From positions 248,001 to 312,000 of the forward strand of contig JAHCAI010000003.1 in NCBI GenBank assembly GCA_019634975.1: DNA of 64,000 nt, given 5' to 3'. The position numbers were made by a program, and so were the translations under genes. The notes below the pieces were generated by a model. That model made no database searches, was not told the DNA's origin, and was given only the letters and a program-made list of their open reading frames with translations. Positions 1-64,000 of the stretch are shown here, piece after piece. Source of the DNA: Burkholderiales bacterium (lineage in GTDB: Bacteria; Pseudomonadota; Gammaproteobacteria; Burkholderiales; SG8-41). Every line of letters starts with the position of its first letter. Position 1 is the first letter of the stretch.

Positions 1-3000
1 AACAAGTCCCCGGGATCCGAGCTCTGCATTGATACGGCCGGCCAGCCCGCCGTCGGCGCTGATGTTGAGCGCACCACTGGCATTCAGCGGGCCAGAGGTG
101 AGTTGCAGCTGCTTGTAGGCATAGCGGCCGTTGTTGGCGCTGAGCGCGCCACTGAGCGTGTCGAAGCGGGTCTTGCCGCCGCGGGTGCCGCTGGCAGTCG
201 GTGACTGGATGGCGCGGACCAGGTCGACGTTATTCAGTTCGCCGGCGCTGACGGTGAAGGAAAGTTCTGCGGCGCCGGCATCGAACAGGGTTTTCAGATC
301 CTTGCCCTGCAGCGCATAGCTGCCGTTGGCATTGACCGAGCCGGTGGCCGAGAAGTCGCGGGTGAACGCCGCCAGCAGTTCCTGCGCCCGTCCATTCTCG
401 AGGCTGAATTCGCCTTCGACGGCGATGCCTGATTCCCAGGACGCCTTCAGCGCGCCCTTGACACGGCCGCCGCCAACCCGGCCTTCAATGCCGCTGACAG
501 TGGCCTGCCGGCCGCTGATCTGCACCGCCGCCGAAAGGTCGCTGAAGCGCAGCGCCGGCCCCAGCGGCAGCTGCCATTCACGGGCATCGATGTTGAGTGC
601 GATGCCCTTGTCCTTCGGTGTCAGCTCGACCGTGAGCTTGCCGTCCTGCATGCGCATCTTCTGCATCGCGCCGTTGCGCCCGAAGGTCAGGGTCGAGTCG
701 AACTGGGGCACGTCGAGGGGCAGGCCGCTGACCTTGACGCCGGTCATCCGCAGCTGGCGCACCTGCAGTTCCGCGCCGTCCACGCCCCTGGCGAGCGCCG
801 GCAGCAACTGGACGCCGGCGGCATCCAGGCTGACCGCGTTGGCGGTGACGGTGTCGAACTCGCGGGCGCCCAGCAGCAGGCTCCACGGCATCATCGGGAT
901 GTTCACCGTGTCGGCCCTGATCTGCTGCGTGGCCCCGACGCTGACGCGCTCCAGCCGCAGCACCTGTTCCGGATACACCGTGTAGCGCATGTTGGCGATG
1001 CGCACCGGCTGACCCAGTCGCTGGGACACGAGATCCTGCACGGCGGGTATCTGGCCTGTCAGCGGCATCAGCTGCAGGGCGGCGAGGCCGACCGCGAGGA
1101 CGAGGACCAGGCCGACGGCGGCGATCAGGCCGATGCGGCGCGGTTTGCGGTCGGCGCGGAAGGAGGAGGCGGCGTTGCGCGCCTCGGACTCCATGCGCAG
1201 CTTGCGGTCGGCGGCTGCGGCCTTTGCGCGCTCCTCGGCCTCGGCGCGATAGCGCGCATCCGCCTCGGCCTCGGCGCGAGCCCGCGCGCGCAGTTCTTCC
1301 TCGACCCGTGATTTGACGGTTTTCTCGGCGTTTTCGCGCAGCTCCTGCTCGCGCACGACACGCGCGACGGCCTCGGTCTTGGCGCGCTCCTCGGCCTCGG
1401 CCCGCGCCTTGCGCTCGGCTTCCATCTGCGCCTTGGCCTTGGCCACTGCGGCTTCGGCGAGTTTTGCACGCTGTTCGGCCTCTTCGCGTGCGCGCCTGAT
1501 CTCGACGCTTTCACCGGCCGCCGCCTGGCGGGCGAGGCGTTCGGCGTCCTCGCGCGCCTTCTGCGCGATTTCCAGCTGGCGGTCGGCTTCCTCGCGGGCC
1601 TTGCGTTCGGCAACGGTACGCGCGGCGATCTCGGCCTGGGCCTTTTTCTCGGCCTCCTCGCGCTTGCGGCGTTCCTCCTCGATGACCGCCTCGACTTCGG
1701 CGCGCGCCTTCTGCTCGGCTTCCGCCTGCGCCTTGCGCACGGCTTCCTCGCGCAACTCGCGCTCGGCGGCAACCTTGGCCTCTGCCTCTTCGCGGGCGCG
1801 GCGTTCCTCCGCGACCCGGGATTCCATTTCCTCGCGAGCGCGGCGTTCCTCTTCGGCGCGGGCTTCGGCTTCGGCCGCCGCCTTGCGCGACTGCTCCTGC
1901 AACTGGCGCAGTTCCGCCTTGGCCTTTGCCTCGGCTTCCGTCCGCGCCTTCTGCGCGGCTTCCTCTGCCTGCCGCCGCTGTTCCTCTTCACGCTGGCGCG
2001 CCTCGGCCTCGGCCTTCGCGCGTGCTTCGGCTGCGGCACGGGCTTCGGCTTCGGCGCGCGCCTTGGCTTTCGCTTCTTCGAGCGCCTTCATCGCGGCCTG
2101 TGCCTTGGCCAGTGCCTCGGGATCCGACCCCTGGGTGGCGCGCGCTTCAGCGGCGGCCTTGGCGCGTGCAGCCTCCTCGGCCATTTGCCGTGCCTGCGCC
2201 ACGGCGGTTTCCGCGGCGCGTGCACGCGCCTCGGCCTCCTCCAGCGCCTTGCGTTCGGCTTCCAGGCGCGACTTGATCTCCGCTTCCATGCGCTGGCGTG
2301 CTTCGGCTTCGCGCTTCGCCGAGTCCTGGGCGCGGGCGAGGGCCTCCGCCATCGCCTTCATCTGTGCTTCCAGTGCCTCGCGCGCCCGGGTCTCGGCGGC
2401 AGCGTGGGCATTGGCCTCGGCCTCGGCTTTTTCCTGCGCCTCGGCCTCGGCCTTGGCTTTCGCTTCGGCGGTGGCCTTGGCCATCGCTTCGGCCTTGGCG
2501 CGTGCTTCGGCTTCGGCGCGCGCCTTGGCTTCTGCGGCCGCTTTTGCAGAGGCTTCCTGGGCCAGCTTGAGTCGGGCCTCGGCGGCGGCCTTGGCCGTGG
2601 CATCCGCTGCCGCCTTGCTTTCGGCCTCCGCTTTGGCGCGTGCCTCGGCGGCGGCTCTGGCTGCCGCATCCGCCTTGGCTTTGGCTTCGGTTTCAGCCTT
2701 GGCGCGGGCTTCGGCGGCGGCGCGGGCCTGCGCTTCCGCCTGCTGCCTCGCCTTGGCTTCCATGGCTGCTTTCGCGGCCGCCTGGGCGCGGGCCTTGGCT
2801 TCGGCTTCCTTCTGCTTGCGCTGTTCGGCTTCGGCGTTGATCTTGGCGACGGCTTCGGGCGAGGTGAAATCGAGGTCCATTTCACCGTCGTCGGCCGGCG
2901 CTGGCGCCGCCGTTGCGGCCGGGCGCGCCGCGCCGGGCACTGCGGTTGCCGCCGGTTTTGCGGCGGGAGGGGCAGCAGGCGAGGAGAAAACCTTGACGTA

Positions 3001-3198
3001 TCCGGCTTTGACCAGGTCCTCGAGGATGGCTTCGACTTCCTTGACCTCGAGCTTGCTCTTGGCGATCAGTTCGGCAACCGTGGATTTGCCGTCCACCGAA
3101 AGAAAAATGTTGCCGGAGTTGCGGTCAAGCTTGGCGGTCTTGTTCTTGAAATCGAGAACGCCCTTGGAGGTTTTTGCGTAGACGGTTTGCGGGTGCAT
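1..3198 (-). CDS. AsmA-family membrane protein with giant coiled coil (partial, C-terminus cut by window edge)
   Basis: An uninterrupted reading frame runs from the ATG at 3198 to the window edge (1066 codons read). Residues 1 to about 75 form a small folded domain that looks winged-helix-like (SVDGKSTVAELIAKSKLEV). A Pro/Ala linker follows. Residues about 115-680 are almost only Ala, Glu, Lys, Arg and Gln in a coiled-coil rhythm. A single membrane helix lies near 688-707 (LIAAVGLVLVLAVGLAALQL), and then an AsmA-type region continues to the edge (for example GSYALQGKDLKTLFDAGAAE). AsmA-like proteins span the periplasm and are linked to outer-membrane lipid homeostasis. The coil would lie in the cytoplasm. 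The biased composition creates long false frames on the other strand. The family call is good; the role of the coil is unknown. Confidence 0.8.
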   Translation of the reverse strand, partial: MHPQTVYAKTSKGVLDFKNKTAKLDRNSGNIFLSVDGKSTVAELIAKSKLEVKEVEAILEDLVKAGYVKVFSSPAAPPAAKPAATAVPGAARPAATAAPAPADDGEMDLDFTSPEAVAKINAEAEQRKQKEAEAKARAQAAAKAAMEAKARQQAEAQARAAAEARAKAETEAKAKADAAARAAAEARAKAEAESKAAADATAKAAAEARLKLAQEASAKAAAEAKARAEAEARAKAEAMAKATAEAKAKAEAEAQEKAEAEANAHAAAETRAREALEAQMKAMAEALARAQDSAKREAEARQRMEAEIKSRLEAERKALEEAEARARAAETAVAQARQMAEEAARAKAAAEARATQGSDPEALAKAQAAMKALEEAKAKARAEAEARAAAEARAKAEAEARQREEEQRRQAEEAAQKARTEAEAKAKAELRQLQEQSRKAAAEAEARAEEERRAREEMESRVAEERRAREEAEAKVAAERELREEAVRKAQAEAEQKARAEVEAVIEEERRKREEAEKKAQAEIAARTVAERKAREEADRQLEIAQKAREDAERLARQAAAGESVEIRRAREEAEQRAKLAEAAVAKAKAQMEAERKARAEAEERAKTEAVARVVREQELRENAEKTVKSRVEEELRARARAEAEADARYRAEAEERAKAAAADRKLRMESEARNAASSFRADRKPRRIGLIAAVGLVLVLAVGLAALQLMPLTGQIPAVQDLVSQRLGQPVRIANMRYTVYPEQVLRLERVSVGATQQIRADTVNIPMMPWSLLLGAREFDTVTANAVSLDAAGVQLLPALARGVDGAELQVRQLRMTGVKVSGLPLDVPQFDSTLTFGRNGAMQKMRMQDGKLTVELTPKDKGIALNIDAREWQLPLGPALRFSDLSAAVQISGRQATVSGIEGRVGGGRVKGALKASWESGIAVEGEFSLENGRAQELLAAFTRDFSATGSVNANGSYALQGKDLKTLFDAGAAELSFTVSAGELNNVDLVRAIQSPTASGTRGGKTRFDTLSGALSANNGRYAYKQLQLTSGPLNASGALNISADGGLAGRINAELGSRGLV

Positions 3199-3311
3199 GG
3201 CTTAACACCGTGATTTATTGGACAGTTTTGTCGAAAGCCGGCTGCTGGCAGCGGCTCCACGCATCCCGCGGGCCATCATTCCGGTGGCGGCCGCAGCGGA
3301 TGTTCCCGGCA

Positions 3312-3341
3312 TTGCAAGTGCCGTGACATTATAGTTACTAT
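3312..3341 (+). promoter_or_regulatory. possible sigma70 promoter for the HD-domain gene
   Basis: TTGCAA (3312-3317) and TACTAT (3336-3341) are 18 bp apart and end 26 bp before the ATG at 3368. The -10 region lies inside a small palindrome, ATAGTTACTAT (3331-3341), which could also be an operator. This is based on sequence likeness only. Confidence 0.3.
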
Positions 3342-3367
3342 CGCCCGACACAACAAAAACGATCCTC

Positions 3368-4327
3368 ATGCGGCCTGATCCACTTTCCGTCGCGGCAGAT
3401 ACGCGCCACGCCTCACGCGATGTCACCAACCAGGTCGACACCACCGACCCGCTTCCGGTGTCCTTCGAGGTCGCCCAGATCTACGAGCGGCTCTACCGTC
3501 GCGAGTTTCCGTCGGGCGTGCTGCGCGTGTTTGCCGATGTCGGGCGCCTCTATCGCGGCGAATTTCCCGGCTACCACGCCTGCGAGACCGGATACCACGA
3601 CGTCCAGCACATCCTTGAGGTGACGCTGGCGATGGCGCGGCTGATGGATGGCTGCGCGCGTTCGACCAGCCCGCTGGTGATGAGCGAGCGCCTGTTCCAG
3701 CTGGGCACCGTGAGTGCGCTGTTCCACGACATCGGCTACCTGCGCCGGCGCGATGACACCGAGAAGCGGCATGGCGCCGAATACACGCGGACCCATGTCG
3801 GCCGCGGCGCGGAGTTCATGGCCTGGTACCTGCCGGAGGTGGGGCTTGCCGACCTGGCCGATCCGGCCGCGCGGATCGTGCATTTCACCGGATATGAGGT
3901 CCCGGTGAACAGCATCCGCATCGACCCGCAGTACCGGATGGTCGGCAACCTGCTGGGCAGTGCCGACATCCTTGCGCAGATGGCGGACCGCTGCTACCTC
4001 GAGAAATGCCACGACCGGCTTTATCCTGAGTTCGTGCTCGGCGGCATCGCGCGGCAGATCGACGAGAAGGGCGAGGAGAAAGTGGTGTTCGAGTCGCCCG
4101 CCGACCTGATATTCAAGACGCCGGGATTTTTCAACGGCGCCTGCAAGCGGCTGGAGCAGGACCTCGCCGGCGTCTATCGCTTCGTCGACCGGCACTTCGA
4201 CGGCCACAATCTCTATTACGCCTTCGCCCGCCGCAATATCGATTACGCCCGGACCATTGCCGAGGCGAGGGACATCTCGCTGCTGCGCCGCAAGATGCCC
4301 GACGGCGGCTACGCCGAAGCGGCCTGA
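3368..4327 (+). CDS. HD-domain metal-dependent phosphohydrolase
   Basis: A 319-residue cytosolic protein. The metal-binding histidine/aspartate signature of the HD superfamily is visible as YHDVQH (76-81), FHDIGY (119-124) and a further His at 135 in RHGAEYTRTH. The family hydrolyses phosphomonoesters or phosphodiesters such as nucleotides or cyclic dinucleotides, but the substrate cannot be read from the sequence. It has no output or sensor domain. It is transcribed divergently from the AsmA-like gene, with a 169 bp gap holding a possible promoter. The downstream quinone reductase gene is convergent. Confidence 0.8.
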   Translation: MRPDPLSVAADTRHASRDVTNQVDTTDPLPVSFEVAQIYERLYRREFPSGVLRVFADVGRLYRGEFPGYHACETGYHDVQHILEVTLAMARLMDGCARSTSPLVMSERLFQLGTVSALFHDIGYLRRRDDTEKRHGAEYTRTHVGRGAEFMAWYLPEVGLADLADPAARIVHFTGYEVPVNSIRIDPQYRMVGNLLGSADILAQMADRCYLEKCHDRLYPEFVLGGIARQIDEKGEEKVVFESPADLIFKTPGFFNGACKRLEQDLAGVYRFVDRHFDGHNLYYAFARRNIDYARTIAEARDISLLRRKMPDGGYAEAA

Positions 4328-4360
4328 GGCCAGCCTGTCCGCAGATCCGGCATGCCCGGA

Positions 4361-5356
4361 TCAGGACACTTTCAGCAGGATCTTTCCGGTGTGCTGGCTG
4401 GATTCCATCAGCGCATGGGCCTTGGCCGCGTCGGCCAGCGGCAGCGTGCTGTGCGTGACCACGCGGATCTTGCCGGCGGCAATCAGCGGCCATACCCGGG
4501 CTTCCAGTTCCCTCGCGATGCGCGCCTTGAAGGCATCGGGGCGCGTGCGCAGTGTCGATCCGGTGTAGACCAGGCGCTTGAGCATCACCGGCATCAGGTT
4601 GATTTCCACTTTCGAGCCGGCGCCGAAGGCGAGCTGGATGATGCGCGCGTCATGGCTGGCGGCCTTGAAGTTTTTCTCGATGTTGGGGCCGCCCACGATG
4701 TCGAGGATCACGTTGGCGCCGCCCTCGGCGCGCACGACTTCGACAAAGTCCTCGCTGCGGTAGTCGATCACGCGGTCGGCTCCGAGATCCTTGCAGATCC
4801 GGCAGCGCGCTTCCGGGCTGTCGGTGGCGATGACCTTGGCGCCGAAGGCCTTGCCCAGCTGGATGCAGGTCGTGCCGATGCCGCCGGCGCCGCCATGCAC
4901 GAGGAAGGTTTCTCCGGCCTTCAGCCCCGCGCCGATGAAGACATTGCTCCAGACCGTGAAATAGGTTTCGGGCAGCCCGGCGGCATCGACGAGGTCCAGG
5001 CCCTGGGGGGCGGCAAGACAGTGCTCTGCATCCACCGCCACGTATTCGGCATAACCGCCGCCGTTGGTCAGCGCCACCACGCGGTCGCCTTCCTTCCAGC
5101 GTTTCGCTGCGGCACCGACGGCGACCACGGTGCCCGATACTTCGAGACCCGGCAGGTCGGAGGCGCCGGCGGGCGCCGGGTAGAGCCCCTTGCGCTGCAT
5201 GATGTCAGGGCCGTTGATGCCGGCAGCGGTGACCTTGATCAGCACCTCCTGCGCTTTCGGCACCGGCAGTGGACGGGTGACGGGCTTCAGGACTTCGGGG
5301 CCGCCGGGCGCGGAGATTTCGACGGCTTGCATGGTTGCGGGCAGTGAATTGCTCAT
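4361..5356 (-). CDS. NAD(P)H:quinone oxidoreductase, zinc-less MDR family (PIG3/QOR type)
   Basis: A 331-residue medium-chain dehydrogenase/reductase. The GroES-like N-terminal half is followed by the nucleotide-binding motif HGGAGGIGTTCIQLG (154-168). The second half carries the family stretch YRSEDF and a C-terminal GKILLKVS ending. The structural-zinc cysteines of alcohol dehydrogenases are absent, which fits the quinone reductase branch. It probably reduces quinones or enones in the cytosol. It is the last gene of the minus-strand catabolic run and lies 22 bp after the enoyl-CoA hydratase gene, so co-transcription is likely. Confidence 0.85.
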   Translation of the reverse strand: MSNSLPATMQAVEISAPGGPEVLKPVTRPLPVPKAQEVLIKVTAAGINGPDIMQRKGLYPAPAGASDLPGLEVSGTVVAVGAAAKRWKEGDRVVALTNGGGYAEYVAVDAEHCLAAPQGLDLVDAAGLPETYFTVWSNVFIGAGLKAGETFLVHGGAGGIGTTCIQLGKAFGAKVIATDSPEARCRICKDLGADRVIDYRSEDFVEVVRAEGGANVILDIVGGPNIEKNFKAASHDARIIQLAFGAGSKVEINLMPVMLKRLVYTGSTLRTRPDAFKARIARELEARVWPLIAAGKIRVVTHSTLPLADAAKAHALMESSQHTGKILLKVS

Positions 5357-5378
5357 GATGGTTCTCGGTTCCTCTTCT

Positions 5379-6104
5379 TCATGTTCCGGATTCCCGGTAC
5401 CTGCGGATGCGCTCCTTGAGTCCCGGGGTGCTCACGGAACGGGACAACTCGGCCATGTCTTCGGCGCGGCTGTCAGTGACCGTGCGGCGGTGCAGCGCCG
5501 CAGCGGCTGCCGGCGTCAGTGTATCGGCCGCGGTTTTTGCGTCTGCGATCAATGCCGGCCACTCCTCGCGCGCGGCGATGCGGGTCAGGAAGCCGTCGGC
5601 GAGCGCGGTGTCGGCGTCGAAGCTGCGCGAATGCGACAGGATGTCGCGTGCGCGGTCGGCGCCGATGCGCTGGACCAGCCTTCGGGTGCCGAGCACGACG
5701 CCGAAGCGCAGACCCGGCATGCGGAAGGTCGTGCCAGGCTCGGCGACGCGCAGGCCGCAACTGGCGACGAGGTCGGCGCCGGCGCCGAACACGCGGCCGT
5801 GGGCGAGCGCCAGCGTCTGGTGGGGGGCGTGGTAGAGCGCCTGCAGCAGCGTTTCGATGCGGATGAAGCGCAGTGCGAGATCGCCTTCGCTCTGTGCCTG
5901 CAGGTCGCTGAAGTCGAAGCCGGCGCAGAAATGCGGGCCAACGCCGTCGAGGATCAGCAGCCGGGTGCCGTCGGTGGCGGCGTATTCGACGGCATCGAGC
6001 AGGGCCTCCACCAGCGAGGCGGACAGCGCATTGGCCTTCTGCGGACGGTTCAGCGTCAGCCGGGTGACATGGCCGTCGTGGCTGCGCAGCAGTTCGTCGC
6101 TCAT
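5379..6104 (-). CDS. enoyl-CoA hydratase/isomerase family protein
   Basis: A 241-residue crotonase-fold protein. Family features are the N-terminal LTLNRPQKANALS, the first oxyanion-hole segment GPHFCAGFDFSDL (near 55-67) and the second glycine-rich oxyanion segment AHGRVFGAGADLVASC. The catalytic glutamates of true hydratases are not obvious, so another crotonase-type reaction is possible. At 241 residues it is slightly short for the family (about 255-265). It is expected to act on an acyl-CoA made by the neighbouring CoA-transferases. Confidence 0.8.
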   Translation of the reverse strand: MSDELLRSHDGHVTRLTLNRPQKANALSASLVEALLDAVEYAATDGTRLLILDGVGPHFCAGFDFSDLQAQSEGDLALRFIRIETLLQALYHAPHQTLALAHGRVFGAGADLVASCGLRVAEPGTTFRMPGLRFGVVLGTRRLVQRIGADRARDILSHSRSFDADTALADGFLTRIAAREEWPALIADAKTAADTLTPAAAAALHRRTVTDSRAEDMAELSRSVSTPGLKERIRRYRESGT

Positions 6105-6127
6105 TGCGCGTTAAAACCCCGACACCG

Positions 6128-6239
6128 GGAACACGGGGGGAAAACTGAGTGCACAGGGGAATTCATCTTGAGTGGCCGCATTTTCTCGGATTCGGTTTTC
6201 TCTGTGCCCTCTGTGTTCCTTGTGGCCGCTTTTGATCTT
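6128..6239. repeat. low-complexity intergenic repeat of CTCTGTG type
   Basis: The gap between the enoyl-CoA hydratase and the cupin gene contains quasi-repeated units: TTTTCTCTGTGCCCTCTG then TGTTCCTTGTGGCC. This resembles dispersed intergenic filler often seen in bacterial genomes. No gene is visible in it. Confidence 0.35.
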
Positions 6240-6854
6240 TCAGCCCTTGATGCCCGCACGCACTTCCGCCGAGCGATCCCAGAAATTCGGCAGCGCCGGG
6301 CTCGAATAGCCGGAGACGAAGGGTTTGTCGGCGCCGGTCGCCGGATCGAAGACGTGGCGTTTCACCGCGCCGATGTTGGCACCGTAGACGTGGATGCTGA
6401 TCGACGGCTGGTCGGCGAGCGCGTTCGATACTTCGTGGATGTCGCCCACCGTCGGCGACACGCGGTCGACCTGGCCCGGCAGCAGCCTTTCGGTTTCGCC
6501 GGCCGCCATCGGCTGGCCGGGTGTCGTGTGCGAGAAGCGCCGCGCGTTCTCGGCGCCGCGCATCATGCCGACCAGGCCCCACACGGTGTGGTCGTGCACC
6601 GGCGTTTTCTGGCCGGGGCCCCACACGAAGCTGACCACCGAGAAACGCTCCAGCGGGTCGCAGTGGAGCAGGTACTGCTGGTAGAACTGCGGATGCGGCT
6701 GCGCGCATTCGTCGGGCAGCCAGTCGTCGTGCTTGATCAGCTCGCCGAGCAGGCGGCCGCCTTCCTCGTGCATGGTCTTTTCGTCATTTCCGCTGCGTTC
6801 GACGAGGCGGGTCATCGCGGCGATGAATTGGCGGAAGCGTTCGGTGTTTTTCAT
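6240..6854 (-). CDS. cysteine-dioxygenase-like cupin (thiol dioxygenase family)
   Basis: A 204-residue single-domain cupin. The three iron ligands of the thiol dioxygenase family are visible: His87 and His89 in PVHDHT and His140 in GDIHEV. The start at ATG 6854 (MKNTERF) is chosen because it overlaps the stop of the upstream CaiB-type gene (ATGA overlap 6851-6854), which implies translational coupling. A longer frame upstream is a shadow of that gene. The family oxidises cysteine or 3-mercaptopropionate to sulfinates. Its link to an acyl-CoA operon suggests a thiol acid substrate, but this is inference. Confidence 0.78.
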   Translation of the reverse strand: MKNTERFRQFIAAMTRLVERSGNDEKTMHEEGGRLLGELIKHDDWLPDECAQPHPQFYQQYLLHCDPLERFSVVSFVWGPGQKTPVHDHTVWGLVGMMRGAENARRFSHTTPGQPMAAGETERLLPGQVDRVSPTVGDIHEVSNALADQPSISIHVYGANIGAVKRHVFDPATGADKPFVSGYSSPALPNFWDRSAEVRAGIKG

Positions 6855-7993
6855 GTTCTGTCCTTGAGTTCTGCGAGCACTTCGGCGGTATGGGCGCCGA
6901 GCGCCGGCGGCCCACGGCGCACGCCGAGGCGCTGTCCGGAGACGCGCTGCGGCGAAACGACCGTCCTGCTGGCGACGCCGTTGGGCAGCGCCAGATCCTC
7001 GACCCATTGCATGTGTTTGACCTGCGGGTCGGCCAGCACCTGCGAATAATTGTACAGCGGCGCGCAGGGCACGCCGCGCGCGTTCATCCGCGCCAGCAGG
7101 TCAGCGGCGTCGTATTTGACGAACTCGGCCTCGAGCAGCTCGCGCAGCGCGTCCTGGTGCTGGGCGCGCAGCGTCGGCGAGGCGAAGCGCGCATCCTGCG
7201 TCAGGTCGTGTCTCGCGATCGCGTCGCAGGCGGCCTGCCACAGCTTGTTGGTGCCGGCGGCCAGCGCGAAATAGCCGTCGCGGCAGCAGAAGGCGGCGTA
7301 GGGCGCGTTCATCGGGTGCGCGGAGCCCAGCCGCACCGGGTCGCGGCCGGTGCCGAACAGTTCGCTGGTCTGCAGGTTGGCAATGCCGAGCATGCTGCCC
7401 AGCATCGACACATCGATGTAATCGCCCTGTCCGGTGGCGCGCGCCTTGTGCAGGGCCGCGGCGGTGCTGAACGCGGCGTAGAGGCCGGCGGAAAAGTCCG
7501 CGATCGGGATGCCGCATTTCGCGGGGCGCCCGTCGCGCTCGCCGGTAACGCTCATGACGCCGCTCATCGCCTGCACCGTCATGTCGAAGCCGCCCTCGGC
7601 GGCGCGCGGGCCGGTCTGGCCGAAGGCGGAGACCGAGCAGTAGACCAGCGCGGGATGTTCCTTTGCCAGCGTCGGGTAGTCGAGGCCGAATTTCGCCATC
7701 ACGCCGGGGCGGAAATTCTCGAGCAGGATGTCGGCCGACAGTGCGAGGCGGCGCGCGTCGGCGCGGCCGGACTCGCTCTTGAGGTCGAGCACGACCGAAC
7801 GCTTGTTGCGGTTGACCGAGGCGAAATACTGGCTGTATCCATCGAGGATCGGTGGCCACTGCCGCATCAGGTCGCCCTCGGGCGCTTCGACCTTGATCAC
7901 ATCCGCGCCCATGTCGGCGAGCAGGCAGCCGGCAAAGGGGCCGGCCAGCACCTGGCAGAACTCGACGACGCGTATGCCTTGTAGCGGAAGCAT
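6851..7993 (-). CDS. CaiB/BaiF-type class III CoA-transferase
   Basis: A 380-residue family III CoA-transferase. It has the typical opening LQGIRVVEFCQVLAGPFAG, the CoA-binding neighbourhood GADVIKVEAPEGD (29-41) and NRNKRSVVLDL (61-71), and the probable catalytic Asp166 in PIADFSAG. It is close to the usual family length (about 390-400). These enzymes move CoA between carboxylic acids through an aspartyl-CoA thioester. The start is the ATG at 7993; the ribosome site is weak. It overlaps the cupin gene by four bases. It sits with a second, unrelated two-subunit CoA-transferase. Confidence 0.88.
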   Translation of the reverse strand: MLPLQGIRVVEFCQVLAGPFAGCLLADMGADVIKVEAPEGDLMRQWPPILDGYSQYFASVNRNKRSVVLDLKSESGRADARRLALSADILLENFRPGVMAKFGLDYPTLAKEHPALVYCSVSAFGQTGPRAAEGGFDMTVQAMSGVMSVTGERDGRPAKCGIPIADFSAGLYAAFSTAAALHKARATGQGDYIDVSMLGSMLGIANLQTSELFGTGRDPVRLGSAHPMNAPYAAFCCRDGYFALAAGTNKLWQAACDAIARHDLTQDARFASPTLRAQHQDALRELLEAEFVKYDAADLLARMNARGVPCAPLYNYSQVLADPQVKHMQWVEDLALPNGVASRTVVSPQRVSGQRLGVRRGPPALGAHTAEVLAELKDRT

Positions 7994-8078
7994 CAGGAAT
8001 TGCGCTGGATTGGAGGTTTCGCCGCGCAGGAAAAATGCGCGCGGAAGAGGTCTTATGCTAACACGCGGACCGCGGTAC

Positions 8079-8807
8079 TCAGCCGTCGATCGCCGCGGAA
8101 AAACGGCCGCCCGCGTCGAGCGCGGCCAGCGCATCCAGTTCGCGCGCGCTGGCCGGCGTTGCCGGCTTCGCTGCCGTCGCGTCGAAGCTGAAGCCGGTGC
8201 GCGCAGCGATGTCGGCCACCGTGACTGCCGGATTGAAGCGGGCAAGGTGGAAGCGGGCCCCTGCGCGCGGTTCGCGCTCGAAGACCGCCAGCGGCGTCAC
8301 CAGCGCCGTCATGTGGCCCGATGCAGTGATGAAGTCGAGCTTGTCGACCAGCGCCCGCGGCGTGTGGTCATTGCGCCAGGTGACGACACGCTTCGCGGTG
8401 GGCAGCATCACCGCGGCGCCGCCGCCGCCGGGCAGCCTGACTTTCGGATTCTCCCAGGAGCCGATTGCCGAAACATTGGTGCGGCCCTCGGCGTCGATCT
8501 GCGCGCAGCCGAGGAAGACCAGGTCGAGTCCGCCGCGCGCGCAGAGATCGTAGAAATCCTGGTTGGCGAAAATTGCCGGCGAGCCGTGGACGATCGCCGG
8601 GTCGCTGCTCGACAGCGGCACCTTCACGGGCTGCGGTTCGACGCCGCCGGCGACGTTGATCCAGGTGAAGTCAAAATCACAGGCGCGCTTGGCGAGCAGG
8701 CAGGCGAGCATCGGCAGCGTCGAGTTGACGCCGCTGAAGCTGATCTCGCCGGCGCGGATCTGGCGCGCAAGGTGAATGACGATGAAGGAGAAGGGCGTCC
8801 AGTCCAT
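8079..8807 (-). CDS. CoA-transferase subunit beta (glutaconate/IpdB-like, class I)
   Basis: A 242-residue protein of the class I CoA-transferase beta fold. It has NSTLPMLACLLAKR near the N-terminus, the central FLGCAQIDAEGRTNVS and the glycine-rich loop RLPGGGGAA. I see no clear ESG-type catalytic glutamate as in glutaconate CoA-transferase, so an IpdB-like ring-opening hydrolase role is equally possible. Its partner alpha subunit is upstream but separated by a DNA glycosylase gene, which is unusual because alpha and beta are normally adjacent. There is an 85 bp gap to the CaiB-type gene. Confidence 0.8.
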   Translation of the reverse strand: MDWTPFSFIVIHLARQIRAGEISFSGVNSTLPMLACLLAKRACDFDFTWINVAGGVEPQPVKVPLSSSDPAIVHGSPAIFANQDFYDLCARGGLDLVFLGCAQIDAEGRTNVSAIGSWENPKVRLPGGGGAAVMLPTAKRVVTWRNDHTPRALVDKLDFITASGHMTALVTPLAVFEREPRAGARFHLARFNPAVTVADIAARTGFSFDATAAKPATPASARELDALAALDAGGRFSAAIDG

Positions 8808-8850
8808 GGCGGGTTGTTGCGGCAGTGTTTTCGCCGGCCTTTGAGGGTTT

Positions 8851-8884
8851 TTTATAAGTATTTGATTTTATTTATATTTTTATA
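8851..8884 (-). repeat. AT-rich recurrent motif, copy A
   Basis: On the minus strand this reads AATAAAATCAAATACTT after an A/T run. It overlaps the glycosylase stop codon and precedes the CoA-transferase beta gene. It shares its core with seven other sites in the window. Confidence 0.6.
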
Positions 8885-9416
8885 ATGCACGCAAGACGGC
8901 ACGCCAGGCCGTGAGCTTGCGCCGATAGTCGAGAGCGGCATGCGCCGGGCTCGTCGACGGCAGGCGCTGCAGGCGCAGTGCACCGGCTTCCAGCGCCGGC
9001 TGCACATGGATGCGGAAGCAGCGCTCGGCGGTGGCGCCATTGAAAAACACGTGTGTGATGCGCGGGTGGCGTGCGAAAAAGGCCGGCAGGTCGTTGGTGA
9101 TGATGGAGTCGGGGTCGATGTCGGCATCGAGGCTGCCCTCCCGCACGCAGGCGGCCAGCACATCCCACAGCGCGATGCCCGCAGCCTGCAGCTGCCGGAC
9201 GCGCGCGGGATAGGCGAGTTCGGGCGCTGCGCCGACCAGATCGCCCATGATGCGCCAGAAGGCGTTGCGCGGATGGGCATAGTACTGGCCGGCACGCAGC
9301 GATTCGACACCGGGCATGCTGCCGAGTACCAGCACGCGTGCGGCAGCATCGGCGAGCGGCGCGAAGCTGCGCACGGCGGCGGGGCGCTCAGCGCGGTGCC
9401 GCGATTTCCGGTGCAT
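8880..9416 (-). CDS. DNA glycosylase of the uracil/hypoxanthine-DNA glycosylase superfamily
   Basis: A 178-residue protein with the UDG-superfamily motif VLVLGSMPGVESL near residue 26 and the family 6 marker YYAHPRNAFWRIMGDL. The C-terminal motif is SPAHAA (LPSTSPAHAALDY), matching the second active-site loop. These enzymes remove deaminated bases such as hypoxanthine or uracil from DNA. The start at ATG 9416 (MHRKSRHRAE) overlaps the end of the CoA-transferase alpha C-terminal frame by 29 bp. A repair gene between two CoA-transferase subunit genes is odd and suggests an insertion into a catabolic operon. Confidence 0.8.
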   Translation of the reverse strand: MHRKSRHRAERPAAVRSFAPLADAAARVLVLGSMPGVESLRAGQYYAHPRNAFWRIMGDLVGAAPELAYPARVRQLQAAGIALWDVLAACVREGSLDADIDPDSIITNDLPAFFARHPRITHVFFNGATAERCFRIHVQPALEAGALRLQRLPSTSPAHAALDYRRKLTAWRAVLRAL

Positions 9417-10209
9417 CGGCAAGATGGCTTTCCAGCACGCCGGGGCGGTCTTCCATGTAGCGTTCGACCGCCGGATAGTCGATGTCGTAGTACGGGTGCA
9501 TCGAACCCGGCCAGGCGCCCTGCGGCACAATGGCCGCAGCCTCGACCATGAAACCCGGCACCAGCGTCAGCTCGGGTTGTTCGCGCAGGCGGTCGGTGGC
9601 CACACGTTTTTCGGCGGTGACCAGCACGCGTTTGGCCGCGCGGGTCAGCGGGTGGTCCCAGAACGGCGAGCCGTAGACGCGGGCGTTGCCCTCGTCGTCG
9701 ATTTCGGCGGCATGGATTACCGCGATGTCCGGATGCACGGCGGGAATCACATAAACTTCGCTGCCCGAGCCGTAGGGATCGACAATGGTTTTCCAGCCAT
9801 TGATGCGTGCCAGCTCGCTGCCATGCACGCCGGCTACCGGCTGGAAGGGGATTCCGTAGGAGGCTGCACGCAGCCCCGCGACCAGGGTCATTCAGGCGTG
9901 TTCCTCGAGCTGCGCGGTCTTGCGTTCGATCGCCCTGCGGTACCAGCGGGCAAGACCGAAGTTGCCTTCCATTGCGACGATGCCGGCACGCACCCTGGCG
10001 ACCGCGCCGGCACGGCACAGCAGGTCGAGGTCATAGCCGGGGGAAGGCTTGATGATCTCGAGGTTCCTGCGCCCCTGCCTGGCCAGCTCGCGCACCAGTG
10101 CGAAAGGCCCGCGATGCAGGAACACGCCGCCGAGGCCGAGTGCCGCCCCATCGGGAATGAGTCCGGCCAGTGCGGACAGGCTGACGATTTTCGGGGACGC
10201 GGTGCCCAT
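9388..10209 (-). pseudogene. CoA-transferase subunit alpha interrupted by an in-frame TGA
   Basis: Two parts in the same frame together make one class I CoA-transferase alpha subunit of about 273 residues. The N-terminal part (10209-9892) starts MGTASPKIV behind a GGAG ribosome site, has the glycine-rich LGLGGVFLHRGPFALV and ends QLEEHA. A TGA follows at 9894-9892, and the next codon is ATG (MTLVAGLRAAS), giving a 167-residue C-terminal part that ends at 9388. From memory, relatives read through this place with E-E-x-x-Cys-x-T-L. So the TGA is a nonsense mutation, a sequencing error, a split-gene restart (TGAATG coupling) or, less likely, a selenocysteine codon. Confidence 0.7.
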
Positions 10210-10327
10210 GCGAAGCTCCATGACGGTGGATGCCGCGAGTGTACACTGCGACCAGCATTCGGACTGCACTGCGGCGGCGGTTTTCGCGGTGCGATAATCG
10301 CGATCCATCCAACGAACGGAGCATCGC

Positions 10328-11245
10328 ATGGCGCAGATCAGGGCCGCCGAGTACTGGGCAAACAAGGACACAGGCAGGGGCGGGGTCAGGCTGTACGTCT
10401 ACCGCAAGTTCGCGGAGAACCTGCCGAAGGGCGCGCCGGTTCTGTTCCTGGTGCACGGCTCCTCGGCTTCCGGCCGTTCGAGTTTCGACCTCAGCGTGCC
10501 GGGGCGCAGCGACTATTCGCTGATGGATCACTTTGCCGGGCTGGGCTATGACGTCTGGACCATGGACCATGAGGGCTACGGGCGTTCCGACCGCACCGAC
10601 AGCAATTCGGACATCGCTTCAGGCGCGCAGGATCTTGCGGCGGCGATGGCGATCGTCGAGCGCGAGACCGGGCAGCGCGCGGTATTCATGTACGGCGGCT
10701 CGTCGGGAGCGCTGCGGGCGTCGCTCTACGCCCAGCAGAACCCGGGCCGTGTCCGGCGGCTGATGGTCTCGGCCCTGGTCTACACCGGAGAGGGGTCGCC
10801 GACCCTGGCGAAACGGCGGGAGAAGGTCGAGGAGTACCGTGCCAGCCCGCGGCGCAAGGTCGACCGCGCCTTCATCCACAGCATGTTCACCCGGGACAAG
10901 CCCGGCACCTCGGAAATGATCGCCGCTGATGCGCTGGCCGATGCCGAACTGCCGCTGGGCGACTCGGTGCCCACCGGCACCTATCTCGACATGTGCGCCA
11001 ACCTGCCGGTGATCGATCCGCTGAAGATCAGCTGTCCGGTGTGCATCATTCGCGGCGAATACGACGGCATCGCCGCCGAGCCCGATCTGCTCGATTTTTT
11101 CGGCAAGCTGCCGAGCAAGGACAAGCAGTTCGTGTTCGTGTCCGGGCTTGCGCATGCCGCGACGCTGGGCATCAACCGCCACAAGTTCTGGCACGCGATG
11201 GAATGCTTCATGAGGGTTCCGGAAAACCGCGCGCTGGCGGCCTGA
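10328..11245 (+). CDS. alpha/beta hydrolase
   Basis: A 305-residue alpha/beta hydrolase. The oxyanion region LVHGSSASG is at about 46-54. The nucleophile elbow is YGGSSGAL (Gly-x-Ser-x-Gly), a candidate acid lies in RGEYDGIA, and the histidine is in SGLAHAA. It has no signal peptide, so it should be cytosolic. The substrate is unknown. The gene is divergent from the CoA-transferase run across a 118 bp gap, and repeats follow it. It may hydrolyse an ester or a ring-cleavage product within the catabolic region. Confidence 0.8.
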   Translation: MAQIRAAEYWANKDTGRGGVRLYVYRKFAENLPKGAPVLFLVHGSSASGRSSFDLSVPGRSDYSLMDHFAGLGYDVWTMDHEGYGRSDRTDSNSDIASGAQDLAAAMAIVERETGQRAVFMYGGSSGALRASLYAQQNPGRVRRLMVSALVYTGEGSPTLAKRREKVEEYRASPRRKVDRAFIHSMFTRDKPGTSEMIAADALADAELPLGDSVPTGTYLDMCANLPVIDPLKISCPVCIIRGEYDGIAAEPDLLDFFGKLPSKDKQFVFVSGLAHAATLGINRHKFWHAMECFMRVPENRALAA

Positions 11246-11275
11246 CTGAATCGCCTGACAGAAGGATCAAAAGCA

Positions 11276-11437
11276 GTTAACCGCCGATAAACGCCGATGA
11301 ACGCAGAGTAAACCGGTTCTCGGAAAGTTTCGAAGGCAGGCAGCGACACTGATTTGGGAAAATTGCACTGATCCCGCGAAAAGTTTTCTGGTCATTTTGA
11401 TTTTATCGGCGTTAATCTGCGTTCATCGGCGGTTAAC
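11276..11437. repeat. long imperfect inverted repeat built of GATAAACGC-type units
   Basis: The left arm (11276-11314) and the reverse complement of the right arm (11401-11437) share GTTAACCGCCGAT and continue with alternating units of the form CGCMGATRAACGC. About 86 bp lie between the arms. The transcript could fold into a long stem. It lies between the alpha/beta hydrolase and the lyase gene, and no protein is encoded. It resembles a family of dispersed intergenic repeats. Confidence 0.65.
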
Positions 11438-11491
11438 GTTTTCCGGTTTTCATCTGCGCTCAAGAAACGCAATTAATTGGAGGAGTCATTC

Positions 11492-12856
11492 ATGGTATCC
11501 GGGGTATTCGACGACGCATTGATCAAGCACCTGTGGAGCACGGATGAGCTGCGCGCCATCTTCAACGACCACAACCGCGTGCAGAAGTGGCTGGATTTCG
11601 AGGCTGCTTTCGCGATCGAGCAGGGCGAACTGGGCATCATCCCGAAGGCGGCGGCGGCAGACATCGCGGCCAACGCCAGGATCTCGAAAATCGACATCGA
11701 CGCCGTGGCGGCCGAAATCCGCCGCATCAAGCATCCGCTGGTGCCCGCGGTGAAGGCGGTGCAGAAGCTGTGCCGGGGGGACCACGGGGAGTACATCCAT
11801 TTCGGCCCGACCACGCAGGACGTGCTCGATACCGCGGTGATGCTGCAGATCAAGGAGGCGCACGCGATCTACCTGCGCGACATGAAGGCGATCGGCAGGG
11901 CGCTGGTGAAGCTGTGCGAGGCGCACCGCGACACGCCGATGGTCGGGCGCTCGCACGGCGTGCAGGCGCTGCCGATCACCTTTGGCCACAAGGCGGCGAT
12001 CTGGCTGTCGGAGATGGGGCGTCACTACGAACGCATGCGCCAGCTCGAACCGCGGGTTTTCGTCGGCGGCATGGTCGGCGCCGTGGGCACCCAGGCCTCC
12101 TTCGGGCCGAAGGCAAAAGAACTGGAGATCCGGGTCATGAAGCGGCTCGGGCTCGGGGTTGCCGACATCAACTGGCAGCCGGCGCGCGACCGTTTCGCCG
12201 AATACGTCAACGCGCTCGGGCTGATCAGCTCGACGCTGGCGAAAATCGCCAACGAGATCATCATTCTCGAGCATACCGAGATCGGCGAGCTCTACGAGCC
12301 GTTCAGCGCCGGCAAGGTCGGCTCCTCGACGATGCCGCACAAGCGCAATCCCTCGAGCTGCGAGGCGGTGGTCGGCGCCAGCCGCGCGCTGCGCTACAAC
12401 GTGCCCTACATGCTGGAGTCGATGCTGATCGAGCACGAGCGCGACGGCTCGGCCTGGCGCGGCGAATGGAAGGCGATCCCGGAGTCCTGCCTGATCATGG
12501 GGGGCATGCTGGCGATCATGAAATACGTGCTCGAGGGCCTGCATGTCGATGCGAAGCAGATGCGCGACAACCTCGACCGCCTCGGCGGCTTCCTGCTGTC
12601 GGAGCGCGTGATGTTCGTGCTCTCGGACAAGGTCGGCAAGCAGACGGCGCATGACCTGGTCTACGAGATTTCGATGCACGGCATCGAGAACAACGTGTCC
12701 TTCGAGGCCGCGCTGATGCAGAACGCGCAGGTCAAGGCCGCGTTGTCGGTCGCCGAACTGAAGGCCGCGCTGGATCCGACGACCTATGTCGGCCGTGCGC
12801 CGGAAATCGTCGACGAGGTGGTGGCTGCGCAGCGTGCCAGCGGCTGGCTGGATTGA
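11492..12856 (+). CDS. fumarase/aspartase superfamily lyase (adenylosuccinate-lyase-like)
   Basis: A 454-residue protein with the superfamily signature GSSTMPHKRNP (277-287), the conserved HFGPTTQDVLDT (103-114) and TPMVGRSHGVQALP carrying the acid/base histidine. It starts at ATG 11492 after a perfect GGAGGAG site. The family splits fumarate or a similar product from substituted succinates, and members include adenylosuccinate lyase, carboxymuconate cycloisomerase and argininosuccinate lyase. Its catabolic setting (2-hydroxyacid dehydrogenase and Bug protein downstream) suggests a degradative succinate-type substrate rather than purine synthesis. Confidence 0.85.
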   Translation: MVSGVFDDALIKHLWSTDELRAIFNDHNRVQKWLDFEAAFAIEQGELGIIPKAAAADIAANARISKIDIDAVAAEIRRIKHPLVPAVKAVQKLCRGDHGEYIHFGPTTQDVLDTAVMLQIKEAHAIYLRDMKAIGRALVKLCEAHRDTPMVGRSHGVQALPITFGHKAAIWLSEMGRHYERMRQLEPRVFVGGMVGAVGTQASFGPKAKELEIRVMKRLGLGVADINWQPARDRFAEYVNALGLISSTLAKIANEIIILEHTEIGELYEPFSAGKVGSSTMPHKRNPSSCEAVVGASRALRYNVPYMLESMLIEHERDGSAWRGEWKAIPESCLIMGGMLAIMKYVLEGLHVDAKQMRDNLDRLGGFLLSERVMFVLSDKVGKQTAHDLVYEISMHGIENNVSFEAALMQNAQVKAALSVAELKAALDPTTYVGRAPEIVDEVVAAQRASGWLD

Positions 12857-12888
12857 GCGGCAATACGATTAATTGAAAGGTGCGAGGG

Positions 12889-13866
12889 ATGAAGATCGCG
12901 GTTCTTGATGATTACCAGGATGTCGTGCGCACGCTCGACTGCTATTCGAAGCTGCAGGGCCACGAGGTCACGGTGTGGAACGACCACACCAAGGACGTGG
13001 ATGTGCTGGCGCAGCGGCTGAAGGACACCGAGGCGCTGGTGCTGATCCGCGAGCGCACGCCGATCCGCGCGCCGCTGATCGAGCGCCTGCCGAAGCTCAG
13101 GCTGATCAGCCATCACAGCGTATACCCGCACATCGATGTCGAGGCCTGCACGCGGCGGGGCATCCTGCTCTGCAGCAACCTGCATCCCGGGCAGCCCTCT
13201 TACGCGACGGCCGAACTGACCTGGGGGCTGATCATTGCGGCGATGCGCCGGATACCGCAGGAGGTGGCGGCACTGAAGGCGGGGCGCTGGCAGTCGACGG
13301 TGGGGCTGGGCCTGCGCGGCAAGACGCTGGGGGTCTACGGCTACGGCCGCATCGGCGCGGTGATTGCCGGCTACGGCAAGGCTTTCGGCATGAAGGTGCT
13401 GGTGTGGGCGCGCGAGGCCTCGCTGGCCCGCGCGCGCGCGGACGGCTATGCCGCGGCGCGCAGCAAGGAGGCTTTTTTCGAGGAGAGCGATGTGATCTCG
13501 CTGCACCTGCGCCTGATTGCCGAAACCCGCGGCATCGTGTCTGCCGCCGACCTCGCGCGGATGAAGCCCACGGCGCTGATCGTCAATACCAGCCGCGCCG
13601 GACTGATCGAGCCGGGCGCCCTGGAAAAGGCGCTGCAACTGGGCCGGCCGGGCATGGCCGCCGTCGATGTGTTCGAGGAGGAGCCCGTGCTCGGCGCGAA
13701 CCATCCGCTGCTGAAGCTCGACAACGCGCTGTGCACGCCGCATATCGGCTATGTCGAGCGCGCGGGCTACGAGCGGATTTTCGGCAGCATTTTCGACCAG
13801 ATCGTTGCCTTTGCCGGCGGCAAGCCGGTTAACATGATCAACCCGGAGGCGCTCAAGCGCGACTGA
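12889..13866 (+). CDS. D-2-hydroxyacid dehydrogenase (NAD-dependent)
   Basis: A 325-residue D-isomer-specific 2-hydroxyacid dehydrogenase. The Rossmann motif is [14 protein letters not shown]. Catalytic residues are Arg in NTSRAGLI, Glu in [10 protein letters not shown] and His in TPHIGYVE. The start is the ATG at 12889; a GTG nine bases upstream is less likely. It reduces or oxidises a 2-oxo/2-hydroxy acid in the cytosol. It lies 32 bp after the lyase and 47 bp before a Bug protein, so the three probably form a substrate-uptake and degradation operon. Confidence 0.87.
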
Positions 13867-13913
13867 GGACCAAGCCGCGGCACTGCGGCGTTCACAACGA
13901 GGAGGAGGAAGCC

Positions 13914-14897
13914 ATGAAACACAGACTGTTCGCGGCGCTTGCCGCCACGGGACTCATGCAGTTCAATGTGCCGGATGTTGCCGCGCAGGGCGCGTCAGCG
14001 TATCCCGAACGCCCGGTGCGCTGGATAGTGCCTTTCGCGCCCGGCGCCTCCAACGACATCACGGCGAGGCTGTTTGCGCAGAAACTGTCGGAATCCACAG
14101 GGCAACAGTTCGTGGTCGACAACCGCCCCGGTGCGGGCGGTTCGGTTGGCGCCAAGATCGCGGTTGAAGCGACTCCCGACGGACATACCCTGCTGCACGC
14201 CAATCCCGGCCCCAGCGTAAACAACGTGCTGCTGCGGCGCTCGCCGCCGTACCGCCAGGCCGACCTCGCGCCGGTCATGTTCATAGGCTACTCGCCGCTG
14301 ATCATTGTTGCAGCGCCGTCCTTCGCACCGAACAACGTGCCGGAGTTGCTGGCCTATGCCAAGGCCAACCCAGGCAAGCTGACCTGGGCTTCTTCGGGAC
14401 TGGGCAGCAGCCTGCATATTGCCCAGGCATTGTTTGCAGCATCCACCGGCGCTGAATTCGTGCATGTGCCCTACAAGGGTACTGCGCCGGCATTTGCCGA
14501 CGTGATCGCGGGCCGTGTCAACGTGGTCTACACCACGGTGGTCAGCGGGGACGCGCATATCAGGGCCGGGCGGCTGAAAATCCTCGGTGTCGCGGCGCCC
14601 AAGCGGCAGGGCGTGATACCGAATGTTCCGACCCTGCAGGAGCAGGGCGTGAACAATGCGGAGGCCACCGTCTGGTTCGGGGTGCAGGTGCCCGCCAAAA
14701 CACCCAAACCCATCATTGCAAAACTCAATGCCGAACTGAACAAGGCCCTCAACCTGCCGGATGTGAAAAGCACGCTCGACAAGCTGGGGCTGGTGTACGC
14801 AGGCGGGAGCGTCGATGATTTTGCTGAATTCATCCGCAGGGAAAGTGATCGCCTGAGAATGCTGATCGAGACCCGGCGCCTTGAGATGATGGATTGA
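13914..14897 (+). CDS. Bug/TctC-family periplasmic solute-binding protein
   Basis: A 327-residue binding protein with a Sec signal peptide (cleavage near VAAQG-A, about residue 25). It has the typical Bug openings YPERPVRWIVPFAPG and NDITARL, then VDNRPGAGG (near 63-71) and the later VPYKGTAPAFADVIAGRV. Bug proteins capture carboxylates for tripartite tricarboxylate transporters. A GAGGAGG site precedes the ATG. It ends 472 bp before tctB, so it may be the partner of TctAB or may serve the lyase and dehydrogenase upstream. Confidence 0.92.
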   Translation: MKHRLFAALAATGLMQFNVPDVAAQGASAYPERPVRWIVPFAPGASNDITARLFAQKLSESTGQQFVVDNRPGAGGSVGAKIAVEATPDGHTLLHANPGPSVNNVLLRRSPPYRQADLAPVMFIGYSPLIIVAAPSFAPNNVPELLAYAKANPGKLTWASSGLGSSLHIAQALFAASTGAEFVHVPYKGTAPAFADVIAGRVNVVYTTVVSGDAHIRAGRLKILGVAAPKRQGVIPNVPTLQEQGVNNAEATVWFGVQVPAKTPKPIIAKLNAELNKALNLPDVKSTLDKLGLVYAGGSVDDFAEFIRRESDRLRMLIETRRLEMMD

Positions 14898-15369
14898 AAT
14901 CCAGCATGAAGTGGTGCGCGCCACGGTCCGTGAGCCGCACCAAGCTGGAGCAGGCCTTCGTTGCGCGCTCTGCGATGTTGCATTTCCTGCCCGGCGGCGC
15001 ATTTCAGGTCACGCTAGAGGGCGCAAAAAGACCGGATTTCTGAAAGCCTCGTGCAAGACTTTCAATTTAGAATCCGCGCCGGCCGCACGAGGAATCCTGT
15101 GTTGTGCAATGGCGATGCGTGAAGCGCAAAAAGCGCATTGTGCGTTGCACAATAAGACCGGCAAAAGAGGGGTAAAAAAGCTTTGTTTGGCAGAATGCTT
15201 CGTGTAAAGTCCGGTTCCGTAATCTATAAACCTGATCACACAGGGGTCAAAAAGAAGCACGGGCGTTATTTGCCGCGGCAGGTCTGCAACTCAAACAAGG
15301 TGTGCGGCACACCGGACCGGGAGTGAGGTTCGTCCCGGTATCTGTTTCTGAAATCAGGAGGGTGTTCAG
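14898..15369. other. 472 bp intergenic region before tctB
   Basis: No gene is convincing here. The DNA is visibly less GC-rich than its flanks from about 15010 to 15245. TTGTGCAA (15102-15109) is repeated as its inverse TTGCACAA (15145-15152), a possible regulator site. A weak -35/-10 pair, TTGTTT and TAAAGT with 16 bp between, lies near 15183-15210. The tctBA promoter is probably in this stretch. Confidence 0.5.
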
Positions 15370-15816
15370 TTGAAAATCACGAGTCAGGAAGATTTCTGGG
15401 GCGGTGTCATGTTCATCGCCTTCGGAGCCTTGGCGATCTTCATCGCCCAGGATTACCCGTTCGGCACGGCTGCGCGCATGGGCCCCGGATATTTCCCCAC
15501 ATGGATCGGCATCATTCTGGTCATTCTGGGATTGATGATTGCCGCGACCGGCTTCAAGGACAAGGGCCAGGGCATCGGCAGGTGGCCGTGGAAGGCGATG
15601 GTGCTGCTGAGCATCGCGTTCATATTCTTCGGCTGGGCGATCGATCACGTCGGCTTTGTGCTGGCCGTGTTCATCATGGTCACCCTGGCTTCCGCCGCCG
15701 GCAGGGAATACCGCTGGAAGGAAGCGATTATCGTGGCCATTGCACTGATCATCGGCAGCTGGGCCCTGTTCATCAAGGGCCTGGAACTGCCCTTCCCGCT
15801 GTTCTGGTGGAGATAA
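15370..15816 (+). CDS. tctB: TctB, small membrane subunit of tripartite tricarboxylate transporter
   Basis: A 148-residue protein with four predicted membrane helices: residues about 14-28, 40-57, 75-105 (a pair) and 120-142. The length is normal for TctB. It starts at a TTG preceded by a strong AGGAGGGTG site. It lies four bases before tctA in the usual tctB-tctA order. The pair forms the sodium-dependent uptake channel for citrate-like carboxylates, with specificity from a periplasmic Bug protein. Confidence 0.88.
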   Translation: MKITSQEDFWGGVMFIAFGALAIFIAQDYPFGTAARMGPGYFPTWIGIILVILGLMIAATGFKDKGQGIGRWPWKAMVLLSIAFIFFGWAIDHVGFVLAVFIMVTLASAAGREYRWKEAIIVAIALIIGSWALFIKGLELPFPLFWWR

Positions 15817-15820
15817 CAAC

Positions 15821-17341
15821 ATGGACGCATTAGCCTCACTCCTGCCCAACCTCGCGTTGGGCTTCCAGACAGCGGTATCGCTGCAGAACCTGATGTACTG
15901 CTTCATCGGCGTGTTCGTCGGCACGCTGGTCGGCGTGCTGCCGGGCGTAGGCCCGCTGGCGGCGATCGCGATGCTGCTGCCGGCGACCTTCAACCTGCCG
16001 CCGGTCGGCGCGCTGATCATGCTGGCCGGTATTTATTACGGCACGCAGTACGGCGGTTCGACGACCTCGATCCTGGTGAACCTGCCCGGTGAGTCCGCCT
16101 CGGTGGTGACCTGCCTTGACGGCTACCAGATGGCGAAGAACGGTCGCGCCGGCCCCGCGCTGGCGATTGCCGCGGTCGGCTCCTTCTTTGCCGGCACGGT
16201 CTGCACGCTGCTGATCGCTCTGGCCGGCCCGCCGCTGGCGGAAGTGGCGCTGAAGTTCGGCGCGCCGGAATATTTCTCGCTGATGTCCATGGGCCTGATC
16301 GCCTCGGCAGTGCTGGCCAGCGGCTCGATGCTGAAAGCCATCGCGATGATTTTCCTGGGCCTGCTGTTCGGCATCGTCGGCACCGACGTCAACTCGGGCA
16401 TGTCGCGTTTCACCTTCGGCATGTCGGGTCTGGCTGACGGCCTCAGCTTCGTCGTGGTGGCAATGGGACTGTTCGGCTTCGGTGAAATCCTGAACAACCT
16501 TGAAAAAGGCCAGGATGCCAGCGGACGCGAACTGCTGACCAAGAAGATCGATCACCTGTATCCGACGCTGCGCGACCTGAAGGTTTCGGTCGGCCCGATC
16601 GTTCGCGGCACCGCGATCGGCGCTTTCTTCGGCACGCTGCCGGGTGCGGGTCCGACGATCAGCGCCTTCTCCAGCTATGCGCTGGAGAAGAAAATGGCGA
16701 AGCACCCGGAAGAGTTCGGCAAGGGCGCCATCCAGGGCGTCGCCGGTCCGGAGTCGGCCAACAACGCCGCCGCACAGTGCGCGTTCATCCCGACGCTGAC
16801 CCTGGGCATCCCGGGCAGCGGCACGATGGCGCTGATGCTGGGCGCGCTGACCATCCAGGGCATTGCGCCGGGACCGCAGGTGATGACCCAGCGTCCGGAG
16901 CTGTTCTGGGGCCTGATTGCGAGCATGTGGATCGGCAACGCGATGCTGGTGGTGCTGAACCTGCCGCTGATCGGCCTCTGGGTCAAGCTGCTGACGGTGC
17001 CGTACCGCATCCTGTTCCCGGCGATCCTGACCTTCATGGCGATCGGCGTCTACAGCGTCAACAACCTCGACCTCGACATCTACATGACGGTGTTCTTCGG
17101 CCTGATGGGTTACGTCTTCATGAAGCTGAAGTGCGAGCCGGCGCCGCTGATCCTGGCCTTCGTGCTCGGACCGCTGATGGAAGAGAACCTGCGCCGGGCG
17201 CTGCTGATCTCGCGCGGCGATCCGACCGTGTTCTTCACGCGGCCGATCAGCGCGGTGTTCCTCGGCCTGACGATCCTGCTGCTGGTGATCATGGTATTGC
17301 CGGCGGTGCGCAAGAGACGCGACGAGGCCTATCAGGAGTAA
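15821..17341 (+). CDS. tctA: TctA, large membrane subunit of tripartite tricarboxylate transporter
   Basis: A 506-residue, roughly 11-12 helix membrane protein. Family marks include GTLVGVLPGVGPLAAIAMLL (near 35-54), YYGTQYGGSTTSILVNLPGE and GTLPGAGPTISAF, with a second glycine-rich repeat TLGIPGSGTMALMLGAL. It is full length. It follows tctB by four bases and is closed by a strong terminator at 17397. This is the only complete TTT channel in the window although six Bug proteins are present. Confidence 0.95.
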   Translation: MDALASLLPNLALGFQTAVSLQNLMYCFIGVFVGTLVGVLPGVGPLAAIAMLLPATFNLPPVGALIMLAGIYYGTQYGGSTTSILVNLPGESASVVTCLDGYQMAKNGRAGPALAIAAVGSFFAGTVCTLLIALAGPPLAEVALKFGAPEYFSLMSMGLIASAVLASGSMLKAIAMIFLGLLFGIVGTDVNSGMSRFTFGMSGLADGLSFVVVAMGLFGFGEILNNLEKGQDASGRELLTKKIDHLYPTLRDLKVSVGPIVRGTAIGAFFGTLPGAGPTISAFSSYALEKKMAKHPEEFGKGAIQGVAGPESANNAAAQCAFIPTLTLGIPGSGTMALMLGALTIQGIAPGPQVMTQRPELFWGLIASMWIGNAMLVVLNLPLIGLWVKLLTVPYRILFPAILTFMAIGVYSVNNLDLDIYMTVFFGLMGYVFMKLKCEPAPLILAFVLGPLMEENLRRALLISRGDPTVFFTRPISAVFLGLTILLLVIMVLPAVRKRRDEAYQE

Positions 17342-17396
17342 TCGAAGGGGGAGAACAACACGCCGGAAAACCGGCGACGAGAGGGAATCAAAACTG

Positions 17397-17425
17397 ACAC
17401 GCGGCCTGTGCCGCGTGTTTTTTTT
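17397..17425 (+). terminator. rho-independent terminator after tctA
   Basis: The stem ACACGCGGC (17397-17405) pairs perfectly with GCCGCGTGT (17410-17418) over a CTGT loop and is followed by seven T residues. It closes the tctBA transcript. Confidence 0.9.
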
Positions 17426-17541
17426 GGGGGGGTGCCCTGATGCCTGCGGTCGAGGAGGTGGATTGCGCGCCGGCCCCGTGGATGTGGTCCCGTGGTCGGC
17501 AGATCCGGCTCCTGCATCGGCCACCGGATCACGCCGGCGAC

Positions 17542-18678
17542 TCAGCTCTGCTGCCGGTCCTTATGGGTCAGCCAGCCGCTGGTGAGCAGGATCGCGGCGC
17601 TGGTCCAGAACACCGGTGCGATGCCGAGCAGGGCGCCCACCGAGCCTGCAGCCAGCGGCACCGCAATATGGGTGATGTTGTTGATGGTCAGCCGCAGGCC
17701 GGTCACTTCGCCCGAGCGACCGGCCGGCGAGCGGTTGTAGGTGAGGTTGAGCGTGAGCGGCTGGCTCACGCCCAGCGTCAGGCCGATGCCGAAGGACAGT
17801 GCCAGCAGCAGGGGCACATACTCGATGAAGGTGAAGGGCAGGAACAGCGCCGCCGCAACGCACATCGCGGTGGCGAGCACGGTCTCCACGCTGTAGCGCC
17901 GGGTCAGCAGCGGCAGTGCGACGCGGACAATGAAACTGGCGGCGGCGAAGGCGCCGAGGATGGTGCCGATGGTCGAGGCCGACAGGCCGATCGAATGGCC
18001 GTAGATCGGCACGTAGAACACGTAGAGATCCCAGCCGGTGGTGACCAGGCCGCTGACAATGATCATCCGCCGCAGCGAGGGCACCCGCAGCAGGTCGAAG
18101 GCGCTGCTGGAAGGGGCTTCCTTGCGCGCGCCGGTCGCGCCCAGCGCCGGGGACAGCGCGAGCGTCAGGATCGGCCCCAGCGTCAGCACTGCAAAGGCAA
18201 TGTAGGCCGGGCCGAAGCCGTAGCGGTCGATCATCAGCCCCGCAATGATGGGGCCGATCATGTGGCCGCTGGAATAACCCAGGCTCAGCGTGGAGAAATT
18301 GCGCGTGCGTTCGGCGGCGCTGCCCAGCGTGCCGGCCAGGTTCTGCACGGCGACGTTGAAGAACACGAAGCCGATGCCGATCAGCGGCGCTGACAGGAAC
18401 AGCGCGGGCAGCGTCGGGGAAACGGCGGGAATCACCAGGCCGGCGGCGAAAGCGAGGGTGCCGCCCAGCATGGGCAGCCGCGAGCCGTAGCGGTCCGAGA
18501 TGCGGCCGACCACCAGCGCGAAGCCGAGCTGGAAAATCGAATAGGAGGCGATCAGCACGCCGATCAGCATCGGACCGGCACCGAGACTCAGCGCGAGCAG
18601 CGAGGCCACAACGCGGCTGCCCATGTGGCCGCCCTGCATCGCGAGAGTGAGCAGGGTGACGACGGTGATCGGTTTCAA
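17542..18678 (-). CDS. major facilitator superfamily transporter
   Basis: A 378-residue protein with about 12 hydrophobic helices and the MFS loop 2-3 motif GRISDRYGSRLPML. It is on the short side for MFS. The start is uncertain: the longest frame begins at a TTG at 18678 (MKPITVV) without a clear ribosome site, and later in-frame ATGs exist at LTLAMQGG. The substrate is unknown. It is convergent with tctBA and lies in the same direction as the class II aldolase gene upstream, so a sugar- or hydroxy-acid-type substrate is possible. Confidence 0.85.
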   Translation of the reverse strand: MKPITVVTLLTLAMQGGHMGSRVVASLLALSLGAGPMLIGVLIASYSIFQLGFALVVGRISDRYGSRLPMLGGTLAFAAGLVIPAVSPTLPALFLSAPLIGIGFVFFNVAVQNLAGTLGSAAERTRNFSTLSLGYSSGHMIGPIIAGLMIDRYGFGPAYIAFAVLTLGPILTLALSPALGATGARKEAPSSSAFDLLRVPSLRRMIIVSGLVTTGWDLYVFYVPIYGHSIGLSASTIGTILGAFAAASFIVRVALPLLTRRYSVETVLATAMCVAAALFLPFTFIEYVPLLLALSFGIGLTLGVSQPLTLNLTYNRSPAGRSGEVTGLRLTINNITHIAVPLAAGSVGALLGIAPVFWTSAAILLTSGWLTHKDRQQS

Positions 18679-18761
18679 GGCCGCGCTTTCAGGAGGAGGT
18701 CAAAATGGACGGGGCGCCGCCGCCGGTCCCGGCAGGGGCGCCCCGCGGCATCGGGGAGGTG

Positions 18762-19580
18762 TCAGGATGCGTAGCCGGGGGATTCCCTGTCGAGCTTGCG
18801 CATCAGCGCCGCCCACATCAGCTTGCCTCCGGCACCGCGGCCGCTTTCGCCGTAGATGAAACGGCCCTGGTCGATGGTGTGCTTGACGACTTCGTCGGGC
18901 AGGCGGTTCAGTTCCGCGCCGCCGGTCATTGCCGTGATCTGCATCTTGCAGGCGCGTTCGAGGCGGTACATGCGCGCGAACATTTCGCCGACGCTGCGGC
19001 CCACAGTCAGCGTGCCGTGGTTGCGCAGGATCAGCATGCTGCCGTCGCCGAGGTCGCGCACCAGGCGCTCGCGTTCGTCATGGTTCTCGGCCACGCCTTC
19101 GAAATCGTGATAGCGGACCTGCGACAGCGCGGTCAGCGACATCTGGGTCAGCGGCAGCAGGCCCTGCTTCTGCGAAGCCACGGCGACGCCGTACTGGGTG
19201 TGGCAATGCATCACCGCTTCGGCATCCGGACAGTTCATGTGCACGGCGCTGTGAATAGTGAAGCCGGCGGAATTGACCTCGTACGGGGATTCCGAAAGCT
19301 TGCGGCCCTCGATGTCGCATTTGATCAGGTCCGAGGCGGTGACTTCCTCGAACAGCAGGCCGTAGGGATTGATCAGGAACTGGTCGTGGCGGCCCGGTAC
19401 ACGGCAGGAGATGTGGGTGCCCAGCATGTCGGTCCAGCCCATCATCGCCGTGAGGCGGTAAGCGGCGGCAAGTTCGACGCGCGCCTGCCACTCGGCGGCA
19501 CTCACGCCGCGGGCCGGGCGGGAGCTGCGCTTGCGGGTGCTTGCGGGTTTGCGCTTTGCGGGAGCGACACGTTTTTTCAT
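18762..19580 (-). CDS. class II aldolase/adducin family protein
   Basis: A 272-residue protein. It begins with a basic tail (KKRVAPAKRKPASTRKRSSR), then the aldolase/adducin fold starts near residue 27. Zinc ligands typical of the family are visible as MHCHTQYG (His125, His127) and RNHGTLT (His188). The start at ATG 19580 follows an AGAGGAA site. Members cleave phosphorylated aldols or decarboxylate hydroxy acids. A phosphate-binding role is not evident here. It is divergent from prpF, sharing the 204 bp gap that must hold both promoters. Confidence 0.85.
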   Translation of the reverse strand: MKKRVAPAKRKPASTRKRSSRPARGVSAAEWQARVELAAAYRLTAMMGWTDMLGTHISCRVPGRHDQFLINPYGLLFEEVTASDLIKCDIEGRKLSESPYEVNSAGFTIHSAVHMNCPDAEAVMHCHTQYGVAVASQKQGLLPLTQMSLTALSQVRYHDFEGVAENHDERERLVRDLGDGSMLILRNHGTLTVGRSVGEMFARMYRLERACKMQITAMTGGAELNRLPDEVVKHTIDQGRFIYGESGRGAGGKLMWAALMRKLDRESPGYAS

Positions 19581-19784
19581 ATGGTGGATTCCTCTGCGTT
19601 GATCAAGGCGTGGCGGGATTCTGCGCCGCCAGCTATGGGGTATTGCCGCTAGAATACCGCAATCCGGCATCAAAGTTGACCCCGCAGCGTGCCAGAACAT
19701 GATGGGATCCATATCATGAACATGGTGACTGCTGCCCGGACAACCGCTGCAACCGTTACCGATTCCGAACACGAGGAGACAACC

Positions 19785-20975
19785 ATGAAGCAGCTCAAGA
19801 TTCCCGCGGTATTCATGCGCGGCGGCACCAGCAATGCCGTGGTGTTCAGGCAGCAGGACCTGCCGCAGGACCGCGCCCTGTGGGACGAGATTTTCCTGGC
19901 CGCGATCGGCAGTCCGGATCCGAACGGCCGCCAGCTCGACGGCATGGGCGGCGGCGTGTCCTCGCTGTCCAAGGTGTGCGTGGTCGGTCCCTCGACCCGG
20001 CCCGATGCCGATATCGACTACACCTTTGCCCAGGTGCAGGTGAAGGAGGCGAAGGTGGATTACGGCGCAAACTGCGGCAACATGTCCTCGGCGATGGGAC
20101 CTTTCGCGGTGGACGAGGGGATGGTCCGCGTGTCCGGACAGGAAGCCCTGGTGCGCATCCACAACACCAATACCCGGAAGATCATCCACGCACTGTTCAG
20201 CATGGATGACGGACTGGCTGCTGTAGACGGCGACCTCGCGATTCCCGGCGTGTCCGGCACCGGCTCGCCGGTGAAGCTGGAATTCCGCGATCCCGGCGGC
20301 GCCACCACCGGCAAGCTGCTGCCCACCGGCAACGCCGTCGACGTGCTCGACGTGCCGGGCCTCGGCAAGATCCGCGCTTCGCTGGTCGATGCCGCCAACG
20401 CGACGGTGTGGATCAACGCGAAGGACATCGGCCTCGGCGGCACCGAGCTGCCTGAACAGCTCGATGCCGACGCGGCGGTGATGCAGAAACTGTCGGCGAT
20501 CCGCATTGCGGGTTCGGTGGCGATGGGCATCGCGGCCAATGCCGAAGAAGCGGCGAAGAAGAAGTCGATTCCGTTCATCGGTTTCGTGTCGCCGGTGCAG
20601 GATGCAAAGCTGCTGTCGGGCGAGGCGATCTCGGCGAAGGACATCGACCTCACCGGGCGCGTCATCTCCAACGGCCAGACCCATCGCGCGCTGCCGCTGA
20701 CGGTGTCGCTGTGCATGGCAGTGGCTGCGCGCATCGAGGGCAGCGTGGTCAACGAGGTGCTGCGCAAGGGGGGTGATGCGGAGGCGCCGATCCGCATCGG
20801 CATGCCCTCGGGCATTCTCACCGTGGCGGCCACCGTCAAACGCAGCGACGGCGGCTGGCAGGCCGAGCAGGGCGCTTTTTATCGGACGCAGCGCCGGATG
20901 TTCGAAGGCCAGGTGCTGGTGCGGGCTTCCCGGGTGCCGGGGTTAATCGAGGCCGGCGCCTGCAAGGTTTTATAA
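19785..20975 (+). CDS. prpF: PrpF-family isomerase (2-methylaconitate isomerase / 4-oxalomesaconate tautomerase type)
   Basis: A 396-residue protein of the PrpF family with FMRGGTSNAV at the N-terminus, SPDPNGRQLDGMGGG, the lysine of SSLSKVC and the cysteine of GANCGNMSS, which match the catalytic Lys/Cys pair of PrpF and LigU. PrpF-type enzymes shift double bonds in aconitate-like acids. In most relatives the N-terminal motif is GGTSKG; here the lysine is replaced by Asn (GGTSNA). The start is ATG 19785 after a GAGGAG site. Its role may be in methylcitrate-like or aromatic meta-cleavage metabolism. Confidence 0.85.
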   Translation: MKQLKIPAVFMRGGTSNAVVFRQQDLPQDRALWDEIFLAAIGSPDPNGRQLDGMGGGVSSLSKVCVVGPSTRPDADIDYTFAQVQVKEAKVDYGANCGNMSSAMGPFAVDEGMVRVSGQEALVRIHNTNTRKIIHALFSMDDGLAAVDGDLAIPGVSGTGSPVKLEFRDPGGATTGKLLPTGNAVDVLDVPGLGKIRASLVDAANATVWINAKDIGLGGTELPEQLDADAAVMQKLSAIRIAGSVAMGIAANAEEAAKKKSIPFIGFVSPVQDAKLLSGEAISAKDIDLTGRVISNGQTHRALPLTVSLCMAVAARIEGSVVNEVLRKGGDAEAPIRIGMPSGILTVAATVKRSDGGWQAEQGAFYRTQRRMFEGQVLVRASRVPGLIEAGACKVL

Positions 20976-21003
20976 AAATTTAATAAAATCAAATAGTTGC
21001 AAT
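20971..21003 (+). repeat. AT-rich recurrent motif, copy B
   Basis: AATAAAATCAAATAGTTGC follows TATAAAAATT directly at the stop codon of prpF, in the gap before the convergent SDR gene. It is one of eight related sites. Confidence 0.6.
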
Positions 21004-21034
21004 CATCACGGGGTGAAGCTGCAGTTTTCGCAGC

Positions 21035-21841
21035 TCAGCCCGGCCGTGCCGCGGTCAGCCCGCCGTCCACGACGAGATGGGTGGCCGTGATGTAGCGTGC
21101 TTCATCGGAGGCGAGGAACAGCACGGCATGCGCAGTATCCCAGGCCTCGCCCATGCGGCCGATCGGCACCGCGGCATGGCGTTTCGCCACGAGGTCCTTT
21201 GCCGCATCCGGCCCGAGCTGCTTCATCAGACGTTCCTCGACCAGCGGCGTATGCATCGTGCCGACGACCACCAGGTTGCAGCGGATGCCCTTTTTGACGT
21301 AGGCGATCGCCGTGGAGCGGGTGAAGCCGAGCAGTCCCGACTTGGCCGTGCTGTAGGCGACGTGCACGCGGCCGTCGACCTGGTGGGCGAAACCGGCGAC
21401 CGAGGAGATGTTGACGATCGCGCCGGCGCCCTGTTTTTCCATGACCGGCAGCACATGCTTGCAGCCGAGGAAGGCGGTCTTCAGGTTATGGTCGAGCTGG
21501 CGGTCCCAGACTTCGACGTCCATGCTCACCGGATCGCCGGGCGCCGAGCCGCCGACGTTGTTGACCAGGATGTCGATGCGGCCGAAGCGCGCGACACAGG
21601 CGTCTGCCGCGGCCTTGACCGCGGCCGAGTCGGTCATGTCGCAGGGGTGGGCGACGAAGCTGCCGCCTTCGGCTTCGATGATTTTCTGCGTTTCCGCCAG
21701 CGCCGCGGGGTTGAGGTCGGTGCCGAACACTTTTGCCCCCTGGCGCGCGAACAGTACTGCGGTGGCCTTGCCGTTGCCCCAGCCGGCGCCGATGCTGCCG
21801 GCGCCGCCGATGAAGGCGATTTTTCCTGTGAGATCCAGCAT
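21035..21841 (-). CDS. short-chain dehydrogenase/reductase (SDR)
   Basis: A 268-residue classical SDR. It has a variant dinucleotide motif, GGAGSIGAGWGNG (13-25), which looks like a GxxxGxG motif with an insertion, followed by NNVGGSA (the NNAG equivalent), the serine of NISSVAGF, and the catalytic YSTAK. The C-terminal ATHLVVDGGLTA is typical of the family. It probably oxidises a secondary alcohol with NAD(P). It is convergent with prpF and lies downstream of the HemP micro-operon on the same strand, 72 bp after it. Confidence 0.9.
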   Translation of the reverse strand: MLDLTGKIAFIGGAGSIGAGWGNGKATAVLFARQGAKVFGTDLNPAALAETQKIIEAEGGSFVAHPCDMTDSAAVKAAADACVARFGRIDILVNNVGGSAPGDPVSMDVEVWDRQLDHNLKTAFLGCKHVLPVMEKQGAGAIVNISSVAGFAHQVDGRVHVAYSTAKSGLLGFTRSTAIAYVKKGIRCNLVVVGTMHTPLVEERLMKQLGPDAAKDLVAKRHAAVPIGRMGEAWDTAHAVLFLASDEARYITATHLVVDGGLTAARPG

Positions 21842-21913
21842 GCGGGTTTTCCGGTTGAGGTCGGGCCCCGATTATCGCCGGCAGGCGTGCGCGGCGAAAC
21901 CCGGAAGCGCACG

Positions 21914-22054
21914 TTATGGAATCAGCTGGCGCAGGATTTCCTGCAGCAACTGTTCCCAGCCTAGTGTGCCGTCGATGAGGGCGGACAGCAGCCCGGCGGC
22001 TGTGATGGTCATCATGCTGCCGGCGAGCCCGTCGTTCCGCGGCCTGCCGTTCAT
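21914..22054 (-). CDS. possible 46-residue small protein at the end of the HemP operon
   Basis: An ATG at 22054 opens a 46-residue frame ending at TAA 21914, with a predicted helix MMTITAAGLLSALIDG and an amphipathic end WEQLLQEILRQLIP. It starts 15 bp after the previous small gene on the same strand. There is no strong ribosome site and I recognise no family. Being hydrophobic and in line with the HemP genes, it is plausible but unproven. Confidence 0.4.
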   Translation of the reverse strand: MNGRPRNDGLAGSMMTITAAGLLSALIDGTLGWEQLLQEILRQLIP

Positions 22055-22069
22055 GGTTGCAATTGCAAT

Positions 22070-22300
22070 TCAGTGGCAGTTGCGCGCTGCGGCAGCGGCG
22101 GTCACGGTCGTTGTGTCCGTGCCCTGCGGCAGGTTTTCCAGCGCGCGGCTGAGCGTGTCGCGCAGGTCGTGGAGCACCGCCGGTTTCAGCCGCAGCGAAA
22201 ACGCACCCAGATGCAGGTGCAGGACCTCGCAGTCGCTGCAATATTCGACTTCGGCGACCAGCCCGCGTGCGATCAGACGGCGGTTGTAGGTGGGGGACAT
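22070..22300 (-). CDS. small conserved-looking protein with CxxC, HemP operon
   Basis: A 76-residue protein starting at ATG 22300 (MSPTYNRRL) behind GAAGGA. Its core VEYCSDCEVLHLHLGAF contains a CxxC pair followed by a predicted beta strand and an amphipathic helix (PAVLHDLRDTLSRALENL). The start lies 12 bp past the stop of the upstream small gene. I recognise no named family, although a similar protein beside hemP seems familiar from other betaproteobacteria. The pair of cysteines could bind a metal or heme. Confidence 0.65.
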   Translation of the reverse strand: MSPTYNRRLIARGLVAEVEYCSDCEVLHLHLGAFSLRLKPAVLHDLRDTLSRALENLPQGTDTTTVTAAAAARNCH

Positions 22301-22311
22301 GGCGGCGTCCT

Positions 22312-22545
22312 TCAGTGCGGTCGCATGCAGGCGAGTTCCCGCCATTGCGGCAGCAGCGAATCGGCCAGATCCTGCAGCGCAGGCGCCACCCTGTCACCGC
22401 AGTGCTGCGATAGCCGCGCGAGCCTTGCGGCGAGGGCGCCAGCCAGCACGGGGCAGGGGTGACGCAGGTAGTGGGACATCAGCGCGAGGGCGGTCGCCGT
22501 GTCCTCGGGGCGGTTGCCGGGATTGCGGGGCATTGCGGGAGACAT
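22312..22545 (-). CDS. small protein of the HemP operon, function unknown
   Basis: A 77-residue protein starting at ATG 22545 behind a clear AGGAGT site (a GTG nine bases upstream lies in the site itself). It is mostly helical (TATALALMSHYLRHPCPVLA and LARLSQHCGDRVAPALQDLA). No domain is recognised. It follows hemP by 93 bp and precedes the CxxC protein by 11 bp, which makes a shared transcript under the Fur site likely. Confidence 0.6.
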   Translation of the reverse strand: MSPAMPRNPGNRPEDTATALALMSHYLRHPCPVLAGALAARLARLSQHCGDRVAPALQDLADSLLPQWRELACMRPH

Positions 22546-22638
22546 CAGGGGCACTCCTGTGAAGTTGGGGCTGGCGTTCGGGCAGGAGGACCCGGGGCTG
22601 GCGGTGGAAGGGAAAACAGCGAGGGCGACGCACCCCGT

Positions 22639-22845
22639 TCATTTGGTCAGGATCAGTCCGCCCTTGCTGGTGGCGCGCAGCGTGTAAAACGACCCCTTGT
22701 GCTCGATGCGCAGCAGGCCTTGTTCGCCGAGCAGGCTGGCGCTGCTGATCTCGGGTGTTGCAGATGTGGTGCCTGTCGGGGCGGATGCTGCGGTAGTGGT
22801 GGCGGTGACGGAGGGAGCCGGGGTTCGAGTCGCAGTCTGTTGCAT
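22639..22845 (-). CDS. hemP: HemP, hemin uptake protein
   Basis: A 68-residue protein with a Pro/Thr/Ala-rich N-terminal half and the HemP signature LLGEQGLLRIEHKGSFYTLR, ending GLILTK. In other betaproteobacteria HemP is a Fur-regulated small protein needed for expression of the heme receptor. It starts at ATG 22845 behind GAGGTGAT. A Fur box lies 19 bp upstream. No heme receptor or heme ABC transporter is visible in this window. Confidence 0.85.
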   Translation of the reverse strand: MQQTATRTPAPSVTATTTAASAPTGTTSATPEISSASLLGEQGLLRIEHKGSFYTLRATSKGGLILTK

Positions 22846-22863
22846 CGGGAATCACCTCATAAA

Positions 22864-22878
22864 TGAGAATGATTCTCA
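22864..22878 (-). promoter_or_regulatory. Fur box upstream of hemP
   Basis: TGAGAATGATTCTCA is a perfect 7-1-7 inverted repeat and matches the Fur operator core. It lies 18-33 bp before the hemP start, where it would block transcription under iron-replete conditions. Confidence 0.9.
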
Positions 22879-23025
22879 ATATATATCAGTCATCCGGGCC
22901 GGTCAACTGCCGCTTGCCAGCCTCGATAAAGCTCGCAGTCGTTCAGCGCGATTCACGCCCGCCGGCCTGATGCGCTGCGTTGCCATGGTGATTTGCCTTT
23001 CAGTCGTGGGTGGATATGCGGTGTT

Positions 23026-24456
23026 TCAGATCCGCACCGGTTCGGCGCCGATCGCCGGGCGCAGCATCGCGCTGAGCGGCAGCGTCAGGAAAATGGCGAA
23101 GCCCATCAGGGCGATGGCGCCGGAAACCCCGAAATGGTCTCCGGCGAGTCCGTAGCCGAGGGGGGCGGCAATGCCGCAGACCGAGCCCAGCGTGTAGATC
23201 AGGCCGAAAGCCCGCGGCAGCCGCTCCTGTTCGACGAGGTCACCGGTGGTTGCGTAGAGCACGGAGGATGTGCCCTGCAGCACGATGCCCAGCAGCGGCA
23301 GCAGCAGGAAGCCGGTAATGCCGGGCAGGGCGACCACGCCGAGGATGCCGGCGCCGGTGGCGATTTCGGTGATGACGATGCTGCGGATGATGCCGAGGCG
23401 CTCGGCGAGCAGCCCGCAGGCGAACTTGCCGGCCATGCCGCCGACGAGAATCAGCGGCACCGACAGCGCCGCCCAGCCGGTGGGCAGGCCCTTGTCGATC
23501 ATCAGGAAGCCGACCAGCGTCAGGAAGCCGACCCGCGTGCTGCTGTCGACGATTTCGATCAGGCACAGCGCCGTGAAGCCGCGGCGGTTGCGGATGCCCC
23601 AGCCGCCGCGCCATGCTGTCGAGTTCTCCGCGGGAGCGGCCGCCGGTGCGGCGCGTGGGGCGATCCAGAAAAAAGTCGTGCCGGCGATCAGCATGCCGGC
23701 GATGCCGTAGGCGGCGACCGGGCTCTGCCACGACCAATCCGCCATCAGCAGCAGGCTCAGCAATCCGCCGAAGGCGAACTTGCCGACGTCGCCGAAGAGG
23801 TTGTAGGTGCCCAGCGCCGCGCGGCGGCCGGCTTCCGGATAGGCGTTGGAAATGATGGTCGAACACAGCGGGTGCTGCACTGCCGAGCCGACGCCGGCGA
23901 AGAACAGCGCGACGAGGATCATCCAGAAGCCCGAGGCGAGGCCGAGGGCGGTGAAGGCCGCGCCGGCGATGAAGGTGCCGGCCGCCAGCAGGTTGCGCTC
24001 GCCGAAACGTTCTGCAAGCAGTCCTGCGGGAATCTGGAACGCGGCCATTGCCGTACGGTGGGCGGCGCGGATCATGCCCACCTGCGCCAGCGACAGGCCG
24101 AAGGTCTGCGCCAGCAGCGGCAGCAGCACGTAGGTCAGGTCGGACAGACCGTCGTGCAGTGCATGCGCCGCGCAGCAGGCGCGGAGGGCGCGGCGCGGGG
24201 CTTCCCTGCTCAAGACGCCGGCCTTCCGTGCTTTAAGTTTTTTCTTGAAATGCGCCTTGTCGATGCCGCGCGCTTCGTGGTGGACATGGGCATCGATTTT
24301 CAGGGCCTTGCACAGCGCCGTGATCAGGTGGTCTTTGTTGAGCTGGGTATAGCCCTGCAGCGCCTCGTGCTCGATGCCCTTGGCGATTTCGCGCAGTTCA
24401 GCCACCGTGGAATGCTTCAGCTGGTCGTAAGTCCAGGTTTTCGTCTCTTCAGTCAT
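23026..24456 (-). CDS. MFS transporter with N-terminal Rho_N-like domain
   Basis: A 476-residue protein. Residues 1-85 are a soluble, charged domain: TYDQLKHSTVAELREIAKGI is like the Rho factor N-terminal or SAP fold, followed by DKAHFKKKLKARKA. From about residue 95 a normal 12-helix MFS domain begins, with the loop motif GLLAERFGERNLL and a second copy GLLAERLGIIRS. The start at ATG 24456 is firm because of the ideal AGGAGGAG site in front of it. I know the N-terminal domain mainly as a separate small protein, so this looks like a fusion. The substrate is unknown. Confidence 0.85.
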   Translation of the reverse strand: MTEETKTWTYDQLKHSTVAELREIAKGIEHEALQGYTQLNKDHLITALCKALKIDAHVHHEARGIDKAHFKKKLKARKAGVLSREAPRRALRACCAAHALHDGLSDLTYVLLPLLAQTFGLSLAQVGMIRAAHRTAMAAFQIPAGLLAERFGERNLLAAGTFIAGAAFTALGLASGFWMILVALFFAGVGSAVQHPLCSTIISNAYPEAGRRAALGTYNLFGDVGKFAFGGLLSLLLMADWSWQSPVAAYGIAGMLIAGTTFFWIAPRAAPAAAPAENSTAWRGGWGIRNRRGFTALCLIEIVDSSTRVGFLTLVGFLMIDKGLPTGWAALSVPLILVGGMAGKFACGLLAERLGIIRSIVITEIATGAGILGVVALPGITGFLLLPLLGIVLQGTSSVLYATTGDLVEQERLPRAFGLIYTLGSVCGIAAPLGYGLAGDHFGVSGAIALMGFAIFLTLPLSAMLRPAIGAEPVRI

Positions 24457-24513
24457 GGTCGTCTCCTCCTTGCCGGTTGACCGGAAAATTCTAGCGCGAA
24501 AGCGCCGGCCGGC

Positions 24514-25485
24514 TCATTCCGGTTTCAGATTGGCCTTTTTCGCCACTTCGCGCCAGCGGGCGATTTCTGCGGCGAGAGTCTTGGCAAAGGCCGCCGGCGT
24601 GCTGGTTTCGGGCTGCAGGCCCTGGGCGAGCAGGGCTTCGCGCACCTGCGGCTGGGCGATTGCCGCGGTGAACTCGCGGTGCAGGCGGTCGACGATCGGA
24701 CGCGGCGTTTTTGCCGGCGCGAATACCGCCAGCCACAGCGTGACGTCAAAGCCGGCGAGGCCGGCCTCCTGTGCCGTCGGCACCTCGGGCAGCGCCGGCG
24801 CCCGCTTGCTCGAAGTCACCGCCAGCGCCCGCAGTTTGCCCGAGCGCACGTGCGGCAGCACCGGCGCCATGGTGCCGAACTGCAGCTCGATGCGGCCGGC
24901 GATGGTGTCGACCACCGACTGCGCCGAACTCTTGTAGGCGATCGGCGTGAGCTTCGCGCCGGTCAGGTTCGACAGCAGTTCGCCGCCGAGGCGGGCCATG
25001 CTGGCGTTGCCGACGGTGGTGTAGCGGATTTCGCCGGGTTTCGAGCGCGCCAGCGCGATCAGTTCCTGCAGGCTTTTCGCGGCCACCGCCGGGTGCACGG
25101 CGAGAATGTAGGGCAGGTGGCCGATCGTGGTGATCGGGATGAAGTCGCGCTGCGGGTCGTAGCTGAGATGCGGGTTCAGCGCCGGCGCCAGTGCGTGGGT
25201 GCTGGTAGTGCCGCCGGTGAGCGTGTAGCCGTCGGGCGTGGCACGGGCGCCGACCTCGACGCCGATGGCGCCGCTGGCGCCGGCGCGGTTGTCGATGACG
25301 ATCGACTGGCCCAGGGTCTCGGCGACCCGCGGTGTGATCACCCGTGCAGCGGCATCGACCGAACTGCCCGCGGGAAAGGGCGCGACCAGGCGGATCGGCC
25401 GTGCCGGCCAGGTTTCTGCGGCATGGGTTGCACCGGCGATCAGGGCAAGGGCGATGGCCAGGATTGCGGCGGTCTTGTGCATCAC
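24514..25485 (-). CDS. Bug/TctC-family periplasmic solute-binding protein
   Basis: A 323-residue protein with a signal peptide (MMHKTAAILAIALALIAGA, cleavage near THAAE) and Bug motifs WPARPIRLVAPFPAGSSVD, VIDNRAGASGAIG and a C-terminal VAKKANLKPE. In place of the usual VPYKG it has PIAYKSSAQ, which may change the ligand site. It overlaps the upstream dehydrogenase stop by four bases (ATGA), so the two are translationally coupled. It likely supplies a carboxylate to an unlinked or shared TTT system. Confidence 0.9.
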   Translation of the reverse strand: MMHKTAAILAIALALIAGATHAAETWPARPIRLVAPFPAGSSVDAAARVITPRVAETLGQSIVIDNRAGASGAIGVEVGARATPDGYTLTGGTTSTHALAPALNPHLSYDPQRDFIPITTIGHLPYILAVHPAVAAKSLQELIALARSKPGEIRYTTVGNASMARLGGELLSNLTGAKLTPIAYKSSAQSVVDTIAGRIELQFGTMAPVLPHVRSGKLRALAVTSSKRAPALPEVPTAQEAGLAGFDVTLWLAVFAPAKTPRPIVDRLHREFTAAIAQPQVREALLAQGLQPETSTPAAFAKTLAAEIARWREVAKKANLKPE

Positions 25486-26567
25486 ATTTTCTCCTCGAGT
25501 CCGGTGATCAGGTCCGCAATGTCGTCGAGCGCGTTGAAGCGCGGCTGTGCGGCGATGTGGGGCGTGATCAGTACGTTGCCGAAACCGAGCAGTTCGTCGT
25601 CGTCGCGGCCCGGCGCCTCGTACAGTGGGTCGAGCGCAAAGCCGCCGAGGCGGCCTGAACGCAGGGCGCCGATCAGCGCGTTGCGCTCGACAATCTCGGC
25701 GCGCGAAATATTGATCAGCCGCGCACCGGGCTTCATCTGCGCCAGCCGCCGGGCATCGAAAAGCCCGCGCGTGCTGTCGTTGCCGGGCAGGCAGATCGCC
25801 GTCCAGTCCGCACTTTCGAGCAGCGTGTCGAAGTCGGCGTAATGCGCCTGGTGAAGGGCTTCGATGTCCGCCGGCAGCTGCGTGCGCTGGTGATAGAGGA
25901 TGTTCATGCCGAAGGCTGCCGCGCGCAGCGCCAGTTCGCGGCCGATTTCGCCGAGGCCGACAATGCCGAGCGTCGTGCCGTGGAGCAGGCGGATGCCGGG
26001 GATGCGCGCCCAGTTGGAATTTGCCGTGTGCCGGCGGTCGTAAGTGCGCGGGGAAAACCCCGCGGCCTGCAGTGCGGGGACGCTGATGCGGTTGCCGGTG
26101 TCGTGGATGCGGCGCGACAGGGCGAGCATCAGCGCGAAGGCGTGCTCGGCGCAGGCGATGTTGGCGCGGCGGCGGATGGTCAGCAGCGGGATGCCGCGGG
26201 CGGCGCAGGCGTCGGCATCGACATTGCCGGCGATGGAGCCGTACTTCTGCACCGCGCGCAGCCGCGGTGCAGCGGCGAGTTCGTCTTTGCCGACGCGCAG
26301 CGATTCGACCACCGCGAAATCGGCGCCGGCGATCGCGGCACGCAGTTCATCCGCGTCCTCGACCAGCGTGACGCGAGCCGGGTGGAGCCGCGGCAGGCGG
26401 CCGCGCAGCTGCCGCAGCCAGTCGTCGAAATCAGGCAGGTCGTGGGCGAAGAAGTCGGCGAAGGCGGCGATGCGTGCGGGATCGGTGTCCGGGTCAAGCA
26501 CGACGCCGAGCAGGCGCAGGAAGGGGTCGTTCTCGACGACCAGCGACGGGCGTGCGCGGTTATTCAT
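25482..26567 (-). CDS. D-2-hydroxyacid dehydrogenase (phosphoglycerate-dehydrogenase-like)
   Basis: A 361-residue NAD-dependent dehydrogenase with Rossmann motif GIVGLGEIGRELAL, arginine in NISRAEIVER and histidine in ITPHIAAQPR. The usual DVFxxEP acid motif is DPLYEAP here. A stretch of about 18 residues before the Rossmann motif (FSPRTYDRRHTANSNWAR) looks longer than in common members. It sits between a Bug protein (4 bp overlap) and an AhpD-like gene (4 bp overlap), so the three are one operon. Confidence 0.88.
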   Translation of the reverse strand: MNNRARPSLVVENDPFLRLLGVVLDPDTDPARIAAFADFFAHDLPDFDDWLRQLRGRLPRLHPARVTLVEDADELRAAIAGADFAVVESLRVGKDELAAAPRLRAVQKYGSIAGNVDADACAARGIPLLTIRRRANIACAEHAFALMLALSRRIHDTGNRISVPALQAAGFSPRTYDRRHTANSNWARIPGIRLLHGTTLGIVGLGEIGRELALRAAAFGMNILYHQRTQLPADIEALHQAHYADFDTLLESADWTAICLPGNDSTRGLFDARRLAQMKPGARLINISRAEIVERNALIGALRSGRLGGFALDPLYEAPGRDDDELLGFGNVLITPHIAAQPRFNALDDIADLITGLEEKM

Positions 26568-27097
26568 TTGTTCTCCGCGGTTTCGGGGTCGATGCGCAGC
26601 GCGCGCGCGACCCGGGTGTGCATGTTGTAGGCGCCGGCGAGCACGCTGATCTCGACGATGGCCTGATCGTCGAAATGGCGTTTCAGTTCCGCATGCAGTG
26701 CGTCCGGCACTTCGATCTGCCGGGTCATTGCGTCAGTCCAGGCGAGCGCCGCGCGCTGCGCCGGCGTGAACAGCAGGCCCGGTTCGGGGCCGGCGAGCGC
26801 TGCCACCTGTTCCGGCGTGACGCCGGCTTTCAGCGCATGGCCGCTGCCGTGGATGCGCGCCTGGTATTCGGCGCCGTTGAGCAGCGACACGCGCAGGATG
26901 ATCATTTCGCGCAGCGCGGCGTCGAGCGTGGTGCCGTGGCGCACGGCGCTGTTGAAATCGAGCCAGGCGGAGGCAATGCGCGGGCTGTTCATCAGCACGC
27001 GGTAGAGGTTGATCAGCCGGCCGCGTTCAGTCTTGACGCGGGCGATGAAGGAGGCGAGGTCGCTGCGCTCCTCGCCGAGCAGGGGTACGCGGGCCAT
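26564..27097 (-). CDS. carboxymuconolactone decarboxylase / AhpD-like protein without the CxxC pair
   Basis: A 177-residue all-helical protein with LREMIILRVSLLNGAEYQAR and IHGSGHALKAGVTPEQVAAL, the AhpD/CMD core. In peroxidase members this site is CxxCxxxH; here it is E-Y-Q-A-R-I-H, so only the Glu and His of the decarboxylase-like branch remain and thiol peroxidase activity is not expected. It overlaps the downstream dehydrogenase gene by four bases. Its role in a carboxylate-degrading operon would be decarboxylation or lactone handling. Confidence 0.82.
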   Translation of the reverse strand: MARVPLLGEERSDLASFIARVKTERGRLINLYRVLMNSPRIASAWLDFNSAVRHGTTLDAALREMIILRVSLLNGAEYQARIHGSGHALKAGVTPEQVAALAGPEPGLLFTPAQRAALAWTDAMTRQIEVPDALHAELKRHFDDQAIVEISVLAGAYNMHTRVARALRIDPETAENK

Positions 27098-27107
27098 GGT
27101 TGCGTTT

Positions 27108-28079
27108 TCAGTGGGCGGCCTTGTCGAGGCCGGCGGCCTTGACGACCTTGGCCCATTTCGCGATTTCGCTGCGCAGGAAGGCGGCGAATTCCTCCGGCGT
27201 GTTGCCGGAGGGATCGGCGCCCATCGCCGTCAGGCGCTCGCGCACAGCCGAGGTTTTCAGGCCGCGGGCGATTTCGGCCTGCAGGCGGTTGACGATTTCC
27301 GGTGGCGTTTTGGCCGGGGCCAGCATGCCGAACCAGACTGTGACCGCATAGCCCGGCAGCCCGGATTCGGCCACCGTGGGCAGTTCCGGGATCGCGGGCG
27401 AGCGCGTCGGCCCGGTGACCGCAAGGCCACGCAGGCGGCCCGACTTCACATGCGGCGCGCTGACCAGCATGTCGGTGAAACCGATCATGACCTCGCCGCT
27501 GAGCAGCGCGGTGACGCTGGGCGCGGCGCCCTTGTACGGCACATGGGTCATCTGGATGTTGGCGAGGTGGGCGAAGTATTCGCCGGCGAGGTGCTGGGCG
27601 CCGCCGAGCCCGCCCGAGGCATAGACCAGCGCGCCGGGCTGCCTGCGCGCCAGTGCGAGGAATTCACGCACGTTTTTCACCGGCAGCGAGGGGTGCACGA
27701 CCATCACGTTGTTGACGCCGGCGATCAGGCTCACCGGCACGAAATCGCGCTGAGCGTCGTAGCCGGTGCGGTTGCCCAGGCTCGGTGCGACGCTGAAGGA
27801 AATGCCCACCATGTTGAAGTTGTAGCCGTCGGCCGGCAGCTTGGCGGCGGCCGCGGTGCCGAGGTGCCCGCTGTTGCCGGGGCGGTGGTCGAGCAGCACC
27901 TGCTGACCCCAGGTTTCGGTGAGGTGCTGGCCGACCGCGCGGGTGAGGATGTCGGTGGGGCCGCCGGGTGCATAGGGAATGATCACGCGCAGCGGCCGGT
28001 TCGGCCAGTTCTGTGCAAGTGCCGTACCTGTGAAAGTCAGGCCGCCAAGCAGGGCGGCCGCGAGCAGGCGGAAACGCAT
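27108..28079 (-). CDS. Bug/TctC-family periplasmic solute-binding protein
   Basis: A 323-residue protein. The signal peptide ends near GTALAQ (residue 23). It has Bug motifs WPNRPLRVIIPYAPGGPTD, LLDHRPGNSGHLG and VPYKGAAPSVTALLSGEV. It lies 34 bp downstream of the oxoprolinase gene and 10 bp upstream of the AhpD-like gene, so it belongs to the same minus-strand operon. Its ligand may be the cyclic amide or carboxylate processed by that enzyme. Confidence 0.92.
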   Translation of the reverse strand: MRFRLLAAALLGGLTFTGTALAQNWPNRPLRVIIPYAPGGPTDILTRAVGQHLTETWGQQVLLDHRPGNSGHLGTAAAAKLPADGYNFNMVGISFSVAPSLGNRTGYDAQRDFVPVSLIAGVNNVMVVHPSLPVKNVREFLALARRQPGALVYASGGLGGAQHLAGEYFAHLANIQMTHVPYKGAAPSVTALLSGEVMIGFTDMLVSAPHVKSGRLRGLAVTGPTRSPAIPELPTVAESGLPGYAVTVWFGMLAPAKTPPEIVNRLQAEIARGLKTSAVRERLTAMGADPSGNTPEEFAAFLRSEIAKWAKVVKAAGLDKAAH

Positions 28080-28113
28080 GGTTTTCTCCTCAGGTTCACT
28101 GTTCTTGTCTGCC

Positions 28114-31740
<3,627 letters not shown>

Positions 31741-31900
31741 GCGTGCGCGGTCGTCTGCATGCGCTGCATGTTAGCGCATCGGCCGGTTGACGCTCATGGT
31801 GTGGCAGGTTTAAATCACGCCTGCCGAGCGCCGGCGCTGGACAGGCACACGCCGGACTGTGGCTGATGCGCGGAACACATAATGGCAAGGGCGGCAGTCC

Positions 31901-33187
31901 ATGGCTGAAACGGTCGTCAACAAGATCGGCAAGTACGAGGTTGTCAGGAAACTCGGCGACGGCGCCACCAGCAGCGTGTTCCTGGCGCGCGACGCCTTCA
32001 ACGACCGCGAGGTCGCGATCAAGCTGGTATCGCAGGCCGCGCTGAAGGATGAGAGACGCGGCCAGTTGATGCACCGCCTGTTCCTGACCGAGGCTTCGCT
32101 CGCCGGCAAGCTGAGCCATCCGCACATTGTCGAGATCTACGATGCGGTGGCCGACGAGGACAACGCCTACATCGTCATGGAATACGTGCCGGGCGGCACG
32201 CTGCAGCGGTTCACGCGGTCCGACAACCTGCTGGCACTGGGCGATGTCATCGAGGTGATCTACAAGTGTGCCCGGGCGCTCGACTTTGCCTCGCAGCTCG
32301 GCGTGATCCACCGCGACATCAAGCCGGCCAACATCATGGTCAAGGACAACACCGACATCAAGGTCACCGACTTCGGTTCGGCCGCGCTGCTGATGACTGA
32401 GCGTACCGTGGTCGACGGCATTGGCACGCCGGCCTACATGTCGCCGGAGCAGCACATGAACAAGCCGGTCAACCTGCAGACCGACATCTACGCGCTGGGC
32501 GTGGTGATGTTCCAGATGCTCACCGGGCGCCTGCCGTTCACCGCCGACAACATTGCCGGCCTCGCGCACCAGATCCTCAATGGCGACCCGCCGCTGCCTT
32601 CGGAGTTCAGGCCCGAGGTGCCGACCGAGCTCGACCTCGTGGTGCGCCGCGCGATGGCGCGCGAGCAGTCGGTGCGCTACATGACCTGGGAACAGTTTGC
32701 CAATGACCTTGCCGCAATCGCCTCGGGCGCGCCGCTGCCCAAGCATGGCGTTCTCGATACTGAGAAGTTCAACATCCTGCGCACGCTGTCGTTCTTCAGG
32801 TCCTTCGGTGACGTCGAGCTGTGGGAAGTGCTGCGCTTTTCGGAATGGGTGGACTACGCGAAGGACCAGGTCATCATCAGCGAGGGCGAGCCCGGTGACT
32901 TCTTCGGCATCATCGTATCCGGGGAGGCAAGGGTGCTGCGCAAGCGCCGGCTGCTGTTGAGCCTGCTCAAGGCGGGGGAGTGCGTGGGGGAAATGGCCTA
33001 TCTCGGGGAGCCCGGCAGCCTGCGCTCGGCGGACGTGGTGGCAGCCACCGACCTGCGCATGATCAAGATCAACGTCAAGGCGCTGGAGCGTGCATCGGAG
33101 CTCTGCCGGCTCAACTTTGACCGCACTTACCTGCGGATCCTCGTTGGCCGCCTTGCGGCGGCCAACTCCAAGCTGGCGGGGATTTAA
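31901..33187 (+). CDS. serine/threonine protein kinase with C-terminal cyclic-nucleotide-binding domain
   Basis: A 428-residue soluble protein. The kinase part (about 11-275) has the glycine loop LGDGATSSVF, Lys41 in VAIKLV, HRDIKPANIM (catalytic Asp139), DFG (157-159) and SPE (181-183), so it should be active. Residues about 300-415 form a cyclic-nucleotide-binding beta roll (ISEGEPGDFFGIIVSGEARV, CVGEMAYLGEPG). The usual Arg of the phosphate-binding cassette is replaced by LRSADVV. It would link a nucleotide or redox cue to phosphorylation in one chain. It is divergent from the oxoprolinase gene. Confidence 0.92.
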   Translation: MAETVVNKIGKYEVVRKLGDGATSSVFLARDAFNDREVAIKLVSQAALKDERRGQLMHRLFLTEASLAGKLSHPHIVEIYDAVADEDNAYIVMEYVPGGTLQRFTRSDNLLALGDVIEVIYKCARALDFASQLGVIHRDIKPANIMVKDNTDIKVTDFGSAALLMTERTVVDGIGTPAYMSPEQHMNKPVNLQTDIYALGVVMFQMLTGRLPFTADNIAGLAHQILNGDPPLPSEFRPEVPTELDLVVRRAMAREQSVRYMTWEQFANDLAAIASGAPLPKHGVLDTEKFNILRTLSFFRSFGDVELWEVLRFSEWVDYAKDQVIISEGEPGDFFGIIVSGEARVLRKRRLLLSLLKAGECVGEMAYLGEPGSLRSADVVAATDLRMIKINVKALERASELCRLNFDRTYLRILVGRLAAANSKLAGI

Positions 33188-33196
33188 GGGTTTGTT

Positions 33197-33679
33197 TCAG
33201 GGTACCGCGTCGTCGCTCTTGATGTCTTCCAGCACATTGTAGCCACTGGCCTTGCCGTCGGGACCGAAGCGCACGACGAAGACGCCAACCTCGGGCGGAA
33301 TGGCTACTCGCCATTCCCATATGGTTTCTCCGGCAAGATGACTGATGTCTCGGGGCTTGCCCAGCAGCATCTTTACGTCATCCGCGGTCGAAACGCCGGG
33401 CACCACGCGGTAGAGGCGTTCCTGGGTCAGCAATTGCGTGGCTGAGCCGACCTTGCGGTTGCGGTCGATATCGAAACGCCAGGTCTCCAAACCTTCCGGG
33501 CCGTAGGCATAGTCCCAGAGTTCGTTGCCTTGGGCGCCCTTGTGGATTTCGCTCGGCTTGCCGAGCCGCTGCTGCAATTCATCAGCCGAGGCGCCCACAG
33601 GGATTGCCGACGGTATCGCGCAGCCGGCAAGGGCGCTGACCAGCAACAGCGCCGTGTACAGTCGAAAATGAAATTTCAT
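33197..33679 (-). CDS. outer-membrane-type lipoprotein with two SmpA/BamE-like repeats
   Basis: A 160-residue lipoprotein. The signal peptide ends in a lipobox LAGC with Cys20. Two similar segments follow: ADELQQRLGKPSEIH with ELWDYAYGPEGLETW, and ADDVKMLLGKPRDIS with TIWEWRVAI, both of the SmpA/OmlA (BamE-like) fold. BamE itself has one such domain, so this is a paralogue rather than BamE. It is probably anchored in the outer membrane. It is convergent with the kinase gene, nine bases apart. Confidence 0.8.
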   Translation of the reverse strand: MKFHFRLYTALLLVSALAGCAIPSAIPVGASADELQQRLGKPSEIHKGAQGNELWDYAYGPEGLETWRFDIDRNRKVGSATQLLTQERLYRVVPGVSTADDVKMLLGKPRDISHLAGETIWEWRVAIPPEVGVFVVRFGPDGKASGYNVLEDIKSDDAVP

Positions 33680-33955
33680 GAACTTATCTCCGGTTCTACG
33701 AAAAAGCCGTGCACTGCAATTGTTTCCCGGCGTTATGCCAGTAAACAGGGCAGCCTGCCAGTTATTCCCGACCTTCGTGCGGCGGAATCACAAGCCCGCA
33801 CGGTTCGTCGACGTATTCCTGGTAACTGCGTCGCATACGGGTGACGGCCTTGCGGGTCACGCACGAGCGAATAGAGTCACTGCGCGGCTGCAAGTTCCTC
33901 GGTGATGTCCGCGACAGCGGTCGCGTATCGGAGCCGGCCATCGGGATTCATCGGG

Positions 33956-34267
33956 TTAATGCGTCGAGTCCCGGGTCATCCAGGCTCCCAACAGGCCGCC
34001 AAGGAAAATCACGCCGCCGAGTAAAAGTACCATTGCGGCATCGGAGGAGCCGGCTGTCCAGGCGATTGCGCCGGTCATCATGAGCAGGACGCCAATCAGG
34101 CGGACGATTTTCCATCCCTTTTCTCCGGGTGATGAAATGTCGTCGCCTTCAGGCGCGAATTTCCTTGCTGCACCGGGAGCGTTTGCCGTCGGGCTGCCGC
34201 AATGGGGGCATGCGGCATGTTCTTCGCTGACTGTTTTTGCGCACTCGGGGCATGAGATCAGGGTCAT
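33956..34267 (-). CDS. zinc-ribbon membrane protein, function unknown
   Basis: A 103-residue protein with an N-terminal zinc ribbon (CPECAKTVSEEHAACPHCG, two CxxC pairs) and two hydrophobic helices (about 55-75 and 80-95). This combination is common in proteins of unknown function. The upstream tRNA-Arg on the same strand ends 33 bp before its start. The 276 bp gap to the lipoprotein gene shows no further gene. Confidence 0.7.
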   Translation of the reverse strand: MTLISCPECAKTVSEEHAACPHCGSPTANAPGAARKFAPEGDDISSPGEKGWKIVRLIGVLLMMTGAIAWTAGSSDAAMVLLLGGVIFLGGLLGAWMTRDSTH

Positions 34268-34300
34268 GACGGATGCCTCCTTGTTCGTGCACCTGCTGTC

Positions 34301-34376
34301 TGGCGCCCCGGAGACGAATCGAACGTCCGACCTGCCCCTTAGGAGGGGGCTGCTCTATCCACTGAGCTACCGGGGC
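34301..34376 (-). tRNA. tRNA-Arg (anticodon CCT)
   Basis: The minus strand folds as a full cloverleaf of 76 nt. The acceptor stem GCCCCGG pairs with CCGGGGC, followed by G and an encoded CCA end. The anticodon stem-loop CCCCTCCTAAGGGG carries CCT, reading AGG (Arg). The T arm GGACGTTCGATTCGTCT is present. Confidence 0.97.
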
Positions 34377-34494
34377 CAGCGCGGATTATACCGCCCGCGA
34401 TTTCTCTGCGGCGCCGGCGTGTCACCGGATCGTCATGCTCGTGGTGGATGATATGCAATGCGAATGACTTGTAACCACGGACAGGACTCACAGG

Positions 34495-34617
34495 ATGGAT
34501 ATGGATCGCCCCGACTGGGACCTCGATTTCGAGGACGACGCCGACGAATCCGAACTGGATGACGCTTTCGAGGCCGCAGCTGCGTTCGAGACCGATGCAT
34601 TGCTGAACACGCGCTGA
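34495..34617 (+). CDS. possible 40-residue acidic small protein
   Basis: ATG 34495 opens MDMDRPDWDLDFEDDADESE and ends at TGA 34617. It is strongly acidic with an Ala-rich tail. ACAGG just before the start is a weak ribosome site. No family is recognised. It could be a real regulator-sized protein or a chance frame in the gap between the tRNA and the next gene. Confidence 0.3.
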   Translation: MDMDRPDWDLDFEDDADESELDDAFEAAAAFETDALLNTR

Positions 34618-34686
34618 ACAGCGGCGCCTCCGCGGCGGGGTGCTGCAGCCGCCGTGGCATAATGCCCCCGGGATCGGGCATTGACT

Positions 34687-35694
34687 ATGGATTTTTGGCA
34701 GCACTGCGGCTATCACCTGCTCGACCGGGCGCCCGACGGGCGTCTGCTCGTCACTGACGATTACCTGCGCCTGTATTTTGCACGGCCGGAGCTCGCGCCC
34801 GTCGCGGAGTCCTGCGCGGCTGAACGGCGCCTGCATGCTTCATTGCTGGAATCCCCGCGCCGGGACATTGCGGATTCCGAGATCGACGCCCTCGCGGATC
34901 CCGATGCGCGGGAGAATTACCGCGTGATGCTGCGCTTCCGCGGCCAGCTGCTGGCGGCGCCGACACTCGAGGCCTTTTACAGCGGGCTGTTCCGCAGCGA
35001 TGTCGCGGTGCCGCCGCCGTTCATCCACCATACTGTCGAGGTCATCCTGCGCGGCCTGCTCGAGGGTTGCGGCAGCGGTTTGCTGGCGCGTGCGGCCGAG
35101 GTTTTCTTCCGTCAGCAGCGGGTCAGCATCCACGAAGGGGCGGTGATGCTGGCCGATGCCGAGACCGTGAACCTGCATGCCGAAAGCGGCGGCCTCGGCA
35201 ATCTCGGGCGCATGCTGCGCGAGGTCAACGCACCGCTGCGTTCGATGGATCTCGATGTGCTCGACGAGGCCAACCATGCCGGGTATTTCACCCGCGACGA
35301 GCGCCGTGACACCGCCCTGCAGATCAATCCCGGTCTGCCGGGATCACTGGCGCTGTGCGATCTGCTGGCGCGCTGGGTCGGCCATTTCCACGGCGTTGCG
35401 GTGCGGGTTGCGCCGATCCGCGAAATTCCCGACGAGGACTGGGTGTGGCATGTGGGACTCGATGTCGAAGCGAGTGCGATGCTCAACGAGATCTACGCCG
35501 GCGAAGACGTGGATGAGGAGCGCATGCGCCGCGTCATCGGCCTGTTCCGCATGGATTTCGAGGATCCCGGTTCATTGCAGCCGGAAATGCGCGGTGCGCC
35601 GGTGTTCCTCGGAATGGCCATGACTCCGGAGGGCAGCCTGCGCCTGAAGCCGCAAAACCTGCTGATGAACCTGCCGCTGGCGAGGCGCGCGTGA
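34687..35694 (+). CDS. conserved hypothetical protein
   Basis: A 335-residue soluble protein beginning MDFWQHCGYHLLDRA. I recognise no catalytic motif. I associate the family only with uncharacterised betaproteobacterial proteins found next to SirB1-type genes, and cannot confirm a domain name. It overlaps the downstream SirB1-type start by four bases (GTGA at 35691), so the two are co-translated. The in-frame TTG at 34681 is a possible alternative start. Confidence 0.65.
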   Translation: MDFWQHCGYHLLDRAPDGRLLVTDDYLRLYFARPELAPVAESCAAERRLHASLLESPRRDIADSEIDALADPDARENYRVMLRFRGQLLAAPTLEAFYSGLFRSDVAVPPPFIHHTVEVILRGLLEGCGSGLLARAAEVFFRQQRVSIHEGAVMLADAETVNLHAESGGLGNLGRMLREVNAPLRSMDLDVLDEANHAGYFTRDERRDTALQINPGLPGSLALCDLLARWVGHFHGVAVRVAPIREIPDEDWVWHVGLDVEASAMLNEIYAGEDVDEERMRRVIGLFRMDFEDPGSLQPEMRGAPVFLGMAMTPEGSLRLKPQNLLMNLPLARRA

Positions 35695-36563
35695 GCGCGG
35701 AGACGCAGGGCTGGTCGCCCGAGGCGCGTGCCGCGGCGGAGTGGCGGCGCATTGCGGGCATGCGCGACGAGGACGTGTCGCTGGCGGAGGGTGCGCTGTG
35801 GATTGCCGCGGCGGAGTATCCGGACCTCGTGGTTGATGATTACCTCCGGCGTCTGCACGAAATGGGCGCGACACTGCGTGGCCGCCTGCGGGCGGACATT
35901 GCAACCGCCGACAAGCTGATCGCGCTGAATCATTACCTGTTCAATGAGCTGGGCTTCGCCGGCAACTCGGGTGACTACTACGACCCGCGCAACAGCTTCC
36001 TCAACGAGGTGCTGGAGCGCCGCCTGGGCATTCCGATCACGCTGGGCGTGGTCTATATCGAGGTCGGGCGCCGGATCGGCCTCGGCCTGCATGGCGTGTC
36101 CTTTCCCGGGCACTTCCTCGTCAAGTGCGCGCTGCGCGACGGCGTGGTGATCCTCGATCCGTACAGCCGTGGCCTTTCGCTTGGCGTCGACGAATTGCGG
36201 CGGCGGTTGCAGGAGGCGGGCGGCGACGCCGGCGTCGATGAGGCGATACTCGGGCATCTCCTCGGCGCGGCGACGAACAAGGAAGTGCTCGCGCGCATGC
36301 TGCGCAACCTGAAGGCGGTGTACGCGCGACAGGAGGACTGGCTGCGCGCGCTGTCGTCGAGCGAGCGGCTGATCGCGCTCGATCCCGATGATGCCGGGGA
36401 GGAATACCGCGATCGCGGCGGCATTTATCTCAAGCTCGAGTGTTTCCGTGCCGCGCTGGGGGACTTCCGCACTTACCTCAGGCAGCGTCCGGGTGCGGCC
36501 GATGCCGAAGCAGTGCGCTCCCAGCTGGGCGATCTCGCTGCCGTGGTGGCCAGGCTGAATTGA
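35691..36563 (+). CDS. SirB1 family protein (transglutaminase-like plus TPR-like)
   Basis: A 290-residue protein beginning with a GTG that overlaps the previous stop. The N-terminal part holds a transglutaminase-like core: YYDPRNSFLNEVLERRLGIP and the GVSFPGHFLVK histidine, as in SirB1. The C-terminal part (about 195-285) is a pair of TPR-like helices (LRNLKAVYARQEDWLRAL). The family is widespread but biochemically unclear. The active-site Cys of true transglutaminases is not seen. Confidence 0.8.
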   Translation: MSAETQGWSPEARAAAEWRRIAGMRDEDVSLAEGALWIAAAEYPDLVVDDYLRRLHEMGATLRGRLRADIATADKLIALNHYLFNELGFAGNSGDYYDPRNSFLNEVLERRLGIPITLGVVYIEVGRRIGLGLHGVSFPGHFLVKCALRDGVVILDPYSRGLSLGVDELRRRLQEAGGDAGVDEAILGHLLGAATNKEVLARMLRNLKAVYARQEDWLRALSSSERLIALDPDDAGEEYRDRGGIYLKLECFRAALGDFRTYLRQRPGAADAEAVRSQLGDLAAVVARLN

Positions 36564-37357
36564 ACGCGGGCACCCGCCAGCCGGCCTGCATCCGGCGGCG
36601 CGCGGAGCGGAGTCGCGATCGCCCGCCGCTGCTGTTCGTGCATGGCGCTTTTTGCGGCGCCTGGTGCTGGGAGGAACACTTCCTGCCGTTTTTTGCCGGA
36701 CGCGGTTACGACGCCTGGGCGGTCGACCTGCGCGGACATGCCGGCAATTGTGAAGTGGCGGGTCTTGCCTCGATCGAGGACTATGTCGATGACGTGCTCG
36801 CCGCAGTGCGGATGATCGGCTCGCCGCCGGTGCTGCTGGGGCATTCGATGGGGGCTGTCGTCGCGCAGCGTGCCTGGCGACGGGCGCAGGTGCCTGCGCT
36901 GGGGCTGCTGGCGCCGGTGCCTCTGCAGGGGCTACTCGGCAGCAGCCTGATGCTGGCCTTGAATTCTCCTGAAATATTCATTGAAATCAATAGCTTGCAG
37001 ATGCATTCGGGGTTGCATCCGGCGTCGGACCGTTTGCGACAGGCGATATTTTCGACTGAACTCCCGCCGCGGGAGGCGCGGGCTTATCTGCGGCGCATGC
37101 GCCAGGAATCGCAACGTGCATTGTTCGATCTCTGCTGGCCGCAACAGCCCTGGATCGAGCCGGCGGACATTCCGCTGCGGGTGTTCACGGCGGAGCGCGA
37201 TCGCTTGTTTCCGCCGCAGACGCTTGCCGGGACCGCACAGTGGCACGGCGCTGAAATGGAAATGCTGCCCGGCGTGGCCCATGCCCTGATGCTGGATGCC
37301 GGATGGCGGCAGGCCGCCACTCGCATCGCGGACTGGCTGGACAGCCTGCCGCCGTGA
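36560..37357 (+). CDS. alpha/beta hydrolase
   Basis: A 265-residue alpha/beta hydrolase with LLFVHGAFCGAWCW, the elbow LGHSMGAVVA (Gly-x-Ser-x-Gly), a candidate Asp in FTAERDRLFP and His in PGVAHALM. The start is uncertain: the TTG at 36560 overlapping the SirB1 stop gives the shortest coupled start, while longer frames upstream lie inside the SirB1 gene. Residues about 138-148 (EIFIEINSLQM) are encoded by an AT-rich stretch matching the recurrent motif. The substrate is unknown. Confidence 0.78.
   Translation: MNAGTRQPACIRRRAERSRDRPPLLFVHGAFCGAWCWEEHFLPFFAGRGYDAWAVDLRGHAGNCEVAGLASIEDYVDDVLAAVRMIGSPPVLLGHSMGAVVAQRAWRRAQVPALGLLAPVPLQGLLGSSLMLALNSPEIFIEINSLQMHSGLHPASDRLRQAIFSTELPPREARAYLRRMRQESQRALFDLCWPQQPWIEPADIPLRVFTAERDRLFPPQTLAGTAQWHGAEMEMLPGVAHALMLDAGWRQAATRIADWLDSLPP
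36972..36999 (+). repeat. AT-rich recurrent motif, copy H, inside the alpha/beta hydrolase gene
   Basis: AATATTCATTGAAATCAATA followed by GCTTGCA lies in frame in otherwise GC-rich coding sequence and aligns with copy G in the oxoprolinase gene and with the intergenic copies. Confidence 0.45.
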
Positions 37358-37432
37358 CGGTTCGCATGGACGCTGGAGCAGGGCTTGGTTATGCTTCGGC
37401 AGACTTTTCACGCTGGATTGCGAGAGGCAGTC

Positions 37433-37864
37433 ATGGACGCTTACCTGCTGTGGGCAGTGGTCGGCATCGCGCTGATCATCATCGAAATGCTGACCGGCAC
37501 TTTCTACCTGCTGGTGCTCGGCCTGGCGGCGCTGTCGGCGGCTGCCGCAGCCTGGTTCGGCGGATCGTTCTGGGTGCAGGCGGTATTGATCGCAGCGGTA
37601 TCGGTGGCCGGCGTGCTGCTGGTGAAGCGTTACCGCGGCGGCAGCCGAGCGGCAAGTGCGATGCAGGGGCCGGGGCTGGACATCGGCCAGGCGGTGACGC
37701 TCGATGAGTGGATCAGCGAGGCCGATGGGCTGGCGCGCGTGCGATACCGCAATGCGCAGTGGGAGGCGCAGGTCAGCGGTGAGCGCAGCCCCGAAAGCAG
37801 GGTGTTCTACATCCACGCGGTCGAGGGCAACACGCTGCGCGTGTCGCCCGTACGGCCGCATTGA
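37433..37864 (+). CDS. NfeD-family membrane protein
   Basis: A 143-residue protein with helices at about 5-25, 29-42 and 44-60 and a C-terminal OB-fold-like domain (TLDEWISEADGLARVRYRN). NfeD short forms act with stomatin-type proteins in membrane quality control. ATG 37433 (MDAYLLW) follows GAGAGGC. It sits 42 bp before the stomatin-like gene, the usual partner arrangement. Confidence 0.87.
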   Translation: MDAYLLWAVVGIALIIIEMLTGTFYLLVLGLAALSAAAAAWFGGSFWVQAVLIAAVSVAGVLLVKRYRGGSRAASAMQGPGLDIGQAVTLDEWISEADGLARVRYRNAQWEAQVSGERSPESRVFYIHAVEGNTLRVSPVRPH

Positions 37865-37906
37865 CAGCAGTTTCCGACAACCGACCATCGTGACGGGGAG
37901 CGCGCC

Positions 37907-38923
37907 ATGTTTCCAAAGCTGATCATCGTAGTTTTCCTCACCGGCCTGCTGATTGCCTTCGACCAGCGTTCCTTTGCAGTGCCGTTCTTCGTGGTGGCGC
38001 TGGGCGTCGTGGTGGCCATTGAATCGATACGCCAGGTGCCGCAGCAGATGGCCTGGGTGATCGAGCGCCTGGGCAAGTTCCACAGCGTCCTCGAGCCCGG
38101 CCTCAACGTGATCGTGCCTTTCCTCGACAAGGTGGCCTACCGGCACTCGCTGAAGGAGACGCCGCTTGACGTGCCCGAGCAGGTCTGCATCACCCGCGAC
38201 AACACCCAGCTCGGCGTCGACGGCATCATCTACTACCAGGTGACCGACCCGAAACTCGCTTCCTACGGTTCCTCGGACTACATCTCGGCGGTGACCCAGC
38301 TCGCGCAGACCACGCTGCGTTCCGAAATCGGCAAGATGGAGCTCGACAAGACCTTCGAGAGCCGCGACGAGATCAACCGCCAGGTGGTGTCGGTGCTCGA
38401 CGAGGCGGGGCGCACCTGGGGTGTCAAGGTGCTGCGCTACGAGATCAAGAACCTGACGCCGCCGGATTCGATCCTGCGCGCGATGCAGGCACAGATCACC
38501 GCCGAACGCGAGAAGCGTGCGCTGATTGCCAAGTCCGAAGGCCAGCGCCAGGAGGAAATCAACCTTGCCGACGGCGAGAAACAGGCGGCGGTGCTGAAAT
38601 CCGAAGGTGACAAGACTGCGGCGATCAACCGCGCCCAGGGCGAGGCGGCGCGCATCCAGCTGATCGCCGAGGCCACTGCGGGCGCGATCAGCACCGTGGC
38701 GCAGGCGCTGAACGGCCCCGGCGGCAGCCAGGCGGCGAATCTGGAGGTGGCGAAACTCTACGTCAATGCCTTTGCCCACCTCGCGCGCACCAACAACACG
38801 CTGATCGTGCCGGCCAACGTGGCCGACGTGGCGACGCTGGTGAGTTCGGCGATGGCGGTGATGGACAACGTCAAGAAGGCGACGCCGGGCACCACCCCGG
38901 GTGCTGGCGCCGTCGCGTCCTGA
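37907..38923 (+). CDS. SPFH/Band 7 (stomatin-like) membrane protein
   Basis: A 338-residue protein with one or two N-terminal membrane helices (3-17 and 24-40) and a Band 7 domain (about 45-200, with RLGKFHSVLEPGLNVIVPFL). A coiled coil follows (REKRALIAKSEGQRQEEINL), and then an Ala-rich tail. It probably forms oligomeric rings in the inner membrane together with NfeD. It is the final gene of this small operon. Confidence 0.92.
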   Translation: MFPKLIIVVFLTGLLIAFDQRSFAVPFFVVALGVVVAIESIRQVPQQMAWVIERLGKFHSVLEPGLNVIVPFLDKVAYRHSLKETPLDVPEQVCITRDNTQLGVDGIIYYQVTDPKLASYGSSDYISAVTQLAQTTLRSEIGKMELDKTFESRDEINRQVVSVLDEAGRTWGVKVLRYEIKNLTPPDSILRAMQAQITAEREKRALIAKSEGQRQEEINLADGEKQAAVLKSEGDKTAAINRAQGEAARIQLIAEATAGAISTVAQALNGPGGSQAANLEVAKLYVNAFAHLARTNNTLIVPANVADVATLVSSAMAVMDNVKKATPGTTPGAGAVAS

Positions 38924-38945
38924 GCAGGAGTGGCCGGGCGGATTG

Positions 38946-39839
38946 TCAGTGCGGGGCGCCGGGCGCCGCCTTCGCCGACATCGCGGTGACGCCGGCGGGT
39001 CCGGGAAGTGACACGGCCGCGCCGCGGCGGGCTGCTTCTTCCTCGGCGGGGGTCGGCACTCCGCTGCTCCAGGTGATCGCCGCTCCGGTTGCGGGGAGCA
39101 AGTCTCCCGGCAGTGAGGATCCGTCCAGTTTTTCCCGCGGCGGGTTGCCGTCGTAAATCAGGTTGCGGCGGCGTTGCAGATAGGCATCGCGCACGAATTC
39201 ATATTCGTCGAGCGCGGCAACCGCCAGTATGCGGCTGGCGCTGAGCAGGTTCGCGCGGTCGGAAACCAGCCGCAACGCGGCAATCTGGTTGCGGTCGCGC
39301 GGCGGGTTGATGTTCGACACCGGATCGACGGCCAGGTAGACCACGGTGCCCACCGCATCGCGCGTGGTGCGCGGCCCGAGGAAGGGCAGCACCAGGTAGG
39401 GGCCATCGCCGATTCCCCAGTAGCCGAAAGTCTGGCCGAAGTCCTCGTCATGTTTTTCCAGGCCTGCCGGGGTCGCCACGTCGAAAATGCCGAGCAGGCC
39501 TGCCGTGGTGTTCAGCAGCACGCGGCCGATGTCGGAGAGCGCGGCGCCGAACTTGCCCTGCAACAGGTTGTTCAGCGCGACGATGACATCATTGATGTTG
39601 GCGAATACGTTGCTGACGCCGGTGCGCACCGGCGCCGGCACCACACCCTGGTAAACCTCGGCGGCGGGCTTGACGAGCATGGTGTCCAGCCCGTCATTGA
39701 AGGTGTGGATCGCCCGGTTGACGGGCTCCAGCGGGTCGCGCGGATCTCCTCCGCCGGTGGTGGCGCAACCGCCCAGCATGCCCAGGCCAAGTGCTGCGCA
39801 GAAGACGGTTGCCCGCAAGCGGCTCGCAAGACGAAGCAT
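38946..39839 (-). CDS. mlaA: MlaA (VacJ) outer-membrane lipoprotein
   Basis: A 297-residue lipoprotein (lipobox LGGC, Cys25) with the MlaA hallmarks DPLEPVNRAIHTFND, PAPVRTGVSNVFANINDVI and LVLPFLGPRTTRDA. MlaA removes phospholipids from the outer leaflet of the outer membrane. A C-terminal Pro/Ala/Gly tail of about 50 residues after the domain looks longer than usual. No other mla gene is in the window. A TATAAT-like -10 on the minus strand (39891-39896) may be its promoter. Confidence 0.9.
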   Translation of the reverse strand: MLRLASRLRATVFCAALGLGMLGGCATTGGGDPRDPLEPVNRAIHTFNDGLDTMLVKPAAEVYQGVVPAPVRTGVSNVFANINDVIVALNNLLQGKFGAALSDIGRVLLNTTAGLLGIFDVATPAGLEKHDEDFGQTFGYWGIGDGPYLVLPFLGPRTTRDAVGTVVYLAVDPVSNINPPRDRNQIAALRLVSDRANLLSASRILAVAALDEYEFVRDAYLQRRRNLIYDGNPPREKLDGSSLPGDLLPATGAAITWSSGVPTPAEEEAARRGAAVSLPGPAGVTAMSAKAAPGAPH

Positions 39840-40084
39840 TTCTTTGGGTCCTTGACTGTTTTTTTGTTCCGCGACAGGCGGTTACGCGCGATTATAACCA
39901 AGCTCCCGCCGCGATTGCGGACGAGCCCCGCGCTTGTTGCGAAAAACACAGTCCGCACCCCGGTGGGAAGACAAAACCCCTTTGATATACTCGAAAGCCT
40001 CAATATTCCGGGGCGTTCCGCGGTTTCTTCGAGGGCTGTTCCGGACAGATTTCAAACATGCCAAACACGCGCAGGAGCCGAAAC

Positions 40085-41566
40085 ATGTTGCAGAAAGCCA
40101 AGCCGCCCGTCGAACTGAAGGATTCCAGCCTGTTCCGCCAGCAGTGTTACATCGACGGCGCCTGGGTTGATGCCGACGACAAGTCGACGCTGGCGGTGCA
40201 TAACCCGGCGACGGGCGAACCGATCGGCACGGTGCCGAAGATGGGCGCCGCCGAAACCCGCCGCGCGATCGAGGCTGCCAATGCCGCCTGGCCGGCCTGG
40301 CGTTCGAAAACGGCCAAGGAACGGTCGGTCATCCTGCGCAAATGGTTCGACCTGATGATGGCGAACCAGGAAGACCTGGCGAAACTGATGACTGTCGAAC
40401 AGGGCAAACCGATTGCCGAGTCGCGCGGGGAAATCGCCTACGGGGCCTCCTTCATCGAGTGGTTCGCCGAGGAGGGCAAGCGCATATACGGCGATACCAT
40501 CCCGACCCACGCACCGGACAAGCGCATCGTGGTGATCAAGCAGCCGATCGGCGTCTGCGCGGCGGTGACGCCCTGGAATTTTCCCAACGCGATGATCACG
40601 CGCAAGGCGGGACCGGCGCTGGCCGCGGGCTGCACGATGGTGATCAAGCCGGCTTCGCAGACGCCGTACTCGGCGCTGGCATTGTGCGAACTTGCCGAGC
40701 GCGCCGGCATCCCGAAGGGCGTGCTGTCGGTGGTGACCGGTTCGGCCGGCCCGATCGGGAAGGAACTGACGACCAACCCGCTGGTGCGCAAGTTCACTTT
40801 CACCGGATCCACCGAGGTGGGCAAGCTGCTGATGCAGCAATGCGCGAGCACGGTGAAAAAGGTGTCTCTGGAACTGGGAGGCAATGCGCCCTTCATCGTG
40901 TTTGACGATGCCGACCTGGCGTCGGCGGTCGAGGGTGCGATGGCATCCAAATACCGCAACACCGGCCAGACCTGTGTCTGCGCCAACCGCATATTCGTGC
41001 AGGACGGGGTTTACGAGAAGTTCTCGAAAATGCTGGCCGAGCGGGTGTCGCAGATGAAGGTCGGCAACGGCCTCGAGGACGGCAATGCCCAGGGCCCGCT
41101 GATCGACATGAAGGCGGTGGAAAAGGTCGAGGAGCACATCGCCGATGCCGTCGCCAAGGGCGCGAAAATCCTGACCGGCGGCAAGCGCCACGAGAAGGGC
41201 GGCCAGTTTTTCCAGCCCACCGTGCTCGCCAATGTCACCACCGACATGAAGGTCACTCACGAGGAAACCTTCGGTCCGGTGGCGCCGCTCTACCGCTTCA
41301 AGACTGAAGAGGAGTTGCTGCAGCTCGCGAACAACACCGAATATGGCCTTGCCTCGTATTTCTACAGCCGCGACATCGGTCGCATCTGGCGAATCGCCGA
41401 AGGACTGGAATCGGGCATTGTCGGCATCAACGTCGGCATCATTTCCAACGAGATTGCGCCCTTCGGTGGCATGAAGGAGTCCGGCATCGGCCGCGAGGGT
41501 TCCAGGTACGGCATCGAGGAATTCGTCGAGGTGAAATACCTCTGCATCGGCGACGTCAACAAATAG
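40085..41566 (+). CDS. gabD: NAD(P)-dependent succinate-semialdehyde dehydrogenase
   Basis: A 493-residue aldehyde dehydrogenase of normal length. It has PWNFPNAMITRKAGPALAAG, FTGSTEVGK, catalytic Glu in SLELGGNAPFIVFDD and catalytic Cys in NTGQTCVCANR, the last with the two-cysteine pattern of GabD. It converts succinate semialdehyde to succinate. ATG 40085 follows AGGAG. A longer in-frame start at 40058 lacks a ribosome site. Confidence 0.93.
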   Translation: MLQKAKPPVELKDSSLFRQQCYIDGAWVDADDKSTLAVHNPATGEPIGTVPKMGAAETRRAIEAANAAWPAWRSKTAKERSVILRKWFDLMMANQEDLAKLMTVEQGKPIAESRGEIAYGASFIEWFAEEGKRIYGDTIPTHAPDKRIVVIKQPIGVCAAVTPWNFPNAMITRKAGPALAAGCTMVIKPASQTPYSALALCELAERAGIPKGVLSVVTGSAGPIGKELTTNPLVRKFTFTGSTEVGKLLMQQCASTVKKVSLELGGNAPFIVFDDADLASAVEGAMASKYRNTGQTCVCANRIFVQDGVYEKFSKMLAERVSQMKVGNGLEDGNAQGPLIDMKAVEKVEEHIADAVAKGAKILTGGKRHEKGGQFFQPTVLANVTTDMKVTHEETFGPVAPLYRFKTEEELLQLANNTEYGLASYFYSRDIGRIWRIAEGLESGIVGINVGIISNEIAPFGGMKESGIGREGSRYGIEEFVEVKYLCIGDVNK

Positions 41567-41567
41567 T

Positions 41568-41596
41568 CAAATAAAATCAAGTATTTAAGATATATT
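41568..41596 (+). repeat. AT-rich recurrent motif, copy C
   Basis: AATAAAATCAAGTATTTAAG then ATATATT lies directly after the gabD stop and before the glyoxalase-type gene. Confidence 0.6.
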
Positions 41597-41620
41597 CCGC
41601 CGCAGTCCCCGCTGCGGCGG
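41597..41620 (+). terminator. possible terminator hairpin after gabD
   Basis: CCGCCGCA pairs with TGCGGCGG over an 8 nt loop. Only a short T-rich tail (TGCTGTTT) follows, so termination is uncertain, and the hairpin lies 20 bp before the next start codon. Confidence 0.35.
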
Positions 41621-41639
41621 TGCTGTTTGGGAGCACCGA

Positions 41640-42047
41640 ATGTTCAGCATCCTCGGCCTTGACCATGTCGTGCTGCGTGCCGCCAGCCTGCCGCGCATGG
41701 TGCGGTTTTATTGCGAGGTGCTCGGCTGCACCGTGGAGAAGGAGCGCGAGGATCTCGGGATGACGCAGCTGCGCGCGGGCAGCGCGCTGATCGACCTCGT
41801 CGCCGTGGACGGCAAGCTGGGCCGCCGCGGCGGGGCCGCGCCGGGGCCGGAAGGACGCAACATGGATCACCTTTGCCTGCGCATCGAGCCCTTCGACCCC
41901 GGTGCCCTGAGCGCGCACCTGCTGCGCCATGGCGTGGTGCCCGGGGAAATCAAGCCGCGTTACGGTGCCGACGGGCAGGGGCCCTCGCTGTACCTGAGCG
42001 ACCCCGAGGGCAATGTCGTCGAACTGAAGGGGCCACCAGCAAACTGA
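41640..42047 (+). CDS. glyoxalase/bleomycin resistance (VOC) superfamily protein
   Basis: A 135-residue single-domain VOC protein: first half ILGLDHVVLRAASLPRMVRF, second half NMDHLCLRIEPF and DPEGNVVELKG. Metal ligands look like His9, His in DHLCL and Glu in VVELKG. Members include ring-cleavage dioxygenases, glyoxalases and resistance proteins, and the role here is open. It follows gabD by 73 bp. Confidence 0.8.
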   Translation: MFSILGLDHVVLRAASLPRMVRFYCEVLGCTVEKEREDLGMTQLRAGSALIDLVAVDGKLGRRGGAAPGPEGRNMDHLCLRIEPFDPGALSAHLLRHGVVPGEIKPRYGADGQGPSLYLSDPEGNVVELKGPPAN

Positions 42048-42070
42048 CCTGCCATCGTTCGCCGCGGTTC

Positions 42071-43531
42071 TCAGTCCTTGCGCAGCTTGCCCAGCCAGTA
42101 TTCCATTTGCCTGCCGGCGGCTTCCCTTCCGCCGAGACCGAAGGACAGTGCGACGGCCACTGCCACTGCGCCAAACACCAGTGCGAAGGCGAGGTTGACG
42201 ATGTCGTCGGCGATACCCATCGCACGCAGGCCCATCGCGATGACCAGGCCAAGAATCGCGATGCGGGCAATGCCGGCCAGCGTCGCGCTGTTGGTGCCGG
42301 AAGCCCGGCTGAGGGCGGCGTGTGCGACATTGGCCAGCCAGAAGCCGATCAACAGGATGACGCTGCCGAGCAGGATGTTTCCGGCAAATCCTATGAATGT
42401 GGTCACCACTTCACGTACCTGGGTGAACTGGAGCTGGTTCGCGGCTTCAACAGTGGCAAACAGCATGGCGAAGAACATGATCAGCATGCCGGCGAGTGCG
42501 GACGGTTTCAGTTCCCCGCCAATCGTGCCCGACAAGCCGATTTTTTCCGGCACGCTGTCAAGCCCCATGCCGTTGAGCAGACGGGCGACCAGTGCCGACG
42601 CAAATTTCGCGACATACCATGTCACCACCAGTATCAGACCGGCTGCGACCAGGTTTGGCACCGCGGCCAGGATGCGGGTCAGCATGTCGGTGGCCGGGCG
42701 CGAAACCGCCTCTATCTGCAATGCATCGAGTGCGGCGATCAGTGTCGGGATGAAGATGAAAATGAAGACCAGGGTGCCGGTGACGCGGGAAATCTGCACC
42801 GAAGGTTCGAGCCCCGCCTTGTGCCCGGCCTCATCGGCGCCCGCAGCGGCAAGCAGGTTGACTACCAGGCCGCGCATGACCTTGGCCACCAGCCAGCCAA
42901 CGAAGCCAATGGCGGCCGCGGCCAACACGTTGGGCAGGACGCCAAGCGCCTTGTTGACCATCGCCTGCACCGGTGCGAGCAGTCCTTCCAGGTTGTAGGC
43001 CCCGAGTATGGCAGGGATGAACAGCAGTATGACCAGCCAGAACAGCACATTGCCGACGTTCTTGCTCATGGGCTCCATGCCGGCGCTTTTTGTCAGCTGA
43101 TCGTCGAGCGACGACTTTTCCAGTCCGCGCGATACCAGCGCCCTCAGTACGGTGGCCAGCAGCCAGGCGACGACAACCAGTATCGTGCCGGCTGCGAGGC
43201 GCGGCATGTAACCGAAGATCTGCACAACAAGCACCTGGAGCGGGTCGGAAACCAGTTCGAGGTCGAGCGCATTCAAGACGCCAAGTGCGGTAAGCAGCAG
43301 GAATACCCAGAACACCCCCGAGGCGATACCGCGTTCGACGCCGAGTTTTTGTCCGGTACTCTCCTCTATGCGCTGATTGACCTTGAGCAGGGACAGCAGG
43401 CGCATCGTTCCCGCGCGTGATGCAACCGCAATGATCCAGCCGAGTATCAGTATCGCCAGGGCGCCGATGATGTTCGGAAGATGTGCGCCGAGCGTGTTCG
43501 AAAGCGAGTTCACGAGGGCTGTGAGATCCAT
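42071..43531 (-). CDS. mechanosensitive-channel-like membrane protein (MscS TM-helix repeats, CmpX type)
   Basis: A 486-residue, strongly hydrophobic protein made of repeated two- or three-helix units (for example ILILGWIIAVASRAG, TILVVVAWLLATVLRALVSR, NVLAAAAIGFVGWLVAKVMR and LILVVTWYVAKFASALVARL). This is the repeated conserved TM helix of MscS-related proteins, without the soluble MscS core. ATG 43531 follows a perfect GGAGG site. It probably acts in membrane tension or osmotic response. Confidence 0.85.
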   Translation of the reverse strand: MDLTALVNSLSNTLGAHLPNIIGALAILILGWIIAVASRAGTMRLLSLLKVNQRIEESTGQKLGVERGIASGVFWVFLLLTALGVLNALDLELVSDPLQVLVVQIFGYMPRLAAGTILVVVAWLLATVLRALVSRGLEKSSLDDQLTKSAGMEPMSKNVGNVLFWLVILLFIPAILGAYNLEGLLAPVQAMVNKALGVLPNVLAAAAIGFVGWLVAKVMRGLVVNLLAAAGADEAGHKAGLEPSVQISRVTGTLVFIFIFIPTLIAALDALQIEAVSRPATDMLTRILAAVPNLVAAGLILVVTWYVAKFASALVARLLNGMGLDSVPEKIGLSGTIGGELKPSALAGMLIMFFAMLFATVEAANQLQFTQVREVVTTFIGFAGNILLGSVILLIGFWLANVAHAALSRASGTNSATLAGIARIAILGLVIAMGLRAMGIADDIVNLAFALVFGAVAVAVALSFGLGGREAAGRQMEYWLGKLRKD

Positions 43532-43772
43532 GGTTCCTCCGTTAAAGATGACTTCTTTAAAGAGTACCCGGGCTGAGCCGTCGCGCGGATGGTGCATTCA
43601 TGGCAATCAAAGGTGGCGCACCGACCGCGGCGCACGCCGGACCGTATGCGAACACCATACAGGATGTTCGCGGACCTTGACAACAGGAACAACAGGCGGC
43701 TGGGCGCGACGGCGTGATTGCTGTTCAGTTGCCGTGCCGCAAGAGGTGCGTATGAAGGTGCCGCGATGCCGG

Positions 43773-44834
43773 TCAGGCTTGAATGCGCCCGGCTATTTCT
43801 CCCGCAAAGGCCACTGTTCCGAGTTCGCCGCCCAGGTCAGGCGTGCGGGTCGCGGGCGACTGCAGCGAGGCATCGATCGCGGCCTCGATGGCTTTCGCCG
43901 CGGCGTCGAACTCCGGGCGCCGGTGTTTCGCCGCCAGCCACTGCAGCAGCATCGCCGAAGACAGCAGCAGCGACACCGGGTTGGCCTTGTCCTGGCCGGC
44001 GATGTCGGGTGCGGATCCATGCTGGGCCTGGGCGCAGCAGGCGTCGTCGCCGGTCATCGTCGAGCCGGCCAGTCCGAGGCCGCCCGAAAGTTCGGAAGCC
44101 TCGTCCGAAAGGATGTCGCCGAACATGTTGCCGGTGACGATGCAGTCGAAGCGGTCCGGGATGCGCACCAGCAGCGCGGCCATCGCATCGACGATCTTTT
44201 CGTCGAGTTCGACGTCGGGATATTTCTTCGCCACCGCCCGCACCTCCCGCAGGAACAGGCCGTCGGACATGTGCAGCACGTTGGCTTTGTGCACGGCGGT
44301 GACTTTCCTGCGCCGCCGGCGAGCCCACTCGAAGGCAACCTCGGCGATGCGCCGGGACTGCTTTGCGGTGACCTTGCGCACGGCGATGGCGACGTCCTCG
44401 GTCGGCATGAATTCGCCGCGGCCCATGAACATGTTGCGGTCGCCGTAGAAACCCTCGGTGCATTCGCGGAAGATCACGAGGTCGATCGGTTTGCCCGTGA
44501 GGCCGACGCCCATGCGTGATTTCGCGGGGCGGATGTTGGCGAAGAGGTCGAGCTGCACGCGCAGCCAGCCGGAAGGGTTGATGCCGCCCCGTTCCTTGGG
44601 CGGGTAATCGAGGTGGGACACCGGTCCGAGAATGATGCCGGGGGCCTCGCGAGCGGCCTGCTGGATGTCTTCGGGGAAGGTGGAGCCGTGTTTTTTCAGC
44701 GCGGCGAATCCGATCTCGCGGATGTCCCATTCGAGGCCGAGACCGAATCTGGCGTTGGCGCGGTCGAGGACAGCGAGCGTTGCCGCGGTGATTTCGGGAC
44801 CGATGCCGTCGCCGGGCAGGACGAGGATTTTCAT
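43773..44834 (-). CDS. isocitrate/isopropylmalate dehydrogenase family protein
   Basis: A 353-residue NAD(P)-dependent beta-decarboxylating dehydrogenase with the opening LVLPGDGIGPEITAATL, the Lys/Tyr region ECTEGFYGDRNMFMG, AVHKANVLHMSDGLF and the metal-binding DCIVTGNMFGDILSDEAS. In the last part SGGLGLAGSTMTG and AQHGSAPDIAGQDKANP are typical. The signature does not tell whether the substrate is isopropylmalate, tartrate or another 3-hydroxy diacid. ATG 44834 is chosen over a longer frame. Confidence 0.88.
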   Translation of the reverse strand: MKILVLPGDGIGPEITAATLAVLDRANARFGLGLEWDIREIGFAALKKHGSTFPEDIQQAAREAPGIILGPVSHLDYPPKERGGINPSGWLRVQLDLFANIRPAKSRMGVGLTGKPIDLVIFRECTEGFYGDRNMFMGRGEFMPTEDVAIAVRKVTAKQSRRIAEVAFEWARRRRRKVTAVHKANVLHMSDGLFLREVRAVAKKYPDVELDEKIVDAMAALLVRIPDRFDCIVTGNMFGDILSDEASELSGGLGLAGSTMTGDDACCAQAQHGSAPDIAGQDKANPVSLLLSSAMLLQWLAAKHRRPEFDAAAKAIEAAIDASLQSPATRTPDLGGELGTVAFAGEIAGRIQA

Positions 44835-44929
44835 TGCGATACCTGATATGGTGACAGCGGAATTGTAGCAGCGCGCCTGCATCGTCCGGCGCGCCCAGGC
44901 TCCCCGACCAGACACCGAAAGTCCAACAC

Positions 44930-45721
44930 ATGCCGCGCGTAGTTGCCCTCTATCGTTATCCCCTCAAGGGCTTCACTCCCGAAGCCTGCACTGCACTGAC
45001 CGTGCTGCCCGAAGGCCGGGTCGCGGGTGACCGCGTGCTCGCGTTCCGTTTTGCCAATGCGCCGGTCGCCGATGACCAGTGGTGCCGCAAGTATGAAGGC
45101 ATCGTGCTCGCCAACACGCCGGGGCTGGCGCGGCTGACCGCGAAGTTTGACCATCGTGAACAGCGTTTGCGTATTGCGCTGGGCAACCAGGTGCTGTGCG
45201 ATGAGGCCCTGGACGATGCCGGCCGGGCGCGCCTGGTCGAGGCGCTGACCGCGTACCTGCTCGATCTCGGGGAACATCCGCTGCGCAACCATCCCGACCG
45301 GCTGCCGCTGAAACTGGTCGGCGACGGTGTCCGGCCGCGTTACCAGGACAACGAGGCGGGGCAGGTGACGCTGCACAGCCGGGAGACCATGGCCTCGGCG
45401 GCTGCCGCATTGAAGGATCCGAAGCTGAGCGAGCACCGCTTCCGCCACAACATTGTGATCGAGGGTGTCGAGGCCTGGGAAGAATTGTCTTGGTTGGGCA
45501 GGCGCGTGCGTATCGGCGCCGTCGAGATGGATGTGGTCAAGCCGAAGACGCGCTGCCTCGCCACCCATGCCAATCCCGAAACTGGTGAGCGGGACCTGAT
45601 GGTGATGCAGGGACTGGTCAGGCATTTCAGGCAGGCGCAGCCGACGCTGGGCGTCGGCATGCTGACATGTGGCGCGGGGGGCGAGGTGCGCGTCGGCGAC
45701 GACATCCGCCTGGTTGGCTGA
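44930..45721 (+). CDS. MOSC domain protein
   Basis: A 263-residue protein: N-terminal MOSC_N beta-barrel (RVVALYRYPLKGFTPEACT, LPEGRVAGDRVLAFRFAN) followed by a MOSC domain with the conserved cysteine in PKTRCLATHANPETGERD (near 207). MOSC proteins carry sulfur or molybdenum cofactor in relatives such as the MOCO sulfurase C-terminus and mARC. No linked molybdenum enzyme is present here. The gene ends just before the riboswitch promoter. Confidence 0.88.
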   Translation: MPRVVALYRYPLKGFTPEACTALTVLPEGRVAGDRVLAFRFANAPVADDQWCRKYEGIVLANTPGLARLTAKFDHREQRLRIALGNQVLCDEALDDAGRARLVEALTAYLLDLGEHPLRNHPDRLPLKLVGDGVRPRYQDNEAGQVTLHSRETMASAAAALKDPKLSEHRFRHNIVIEGVEAWEELSWLGRRVRIGAVEMDVVKPKTRCLATHANPETGERDLMVMQGLVRHFRQAQPTLGVGMLTCGAGGEVRVGDDIRLVG

Positions 45722-45730
45722 ACCCGCGGC

Positions 45731-45759
45731 TTGCGGTTCATCGCCGCCGCAACTAGAAT
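45731..45759 (+). promoter_or_regulatory. sigma70 promoter driving the glycine riboswitch
   Basis: TTGCGG (45731-45736) and TAGAAT (45754-45759) are exactly 17 bp apart, and transcription would start about six bases before the first aptamer. The position fits the riboswitch transcript. Confidence 0.65.
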
Positions 45760-45765
45760 CCAGCC

Positions 45766-45960
45766 ATTCGCAGGAGAGTGAGCCTCGGTTAAGCACCGGG
45801 GTTCCGCCGAAGGCGCAATCCCTCATGATCGCTCAGGCAAACATACTGCGGGTGGTAGCAGCCGATCTGGAGAGCGGTCACGCGACTGTGCAGTGACCCA
45901 CCGAAGGGGCACACGGGCCTAGGCCCGTAAAACTCTCAGGTAAACGGACAGGGAGGGCGG
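45766..45960 (+). ncRNA. tandem glycine riboswitch
   Basis: Two aptamers lie in series: the first (about 45771-45848) with GGAGAGTG and CGCTCAGGCAAACATACTG, and the second (about 45866-45959) with GGAGAGC, CCACCGAAGGGGCA and AACTCTCAGGTAAACGGACA. These are the conserved elements of the glycine riboswitch, and the tandem form binds glycine cooperatively. Downstream a switch region of about 60 nt leads to the dadA-like start at 46024. Confidence 0.93.
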
Positions 45961-46023
45961 CGCGGGGCAAAAGCTCCGTCTGCTTTCAATGGACGAGTCC
46001 ATCCTTGGACCTGGGAGATCATC

Positions 46024-47280
46024 ATGCGAGTCGTCGTGCTCGGTGCCGGCGTGGTCGGCACCGCGGCTGCGTGGTTTTTGCACCGCGCGGGCCATGAAGT
46101 CACCGTAGTCGAACGCCAGCCCGGCGCCGGGCTGGAAACCAGCTTTGCGAACGGCGGACAGATTTCCGTCAGTCACGCTGAGCCCTGGGCTAATCCCTCC
46201 GCGCCGCTCAAGGTGCTCAAGTGGCTGTTTCGCGAGGATGCACCGCTGCTGTTCCGTCCGCGCCTCGACGGGGCACAACTGCGCTGGTGCCTGGATTTCC
46301 TGCGTGAATGTACACCTGCGCGCACCCGCCGCAACATCACGCAGATCGTCAATCTTGGCCTCTACAGCCGGGACATCCTGAAGGCGCTGCGCGCGGAGAC
46401 CGGCATCCGCTACGACCACCTCGAGCGGGGCATCCTGCATTTTTACACCAGCTGGCAGGAATTCAACGCTGCGCAGGAGCCGGCGCGCATCATGCGCGAG
46501 TTGGGCTGCGAACTGGATATGAAAACACCGGAGGAGTGCGTTGCCATCGAGCCCGCGCTCGCCGGCGTCCGCGATCTGTTGGTCGGCGGCAGCATGACGC
46601 CCTCCGACGAGTCGGGCGACGCGCACCAATTTACCCAGCGCCTCGCGCGGTTGTGCGTGGAACGCGGTGTGCGCTTTTGCTACGACACCACGATCCTCGC
46701 GCTCGATGCCGCGGGCGGGCGCATCGCAGGGGTGATGGTGCGTGACCGGGAGGGTTTGCGCCAGATGCGGGCCGATGCCTATGTGCTGGCTCTGGGCAGC
46801 TACAGCGCCATGCTGGCGGCGCCGTTGGGCATCCGCTTGGCGATCTATCCGGCCAAGGGTTATTCGGTCACGATGCCGGTGCGCGATGCTTCGCGAGCCC
46901 ATCACGTCAGCCTGACCGACGACGAATACAAGCTGGTGTTCTCGCGCCTGGGTGACCGGCTGCGCATCGCCGGCACCTGCGAGCTCAACGGCTTCAACAC
47001 CGAGCTGAATGAACTGCGCTGCCAGGCGATTGTCAGGCGTGTGGAGGAGCTGTTTCCCGGAGGGGGCGACACCGCAAAAGCCGAATTCTGGACCGGACTG
47101 CGGCCGGCGACGCCGTCGAACGTGCCGTATATCGGCGCCACGCGTTACCCCGACCTGTTTCTCGACACCGGACACGGCACGCTTGGATGGACCCACGCCT
47201 GCGGTTCGGGCCAAGCCATCGCGGATATCGTCTCCGGCCGCAGGCCGGAGGTGGATTTCGCTTTTACGGGCGGCGGGTGA
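46024..47280 (+). CDS. dadA: DadA-type FAD-dependent D-amino-acid dehydrogenase / glycine oxidoreductase
   Basis: A 418-residue flavoprotein with the dinucleotide motif VVVLGAGVVGTAAAWF at the N-terminus and the DadA markers ANGGQISVSHAEPWANPSAP and GWTHACGSGQAIADI near the end. This matches the small subunit of D-amino-acid dehydrogenase. It oxidises amino acids to imino acids and passes electrons to quinone. The tandem glycine riboswitch in front suggests that glycine or sarcosine is the natural substrate. A GGGAG site precedes ATG 46024. Confidence 0.93.
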   Translation: MRVVVLGAGVVGTAAAWFLHRAGHEVTVVERQPGAGLETSFANGGQISVSHAEPWANPSAPLKVLKWLFREDAPLLFRPRLDGAQLRWCLDFLRECTPARTRRNITQIVNLGLYSRDILKALRAETGIRYDHLERGILHFYTSWQEFNAAQEPARIMRELGCELDMKTPEECVAIEPALAGVRDLLVGGSMTPSDESGDAHQFTQRLARLCVERGVRFCYDTTILALDAAGGRIAGVMVRDREGLRQMRADAYVLALGSYSAMLAAPLGIRLAIYPAKGYSVTMPVRDASRAHHVSLTDDEYKLVFSRLGDRLRIAGTCELNGFNTELNELRCQAIVRRVEELFPGGGDTAKAEFWTGLRPATPSNVPYIGATRYPDLFLDTGHGTLGWTHACGSGQAIADIVSGRRPEVDFAFTGGG

Positions 47281-47319
47281 AGCGGCGGATTGAGCGTTGC
47301 GCCGATGTCGCTTGCATTT

Positions 47320-47340
47320 ATTGTATACATTGCATACAAT
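47320..47340. promoter_or_regulatory. GntR-type operator before the dioxygenase gene
   Basis: ATTGTAT and ATACAAT form an inverted repeat around a 7 bp centre. The first half contains the palindrome TGTATACA. This is the shape of GntR/FCD operators, and a GntR-family regulator gene is two genes downstream. It lies 55 bp before the TauD-type start. Confidence 0.6.
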
Positions 47341-47394
47341 GCAGTTTTCAACCCTAAGGCCACCGGAAACCGGCGGCTGAGCGAGGAGGGAGCG

Positions 47395-48342
47395 ATGGAG
47401 TCAGTCCAACGCAAGCCGCAAAATGCAGTCAACACCCCGGAACAGATGCAGGTCATCCCCAGCGGTGCCGCGTTGGGCGCGGAAATCCGCGGCATGGACC
47501 TGTCGCAGCCGGTGCCGGAAGCCTCGCGCCAGTTGCTGCGCCAGGCTTGGGCGGACCACCTGGTGCTGTTCTGGCGCGGCCAGAATCTTCCCGACGAGTC
47601 CTTGCTTGCCGCGGCGAAGATCTTCGGCGTCACCAAGGAGCCGGCGGCACGCAAGTATCAGGTCGCCGGAGGCTACAAGATCGGCGGTAAGCTCGTTCCG
47701 TTGCATCCACACCTGTCGCTGATCAGCAATCTTGACGAGAACGGCCTGCCGGTCGAGGACAACGGGGCGCTGGGCAGCTACGAAGTGGTCTGGCACAGCG
47801 ACAATTCCTATGTCCAGGTCCCGCCGGCCGGCAGCATGCTCTACTCGGTGGTGATTCCGGTGAACGGCGGCGGAGACACCTGGTTCAATAACCAGTACAT
47901 GGCCTACGACGAGCTGCCGGAGGAACTCAAGTCGGCGATCAAGGGCCGTTCGCAGATCCATGACGCCAGCCGCAACAGCGCCGGCGTGCTGCGCCCGACG
48001 GTCAAAATGCCGACGAAGCCGGAAGAGGTGCCGGGGCCGGCGCATCCGCTGGTGCGCGTGCACCCGGTCACCGGCAAGCGCGCGCTCTACCTGGGCCGCC
48101 GCCGCGACTGGCCGTCGAACTACATCATTGGCCTGTCGAACGAGGACAGCGAAGCGTTGCTCGACAGGCTGTGGGCGCATGCCACCCAGCCCAAGTACGC
48201 CTGGAAACACAGCTGGCAGGTCGGTGACCTTGTGCTGTGGGATAACCGCTGTGCCATGCATTACCGCTCGGAGGTCGATCCCAAACAGCCGCGTGTGTTG
48301 CATCGCACCGTGATCAACGGTGAAGCGGTGATTCCCGGCTGA
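47395..48342 (+). CDS. TauD/TfdA-family Fe(II)/2-oxoglutarate dioxygenase
   Basis: A 315-residue protein. The iron ligands are visible as His/Asp in VWHSDNSYVQVPP (HxD) and the distal His in DNRCAMHYRSEV. The 2-oxoglutarate-binding Arg is probably RVLHRTVI. Typical start sequence GAEIRGMDLSQP. It hydroxylates sulfonates, ether acids or similar organic acids. The start is ATG 47395 behind GAGGAGGG. It is followed, with an overlap of one base, by the GntR gene. Confidence 0.9.
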   Translation: MESVQRKPQNAVNTPEQMQVIPSGAALGAEIRGMDLSQPVPEASRQLLRQAWADHLVLFWRGQNLPDESLLAAAKIFGVTKEPAARKYQVAGGYKIGGKLVPLHPHLSLISNLDENGLPVEDNGALGSYEVVWHSDNSYVQVPPAGSMLYSVVIPVNGGGDTWFNNQYMAYDELPEELKSAIKGRSQIHDASRNSAGVLRPTVKMPTKPEEVPGPAHPLVRVHPVTGKRALYLGRRRDWPSNYIIGLSNEDSEALLDRLWAHATQPKYAWKHSWQVGDLVLWDNRCAMHYRSEVDPKQPRVLHRTVINGEAVIPG

Positions 48343-49079
48343 TGGCGCCCCGTAACCGCAGCAGTCGGACAGCGCGCAGCGCTCCTGATGACAGCGCGTT
48401 GAATCGCATTCGGTCCCGACGCGAGGGCGCCCTCGGGGATGCACGATCGCTCGCAGAGGTGGCCTGCGACGAAATCCGCCGTGCCATCCGAGAGGGGCGC
48501 ATTGCCACCGGCGCACATCTCACTGAAGTCGACGTCGCTGCCTGGCTGGGCATGAGCCGCACTCCCGTGCGCGAGGCGATGCGCCGCCTGCAAAGCGAAG
48601 GCCTGCTGCTCAACCAGCCTTTCCGCGGCGCGCTGGTGATGCGGCTGGATGTCGAAGACATGAAGCAGATGTTCGCCGTGCGGGAGCTTTTGGAGCCGGC
48701 GGCCGCAGCGGCCTGCGCCTTGCGCTCAGGGCCGCTGGAGATTGCCGCGCTGCGTGGGATCCTCGAGAAAGAGGCCTTGGTGCTGGACAGTCCGGCCGAG
48801 TTGATACCGCTGAACCGGCAGTTCCACGACATCATCCTCGAGTCCGCGCACAACCAGTTCCTGAGCAAGGCGATTGCCGCGGTTTATGCGCTGATACCCC
48901 TGCTGGGCGATTCCAATCTGCTGGACGGTCCGCATGCCCGTGAGGCGCATGCCCAACACCTTGCCATTGTCGATGCGATAGAAAGGCGGGATGCCCGACG
49001 AGCCGAAATGCTCTCGCGTAAGCACGTGCGGCATTCGCTCGAGAGTCGGCTGGCAAGGATCACCGGGCGCCCGGTCTGA
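48342..49079 (+). CDS. GntR-family (FCD subfamily) transcriptional regulator
   Basis: A 245-residue regulator. A winged helix-turn-helix lies at about 37-105 (LTEVDVAAWLGMSRTPVREA) after a basic N-terminus, and an all-helical FCD ligand-binding domain covers 110-230 with possible metal histidines in NRQFHDIILE, EAHAQHLAIVDAI. It probably senses an organic acid and controls its own operon through the operator at 47320. It begins at the last base of the previous stop codon. Confidence 0.93.
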   Translation: MAPRNRSSRTARSAPDDSALNRIRSRREGALGDARSLAEVACDEIRRAIREGRIATGAHLTEVDVAAWLGMSRTPVREAMRRLQSEGLLLNQPFRGALVMRLDVEDMKQMFAVRELLEPAAAAACALRSGPLEIAALRGILEKEALVLDSPAELIPLNRQFHDIILESAHNQFLSKAIAAVYALIPLLGDSNLLDGPHAREAHAQHLAIVDAIERRDARRAEMLSRKHVRHSLESRLARITGRPV

Positions 49080-49124
49080 GGCTGGGGCAGCCAGTCGGTG
49101 TCAAAAACAATCCAGGGGATGTTT

Positions 49125-50090
49125 ATGTTGAAGAATTTGATTAGTGGCGCGGTGATGTGTTGCGGTATTGCCTTTACTTTCTCGGCGATTGCCCAGGCTT
49201 ATCCGACCAAGCCGGTGCGTGTATTGGTCCCTTTCGTCGCTGCTGGAGGCGTGGATCTCGTCGCGCGCGCTCTCTCGGATCGTTTGAGTGATCGGTTGCG
49301 GCAGCAGTTCGTGGTCGACAACAGGCCGGGCGCCGGTGGGCGCATTGCGATGGAGACATTGGCGCAAGCAGCGGCTGACGGACACACGCTGGCCATGATT
49401 TCGGGAACGACGGCGGCAAGCAGTAATCTTCACGCGAAGCTGAGCTACGACTTCGCCCGGGACTTTGCTGCCATTACCCAGGTTACCGAGCAGCCATATA
49501 TTGTGCTCCTGAACACGGCGGTGTCTGCGAAGAGCGTACCCGAACTCATCACACTTGCGAAATCAAAACCCGGCGTGTTGAACTACGGTTCCTCGGGGAC
49601 TGGCGGCATGCAGCATCTCGCAGGCACCCTTCTGACCCAGCTCACTGGAACGCGGATGATCCATGTCCCGTACAAAGGTGGAGGTCAGGCGGTAGGAGCT
49701 CTGATTTCGGGTGAAATACAGCTGGGGTTCCTGAATCCCCTCGGAGCACGTCCGCATATTGCGGCAGGGCGAGTGCGTGCGATCGCAGTCACCAGCAAAA
49801 AACGATCGCCGGCCTTCCCGCAATTGCCCGCGGTGGCCGAGACTGTTCCCGGCTTTGAGGTCAACAATTGGTACGGGCTCATCGCGCCTGCCAAGACTCC
49901 GGTTACCGTCATTCAGTTCATACACCGGGAGATTGGCGAGATTCTCAAGGAAGAGGCGGTGCGTGCGCGCCTTGAAAAAGAGGGGTCCGATGTGGTCTGG
50001 AGCGCTCCACAGGTTTTCCGAAACTACATACTTGAAGAGGTAAAATTATGGGGCAAGGTCATTCGCGAGGCCGGCATTCAGGCGAACTGA
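49125..50090 (+). CDS. Bug/TctC-family periplasmic solute-binding protein
   Basis: A 321-residue protein with a signal peptide (MLKNLISGAVMCCGIAFTFS, cleavage near AIAQA) and Bug motifs YPTKPVRVLVPFVAAGG, VDNRPGAGGRIA and VPYKGGGQAVGALISGEI. The start at ATG 49125 has AGGGG eight bases before; ATG 49119 is an alternative. Its base composition is slightly lower in GC than neighbouring Bug genes. It lies within the GntR-regulated cassette and likely binds that substrate. Confidence 0.9.
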   Translation: MLKNLISGAVMCCGIAFTFSAIAQAYPTKPVRVLVPFVAAGGVDLVARALSDRLSDRLRQQFVVDNRPGAGGRIAMETLAQAAADGHTLAMISGTTAASSNLHAKLSYDFARDFAAITQVTEQPYIVLLNTAVSAKSVPELITLAKSKPGVLNYGSSGTGGMQHLAGTLLTQLTGTRMIHVPYKGGGQAVGALISGEIQLGFLNPLGARPHIAAGRVRAIAVTSKKRSPAFPQLPAVAETVPGFEVNNWYGLIAPAKTPVTVIQFIHREIGEILKEEAVRARLEKEGSDVVWSAPQVFRNYILEEVKLWGKVIREAGIQAN

Positions 50091-50159
50091 GCGTCGGTCG
50101 GTGATATTTCGCCTGATTCTAGAATACGAATAGATGACAGATTATTAAAGAGTCCTCTC

Positions 50160-51278
50160 ATGCCCGCAACGATTACGAAGGTTGAGGTGTTCAGCATAGG
50201 CATGCCCCTGGTAACCACGTTTACCAGTGGCGGCGTCTCCAAAAGCGTCACCAAATGCGTCGTGGTCCGGGTTACGGATGCGGACGGTGCGACCGGCATC
50301 AGCAGCATCGATCCCTCGTCGACGGCAAAGTCGCCGCACACCGGTCCGGAATTGGCGCTGGCCATCCGTGACCGCATCGCGCCGGCGCTGATCGGCCAGG
50401 ATCCGGGCAACATCAACCGCATTCTCGAGATGGCCTCAAAGCTGACGCCGACCCAGCCCGGAGCCGTCGTCGGTGTTGAGCTGGCCTGCATCGAACTGGT
50501 CTGCCGGCGCAGGGGCATCGCGCTGCATGATTTTGTCGGTGGAGCCGTCCTTGACCGCGTGCAGTTCAACGGCTGGGTCGGGGAGTTGCCGCCGGATGAG
50601 GCTGCTGCCGAAGCCCGGCGCTGGAAAGCGGCTGGTTTCAAGTCGATGAAGATCAAGGTCGGCAACAATGTCGACCAGGACAGCGCGCGGGTGATGGCAG
50701 TGCGCGACGCCGTGGGCAAGGACATCAAGCTGCGCATGGATGCCAACATGCAGTGCAATGTGGCGCAGGCACTGGCCCTGTGCAAGGCGGTCAAGTCCTG
50801 CGATATGCAGCTGTTCGAGCAGCCGACCCCGAAGGATGACCTCGAGGGTCTCGCGCGGATCCGGCGGGAAGGCGGCATACCGATCATGGCCGACGAGTCG
50901 ATCAGCGATCACCAGAGCCTGATCCGGGTGATCAGGGCGGACTGCGCCGATTACGTCAAGTTCGGCATCAAGCAGGCCGGCGGCCTGTTGCAGGCCGCAC
51001 GCATGCTGGCGACCGCCGAGGCCGCGGGTCTGCCGGTGGTGCTCGGGCACGGGTTCGGGCTCGACCTCAGCACCACAGCCGAGATCATGCTCGGTGCCAC
51101 GTCGCGCAACGTCGTGTCGGGCCTGGAGTGCGTGGGTCCCCTGAAAGTGGTCGATACCGTGGCCAGGACGCGCCTCGACATCAGCAGCGGCAGCGTCGCG
51201 CTACCGTCAGGTCCCGGCTTGGGGATCGAACTTGATGAGGAGAAGCTGGCGCGCTACAGCCTGCCGATGGATCACTGA
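50160..51278 (+). CDS. enolase-superfamily enzyme (mandelate racemase / muconate lactonizing type)
   Basis: A 372-residue enzyme. Active-site pattern: K164-x-K166 in KIKVG, metal ligands Asp194 (DAN), Glu220 (EQP) and Asp245 (DES), then a second lysine in KFGIKQAG. This is the MLE-like arrangement, with bases on both sides of the active site. Reactions in the family include cycloisomerisation, dehydration and racemisation of carboxylates. It closes the GntR cassette before a two-way terminator. A TTCTAGAA palindrome lies 35-28 bp upstream. Confidence 0.92.
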   Translation: MPATITKVEVFSIGMPLVTTFTSGGVSKSVTKCVVVRVTDADGATGISSIDPSSTAKSPHTGPELALAIRDRIAPALIGQDPGNINRILEMASKLTPTQPGAVVGVELACIELVCRRRGIALHDFVGGAVLDRVQFNGWVGELPPDEAAAEARRWKAAGFKSMKIKVGNNVDQDSARVMAVRDAVGKDIKLRMDANMQCNVAQALALCKAVKSCDMQLFEQPTPKDDLEGLARIRREGGIPIMADESISDHQSLIRVIRADCADYVKFGIKQAGGLLQAARMLATAEAAGLPVVLGHGFGLDLSTTAEIMLGATSRNVVSGLECVGPLKVVDTVARTRLDISSGSVALPSGPGLGIELDEEKLARYSLPMDH

Positions 51279-51296
51279 GCGGAATCGGCGGCAAAA

Positions 51297-51324
51297 AAAC
51301 GGCGCACTTTCGGGTGCGCCGTTT
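51297..51324. terminator. bidirectional terminator between convergent genes
   Basis: AAACGGCGCAC (51297-51307) and GTGCGCCGTTT (51314-51324) form a perfect 11 bp stem with a six-base loop. A-run before and T-rich run after serve both directions: the enolase-superfamily gene on the plus strand and the SMP-30 gene on the minus strand. Confidence 0.9.
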
Positions 51325-51343
51325 CTGTTTGTGCAGTGCCTGC

Positions 51344-52273
51344 CTACTGGTGGCCGTAAAGCACCTTGCCGGCAAAGGGCACTTTCGCCGTCAGTACATC
51401 GCCCGACAGCGCCTCGGTGATGAAGATCTGCCTGCGGTCCGGGCCGCCGAAGGCGACGTTGTCGAGATGATGGTGCTTGTCGTGGTCTTTCGACGAGATC
51501 AGGTGGGTCGGCAGCATGTTGGCATCGAAGCGCCAGATGCCCACGCCGAGCTGGCAGACCAGCAGGCCGTTCTCGGCGTCCATCTCGATGCCGTCGGGGC
51601 CGGCCACGCCGCCGGAGAGCTGGATGGCAACGCCGGTCTTCGATACCGAGTCGTCGGCCATCAGCGGCAGGCGCCACACCGAGTTCGAGCGCGTCATGCC
51701 GACGTAGACATGCTTCTCGGTGGTCGACAGCGTGATGCCGTTCGGGCTGGGGCCGTTCTCGGCAAGCCGGCGCAGTTCGCCATTGGCCTTCAGCCGGAAC
51801 ACCCGGCCGGTCGGATCGACGATGCCGGTCTGGCCCTGGTCGGTGAAGTAGAGGTCGCCGTTCGAGGCGAAATGCAGGTCGTTGAGTCCCTTGAAGCTTT
51901 CGCTGTATGCGGTGCGCAGCAGGTTCTCCAGCTTGCCGGTCTTGACGTCGAGCGTCAGCAGGCCTTCCTTGTAGTCGCAGATGAAGAGGCGGCCGTCCTT
52001 GTGGAACTTCATGCCGTTGGGCCAGCCGTCGTACTGCACCACCAGTTCCCAGTTGCCTTTCGGATCGATGCGGAAAATCCGCCCGAAGGGGATGTCGCAG
52101 ACGTAGAGATTGCCCTCGCGGTCGAAGGCCGGCGCCTCGAGGAAGCATTCGACTTCCGCATTCTGGCGGTTGGGGTCCGACCAGCTGCTGCGGCTTTTCT
52201 TGCGGAATTTTCCGGGCATCGAGGTGAAAACGTCGGCGTGGATGTGTTCGAGGGGCTTGAACGGATTGAACAT
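51344..52273 (-). CDS. SMP-30/gluconolactonase-like protein
   Basis: A 309-residue six-bladed beta-propeller protein. The metal-binding set of the family is visible as Glu46 (FLEAPAFDREG), Asn in NGPSPNGITLS and Asp in GVAGPDGIEMD. The family hydrolyses sugar acid lactones. Propeller blades are visible as repeats with GNLYVCD, GRLFICD and GDLYFTD. No signal peptide is seen. It is preceded by one copy of the AT-rich motif (52295-52328). Confidence 0.87.
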   Translation of the reverse strand: MFNPFKPLEHIHADVFTSMPGKFRKKSRSSWSDPNRQNAEVECFLEAPAFDREGNLYVCDIPFGRIFRIDPKGNWELVVQYDGWPNGMKFHKDGRLFICDYKEGLLTLDVKTGKLENLLRTAYSESFKGLNDLHFASNGDLYFTDQGQTGIVDPTGRVFRLKANGELRRLAENGPSPNGITLSTTEKHVYVGMTRSNSVWRLPLMADDSVSKTGVAIQLSGGVAGPDGIEMDAENGLLVCQLGVGIWRFDANMLPTHLISSKDHDKHHHLDNVAFGGPDRRQIFITEALSGDVLTAKVPFAGKVLYGHQ

Positions 52274-52294
52274 GACGCGATGATCCTTCCTGTC

Positions 52295-52328
52295 GTATCT
52301 TAACTATTTGATTTTATTCGCAATTAAA
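52295..52328 (-). repeat. AT-rich recurrent motif, copy D
   Basis: On the minus strand AATAAAATCAAATAGTTAAG then ATAC lies about 23 bp before the SMP-30 start, in the divergent gap with the dehalogenase gene. This copy is placed where a promoter would be. Confidence 0.6.
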
Positions 52329-52510
52329 GAGTCCGCTGCAGCGGACTCGACATCTGCGCCAACACGCGATGCGCTGGATGCGGGACGCCTGGCGATGTTA
52401 TCACGCGAGTCAGCGCCGGCCCGTGTCATGCGGTCCATATCGCGGCCGCCAGGGGGCGGTCATGCCCTCAGTGCGGTAGCATCGGCGGTCCATCACAGAG
52501 GAGCAATGTC

Positions 52511-53395
52511 GTGTTCGAGGGTTTCAAGCAAGTGCAGATCCAGACCAGCGACCCCGAGGTCAAAATCAACCTGCGCTATGGCGGCAACGGTCCGCCCGTG
52601 CTGCTGATCCATGGCAACCCTCTGAGCCATGTGCACTGGCACCTGGTGGCGCCGAGGCTGGCGCGGGATTTCACCGTGGTGTGCACCGACCTGCGCGGCT
52701 ACGGCGACAGCGGCAAGCCGCGCGGCCGGCCCGATCACAGCAACTATTCCTTCCGCCGCATGGGGCTTGACCAGATCGAGGTCATGGCCGAACTCGGCTT
52801 CGACAGTTTCTGCGTTGCCGGCCATGACCGCGGGGCGCGCGCGGCTTTCCGCATGGCGCTCGACCATCCGCAGAAAATCAGGAAATTCGCCAGCTTCGAC
52901 ATCCTGCCCACGCACCATATCCTGAGCAACGCGACCTGGCAGTGGGCGCTCAATTCCTACCACTGGTTTTTCATGGCCCAGCCCTACGACATCCCGGAAA
53001 AGCTGATGGAGGGGAAGGAGGATTTCTATATCCTCAAGAAGCTGACCAAGATGGGCATCGGCAAGGGCGGGTTTTCGGAGGAGACGCTGAAGGAGTATGC
53101 GCGCTGCTGCACCCCGGAGAACCTGCACGCCGTCTGCGAGGACTACCGGGCCGGCGTTTCGGTGGACATGGACATGGATACCGAGGACTTCAATGCCGGA
53201 CGCAAGATCCGCTGTCCGACCGCGGTCTACTGGGGCGAGCAGAGCCACACCGAGAAATTCTTCGATCCGCGCAAGGCCTGGCCGCAGTACGCGGAGAACA
53301 TCGTGCGCATCAGGGCGTTGCCCTGCGGCCACTATCCGGCGGAACAGGTGCCGGACCTGGTATACGACGAACTCAGTTCTTTTTTCCGCGATTGA
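52511..53395 (+). CDS. alpha/beta hydrolase of the haloacetate (fluoroacetate) dehalogenase family
   Basis: A 294-residue hydrolase starting at a GTG with an AGAGGAG site. The nucleophile elbow is AGHDRGARAAF: Asp106 rather than Ser, with Arg107 and Arg110 in the positions that bind the carboxylate. His151-Trp152 (SYHWFFMAQP) match the halide pocket of fluoroacetate dehalogenase, and the general base is His in PCGHYPAEQ. All key residues for hydrolytic dehalogenation of haloacetates are therefore present. An epoxide hydrolase role is the main alternative. Confidence 0.85.
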   Translation: MFEGFKQVQIQTSDPEVKINLRYGGNGPPVLLIHGNPLSHVHWHLVAPRLARDFTVVCTDLRGYGDSGKPRGRPDHSNYSFRRMGLDQIEVMAELGFDSFCVAGHDRGARAAFRMALDHPQKIRKFASFDILPTHHILSNATWQWALNSYHWFFMAQPYDIPEKLMEGKEDFYILKKLTKMGIGKGGFSEETLKEYARCCTPENLHAVCEDYRAGVSVDMDMDTEDFNAGRKIRCPTAVYWGEQSHTEKFFDPRKAWPQYAENIVRIRALPCGHYPAEQVPDLVYDELSSFFRD

Positions 53396-53450
53396 GGGCC
53401 GCGGCAGAGGCCCGGGAATGCTGCAGTCCGCACGGTGTCGCTGAGGCCCG

Positions 53451-54683
53451 ATGAGCATCCACCCGGCTGAAGACGACGCCCGGCGCTATCCCTACTGGCG
53501 CCGCAACCGCTACGTGATTGCGTCCGCCAACTTCGTCTGCGGCATGGGATTCAACCTGGTCTGGCCCTTCGTGCCGCTGATGGTGCGTGGGCTGGGGGTG
53601 CGCGAGAACCTCGAGACCTGGGTCGGCTACATGCTGCTGGTGTTCTACCTGGTCAGCTTCGCCGTGAGCCCGGTATGGGGCGGAATTGCCGACCATTTCG
53701 GGCGCAAGCTGATGGTGCTGCGCGCGATGCTGGGCATCGGCGTCGCGATGCTGCTGATGCCGCTGGCCGAGACTCCCCTGGTTTTTGCCGCGCTGCTGAT
53801 GCTGATCGCCGTGTTCAACGGCTTCACGCCGGCCGGCGTGTCGCTGCTGGTGGCCAATACGCCGCCGCAGCGCATCGGCAGCGCGGTTGCCCTGGCGCAG
53901 ACCGGCGGGCTGGTCGGCCAGGCGCTGGGGCCGGCTTTCGGTGCGGCGCTGATCGCCCTTTTCGAGCCGCAGCACCGGCTGTTCTGGATCAGTGCCGCAC
54001 TGATGCTCGGCGGCGGGGCGCTGGTCGCGGCATTTGTCGGCGAGGTCAAACAGCTGGCCGCCGGGCCCTGGCGCGTGCGCTGGATCGGCGGTCTGCGCGA
54101 CATGCTTGCGGTGCCGCGCCTGGGGCTGCTCTACCTGCTCAATTTCCTGTTCATGATCATGTGGTACGGCGGAGTGACCGTGGTCACGGTGTTCGTGATC
54201 CAGATCCTCGACGCGCAAGGCGCCGATGCCGCGGAGGAGGCCTTCTGGGTGGGGGCGGCGGCGATGGCGATGGCGGTGGGCACGGTGATTGCGCTGCCGT
54301 TCTGGGGACGTGCACTCGACCGCATCGGCCCGGGACGGGTGCTGGTGTACGCCACGATCGCAACGATCGTCACCCATTTGCCGCTGCTGGTGATCGAGAC
54401 GCCTCTGCAGGTGGCCATTGCGCGCGCGGCTTTCGGCCTGGGCGCTGCGGCGATGCCCACGGCGATCGTGCAGCTGATCCGCATGCATGCGCCCGCGGGC
54501 ACTGACGCCCGCGCGATTTCCTATTCGACGGCTTTCCAGTTCTTCGCGATGGGCATCGCGCCCTTCGCCGCAGGGCTGATCGGGCCGCTGCTGGGGCTGC
54601 GGGTCTACTTCGCGCTGACCATTGCAGCCATTGCGGCCGGCCTGTGGCTGTGGTTGCGCACCGCGGCGCGCGACCGCGGCTGA
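53451..54683 (+). CDS. major facilitator superfamily transporter
   Basis: A 410-residue, 12-helix transporter with the MFS loop motif GIADHFGRKLMVLR and a second related loop near 230. It lies 55 bp after the dehalogenase-like gene on the same strand and could export or import that enzyme's substrate or halide-related product, but this is only a positional suggestion. The helices are Ala/Leu/Gly-rich, as expected. Confidence 0.85.
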   Translation: MSIHPAEDDARRYPYWRRNRYVIASANFVCGMGFNLVWPFVPLMVRGLGVRENLETWVGYMLLVFYLVSFAVSPVWGGIADHFGRKLMVLRAMLGIGVAMLLMPLAETPLVFAALLMLIAVFNGFTPAGVSLLVANTPPQRIGSAVALAQTGGLVGQALGPAFGAALIALFEPQHRLFWISAALMLGGGALVAAFVGEVKQLAAGPWRVRWIGGLRDMLAVPRLGLLYLLNFLFMIMWYGGVTVVTVFVIQILDAQGADAAEEAFWVGAAAMAMAVGTVIALPFWGRALDRIGPGRVLVYATIATIVTHLPLLVIETPLQVAIARAAFGLGAAAMPTAIVQLIRMHAPAGTDARAISYSTAFQFFAMGIAPFAAGLIGPLLGLRVYFALTIAAIAAGLWLWLRTAARDRG

Positions 54684-54703
54684 CCGCGGGGGCCGGTTTC
54701 AGC

Positions 54704-55690
54704 TCAGTTCGGCTTCAGGTTTGCCGCGCGTATCACCTTTTCCCACTTCGCGGTCTCCGACTGGATATAGGCGGTGAAAGCTTCGGCTGTCGAGATTTCC
54801 GGATCGATGCCGCGGGAGAGCAGCGCGTCACGGACATCCTGTGCTTTCAGCACGGCATGGAGCTCATCCTGCAGGCGCCGGATGATGGCAGGGGGAGTGC
54901 CCGCGGGGGCGACCATGCCGTACCAGTTGCTCGCCTCGTAGCCTTTCATGCCCGGAGATTCGGCAACCGTCGGCACGCCGGGCAGGGCGGAGGAGCGCTG
55001 GGCACCGGTCACTGCAAGGGCCACCGCGCGGCCGGCCTTGACCGGCGGCACGCCGGTGGAAATCACCGCGACGAACACCGGCAATTGGCCGCCGAGCAGG
55101 TCGGCGAGGGCGGGCCCGCCGCCCTTGTAGGGCACATGGGTCATGTCGACCTTGGCCATGGTCTTGAACAGTTCTCCGGCGAGGTGCCCGGGGCTGCCGA
55201 GCCCGGAGGACGCGTAATTCAGGCCACCGGGTTTCTGCTTCGCCAGCGCGATGAGCTCGGGGATGGTTTTGGCAGCCAGAGTCGGGTGGACCAGGAACAT
55301 GTTCTGCAGTTGCACCGCCATCGAGATGGTCGCGAAGTCCTTCAGCGGGTCATAGGGCACACGGGTGATCGCGGGACTGATCACCAGCGCGCCGAGGGTG
55401 GCGAGGTGCAGGTTGTAGCCATCGGGCGTGGACCTGGCGGCGATCTCGGCGCCGATTGTGCCGTTCGCGCCGGCGCGGTTGTCGACGATGACCTGCTGCT
55501 TCAGGGATTCACCCAGCCTGGGCGCCACGATGCGCGCCACGAGGTCGGTGGCGCCGCCCGGCGGGAAGCCGACGATGATGCGCAGGGGGCGGGTGGGGTA
55601 ATCGGCGGCAGCCGCAGGCAGTCCGGCGAGCGCGAGCAGCACGATGCCGGCGAGGGCCGATAGCGTTCGGTTTGCGGGCTGCGGGATCAT
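54704..55690 (-). CDS. Bug/TctC-family periplasmic solute-binding protein
   Basis: A 328-residue protein with a signal peptide (AGIVLLALAGLPAAAA, cleavage near AAA-D, about 24) and Bug motifs YPTRPLRIIVGFPPGGATD, VDNRAGANGTIG and VPYKGGGPALADLLGG. ATG 55690 follows GGAGGACACCC. It ends 20 bp from the convergent MFS gene. No membrane subunits are adjacent. Confidence 0.92.
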   Translation of the reverse strand: MIPQPANRTLSALAGIVLLALAGLPAAAADYPTRPLRIIVGFPPGGATDLVARIVAPRLGESLKQQVIVDNRAGANGTIGAEIAARSTPDGYNLHLATLGALVISPAITRVPYDPLKDFATISMAVQLQNMFLVHPTLAAKTIPELIALAKQKPGGLNYASSGLGSPGHLAGELFKTMAKVDMTHVPYKGGGPALADLLGGQLPVFVAVISTGVPPVKAGRAVALAVTGAQRSSALPGVPTVAESPGMKGYEASNWYGMVAPAGTPPAIIRRLQDELHAVLKAQDVRDALLSRGIDPEISTAEAFTAYIQSETAKWEKVIRAANLKPN

Positions 55691-55816
55691 GAGGGTGTCC
55701 TCCGGTGTTATCGTTCGAGGCTGCTCGAAATGGCGGCTTGCCGGGATTATACGAGCGCCGGGCGCGGACTGCATGGCGCGCGGCGGCGGCCGCAACGCCC
55801 TTGAAAGGACTGACGC

Positions 55817-56686
55817 ATGACCGCCGCATCTCCCCTCAAGCTGAAAGCCATGTTCGGCGATTATCCCAACACCGCAGCGCTGAAATCAGGCGCGGTGGCC
55901 TCGCCCCGGCTGCAGTTTGATTTTGCCGATGTCAAGCTGGCACAGACCGCGTTCAAGGCGGTGGTGCGCGGCGAATATGACGTCGCCGAACTGGCGATCG
56001 TGACCTACCTGCAGGCACTGGCCCATGGCAAGCCGGTGACACTGCTGCCGGCGGTGGTGATGGCGGGGCCGCCGCATCCCTGCCTCGCCTACAACACCAC
56101 GCGCGGCAGGCTGGGTCCGCGAGACCTCGCCGGCAAGCGCATCGGCATTCGCGCGCATTCGGTGACCACGGTGACCTGGGTGCGCGGCATCCTCGCCAAT
56201 GACCATGGCGTGGACCTCGACAGCATCCAGTGGGTGGCCTTCGAGGATCCGCATGTGCCCGAATGCGTCGAGCCGGCAAACGTCAGCCGCGCGCCTGCGG
56301 GCAAGACCCTCGTCGGCATGCTGCGCGCGGGCGAACTCGACGCCGGCGTGGTGTCGCCGTCCGACCAGAAGGACGGCCTGCTGGCGCCGGTGATTGAGGA
56401 ACCCATGGCGGCGCTGGCGCGCTGGCGCGAGCGTTACGGGGTGCGCCCTCTGAACCATGTGGTGGTGCTGCACCGTGACCTCGCGCGGGCACAGCCCTGG
56501 GTTGCCGCGGAGGTGCTGGGCCTGCTGCAGCAGAGCGCGGCACGGGTCCCGGACATGCCGGGAGCGGACTGCATACAGTCCGGCATCGAGGCCCTGCGGC
56601 AGACGCTTGACCTGATCATCCACTATGCGTTCCAGCAGAGGCTGATTCCGCGCCGCTTTGCCGTGGACGAGTTGTTCAGCATGTGA
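55817..56686 (+). CDS. 4,5-dihydroxyphthalate decarboxylase-like protein
   Basis: A 289-residue protein without a signal peptide. It shows KLKAMFGDYPNTAALKSGAV at the N-terminus and KAVVRGEYDVAELAIVTYLQ and GKRIGIRAHSVTTVTWVRGI in the core, the pattern of the 4,5-dihydroxyphthalate decarboxylase family, which has a type II periplasmic-binding fold. It could be a decarboxylase or a binding-fold relative. It is divergent from the Bug gene (126 bp gap). A second member of this family is encoded at 61761-62744. Confidence 0.75.
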   Translation: MTAASPLKLKAMFGDYPNTAALKSGAVASPRLQFDFADVKLAQTAFKAVVRGEYDVAELAIVTYLQALAHGKPVTLLPAVVMAGPPHPCLAYNTTRGRLGPRDLAGKRIGIRAHSVTTVTWVRGILANDHGVDLDSIQWVAFEDPHVPECVEPANVSRAPAGKTLVGMLRAGELDAGVVSPSDQKDGLLAPVIEEPMAALARWRERYGVRPLNHVVVLHRDLARAQPWVAAEVLGLLQQSAARVPDMPGADCIQSGIEALRQTLDLIIHYAFQQRLIPRRFAVDELFSM

Positions 56687-56728
56687 GCTTCAACGCATGC
56701 CAGGCGTGAGACGGAGAGCCTGCGCGGG

Positions 56729-56734
56729 TATAAT
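56729..56734 (+). promoter_or_regulatory. possible -10 box before tcuA
   Basis: A perfect TATAAT lies 37 bp before the tcuA ATG, but no recognisable -35 element lies at 16-18 bp. It is a weak promoter candidate for the tcuAB unit. Confidence 0.3.
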
Positions 56735-56770
56735 TCGCGCACATTTTTCCGAGAGCCGAAAGCCCCATCC

Positions 56771-58168
56771 ATGCTGGACACCTCCAAAACCTACGACCTG
56801 CTCGTCGTCGGCGGCGGCAACGCGGCGCTGTGCGCGGCGCTGATGGCGCGCGAGGCCGGATGCAGCGTCATCCTGCTCGAAGGCGCGCCGAAACCGTTCC
56901 GCGGCGGCAACAGCCGTCACACCCGCAACCTGCGCTGCATGCACGAGGAGCCCCAGGACATCCTCACCGGTGCCTACCCCGAGGAGGAGTACTGGCAGGA
57001 CCTGCTGAAGGTCACCGGCGGCCTGACCAACGAAAAGCTGGCGCGCATCGTGCTGCACCACACTTCCTCATGCCGGCCGTGGATGATGAAACACGGCGTG
57101 CGTTTCCAGCCGCCGCTGGGCGGCACGCTGCACCTGTCGCGCACCAATGCCTTCTTCCTCGGCGGCGGCAAGGCGCTGGTCAATGCCTACTACGATTCGG
57201 CGGAGCGGCTCGGCGTCGAAGTCCATTACGAAGCGCAGGTCACCGATCTCGAGATCGACGGTGACACTTTCAAGTCGGCGACCTTCACCCACGGCGGCGC
57301 GACGCACCGGGTGCGCGCGAAGGCCGTGGTGCTTGCCTGCGGCGGTTTCCAGGCCAACCTCGACTGGCTCGAGGAAGCCTGGGGTCCGGCGGCAAAGAAT
57401 TTCCTCGTGCGCGGCACACCCTACAACCGCGGCGACATCCTCAAGCTGCTGCTGGCAAAGGGCGCCAAGCAGATCAGCGACCCGCTGCAGGGCCACTGCG
57501 TGGCGATCGACGCGCGCTCGCCCAAGTACGACGGCGGCATCATCACCCGCGTTGATGCAGTGTCGCTGGGCATCGTCGTCAACAAGAACGCCGAGCGCTT
57601 CTACGACGAGGGCGAGGATTTCTGGCCCAAGCGCTACGCGATCTGGGGCCGCCTGGTGGCGGGTCAGCCCGACCAGATCGGCTACTCGATCGTCGACGCC
57701 AAGGTCATGGGCAAGTTCATGCCGCCGGTCTACCCGCCGGTCCGGGCGAGCTCGCTGCGCGAACTGGCAAGCAAGCTGGAGCTGGATCCGGACGCGCTGG
57801 AGAAAACCGTGCGCGAGTTCAACGCCGCGGTGCGCACCGGCACCTTCGACCATACGATCCAGGACGACTGTGTCACCGAGGGCATCACGCCGCCGAAGAC
57901 GCACTGGGCACAGAAGATCGACACTGCGCCGTTCTTCGGCTATCCGCTGCGGCCCGGCATCACTTTCACCTATCTCGGGGTCACCGTCGACGACAAGTCG
58001 CGGATGATCCTGCAGGACGACAAGCCCTGCAAGAACATATTCGCAGCCGGAGAGATCATGGCAGGAAACGTGTTGGGCAAGGGGTACCTGGCGGGCATCG
58101 GCATGTCCATTGGCACCACGTTCGGACGCATCGCGGGCGAGGAGGCGGCAAAACATGTACGCGGCTGA
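56771..58168 (+). CDS. tcuA: TcuA, FAD-dependent tricarballylate dehydrogenase
   Basis: A 465-residue flavoprotein of the fumarate-reductase-like family. FAD motif DLLVVGGGNAALCAALMARE (near 9-28), RGGNSRHTRN, then the C-terminal GNVLGKGYLAGIGMSIGTTF that closes the FAD site. In the known pathway TcuA oxidises tricarballylate to cis-aconitate and TcuB re-oxidises its FAD. It starts at ATG 56771 and overlaps the tcuB start by 14 bases. No TcuC transporter is adjacent. Confidence 0.93.
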   Translation: MLDTSKTYDLLVVGGGNAALCAALMAREAGCSVILLEGAPKPFRGGNSRHTRNLRCMHEEPQDILTGAYPEEEYWQDLLKVTGGLTNEKLARIVLHHTSSCRPWMMKHGVRFQPPLGGTLHLSRTNAFFLGGGKALVNAYYDSAERLGVEVHYEAQVTDLEIDGDTFKSATFTHGGATHRVRAKAVVLACGGFQANLDWLEEAWGPAAKNFLVRGTPYNRGDILKLLLAKGAKQISDPLQGHCVAIDARSPKYDGGIITRVDAVSLGIVVNKNAERFYDEGEDFWPKRYAIWGRLVAGQPDQIGYSIVDAKVMGKFMPPVYPPVRASSLRELASKLELDPDALEKTVREFNAAVRTGTFDHTIQDDCVTEGITPPKTHWAQKIDTAPFFGYPLRPGITFTYLGVTVDDKSRMILQDDKPCKNIFAAGEIMAGNVLGKGYLAGIGMSIGTTFGRIAGEEAAKHVRG

Positions 58169-59297
58169 AGAGAAACCGATGCCCCTCGACGCGCTGATCG
58201 AGGACGCGCAACGCGTGCTGCGGGTATGCAACGCCTGCCGCTACTGCGAGGGCTTCTGCGCGATGTTCCCGGCGATGTCACGCCGGCTCGAGTTCGCCGA
58301 GAACGACATCCATTACCTCGGCAACCTCTGCCACAACTGCGGCTCCTGCCTCTATGCCTGCCAGTTCTCGCCGCCCCACGAATTCCAGGTCAATGTACCG
58401 CGGCTGATGGCGCGGGTACGCGGCGAAACCTACCGCCGTTATGCCTGGCCGGGTTTCCTCGGGAAACTCTATGACAACAACGGCGTGGCGGTGAGCCTGA
58501 TATCGGCTTTCAGCATCGCGCTGCTGTTCTGGGTCGCCGGCGCGCTGGGCAACCCGGAGCGTTTTTTCGCCGCGCACAGCGTCGAGCAGGGTTCTTTCTA
58601 CGCGCTGATGCCGCACAACCTGATGGCCGGCATGTTCGGCGCGGTGTTCCTGTTCGCGATGGTGGCCCTGTTCATGGGTTTCATCCGTTTCTGGCCGTAC
58701 ATGGGCGAGGAACTCGCGGACTTCGTCAAAAAACCGCTGGCGGAAGGCCTGCACGACGCCTTCACGCTGAAGAACCTCGGTGGCGGTGGCGAAGGCTGCA
58801 CCTATCCCACCGAGCAGAAGTCGTTTGCGCGCCGCATTTTCCACCATTTCACGTTCTACGGTTTCCTGCTGTGCCTTGCGGCGACCAGCGTGGCCACGGT
58901 TTACCACTATGTGCTCGACTATCCGGCGCCGTATCCGTACATCAGCCTGCCGAAGCTTCTCGGCACCCTCGGTGGCATCGGCCTGCTGATCGGGCCTGCA
59001 GGGCTGTTGTGGATCAAGGCGAAGCGGGATCCGGATCTGGCCTATCGCGCGCAGGACGGCATGGATGCCGGATTGCTGGTGCTGCTGTTCATGATCAGCC
59101 TCACCGGCCTGGGCCTGATGATCTGGCGCGAAACCGGCGCGATGGGCACCTGGCTGGCCGTGCACCTCGGCTTCGTGCTGGCGCTGTTCCTGACCATGCC
59201 CTACGGCAAGTTCGTGCACGGCATGTACCGGCTGATGGCCCTGGTGCGTTACCACCTCGAGCGGCGGCGGCCGGTGCCGGGTGTGGCGCCTGAGTAA
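58155..59297 (+). CDS. tcuB: TcuB, iron-sulfur membrane protein re-oxidising TcuA
   Basis: A 380-residue protein. The N-terminal part carries two 4Fe-4S-like cysteine clusters (CNACRYCEGFC and CHNCGSCLYACQFSPP). The remainder is membrane-embedded with about five to six helices and heme-type histidines (FHHFTFYGFLLC, VYHYVLDY). TcuB passes electrons from TcuA to the quinone pool. The start at ATG 58155 lies inside the tcuA 3' end behind GGAGG. A terminator follows. Confidence 0.93.
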   Translation: MYAAEEKPMPLDALIEDAQRVLRVCNACRYCEGFCAMFPAMSRRLEFAENDIHYLGNLCHNCGSCLYACQFSPPHEFQVNVPRLMARVRGETYRRYAWPGFLGKLYDNNGVAVSLISAFSIALLFWVAGALGNPERFFAAHSVEQGSFYALMPHNLMAGMFGAVFLFAMVALFMGFIRFWPYMGEELADFVKKPLAEGLHDAFTLKNLGGGGEGCTYPTEQKSFARRIFHHFTFYGFLLCLAATSVATVYHYVLDYPAPYPYISLPKLLGTLGGIGLLIGPAGLLWIKAKRDPDLAYRAQDGMDAGLLVLLFMISLTGLGLMIWRETGAMGTWLAVHLGFVLALFLTMPYGKFVHGMYRLMALVRYHLERRRPVPGVAPE

Positions 59298-59328
59298 AAT
59301 ATCGTTTAAAAACAATATGTTACGATAA
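59298..59328 (+). repeat. AT-rich recurrent motif, copy E
   Basis: ATATCGTTTAAAAACAATAT then GTTACGATAAC begins at the tcuB stop, just before the terminator. It is close to copy F. Confidence 0.55.
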
Positions 59329-59329
59329 C

Positions 59330-59364
59330 ATGCCAAGGGTCGCTGCTGCGGCCCTTGGCATTTT
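59330..59364 (+). terminator. terminator after tcuAB
   Basis: ATGCCAAGGG (59330-59339) pairs perfectly with CCCTTGGCAT (59352-59361) over a 12 nt loop. The T tail is short, so read-through into phaC, 150 bp downstream, is possible. Confidence 0.75.
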
Positions 59365-59514
59365 CGGGAACCCCCTCCCGACAATCCGCGGGCATTGCGC
59401 CAAGCGGAGGACCGCTGAATACTGCGGACAAGGCGCCAGTTTCCCCTTGCCGCAGTGCAGGGCCCCGGCAGTGAGCATGGAGTTTTTCGGACAGGATCAG
59501 CACAGGACAGGCGA

Positions 59515-61263
59515 ATGAAGAAAGCACGATTGACCCAGACCGCTGCGGCGCCCGATGCCTCCACGGCCATGGCGCAGTGGATGGAACGGCTGGAGCAGTT
59601 CCGGCAGACGCTCGATCCCTTCGGCATTGCTGCCTCGTTCCGCCAGGTCGCCGATGGCTGGCTCGCCAATCCCGAAAAGCTGGCGGAGCAGCTGGCGCAG
59701 CTGACCCGCGACATGCAGGCGCTGCAGCTCAATGCCTGGCAGGCCGCAGCGGGCCTGAAGCCCGAGCCGCTGGTCAAGGCGCGGCCGGACGATGAACGCT
59801 TTGCCGATCCGGCGTGGTCCGAAGTGCCGGCCTTTGCGGCACTGAAGCAGTATTACCTGCTCTACACGCGCTGGCTGGAAGACGTTCTGTTTGATGCGCC
59901 GGACACCCCGGCTAAGGAGCGGCGCCACGCGGCATTCTGGGCCCGCCAGTGGCTGGACGCGGTGGCCCCGAACAACTATCTGTTCACCAATCCCGTCGCA
60001 CTGCGCAAGTTCCATGAAACCTCGGGTGAGAGCCTGATCAGGGGGCTCAAGCTCTGGCTCGAAGACCTGCGCAACAATGATGTGCAGATGGTGGACCGCT
60101 CGGCCTTCGAGGTCGGCAGGAACCTGGCGACGACGCCGGGGAGCGTGGTGTTCCGCAACGAGCTGATGGAACTGATCCAGTATGCGCCGGCGACACCGGA
60201 GGTGCATGCCCTGCCCATCGTCATCGTGCCGCCCTGGATCAACAAGTACTACATCCTCGACCTCAACGAGAAGAAGAGCATGATGCGCTACCTGGTGGCG
60301 CAGGGCTTCACGGTGTTCGTGGTCAGCTGGCGCAACCCCACGGCTGCGCTGGCAAACACGACTTTCGACGATTACCTGATGCAGGGGCTGCATGCGGCGA
60401 TCGACAATGCACGCGCGATCTGCGGAGTGCCCCAGGTGCATGCGGTCGGCTACTGCATCGGCGGAACCGCGCTGGCCGCGCTGATGGCCTGGTACAACCG
60501 CGAGCATGCCGATGCCGCCGACGTTCCGGTTGCCCACTGGACCCTGCTCACGACCCTGACCGATTTTTCGCGCCCCGGGGCGGTGGAGGTGTTCCTCAAC
60601 GAGGAAACCATCAATTCCCTCGACCAGATGATGGCTCGCCAGGGCTATCTCGACGGCCGTGACATGGCGCGCTCCTTCCGCATGCTGCGCCCGAACAGCC
60701 TGATCTGGCACTACGTGGTGCATGGCTATCTCTACGGCGAGTCGCCGCCGCCGTTCGACGTGCTTTACTGGAACACCGACGTCACGCGCATGCCGCGCGC
60801 GATGCATGCCTACTACCTGCGCGAGTTCTACCTGCACAACCGGCTGATCCGCAAGGATGGCCTGACGCTGGCCGGGCATCCCATCGACCTCGGCCGCATC
60901 CGGCAGCCGCTGTATGCGGTCGGCTGCGAGGAGGACCACATTGCGCCGTGGAAGGCGACCTTCAGGATCGCGGCGCACCTCAATGTGCCGGTGCAGTACA
61001 CGCTGAGCAGTTCGGGGCACATCCTCGGCATCATCAATCCGCCGGTGACGCCGCCCAAGCGCAGTTTCTGGACGGGACCGGCTGACGGCAAGAGTCCGGA
61101 CGAATGGAAGCACGATCTGCGCGAAACTGCCGGCAGCTGGTGGGAGCACTGGAGCGGTGTCCTCGCGGAGCAGTGCGGCCCGCGCGTGCCCGCGCGCTCA
61201 CCGGGCGATGCGGCACATCCGGTGCTGGGCCCGGCTCCCGGGCTCTACGTGCACGAAATATAG
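59515..61263 (+). CDS. phaC: class I poly(3-hydroxyalkanoate) synthase
   Basis: A 582-residue polymerase. A helical N-terminal domain (about 1-205) precedes an alpha/beta hydrolase domain with lipase-box-like GYCIGG (catalytic Cys314), Asp in VGCEEDHIAPW and His in SSSGHILGIIN. It joins 3-hydroxyacyl-CoA units into polyester granules. ATG 59515 (MKKARL) follows AGGACAGG. It stands alone here, without phaA, phaB or phasin genes. Confidence 0.92.
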   Translation: MKKARLTQTAAAPDASTAMAQWMERLEQFRQTLDPFGIAASFRQVADGWLANPEKLAEQLAQLTRDMQALQLNAWQAAAGLKPEPLVKARPDDERFADPAWSEVPAFAALKQYYLLYTRWLEDVLFDAPDTPAKERRHAAFWARQWLDAVAPNNYLFTNPVALRKFHETSGESLIRGLKLWLEDLRNNDVQMVDRSAFEVGRNLATTPGSVVFRNELMELIQYAPATPEVHALPIVIVPPWINKYYILDLNEKKSMMRYLVAQGFTVFVVSWRNPTAALANTTFDDYLMQGLHAAIDNARAICGVPQVHAVGYCIGGTALAALMAWYNREHADAADVPVAHWTLLTTLTDFSRPGAVEVFLNEETINSLDQMMARQGYLDGRDMARSFRMLRPNSLIWHYVVHGYLYGESPPPFDVLYWNTDVTRMPRAMHAYYLREFYLHNRLIRKDGLTLAGHPIDLGRIRQPLYAVGCEEDHIAPWKATFRIAAHLNVPVQYTLSSSGHILGIINPPVTPPKRSFWTGPADGKSPDEWKHDLRETAGSWWEHWSGVLAEQCGPRVPARSPGDAAHPVLGPAPGLYVHEI

Positions 61264-61318
61264 GAAGCTCGCGCAAATCCCGCCGGTTCGCGACCGGCGC
61301 GCGCGGACAGTGATTGCC

Positions 61319-61684
61319 ATGAAACCACCCATACTCAGACCGCATCCGCCTGCCGAGCTGCTGACCGAAGAGCGCTGCCACATACTCGAACTGTCCAACG
61401 ACGACAGCGATCCCGCGATGTCAATTGCGCGGGCGCGGGTGGAGCCCGGTGTCACCACGCGCTGGCACCGGGTCCGCGATACCGTGGAACGCTATGTCAT
61501 TCTCGACGGCGTCGGGCGCATGGAGATCGGTGACTGGCCGGCACAGGAGGTGCAGGCTGGCGACGTGGTGATGATCCCGCCTTCGGTGCGCCAGCGCATC
61601 GCCAACGTCGGCGACGGCGACCTGGTCTTCCTTGCGATTTGCACGCCGCGCTTCCGGCCCGAGGCCTACGAGGACGCCGAGTGA
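61319..61684 (+). CDS. small cupin protein
   Basis: A 121-residue single-domain cupin: motif 1 is MSIARARVEPGVTTRWHRVR with DTVERYVILDGVGRME (His/Glu metal ligands) and motif 2 is GDVVMIPPSVRQRIANVG, in which the usual His is replaced by Arg/Gln, so only part of the metal site remains. Its reaction is unknown. It follows phaC by 55 bp on the same strand and may belong to its transcript. Confidence 0.8.
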   Translation: MKPPILRPHPPAELLTEERCHILELSNDDSDPAMSIARARVEPGVTTRWHRVRDTVERYVILDGVGRMEIGDWPAQEVQAGDVVMIPPSVRQRIANVGDGDLVFLAICTPRFRPEAYEDAE

Positions 61685-61707
61685 TGGTCGCCTGCGGGAA
61701 TGGCCGT

Positions 61708-61740
61708 AATATCTTTTAAAAACAAATACTTGAGAATAAC
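61708..61740 (+). repeat. AT-rich recurrent motif, copy F
   Basis: AATATCTTTTAAAAACAAAT then ACTTGAGAATAAC lies between the cupin gene and the convergent decarboxylase-like gene. It differs from copy E at only a few positions. Confidence 0.6.
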
Positions 61741-61760
61741 TTCAGGGCGGCGATTCGCGT

Positions 61761-62744
61761 TCAGCACGCTGACGGCGACACGAACAGATCTTCCGCGGCA
61801 GGAGATCCCTTGAGCAGGCCCTGCTGCCGGCAATAGCGGATCATCGCCTCGATCGCCGGACGGTTGGATTCAAGACCGTAAGGCAGCGGGTCGCCGACGA
61901 TGGCAGCCATGCGGCGATAGTGATCGTCCTGTTCTGATGCATTTTCGCCGGCTTCGAATCGTTTGAGATAGCGCATCCGGGATTCATCAAAGGCCTCGAA
62001 CAGCGCCTGTGCCAGGCGGTCATGCTGTTCGAGCAATGCATTCCTGACCACGATCAGGCCATGCACCGGGTAGATTCCCGTGCGCCGGAACCAGCCTGCT
62101 TCCAGCTGCTGCGCATCGGGGAACAGCGGGACGTAGCTGGCCGCGGGCATGGCGCCGGTTTTCCAGTTCTCCTGCGGCGGTCCGGCGCGGCCGATGCCGG
62201 CGTTGTCGGTGAAGGCGGCCTGGATTTCGCCGGCGGCCATCATCCCGGCCAGCGAGTGTCCCGCCGGCACCTGCCGCACATAAGGCGGCAGCCGCAGGCT
62301 CTGCACATGCTCCTCGTCGTCGACCATCCAGGTGATCCGGGAGAGATCGACACCGTACTCGTTCTGCAGGATGCCGCGGGTCCAGATGCCGGTGCTGACC
62401 GACCATGCCCGCACGCCGGCCTTCCTGCCCTCGAGATCCTTCGGTGAATGGATGCCGGCGTCAGCGCGGCAGACAAAGCCCGAATGATGAAAGCGGCGAT
62501 AAGTGAACACCGGAAGCGCGGTGACCGGCAGGCCGGCCTCGCGCGCGATCATGTAGGTGCCTGCCGCCATTTCGCAGACGTCGAACTCGAGGTCACGCAC
62601 CATGCGCCGGTAGGCGGCGACGATGGGTCTGACCTCGACGAAGTCCGGAGCGACGCCGCGGATCGGCACCTGTCCCTGTTTCAGGGCTGCGGTATGTCCG
62701 TAGTCGGCGACCGCGATGCGCAGTGTAATGGCGCCCGTGCTCAT
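61761..62744 (-). CDS. 4,5-dihydroxyphthalate decarboxylase-like protein
   Basis: A 327-residue member of the same family as the protein at 55817: ITLRIAVADYGHTAALKQGQ, MVRDLEFDVCEMAAGTYMIA and GRKAGVRAWSVSTGIWTRGI align with it. The start is ATG 62744 (MSTGAITLRI); upstream codons lie in the gap. There is no signal peptide. It lies 40 bp downstream of the LigJ-like gene on the same strand, so it probably works with it on an aromatic-derived or carboxylic compound. Confidence 0.8.
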   Translation of the reverse strand: MSTGAITLRIAVADYGHTAALKQGQVPIRGVAPDFVEVRPIVAAYRRMVRDLEFDVCEMAAGTYMIAREAGLPVTALPVFTYRRFHHSGFVCRADAGIHSPKDLEGRKAGVRAWSVSTGIWTRGILQNEYGVDLSRITWMVDDEEHVQSLRLPPYVRQVPAGHSLAGMMAAGEIQAAFTDNAGIGRAGPPQENWKTGAMPAASYVPLFPDAQQLEAGWFRRTGIYPVHGLIVVRNALLEQHDRLAQALFEAFDESRMRYLKRFEAGENASEQDDHYRRMAAIVGDPLPYGLESNRPAIEAMIRYCRQQGLLKGSPAAEDLFVSPSAC

Positions 62745-62784
62745 GACGCCCGCCGCCGGTGCAGGCTGATGGCGGCGCGGATCA

Positions 62785-63807
62785 TCAAGCGGCCGCGACG
62801 GCCCGGGCGAAGCGCGGATATACCCTGCGCACGTTGTCCTCGAAGATCTTCTTCTTGTCCGCCGCACTGAGTGTGGTCACCGCGTCGATGTAGCGCCGGG
62901 TGTCGTCGTAGTAATGGCCGGTCTCCGGATCGATGCCCTTCACCGCGCCGACGATCTCCGAGGCGAACAGGATGTTGTCGGCCGGGATGACGCGGGTCAG
63001 CAGGTCGATCCCGGCCTGGTGATAGACGCAGGTGTCGAAGTACACGTTGTTCATCACGTGCTCCTGCAGCGGCGGCTTGCCCATGTCCTGGGCGAGGCCG
63101 CGGTAGCGGCCCCAGTGATAAGGCACGGCGCCGCCGCCGTGCGGGATGATGAATTTCAGCGTCGGAAAATCCTTGAACAGGTCCGAGGTGATGAACTGCA
63201 TGAAGGCGGTGGTGTCGCCGTTGATGTAATGCGCGCCGGTGAAATGGAAGGCCGGATTGCAGGAGGAACTGACATGCACCATCGCCGGCACGTCGAGCTC
63301 GACCATCACCTCGTACAGCGGATACCACCACTTGTCGGCCAGCGGCGGGTCGGTCCAGTAGCCGCCGGAGGGATCGGGGTTCAGATTGCAGCCGATGAAG
63401 CCGTATTCCTCGACGCAGCGCCTGAGTTCGGCAATGCAGTTGTCGGGGCGCACCCCCGGGCTCTGCGGCAGCTGGCAGACGCCGATGAAGTTCTTCGGAA
63501 ACAGCGTGCAGACGCGGTGGATCAGCTCGTTGCAGATGTCGGTCCACAGCGCGCTGGTGGCGGCGTTGCCGACATGATGGGCCATGCCGCCGGCGCGCGG
63601 CGAAAAGATCGTCATGTCGGTGCCGCGCTCGCGCTGGATGCGCAGCTGCGCCTTCTCGATGGTCTCGCGCAGTTCGTCGTCGGTGATTCTCAGGGAATCT
63701 TTCGCCGGGCTGACGGCGGGGTTCTTCAGGCCTTCGATCTGTTTCTGGCGGAAGGCTTCCAGCGATTTGGGGGCGGTGGTGTAGTGGCCGTGGCAGTCGA
63801 TGATCAT
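62785..63807 (-). CDS. amidohydrolase of the LigJ (4-oxalomesaconate hydratase)-like family
   Basis: A 340-residue TIM-barrel metalloenzyme. Zinc motif IDCHGHYTTAP at the N-terminus, the region GTDMTIFSPRAG, LNPDPSGGYWTDPPLADKWW, His in AMVHVSSSCN, IIPHGGGAVPYHWGRY and the C-terminal ILFASEIVGAVKGIDP. These segments match LigJ closely as I remember it, but ACMSD-type decarboxylases share much of the fold. It would hydrate a diacid produced by aromatic ring cleavage. ATG 63807 has AGGAA before it. Confidence 0.85.
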   Translation of the reverse strand: MIIDCHGHYTTAPKSLEAFRQKQIEGLKNPAVSPAKDSLRITDDELRETIEKAQLRIQRERGTDMTIFSPRAGGMAHHVGNAATSALWTDICNELIHRVCTLFPKNFIGVCQLPQSPGVRPDNCIAELRRCVEEYGFIGCNLNPDPSGGYWTDPPLADKWWYPLYEVMVELDVPAMVHVSSSCNPAFHFTGAHYINGDTTAFMQFITSDLFKDFPTLKFIIPHGGGAVPYHWGRYRGLAQDMGKPPLQEHVMNNVYFDTCVYHQAGIDLLTRVIPADNILFASEIVGAVKGIDPETGHYYDDTRRYIDAVTTLSAADKKKIFEDNVRRVYPRFARAVAAA

Positions 63808-63865
63808 TCGGGTTGTTCCTGTCGCTTGGCAGTGGGGTGCGCCGCCGGACGGCGCACCCCGCATT

Positions 63866-64000
63866 TTACTGCGCGGAGATGCCCGCCGCCTTGATGACGG
63901 GCAGCCAGCGTTTGCGCTCGCTGTCGGCAAAAGCACGGTATTCCGCCGGCGTGGAGGGCGCCGCGTCAATGCCTCGCGCGTCAAGCTGCTTAACGACATC
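63866..64000 (-). CDS. Bug/TctC-family solute-binding protein (partial, C-terminal 44 residues)
   Basis: The window ends inside this gene. The visible part reads SERKRWLPVIKAAGISAQ before the TAA at 63866, and the preceding DARGIDAAPSTPAEYRAFAD is the usual C-terminal pattern of Bug proteins (compare the ending AKWEKVIRAANLKPN at 54704). A hairpin (63834-63844 with 63850-63860) lies between it and the LigJ-like gene. It is probably upstream in the same operon. Confidence 0.8.
   Translation of the reverse strand, partial: DVVKQLDARGIDAAPSTPAEYRAFADSERKRWLPVIKAAGISAQ

Follow-up and report, generated by a model that had tools for sequence, protein, structure and literature searches.

We conclude from sequence comparisons that the window, a 64,000-nucleotide stretch of a Burkholderiales genome (contig JAHCAI010000003.1, positions 248,001 to 312,000), encodes a member of a putative new selenoprotein family, with selenocysteine (Sec) at the predicted active site of an acyl-CoA enzyme resembling IpdAB and AibAB. 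The TGA at 9894–9892 would be decoded as Sec by the genome's own SelA, SelB, tRNA-Sec and SelD, directed by a hairpin 17–34 nt downstream. The product would be one selenoprotein of 273 residues, which as alpha subunit would form a heteromeric enzyme with the beta subunit encoded at 8079–8807. Sec106, placed at a helix start and in the position of IpdA Glu105, would most likely act as a selenolate nucleophile or as an acid/base in the C–C cleavage, hydrolysis or decarboxylation of an acyl-CoA, and close relatives would carry out the same chemistry with Cys. We assign a probability of roughly 0.9 to this explanation as a whole, that is, Sec decoding, a single selenoprotein and an IpdAB/AibAB-like acyl-CoA enzyme.

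An in-frame TGA in the alpha subunit gene

The minus strand from 10209 to 9388 is a single frame whose sole internal stop is the TGA at 9894–9892, which joins two halves in the same frame, as the preliminary description had stated. The read-through product around this codon is RKTAQLEEHA-U-MTLVAGLRAASYG, and the terminal stop of the gene is TGA too (9390–9388). Read through, alpha scored 62.6 bits for Pfam CoA_trans (PF01144; gathering cut-off 23) with a match over residues 13–224, and PF01144 was also matched separately by either half. The features of the locus are collected in Table 1.

Table 1. Features of the alpha–beta locus in the window, and the loci of a second subfamily elsewhere.
Feature	Position	Strand	Basis or remark
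Putative alpha subunit (273 residues, including predicted Sec106) of an enzyme with the class I CoA-transferase fold	9388..10209	-	Frame, orthologues, fold
In-frame TGA, predicted Sec106	9892..9894	-	TGA in full-length subfamily-1 orthologues, Cys in relatives, selABCD in genome
SECIS-like hairpin, GGGGCUG-CGUG-CAGCCUC	9860..9877	-	Core pairs kept, synonymous entropy, folding
Uracil-DNA-glycosylase-superfamily gene, start not fixed	8880..9410	-	Separates alpha from beta in this genus
Beta subunit (CoA_trans; closest to AibB among solved structures)	8079..8807	-	Asn51 where Gct has its catalytic Glu and AibB has Cys56
Codon of beta Asn51, motif YINVAGG	8655..8657	-	Asn in every beta compared
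ORF with CaiB/BaiF (family III) CoA-transferase	6851..8245	-	Homologue beside alpha–beta in most Cys loci too
Cysteine-dioxygenase-like protein	6240..6860	-	Neighbour in Sec genomes and some Cys genomes
Enoyl-CoA hydratase/isomerase	5379..6104	-	In most Cys loci a homologue immediately precedes alpha
Second-subfamily loci L133–L139, L145–L158, L183, L184	for example L135:553-1287		

Among 74 genomes of the same bacterial family that were searched, subfamily-1 orthologues were found at 75–90% identity, and each full-length one had exactly one stop, a TGA. This TGA was present in every full-length subfamily-1 orthologue, in 34 genomes of the family, and its position was identical in all orthologues fetched and aligned (LEEHA-U-(M/I)TLV(A/S)GLRAA). 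A scan of GTDB genomes was the source of further TGA orthologues, of an outlier at 69% identity that also has TGA (L084; EEHG-U-MTL) and of relatives with Cys. All 47 distinct relatives of 60–66% identity had Cys in the TGA column and no stop; they include Methylobacterium, Achromobacter, Bordetella, Cupriavidus, Paraburkholderia, Roseovarius and Vicinamibacteria. The family motif had been given in the preliminary description as E-E-x-x-Cys-x-T-L, and the alignment bore this out, with LEEHACxTL in homologues and Cys in the relatives at the position of the TGA. Among 369 genomes sampled from the class, no close relative was found beyond the source genome's own gene. Near relatives of the source genome are recorded as Burkholderiales or Betaproteobacteria metagenome-assembled genomes (MAGs). 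Four records titled Bordetella parapertussis or Chitinophaga pinensis (L046, L048, L060, L067) are MAGs inside the betaproteobacterial clade for the alpha gene, and the organism names on them look wrong.

Purifying selection was found on both halves of the gene, with dN/dS at 0.10 for the part upstream of the TGA and 0.17 for the part downstream, and not one of 33 distinct Sec genes had a further stop in the 99 codons after the TGA. The preliminary description had considered a nonsense mutation or an error the simplest explanation. TGC is one base change away from TGA, and the assembly has another damaged-looking gene (tuf), but the same TGA is shared by more than 30 independently assembled genomes that are distinct at species level, and the downstream part is selected and free of stops. 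The conservation across independent assemblies effectively excludes a nonsense mutation, a pseudogene or a sequencing or assembly error.

Selenocysteine machinery and the hairpin downstream of the TGA

The genes for Sec insertion that the preliminary description had suggested looking for, selA, selB, selC and selD, are all present in the source genome (3.37 Mb, 96% complete). Those for SelA (575 bits), SelB (429 bits) and tRNA-Sec (75.9 bits; also called by ARAGORN, anticodon TCA) lie close together on contig C12. The selD gene (420 bits) is on contig C3 (L141:252-1300) and, having its own TGA in the GGUGCK motif, encodes a selenoprotein itself. On C12, the EF-Tu gene (tuf; L124:1465-2632) is broken into several frames, probably through an assembly fault at a duplicated gene. 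Among the 35 genomes that carry the TGA form, tRNA-Sec was detected in 33, versus 28 of the 47 that carry the Cys form (Fisher p 0.0003, relatedness ignored), and the two TGA-form genomes in which none was detected are 79% and 86% complete. A Sec-type formate dehydrogenase was ruled out as the reason for the sel genes here, as no TGA lies inside any formate dehydrogenase match in the source genome; the Sec trait of this genome is thus unexplained by such an enzyme.

The hairpin at 9877–9860 starts 17 nt from the T of the TGA, and the GU of its loop lies 22 nt after the TGA. The preliminary description had noted a palindrome, GGCTGC-GT-GCAGCC, at 9875–9862, starting with the 17th nucleotide after the TGA, and had placed it roughly where a bacterial selenocysteine element would be. 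Both observations hold; the hairpin lies where a SECIS should, and its synonymous sites are frozen. The folding energy is −11.1 kcal/mol, with z-scores near zero against shuffled sequence for 45-nt stretches, which is not unusual for GC-rich sequence, and the case for the hairpin therefore rests on synonymous-site conservation. Across 33 distinct Sec genes, the synonymous entropy of codons +6 to +9 (GGG CTG CGT GCA) was 0.00. The mean synonymous codon entropy over codons +4 to +12 was 0.15 in the Sec genes, against 0.56 upstream, 0.58 downstream and 0.70 in 47 Cys genes. The core of 5 bp was kept in 33/33 Sec orthologues and was largely not formed in the Cys genes. The hairpin pairs hardly vary among the Sec genes, with too few differences for compensatory changes to show; in the outlier L084 the hairpin is kept with other bases (GGGCUGCG-GGC-CGCAGCCC), which is only suggestive as support from covariation. 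Taken at the level of synonymous sites, a SECIS-like stem-loop with GU in its loop appears to be conserved beyond the needs of the protein.

Together with the TGA/Cys pairing and selABCD, a stem-loop after the TGA is what alpha would share with bacterial selenoproteins that use a bacterial SECIS, such as FdhA, SelD and others; unlike these generally, alpha has no redox motif. The data point most directly to read-through as such, and UGA might be read as another amino acid by a suppressor tRNA or a reassigned code. This is highly improbable, as UGA serves this genome as an ordinary stop, including at the end of alpha, the homologues have Cys and not Trp, Gly or Arg, the Sec machinery is complete and the hairpin is at the expected SECIS place. 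Insertion of Sec at the TGA is, by contrast, very strongly favoured by the comparative evidence.

A second subfamily with TGA in the same column

Paralogues forming a second subfamily, with 30–33% identity to alpha, carry a TGA that aligns exactly with the one in alpha (DNT-U-GVL). They occur across several genera of this bacterial family, and two more families of the order also have them; a beta gene adjoins the alpha gene in this subfamily. Their hairpin (AGGCCC-AGGCU-GGGUCU) keeps its inner five pairs in 20/20 genes, its loop lies 22 nt after the TGA, and codons +6 to +10 had zero synonymous variation among the 20 compared. Relatives of the second subfamily at 35–42% identity have Cys at this place (DAT-C-PAI). 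In the tree, which was midpoint-rooted, each Sec group formed one clade adjoining its own Cys group (SH-aLRT 99); with such rooting the tree is compatible both with Sec gained at least twice from Cys and with Sec that was ancestral and lost repeatedly. Around one gene of the second subfamily (L183), genes for TctC-type solute-binding proteins were crowded, with seven matches in 16 kb.

The second subfamily bears on the explanation that the preliminary description had ranked next, a split gene with translational coupling, in which the TGA ends the N-terminal half, the ATG of TGAATG restarts the C-terminal half and the two chains assemble. An ATG does follow the TGA directly here, as it does in 28 of 33 orthologues, and the halves match PF01144 one by one. 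However, the other 5 of 33 have ATC or ATA directly after the TGA, and the second subfamily has GGG or GGC there, so that no restart is possible at that place. Several uninterrupted homologues have Met after the Cys (LEEHACMTL), and Met after Sec or Cys is therefore a feature of the protein. A break here would also separate a strand from the helix that continues it in the AlphaFold model, and it would leave the frozen hairpins and the pairing of TGA with Cys unexplained. No split homologue was found. We consider a coupled split gene very unlikely. The preliminary description was thus right to raise selenocysteine, though it had ranked it below both a nonsense mutation or error and a split gene.

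Enzyme identity and the role of residue 106

The beta subunit is nearest to AibB, and its Asn51 was placed by alignment to AibB Cys56, the residue that corresponds to the catalytic Glu of glutaconate CoA-transferases (PMC7756340). Asn (YINVAGG) occupies that place in this beta and in all beta homologues compared, which makes the canonical CoA-transfer mechanism unlikely. Despite its class I fold, the alpha–beta enzyme is therefore probably not a CoA-transferase. Foldseek matched the fold of alpha to 1poi, 5mzw and 6co9. Glutaconate CoA-transferase (GctAB; 1poi) is alike in fold and heteromeric organisation, and differs in that the beta Glu carrying CoA transfer is Asn here and that GctA has Ser in the Sec column. 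AibAB, a 3-methylglutaconyl-CoA decarboxylase (PDB 5mzw–5n03), is the solved structure closest in sequence to both subunits, and its beta subunit likewise lacks the CoA-transferase catalytic Glu; it differs in having Cys56 where beta has Asn51 and Gly where alpha would have Sec.

The same fold is found in IpdAB, a COCHEA-CoA hydrolase of steroid degradation (PDB 6co6, 6co9, 6coj, 6con), whose structures match alpha with TM 0.84–0.85, an rmsd of about 2.7 Å and 28% identity. Its beta subunit is weakly similar to this beta (E 5e-5). Single-sequence and profile alignments (about 28% identity) placed the Sec/Cys column of alpha at IpdA E105, a reactive residue, so that Glu in IpdA stands where alpha and its relatives have Sec or Cys. 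PDB entry 6coj is titled as an IpdAB E105A mutant in complex with COCHEA-CoA. IpdAB is said, in work by Crowe et al. in 2018, to open the last steroid ring hydrolytically, with E105 as the catalytic residue. In the AlphaFold model of alpha (pLDDT 87, pTM 0.88), strand 100–105 runs into helix 106–118, and we infer that Sec106 may cap this helix, a position that would favour a selenolate or thiolate.

The genes around alpha and beta point to acyl-CoA catabolism: a CaiB-type transferase, an enoyl-CoA hydratase, a zinc alcohol dehydrogenase and a cysteine-dioxygenase-like protein. Most Cys genomes have the genes arranged as CaiB, enoyl-CoA hydratase, alpha, beta. The N-terminal extension of the CaiB/BaiF ORF is probably spurious. 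Other genera, and Cys genomes too, have alpha and beta side by side, without the uracil-DNA-glycosylase-superfamily gene between them, and the function of that gene is probably unrelated to theirs. The Asn of beta, the alignment with IpdA E105, the position at the helix and these neighbours led us to propose that the enzyme acts on an acyl-CoA as a C–C cleaving hydrolase, a lyase or a decarboxylase, and this reaction class is the more tentative part of the proposal. That Sec106 is directly catalytic appears fairly likely.

Sec might instead be inserted for a structural or redox-regulatory role, as a redox switch, while the chemistry takes place elsewhere, as in AibAB with its Gly. Neither AibA (Gly) nor GctA (Ser) has an acidic or thiol residue in this column, so that a catalytic role of this position does not extend to all relatives; redox enzymes make up the majority of selenoproteins (PMC13188914), and a selenol could undergo reversible oxidation. 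On the other hand, the column aligns with the very residue of IpdA chosen for mutation in 6coj, there is no resolving CxxU or UxxC motif, and the homologues compared have Cys or Sec there and, in rare cases, His. A structural or redox role is accordingly an unlikely alternative, if one of some weight, to the catalytic role favoured here. Further paralogues in the same family have His (EWSHM; L142, L144) or Cys (EGACQP; L143) in the Sec column, which thus varies among chemically reactive residues.

No NCBIfam model fitting alpha scored above its cut-off. A class I CoA-transferase-fold selenoprotein is absent from the 119 prokaryotic selenoprotein families tabulated in a 2026 review (PMC13188914), a table that includes the families of Haft and Tolstoy 2025 and lists no class I CoA-transferase. 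A literature search combining selenoprotein or selenocysteine with CoA-transferase returned nothing relevant; the unvalidated candidates of Deng et al. 2026 from groundwater MAGs may include it. Annotation that reads TGA as a stop alone will split or discard such genes in many genomes. Matched Sec and Cys enzymes occur in two separate paralogous clades, and the question of selenium versus sulfur can therefore be tested by enzyme kinetics. If the explanation is true, Sec at the reactive position of a C–C cleaving or hydrolytic acyl-CoA enzyme would widen the known uses of selenium. The odds seem even that the two paralogous clades use Sec, in place of Cys or the Glu105 of IpdA, for non-redox acyl-CoA chemistry, and that they may thereby sustain the Sec trait in a lineage in which the one member examined lacks a Sec-type formate dehydrogenase.

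Follow-up and report, generated by a model that had tools for sequence, protein, structure and literature searches.

The window, a 64,000-nt stretch of DNA from a Burkholderiales bacterium, belongs to a 3.37-Mb draft genome (G000, 95.9% complete) with a single hemP in the whole genome. On the minus strand of the window, a sigma-70-type promoter (TTGACC-17-TATATT, 22878..22906) directly adjoins a Fur box (TGAGAATGATTCTCA, 22864..22878, minus strand) that forms a perfect 7-1-7 inverted repeat. Against the Fur consensus, the Fur box (TGAGAATCATTCTCA) has two mismatches, and two Fur-type sites at ≤3 mismatches are observed in the window versus 0.24 expected. Both elements persist at the ten hemP loci of the genus, where the Fur box is kept in every case as TGA[GT]AATCATTCTCA and the sigma-70-type promoter is likewise kept (10/10). 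A conserved Fur box abutting the promoter is the mark of a Fur-controlled operon, and the layout suggests a Fur-repressed operon, hemP-ORF77-ORF76-ORF46, that would be transcribed under iron starvation.

The first gene, hemP (22639..22845, minus strand), encodes a 68-aa protein of the HemP/HmuP family (PF10636, E 8.6e-14; 51.6 bits against a cut-off of 25). HemP is a known heme-uptake regulator of alpha- and betaproteobacteria. Three small frames follow on the same strand: ORF77 (22312..22545, 77 aa), with a predicted three-helix bundle, a PCP motif and histidine as its last residue; ORF76 (22070..22300, 76 aa), with a CxxC motif at C21/C24 and a Cys-His end; and ORF46 (21914..22054, 46 aa), with a hydrophobic stretch followed by a conserved LIDGTLGWE. 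A short-chain dehydrogenase gene (21035..21841, minus strand; PF13561, E 1.6e-56) lies 72 nt past ORF46 and comes after the small genes at each of the ten genus loci; the gene preceding hemP varies across the genus, being an MFS transporter or a 215-aa protein. In the window this is an MFS transporter (23026–24456, minus strand) whose N-terminal extension has a sub-threshold Rho_N match (17.1 vs 24.9 bits); related MFS frames in genomes G017 and G004 begin later, and the transporter with its Rho_N-like extension is possibly a gene fusion.

Among 21 sampled genomes of the genus, hemP is present in 10 and ORF76 in 7, all within those 10. The order hemP-ORF77-ORF46 is kept in all ten hemP-carrying genomes, and ORF76 is part of it in seven; G004, G010 and G017 have hemP-ORF77-ORF46-dehydrogenase without ORF76. 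Pairwise dN/dS in the tested genus pairs is 0.14–0.53 for hemP, 0.20–0.64 for ORF77, 0.30–0.47 for ORF76 and 0.23–0.35 for ORF46. Judged by sequence, ORF77, ORF76 and ORF46 are real genes under purifying selection, because their order is conserved in the genus and their dN/dS values lie in these ranges. A first-pass annotation of the window had already described a perfect Fur box before hemP with small frames after it, which the positions and the PF10636 match confirm, and had placed on the hemP strand a 77-residue frame and a 76-residue frame with a CxxC pair, the latter present at C21/C24; its 46-residue frame, marked 'perhaps', proves as real as the other two, reading in all ten hemP-carrying genomes with an ambiguous start codon in G006, G007 and G020.

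The absence of ORF76 from three of the ten genus operons, together with its patchy presence in the order (14 of 399 genomes), could also be explained if ORF77, ORF76 and ORF46 were decaying or neutral remnants riding along with hemP. However, the purifying selection seen in dN/dS already disfavors decay, and both the wide conservation of these genes beside iron genes and the conservation of ligand residues described below speak against it, making this explanation very improbable.

ORF46 was encountered in the genus only. Its hydrophobic stretch is moderate (maximum mean hydropathy 1.6–1.9), and the protein may be membrane-bound. In G007 the ORF46 frame (L040:7097-7469) carries near-identical ASRQ-type repeats ahead of the conserved part, which may reflect recent expansion of the repeat or a wrongly assigned start.

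An HPRE-like repeat between hemP and ORF77

The leader between hemP and ORF77 contains a feature absent from the first-pass annotation, a direct repeat GCCAGCC-n20-GCCAGCC (22569..22602, minus strand) that spans nt 57 to 24 ahead of the ORF77 start and has a short predicted hairpin in its spacer. Two GCCAGC boxes are present in this leader in 10/10 genus genomes. Furthermore, in the 160 nt 3′ of hemP at 33 hemP loci outside the genus, 49 boxes lie on the sense strand versus 6 on the opposite strand. A spaced box pair follows 13 of these 33 hemP genes, compared with 0/33 on the antisense strand and 10/603 control genes; a strict pair was not found after the remaining 20. Sorted by the next recognized gene, the pair is present in 4/4 cases before a receptor, 6/19 before ORF77 and 2/4 before TonB (hemP leaders deduplicated, ORF77 matches under 200 nt left out). 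An HPRE before ORF77 as a general rule was dropped, the pair being found in only 3 of 30 ORF77 leaders without an adjacent hemP.

The cited passages of PMC9241770 present the HPRE as a direct repeat found in alpha- and betaproteobacteria, and those of PMC9131926 place published HPREs at 26 and 49 nt before the start and give the Chromobacterium violaceum elements as CCCGCAAGCCAGCCGACAGCCAGCCAGCG (chuR) and GCCAGCCAGACGACGCCGCCG (vbuA, a siderophore receptor). In the genome studied here, a direct GCCAGCC-type repeat lies in the 5′ leader near the start codon at two places, 57–24 nt before ORF77 and 66–38 nt before a receptor gene, a likeness in repeat and position. From this repeat between hemP and ORF77, HemP probably tunes the downstream small genes in cis.

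The repeat-hairpin-repeat could instead represent a small RNA of iron stress, or the precursor of one, released from the hemP mRNA by cleavage in the manner of BrrF of Burkholderia, with the small proteins merely co-transcribed. BrrF, as described in the cited part of PMC7377471, lies at the hemP 3′ end, is co-expressed with hemP and has two conserved 5′ hairpins, and the spacer between the boxes is predicted to form a hairpin at each of the 10 genus loci, its stem sequence varying. However, only 2 of the 10 hairpins exceed 95% of shuffles, and an Rfam search gave no match above cut-off; a c-di-GMP riboswitch match (20.1 vs 59 bits) was taken as chance. RNAalifold on the whole hemP-ORF77 leader gives only −2.0 kcal/mol, and we claim no covarying structure. 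In addition, similar box pairs precede receptor genes, some of them far from hemP, and the pairs resemble the HPREs whose genes, according to the cited text of PMC9131926, respond to ChuP. We consider a small RNA unlikely, while treating it as the main alternative for the leader; an HPRE and a BrrF-like small RNA could both be true at one locus.

Receptor genes and the question of heme uptake

In the genome as a whole, the strict pair occurs 19 times versus 8 for a reversed control pattern. Seventeen of the 19 pairs lie inside open frames, including two (L211 and L218) that scripted gene calls put in intergenic DNA or near a gene start and that inspection places inside longer open frames. The other two lie in leaders, one before ORF77 and one before a siderophore receptor gene on the contig of the window (C14), ~88 kb off. 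The receptor fits best to the FhuA/FoxA group and passes the siderophore-receptor cut-off (310.2 vs 223.5 bits), and its gene belongs to an operon-like series, tonB-exbB-exbD-FTR1-PepSY-receptor, that has a Fur box ahead of tonB. This tonB cluster (G000:C14 ~180.6–187.9 kb, L080) also has Fur boxes together with a bacterioferritin gene on the convergent strand. The genome's three other receptors have a siderophore receptor, ZnuD and PqqU as best models, each below cut-off, and no box pair was found in their leaders.

Across the genus, and with one mismatch per box allowed, receptor leaders with a pair number 7/31 in hemP-positive versus 1/33 in hemP-negative genomes (Fisher p 0.025, a value that overstates independence because the genomes are related). 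Of the 70 receptor matches, 64 entered the comparison; the six omitted were weak or cut by a contig end. G007 and G017 have no receptor with a leader pair in this comparison; the leader of a G004 receptor (L249) has a Fur box and, by eye, two boxes, and stands outside the 7/31 count. We take a siderophore receptor as a likely HemP target because the only other strict leader pair in the genome precedes the FhuA/FoxA-like receptor. HemP probably acts both on this receptor and on the small genes that follow hemP itself, and by analogy with VbuA in Chromobacterium a siderophore receptor likely replaces the heme receptor as HemP target.

As the first-pass annotation had observed, the operon stands in the window without a receptor or heme transport genes. 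Among window ORFs of at least 60 aa, phmmer at E 1e-3 with references drawn from the loci analyzed found no TonB-dependent receptor, FecCD permease, HmuS, HmuT, TonB/ExbBD or FTR1. None of the four receptors of the genome reaches the heme-receptor cut-off (best 146.9 vs 316.85 bits), and by these two measures no heme receptor, HmuTUV or HmuS was found in or near the operon. The neighbors of the genome's one FecCD permease gene look, by eye, like molybdate/tungstate-type transport genes, and a FecCD permease is present in 20 of the 21 genus genomes, with or without hemP.

These results bear on whether HemP still serves heme uptake here, with heme imported by any of the four receptors or by a gene that the 95.9% complete draft does not contain, and with the small proteins acting as heme chaperones. 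ORF77 or ORF76 relatives do adjoin HmuS/HmuT/FecCD genes at L027, L144, L147, L153 and L164, and the window's ORF77 contains a Cys-Pro pair, the form taken by heme regulatory motifs. However, all four receptors score below the heme-receptor cut-offs, the FecCD permease occurs regardless of hemP, the box pair precedes only the FhuA/FoxA-like receptor among those of the genome, and many ORF77 relatives do not have Cys-Pro, for which reason the motif was dropped as a general ORF77 trait. A continuing role in heme uptake is accordingly judged improbable, to about the same degree as a small RNA in the leader.

The ORF76 and ORF77 families

The AlphaFold2 model of ORF76 has four strands and a helix at middling confidence (mean pLDDT 72), with a poorly ordered tail; C21 and C24 fall at or next to the turn linking the second strand to the third. 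The CxxC motif is present in 29 of 48 distinct ORF76 proteins, and 27 of the 29 end in histidine, compared with none of the 19 without CxxC; these 19 are nearly all paralogues of one family, and related sequences are not independent. Specifically, of the 27 proteins with CxxC and terminal histidine, 20 place a cysteine ahead of the first strand but none at the penultimate position, while the other 7, from the genus of the window, have the Cys-His end and no N-terminal cysteine; each of the 27 has one of these two cysteines, never both. A site of three cysteines and one histidine is suggested because the third cysteine shifts its place while the total of ligands stays constant. ORF76 most likely binds metal (iron, zinc or an Fe-S cluster) via the CxxC motif, the third cysteine and the terminal histidine.

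ORF77 is predicted by AlphaFold2 as a three-helix bundle, also at middling confidence (mean pLDDT 74). Its terminal histidine is found in 29 of 60 matches, versus 13 of 622 background proteins, a count that keeps every match, including at least one doubtful one (L040_14628, 46 aa). We infer that ORF77 is most likely a partner of ORF76 or a heme/iron-binding adaptor.

Pfam gave no match for ORF77, ORF76 or ORF46, and no curated family exceeded its cut-off for ORF77 or ORF76. For the latter two, profile searches of solved structures returned nothing below E 0.19, and Foldseek with their models returned no match at E 0.001. Six of 17 ORF76 members match DUF6686 (PF20391) weakly over the CxxC/strand region, the best at 20.4 bits against a 23.9-bit cut-off, and the ORF76 of the window has no match to it. 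The only NCBIfam match of the three proteins, a weak SigX match of ORF76 (E 0.12), was taken as chance. Comparison of ORF76 with PUR repeats gave a Foldseek E of 0.23 (TMq 0.42) and a VIA Z of 3.8 (rmsd 4.7 over 55 aligned residues), a tie with rows for unrelated proteins; resemblances to PUR, PC4, MIT, ferritin and Dps were not used, the VIA rows being below Z 8 and common to unrelated chains.

Both families extend beyond the genus. ORF77 is present in 43 of 399 genomes of the order, in 29 of 158 genera. ORF76 is present in 74 of 150 genomes of one other family, often in two or three copies, and in 2 of 4 genomes of the family of G052; a phylum-wide search for ORF76 found it in 2 of 349 genomes, both from the same order, and the plasmid records searched held no relative of ORF76 or ORF77. 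A Polyangia-labelled contig holds a relative of ORF76 (L107:1365-1742) that converges, tail to tail, on a TonB-dependent-receptor-like gene of the opposite strand, so the ORF76 family may extend into a second phylum.

At many ORF77 loci outside the genus, hemP directly precedes ORF77. Other neighbors of ORF77 and ORF76 include HmuS/HmuT/FecCD, TonB/ExbB/ExbD, receptors, FTR1, bacterioferritin and Fur boxes, and at a few ORF77 matches (e.g. L150, L170 and L173) no iron gene was recognized nearby; locus L095 yielded no gene call. L031, L032 and L034 share the order Fur box, ORF77, rpsD, hemP, ORF76, tonB, exbB, exbD. In these three loci and in L138, L139 and L143, as well as in L028, L029 and L093, the rpsD gene (ribosomal protein S4, ~205 aa) recurs among or next to ORF77, hemP, ORF76 and tonB; it may be an iron-linked S4 paralogue or the normal gene. 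At L033:472-744, a 90-aa protein directly after ORF76 resembles by eye a short Fur-family DNA-binding domain.

The ORF77 and ORF76 families appear to form an iron-response unit able to stand without hemP, because L035 and L036 carry a Fur box-ORF76-ORF77-ORF76 operon alone, with no hemP, tonB or other iron gene recognized nearby, and because iron genes neighbor the families over a wide range. The ORF76 paralogues of these compact operons (L035:5537-6352 and L036:5627-6467) do not have CxxC and terminal histidine and are possibly metal-free family members. The first-pass annotation had proposed a conserved iron-response module and, with it, a search of hemP neighbors on which the module would stand or fall; that search found the frames conserved beside hemP, and iron genes adjoin them in many other genera, which supports the proposal.

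Known hemP systems and the proposed role of the operon

Three described systems resemble the locus in part. According to the cited passages of PMC9131926, C. violaceum has a Fur-box promoter before the HemP/HmuP gene of chuPRSTUV, GCCAGCC repeats in leaders of the ChuP/HPRE regulon and a distant siderophore receptor gene, vbuA, as HemP target; there, however, the genes after chuP encode a heme receptor and heme transport, whereas the locus studied here has ORF77-ORF76-ORF46 only, with no heme receptor found. Burkholderia cenocepacia hemP-brrF shares a Fur-controlled hemP, a conserved RNA region downstream and ftr iron genes nearby, but the cited part of PMC7377471 describes a small RNA and mentions no small protein after hemP. 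The Fur-controlled operon hemP-hemA-smlt0796-smlt0797 of Stenotrophomonas maltophilia likewise has downstream genes of unknown function, but it includes a heme receptor, and HemP is a repressor there, as the cited text of PMC9241770 has it; the same text calls the HPRE absent from gammaproteobacteria. As far as the cited portions go, published HemP mechanisms conflict, with HemP acting as an activator, as a repressor or post-transcriptionally (PMC9131926, PMC9241770, PMC11442138).

On balance, and with somewhat better than even confidence, we favor a Fur-repressed hemP operon encoding two small-protein families with an accessory part in the iron response and a third, genus-only protein, not a heme transporter, with HemP acting via HPRE pairs. 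The genes, promoter, Fur box, repeats at two leaders and ligand pattern are facts at the level of sequence. Upon iron starvation, Fur would leave the box abutting the promoter, and hemP-ORF77-ORF76-ORF46 would be transcribed. We infer that HemP would then work through the paired GCCAGCC boxes in mRNA leaders, binding or stabilizing the leaders that precede ORF77 and the siderophore receptor gene. ORF76 would bind metal, with ORF77 as its partner or as a heme/iron-binding adaptor, and together they would aid TonB-dependent iron uptake, gate it or adjust HemP activity. A more specific version, which we hold to be quite doubtful, is that ORF76 and ORF77 are an iron sensor pair acting after Fur, in which an iron or [2Fe-2S] site of ORF76 (three cysteines and the C-terminal histidine) and ORF77 would switch HemP/HPRE or TonB-dependent uptake in response to the iron level of the cell; if true, this would be a feedback loop below Fur.

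HemP, its control by Fur and the HPRE are already known, as is a siderophore receptor as HemP target in C. violaceum. In the open-licence PMC literature, we found no account of ORF77 or ORF76 or of their terminal histidine, and no HPRE described before non-receptor small genes; the small-protein members of the operon appear to be new. The findings name two conserved, uncharacterized protein families with a testable putative metal site, and the combination of repeat and receptor offers a cheap genome-by-genome predictor of HemP targets. The role of HemP is likely broadened from heme to TonB-dependent iron uptake in general.
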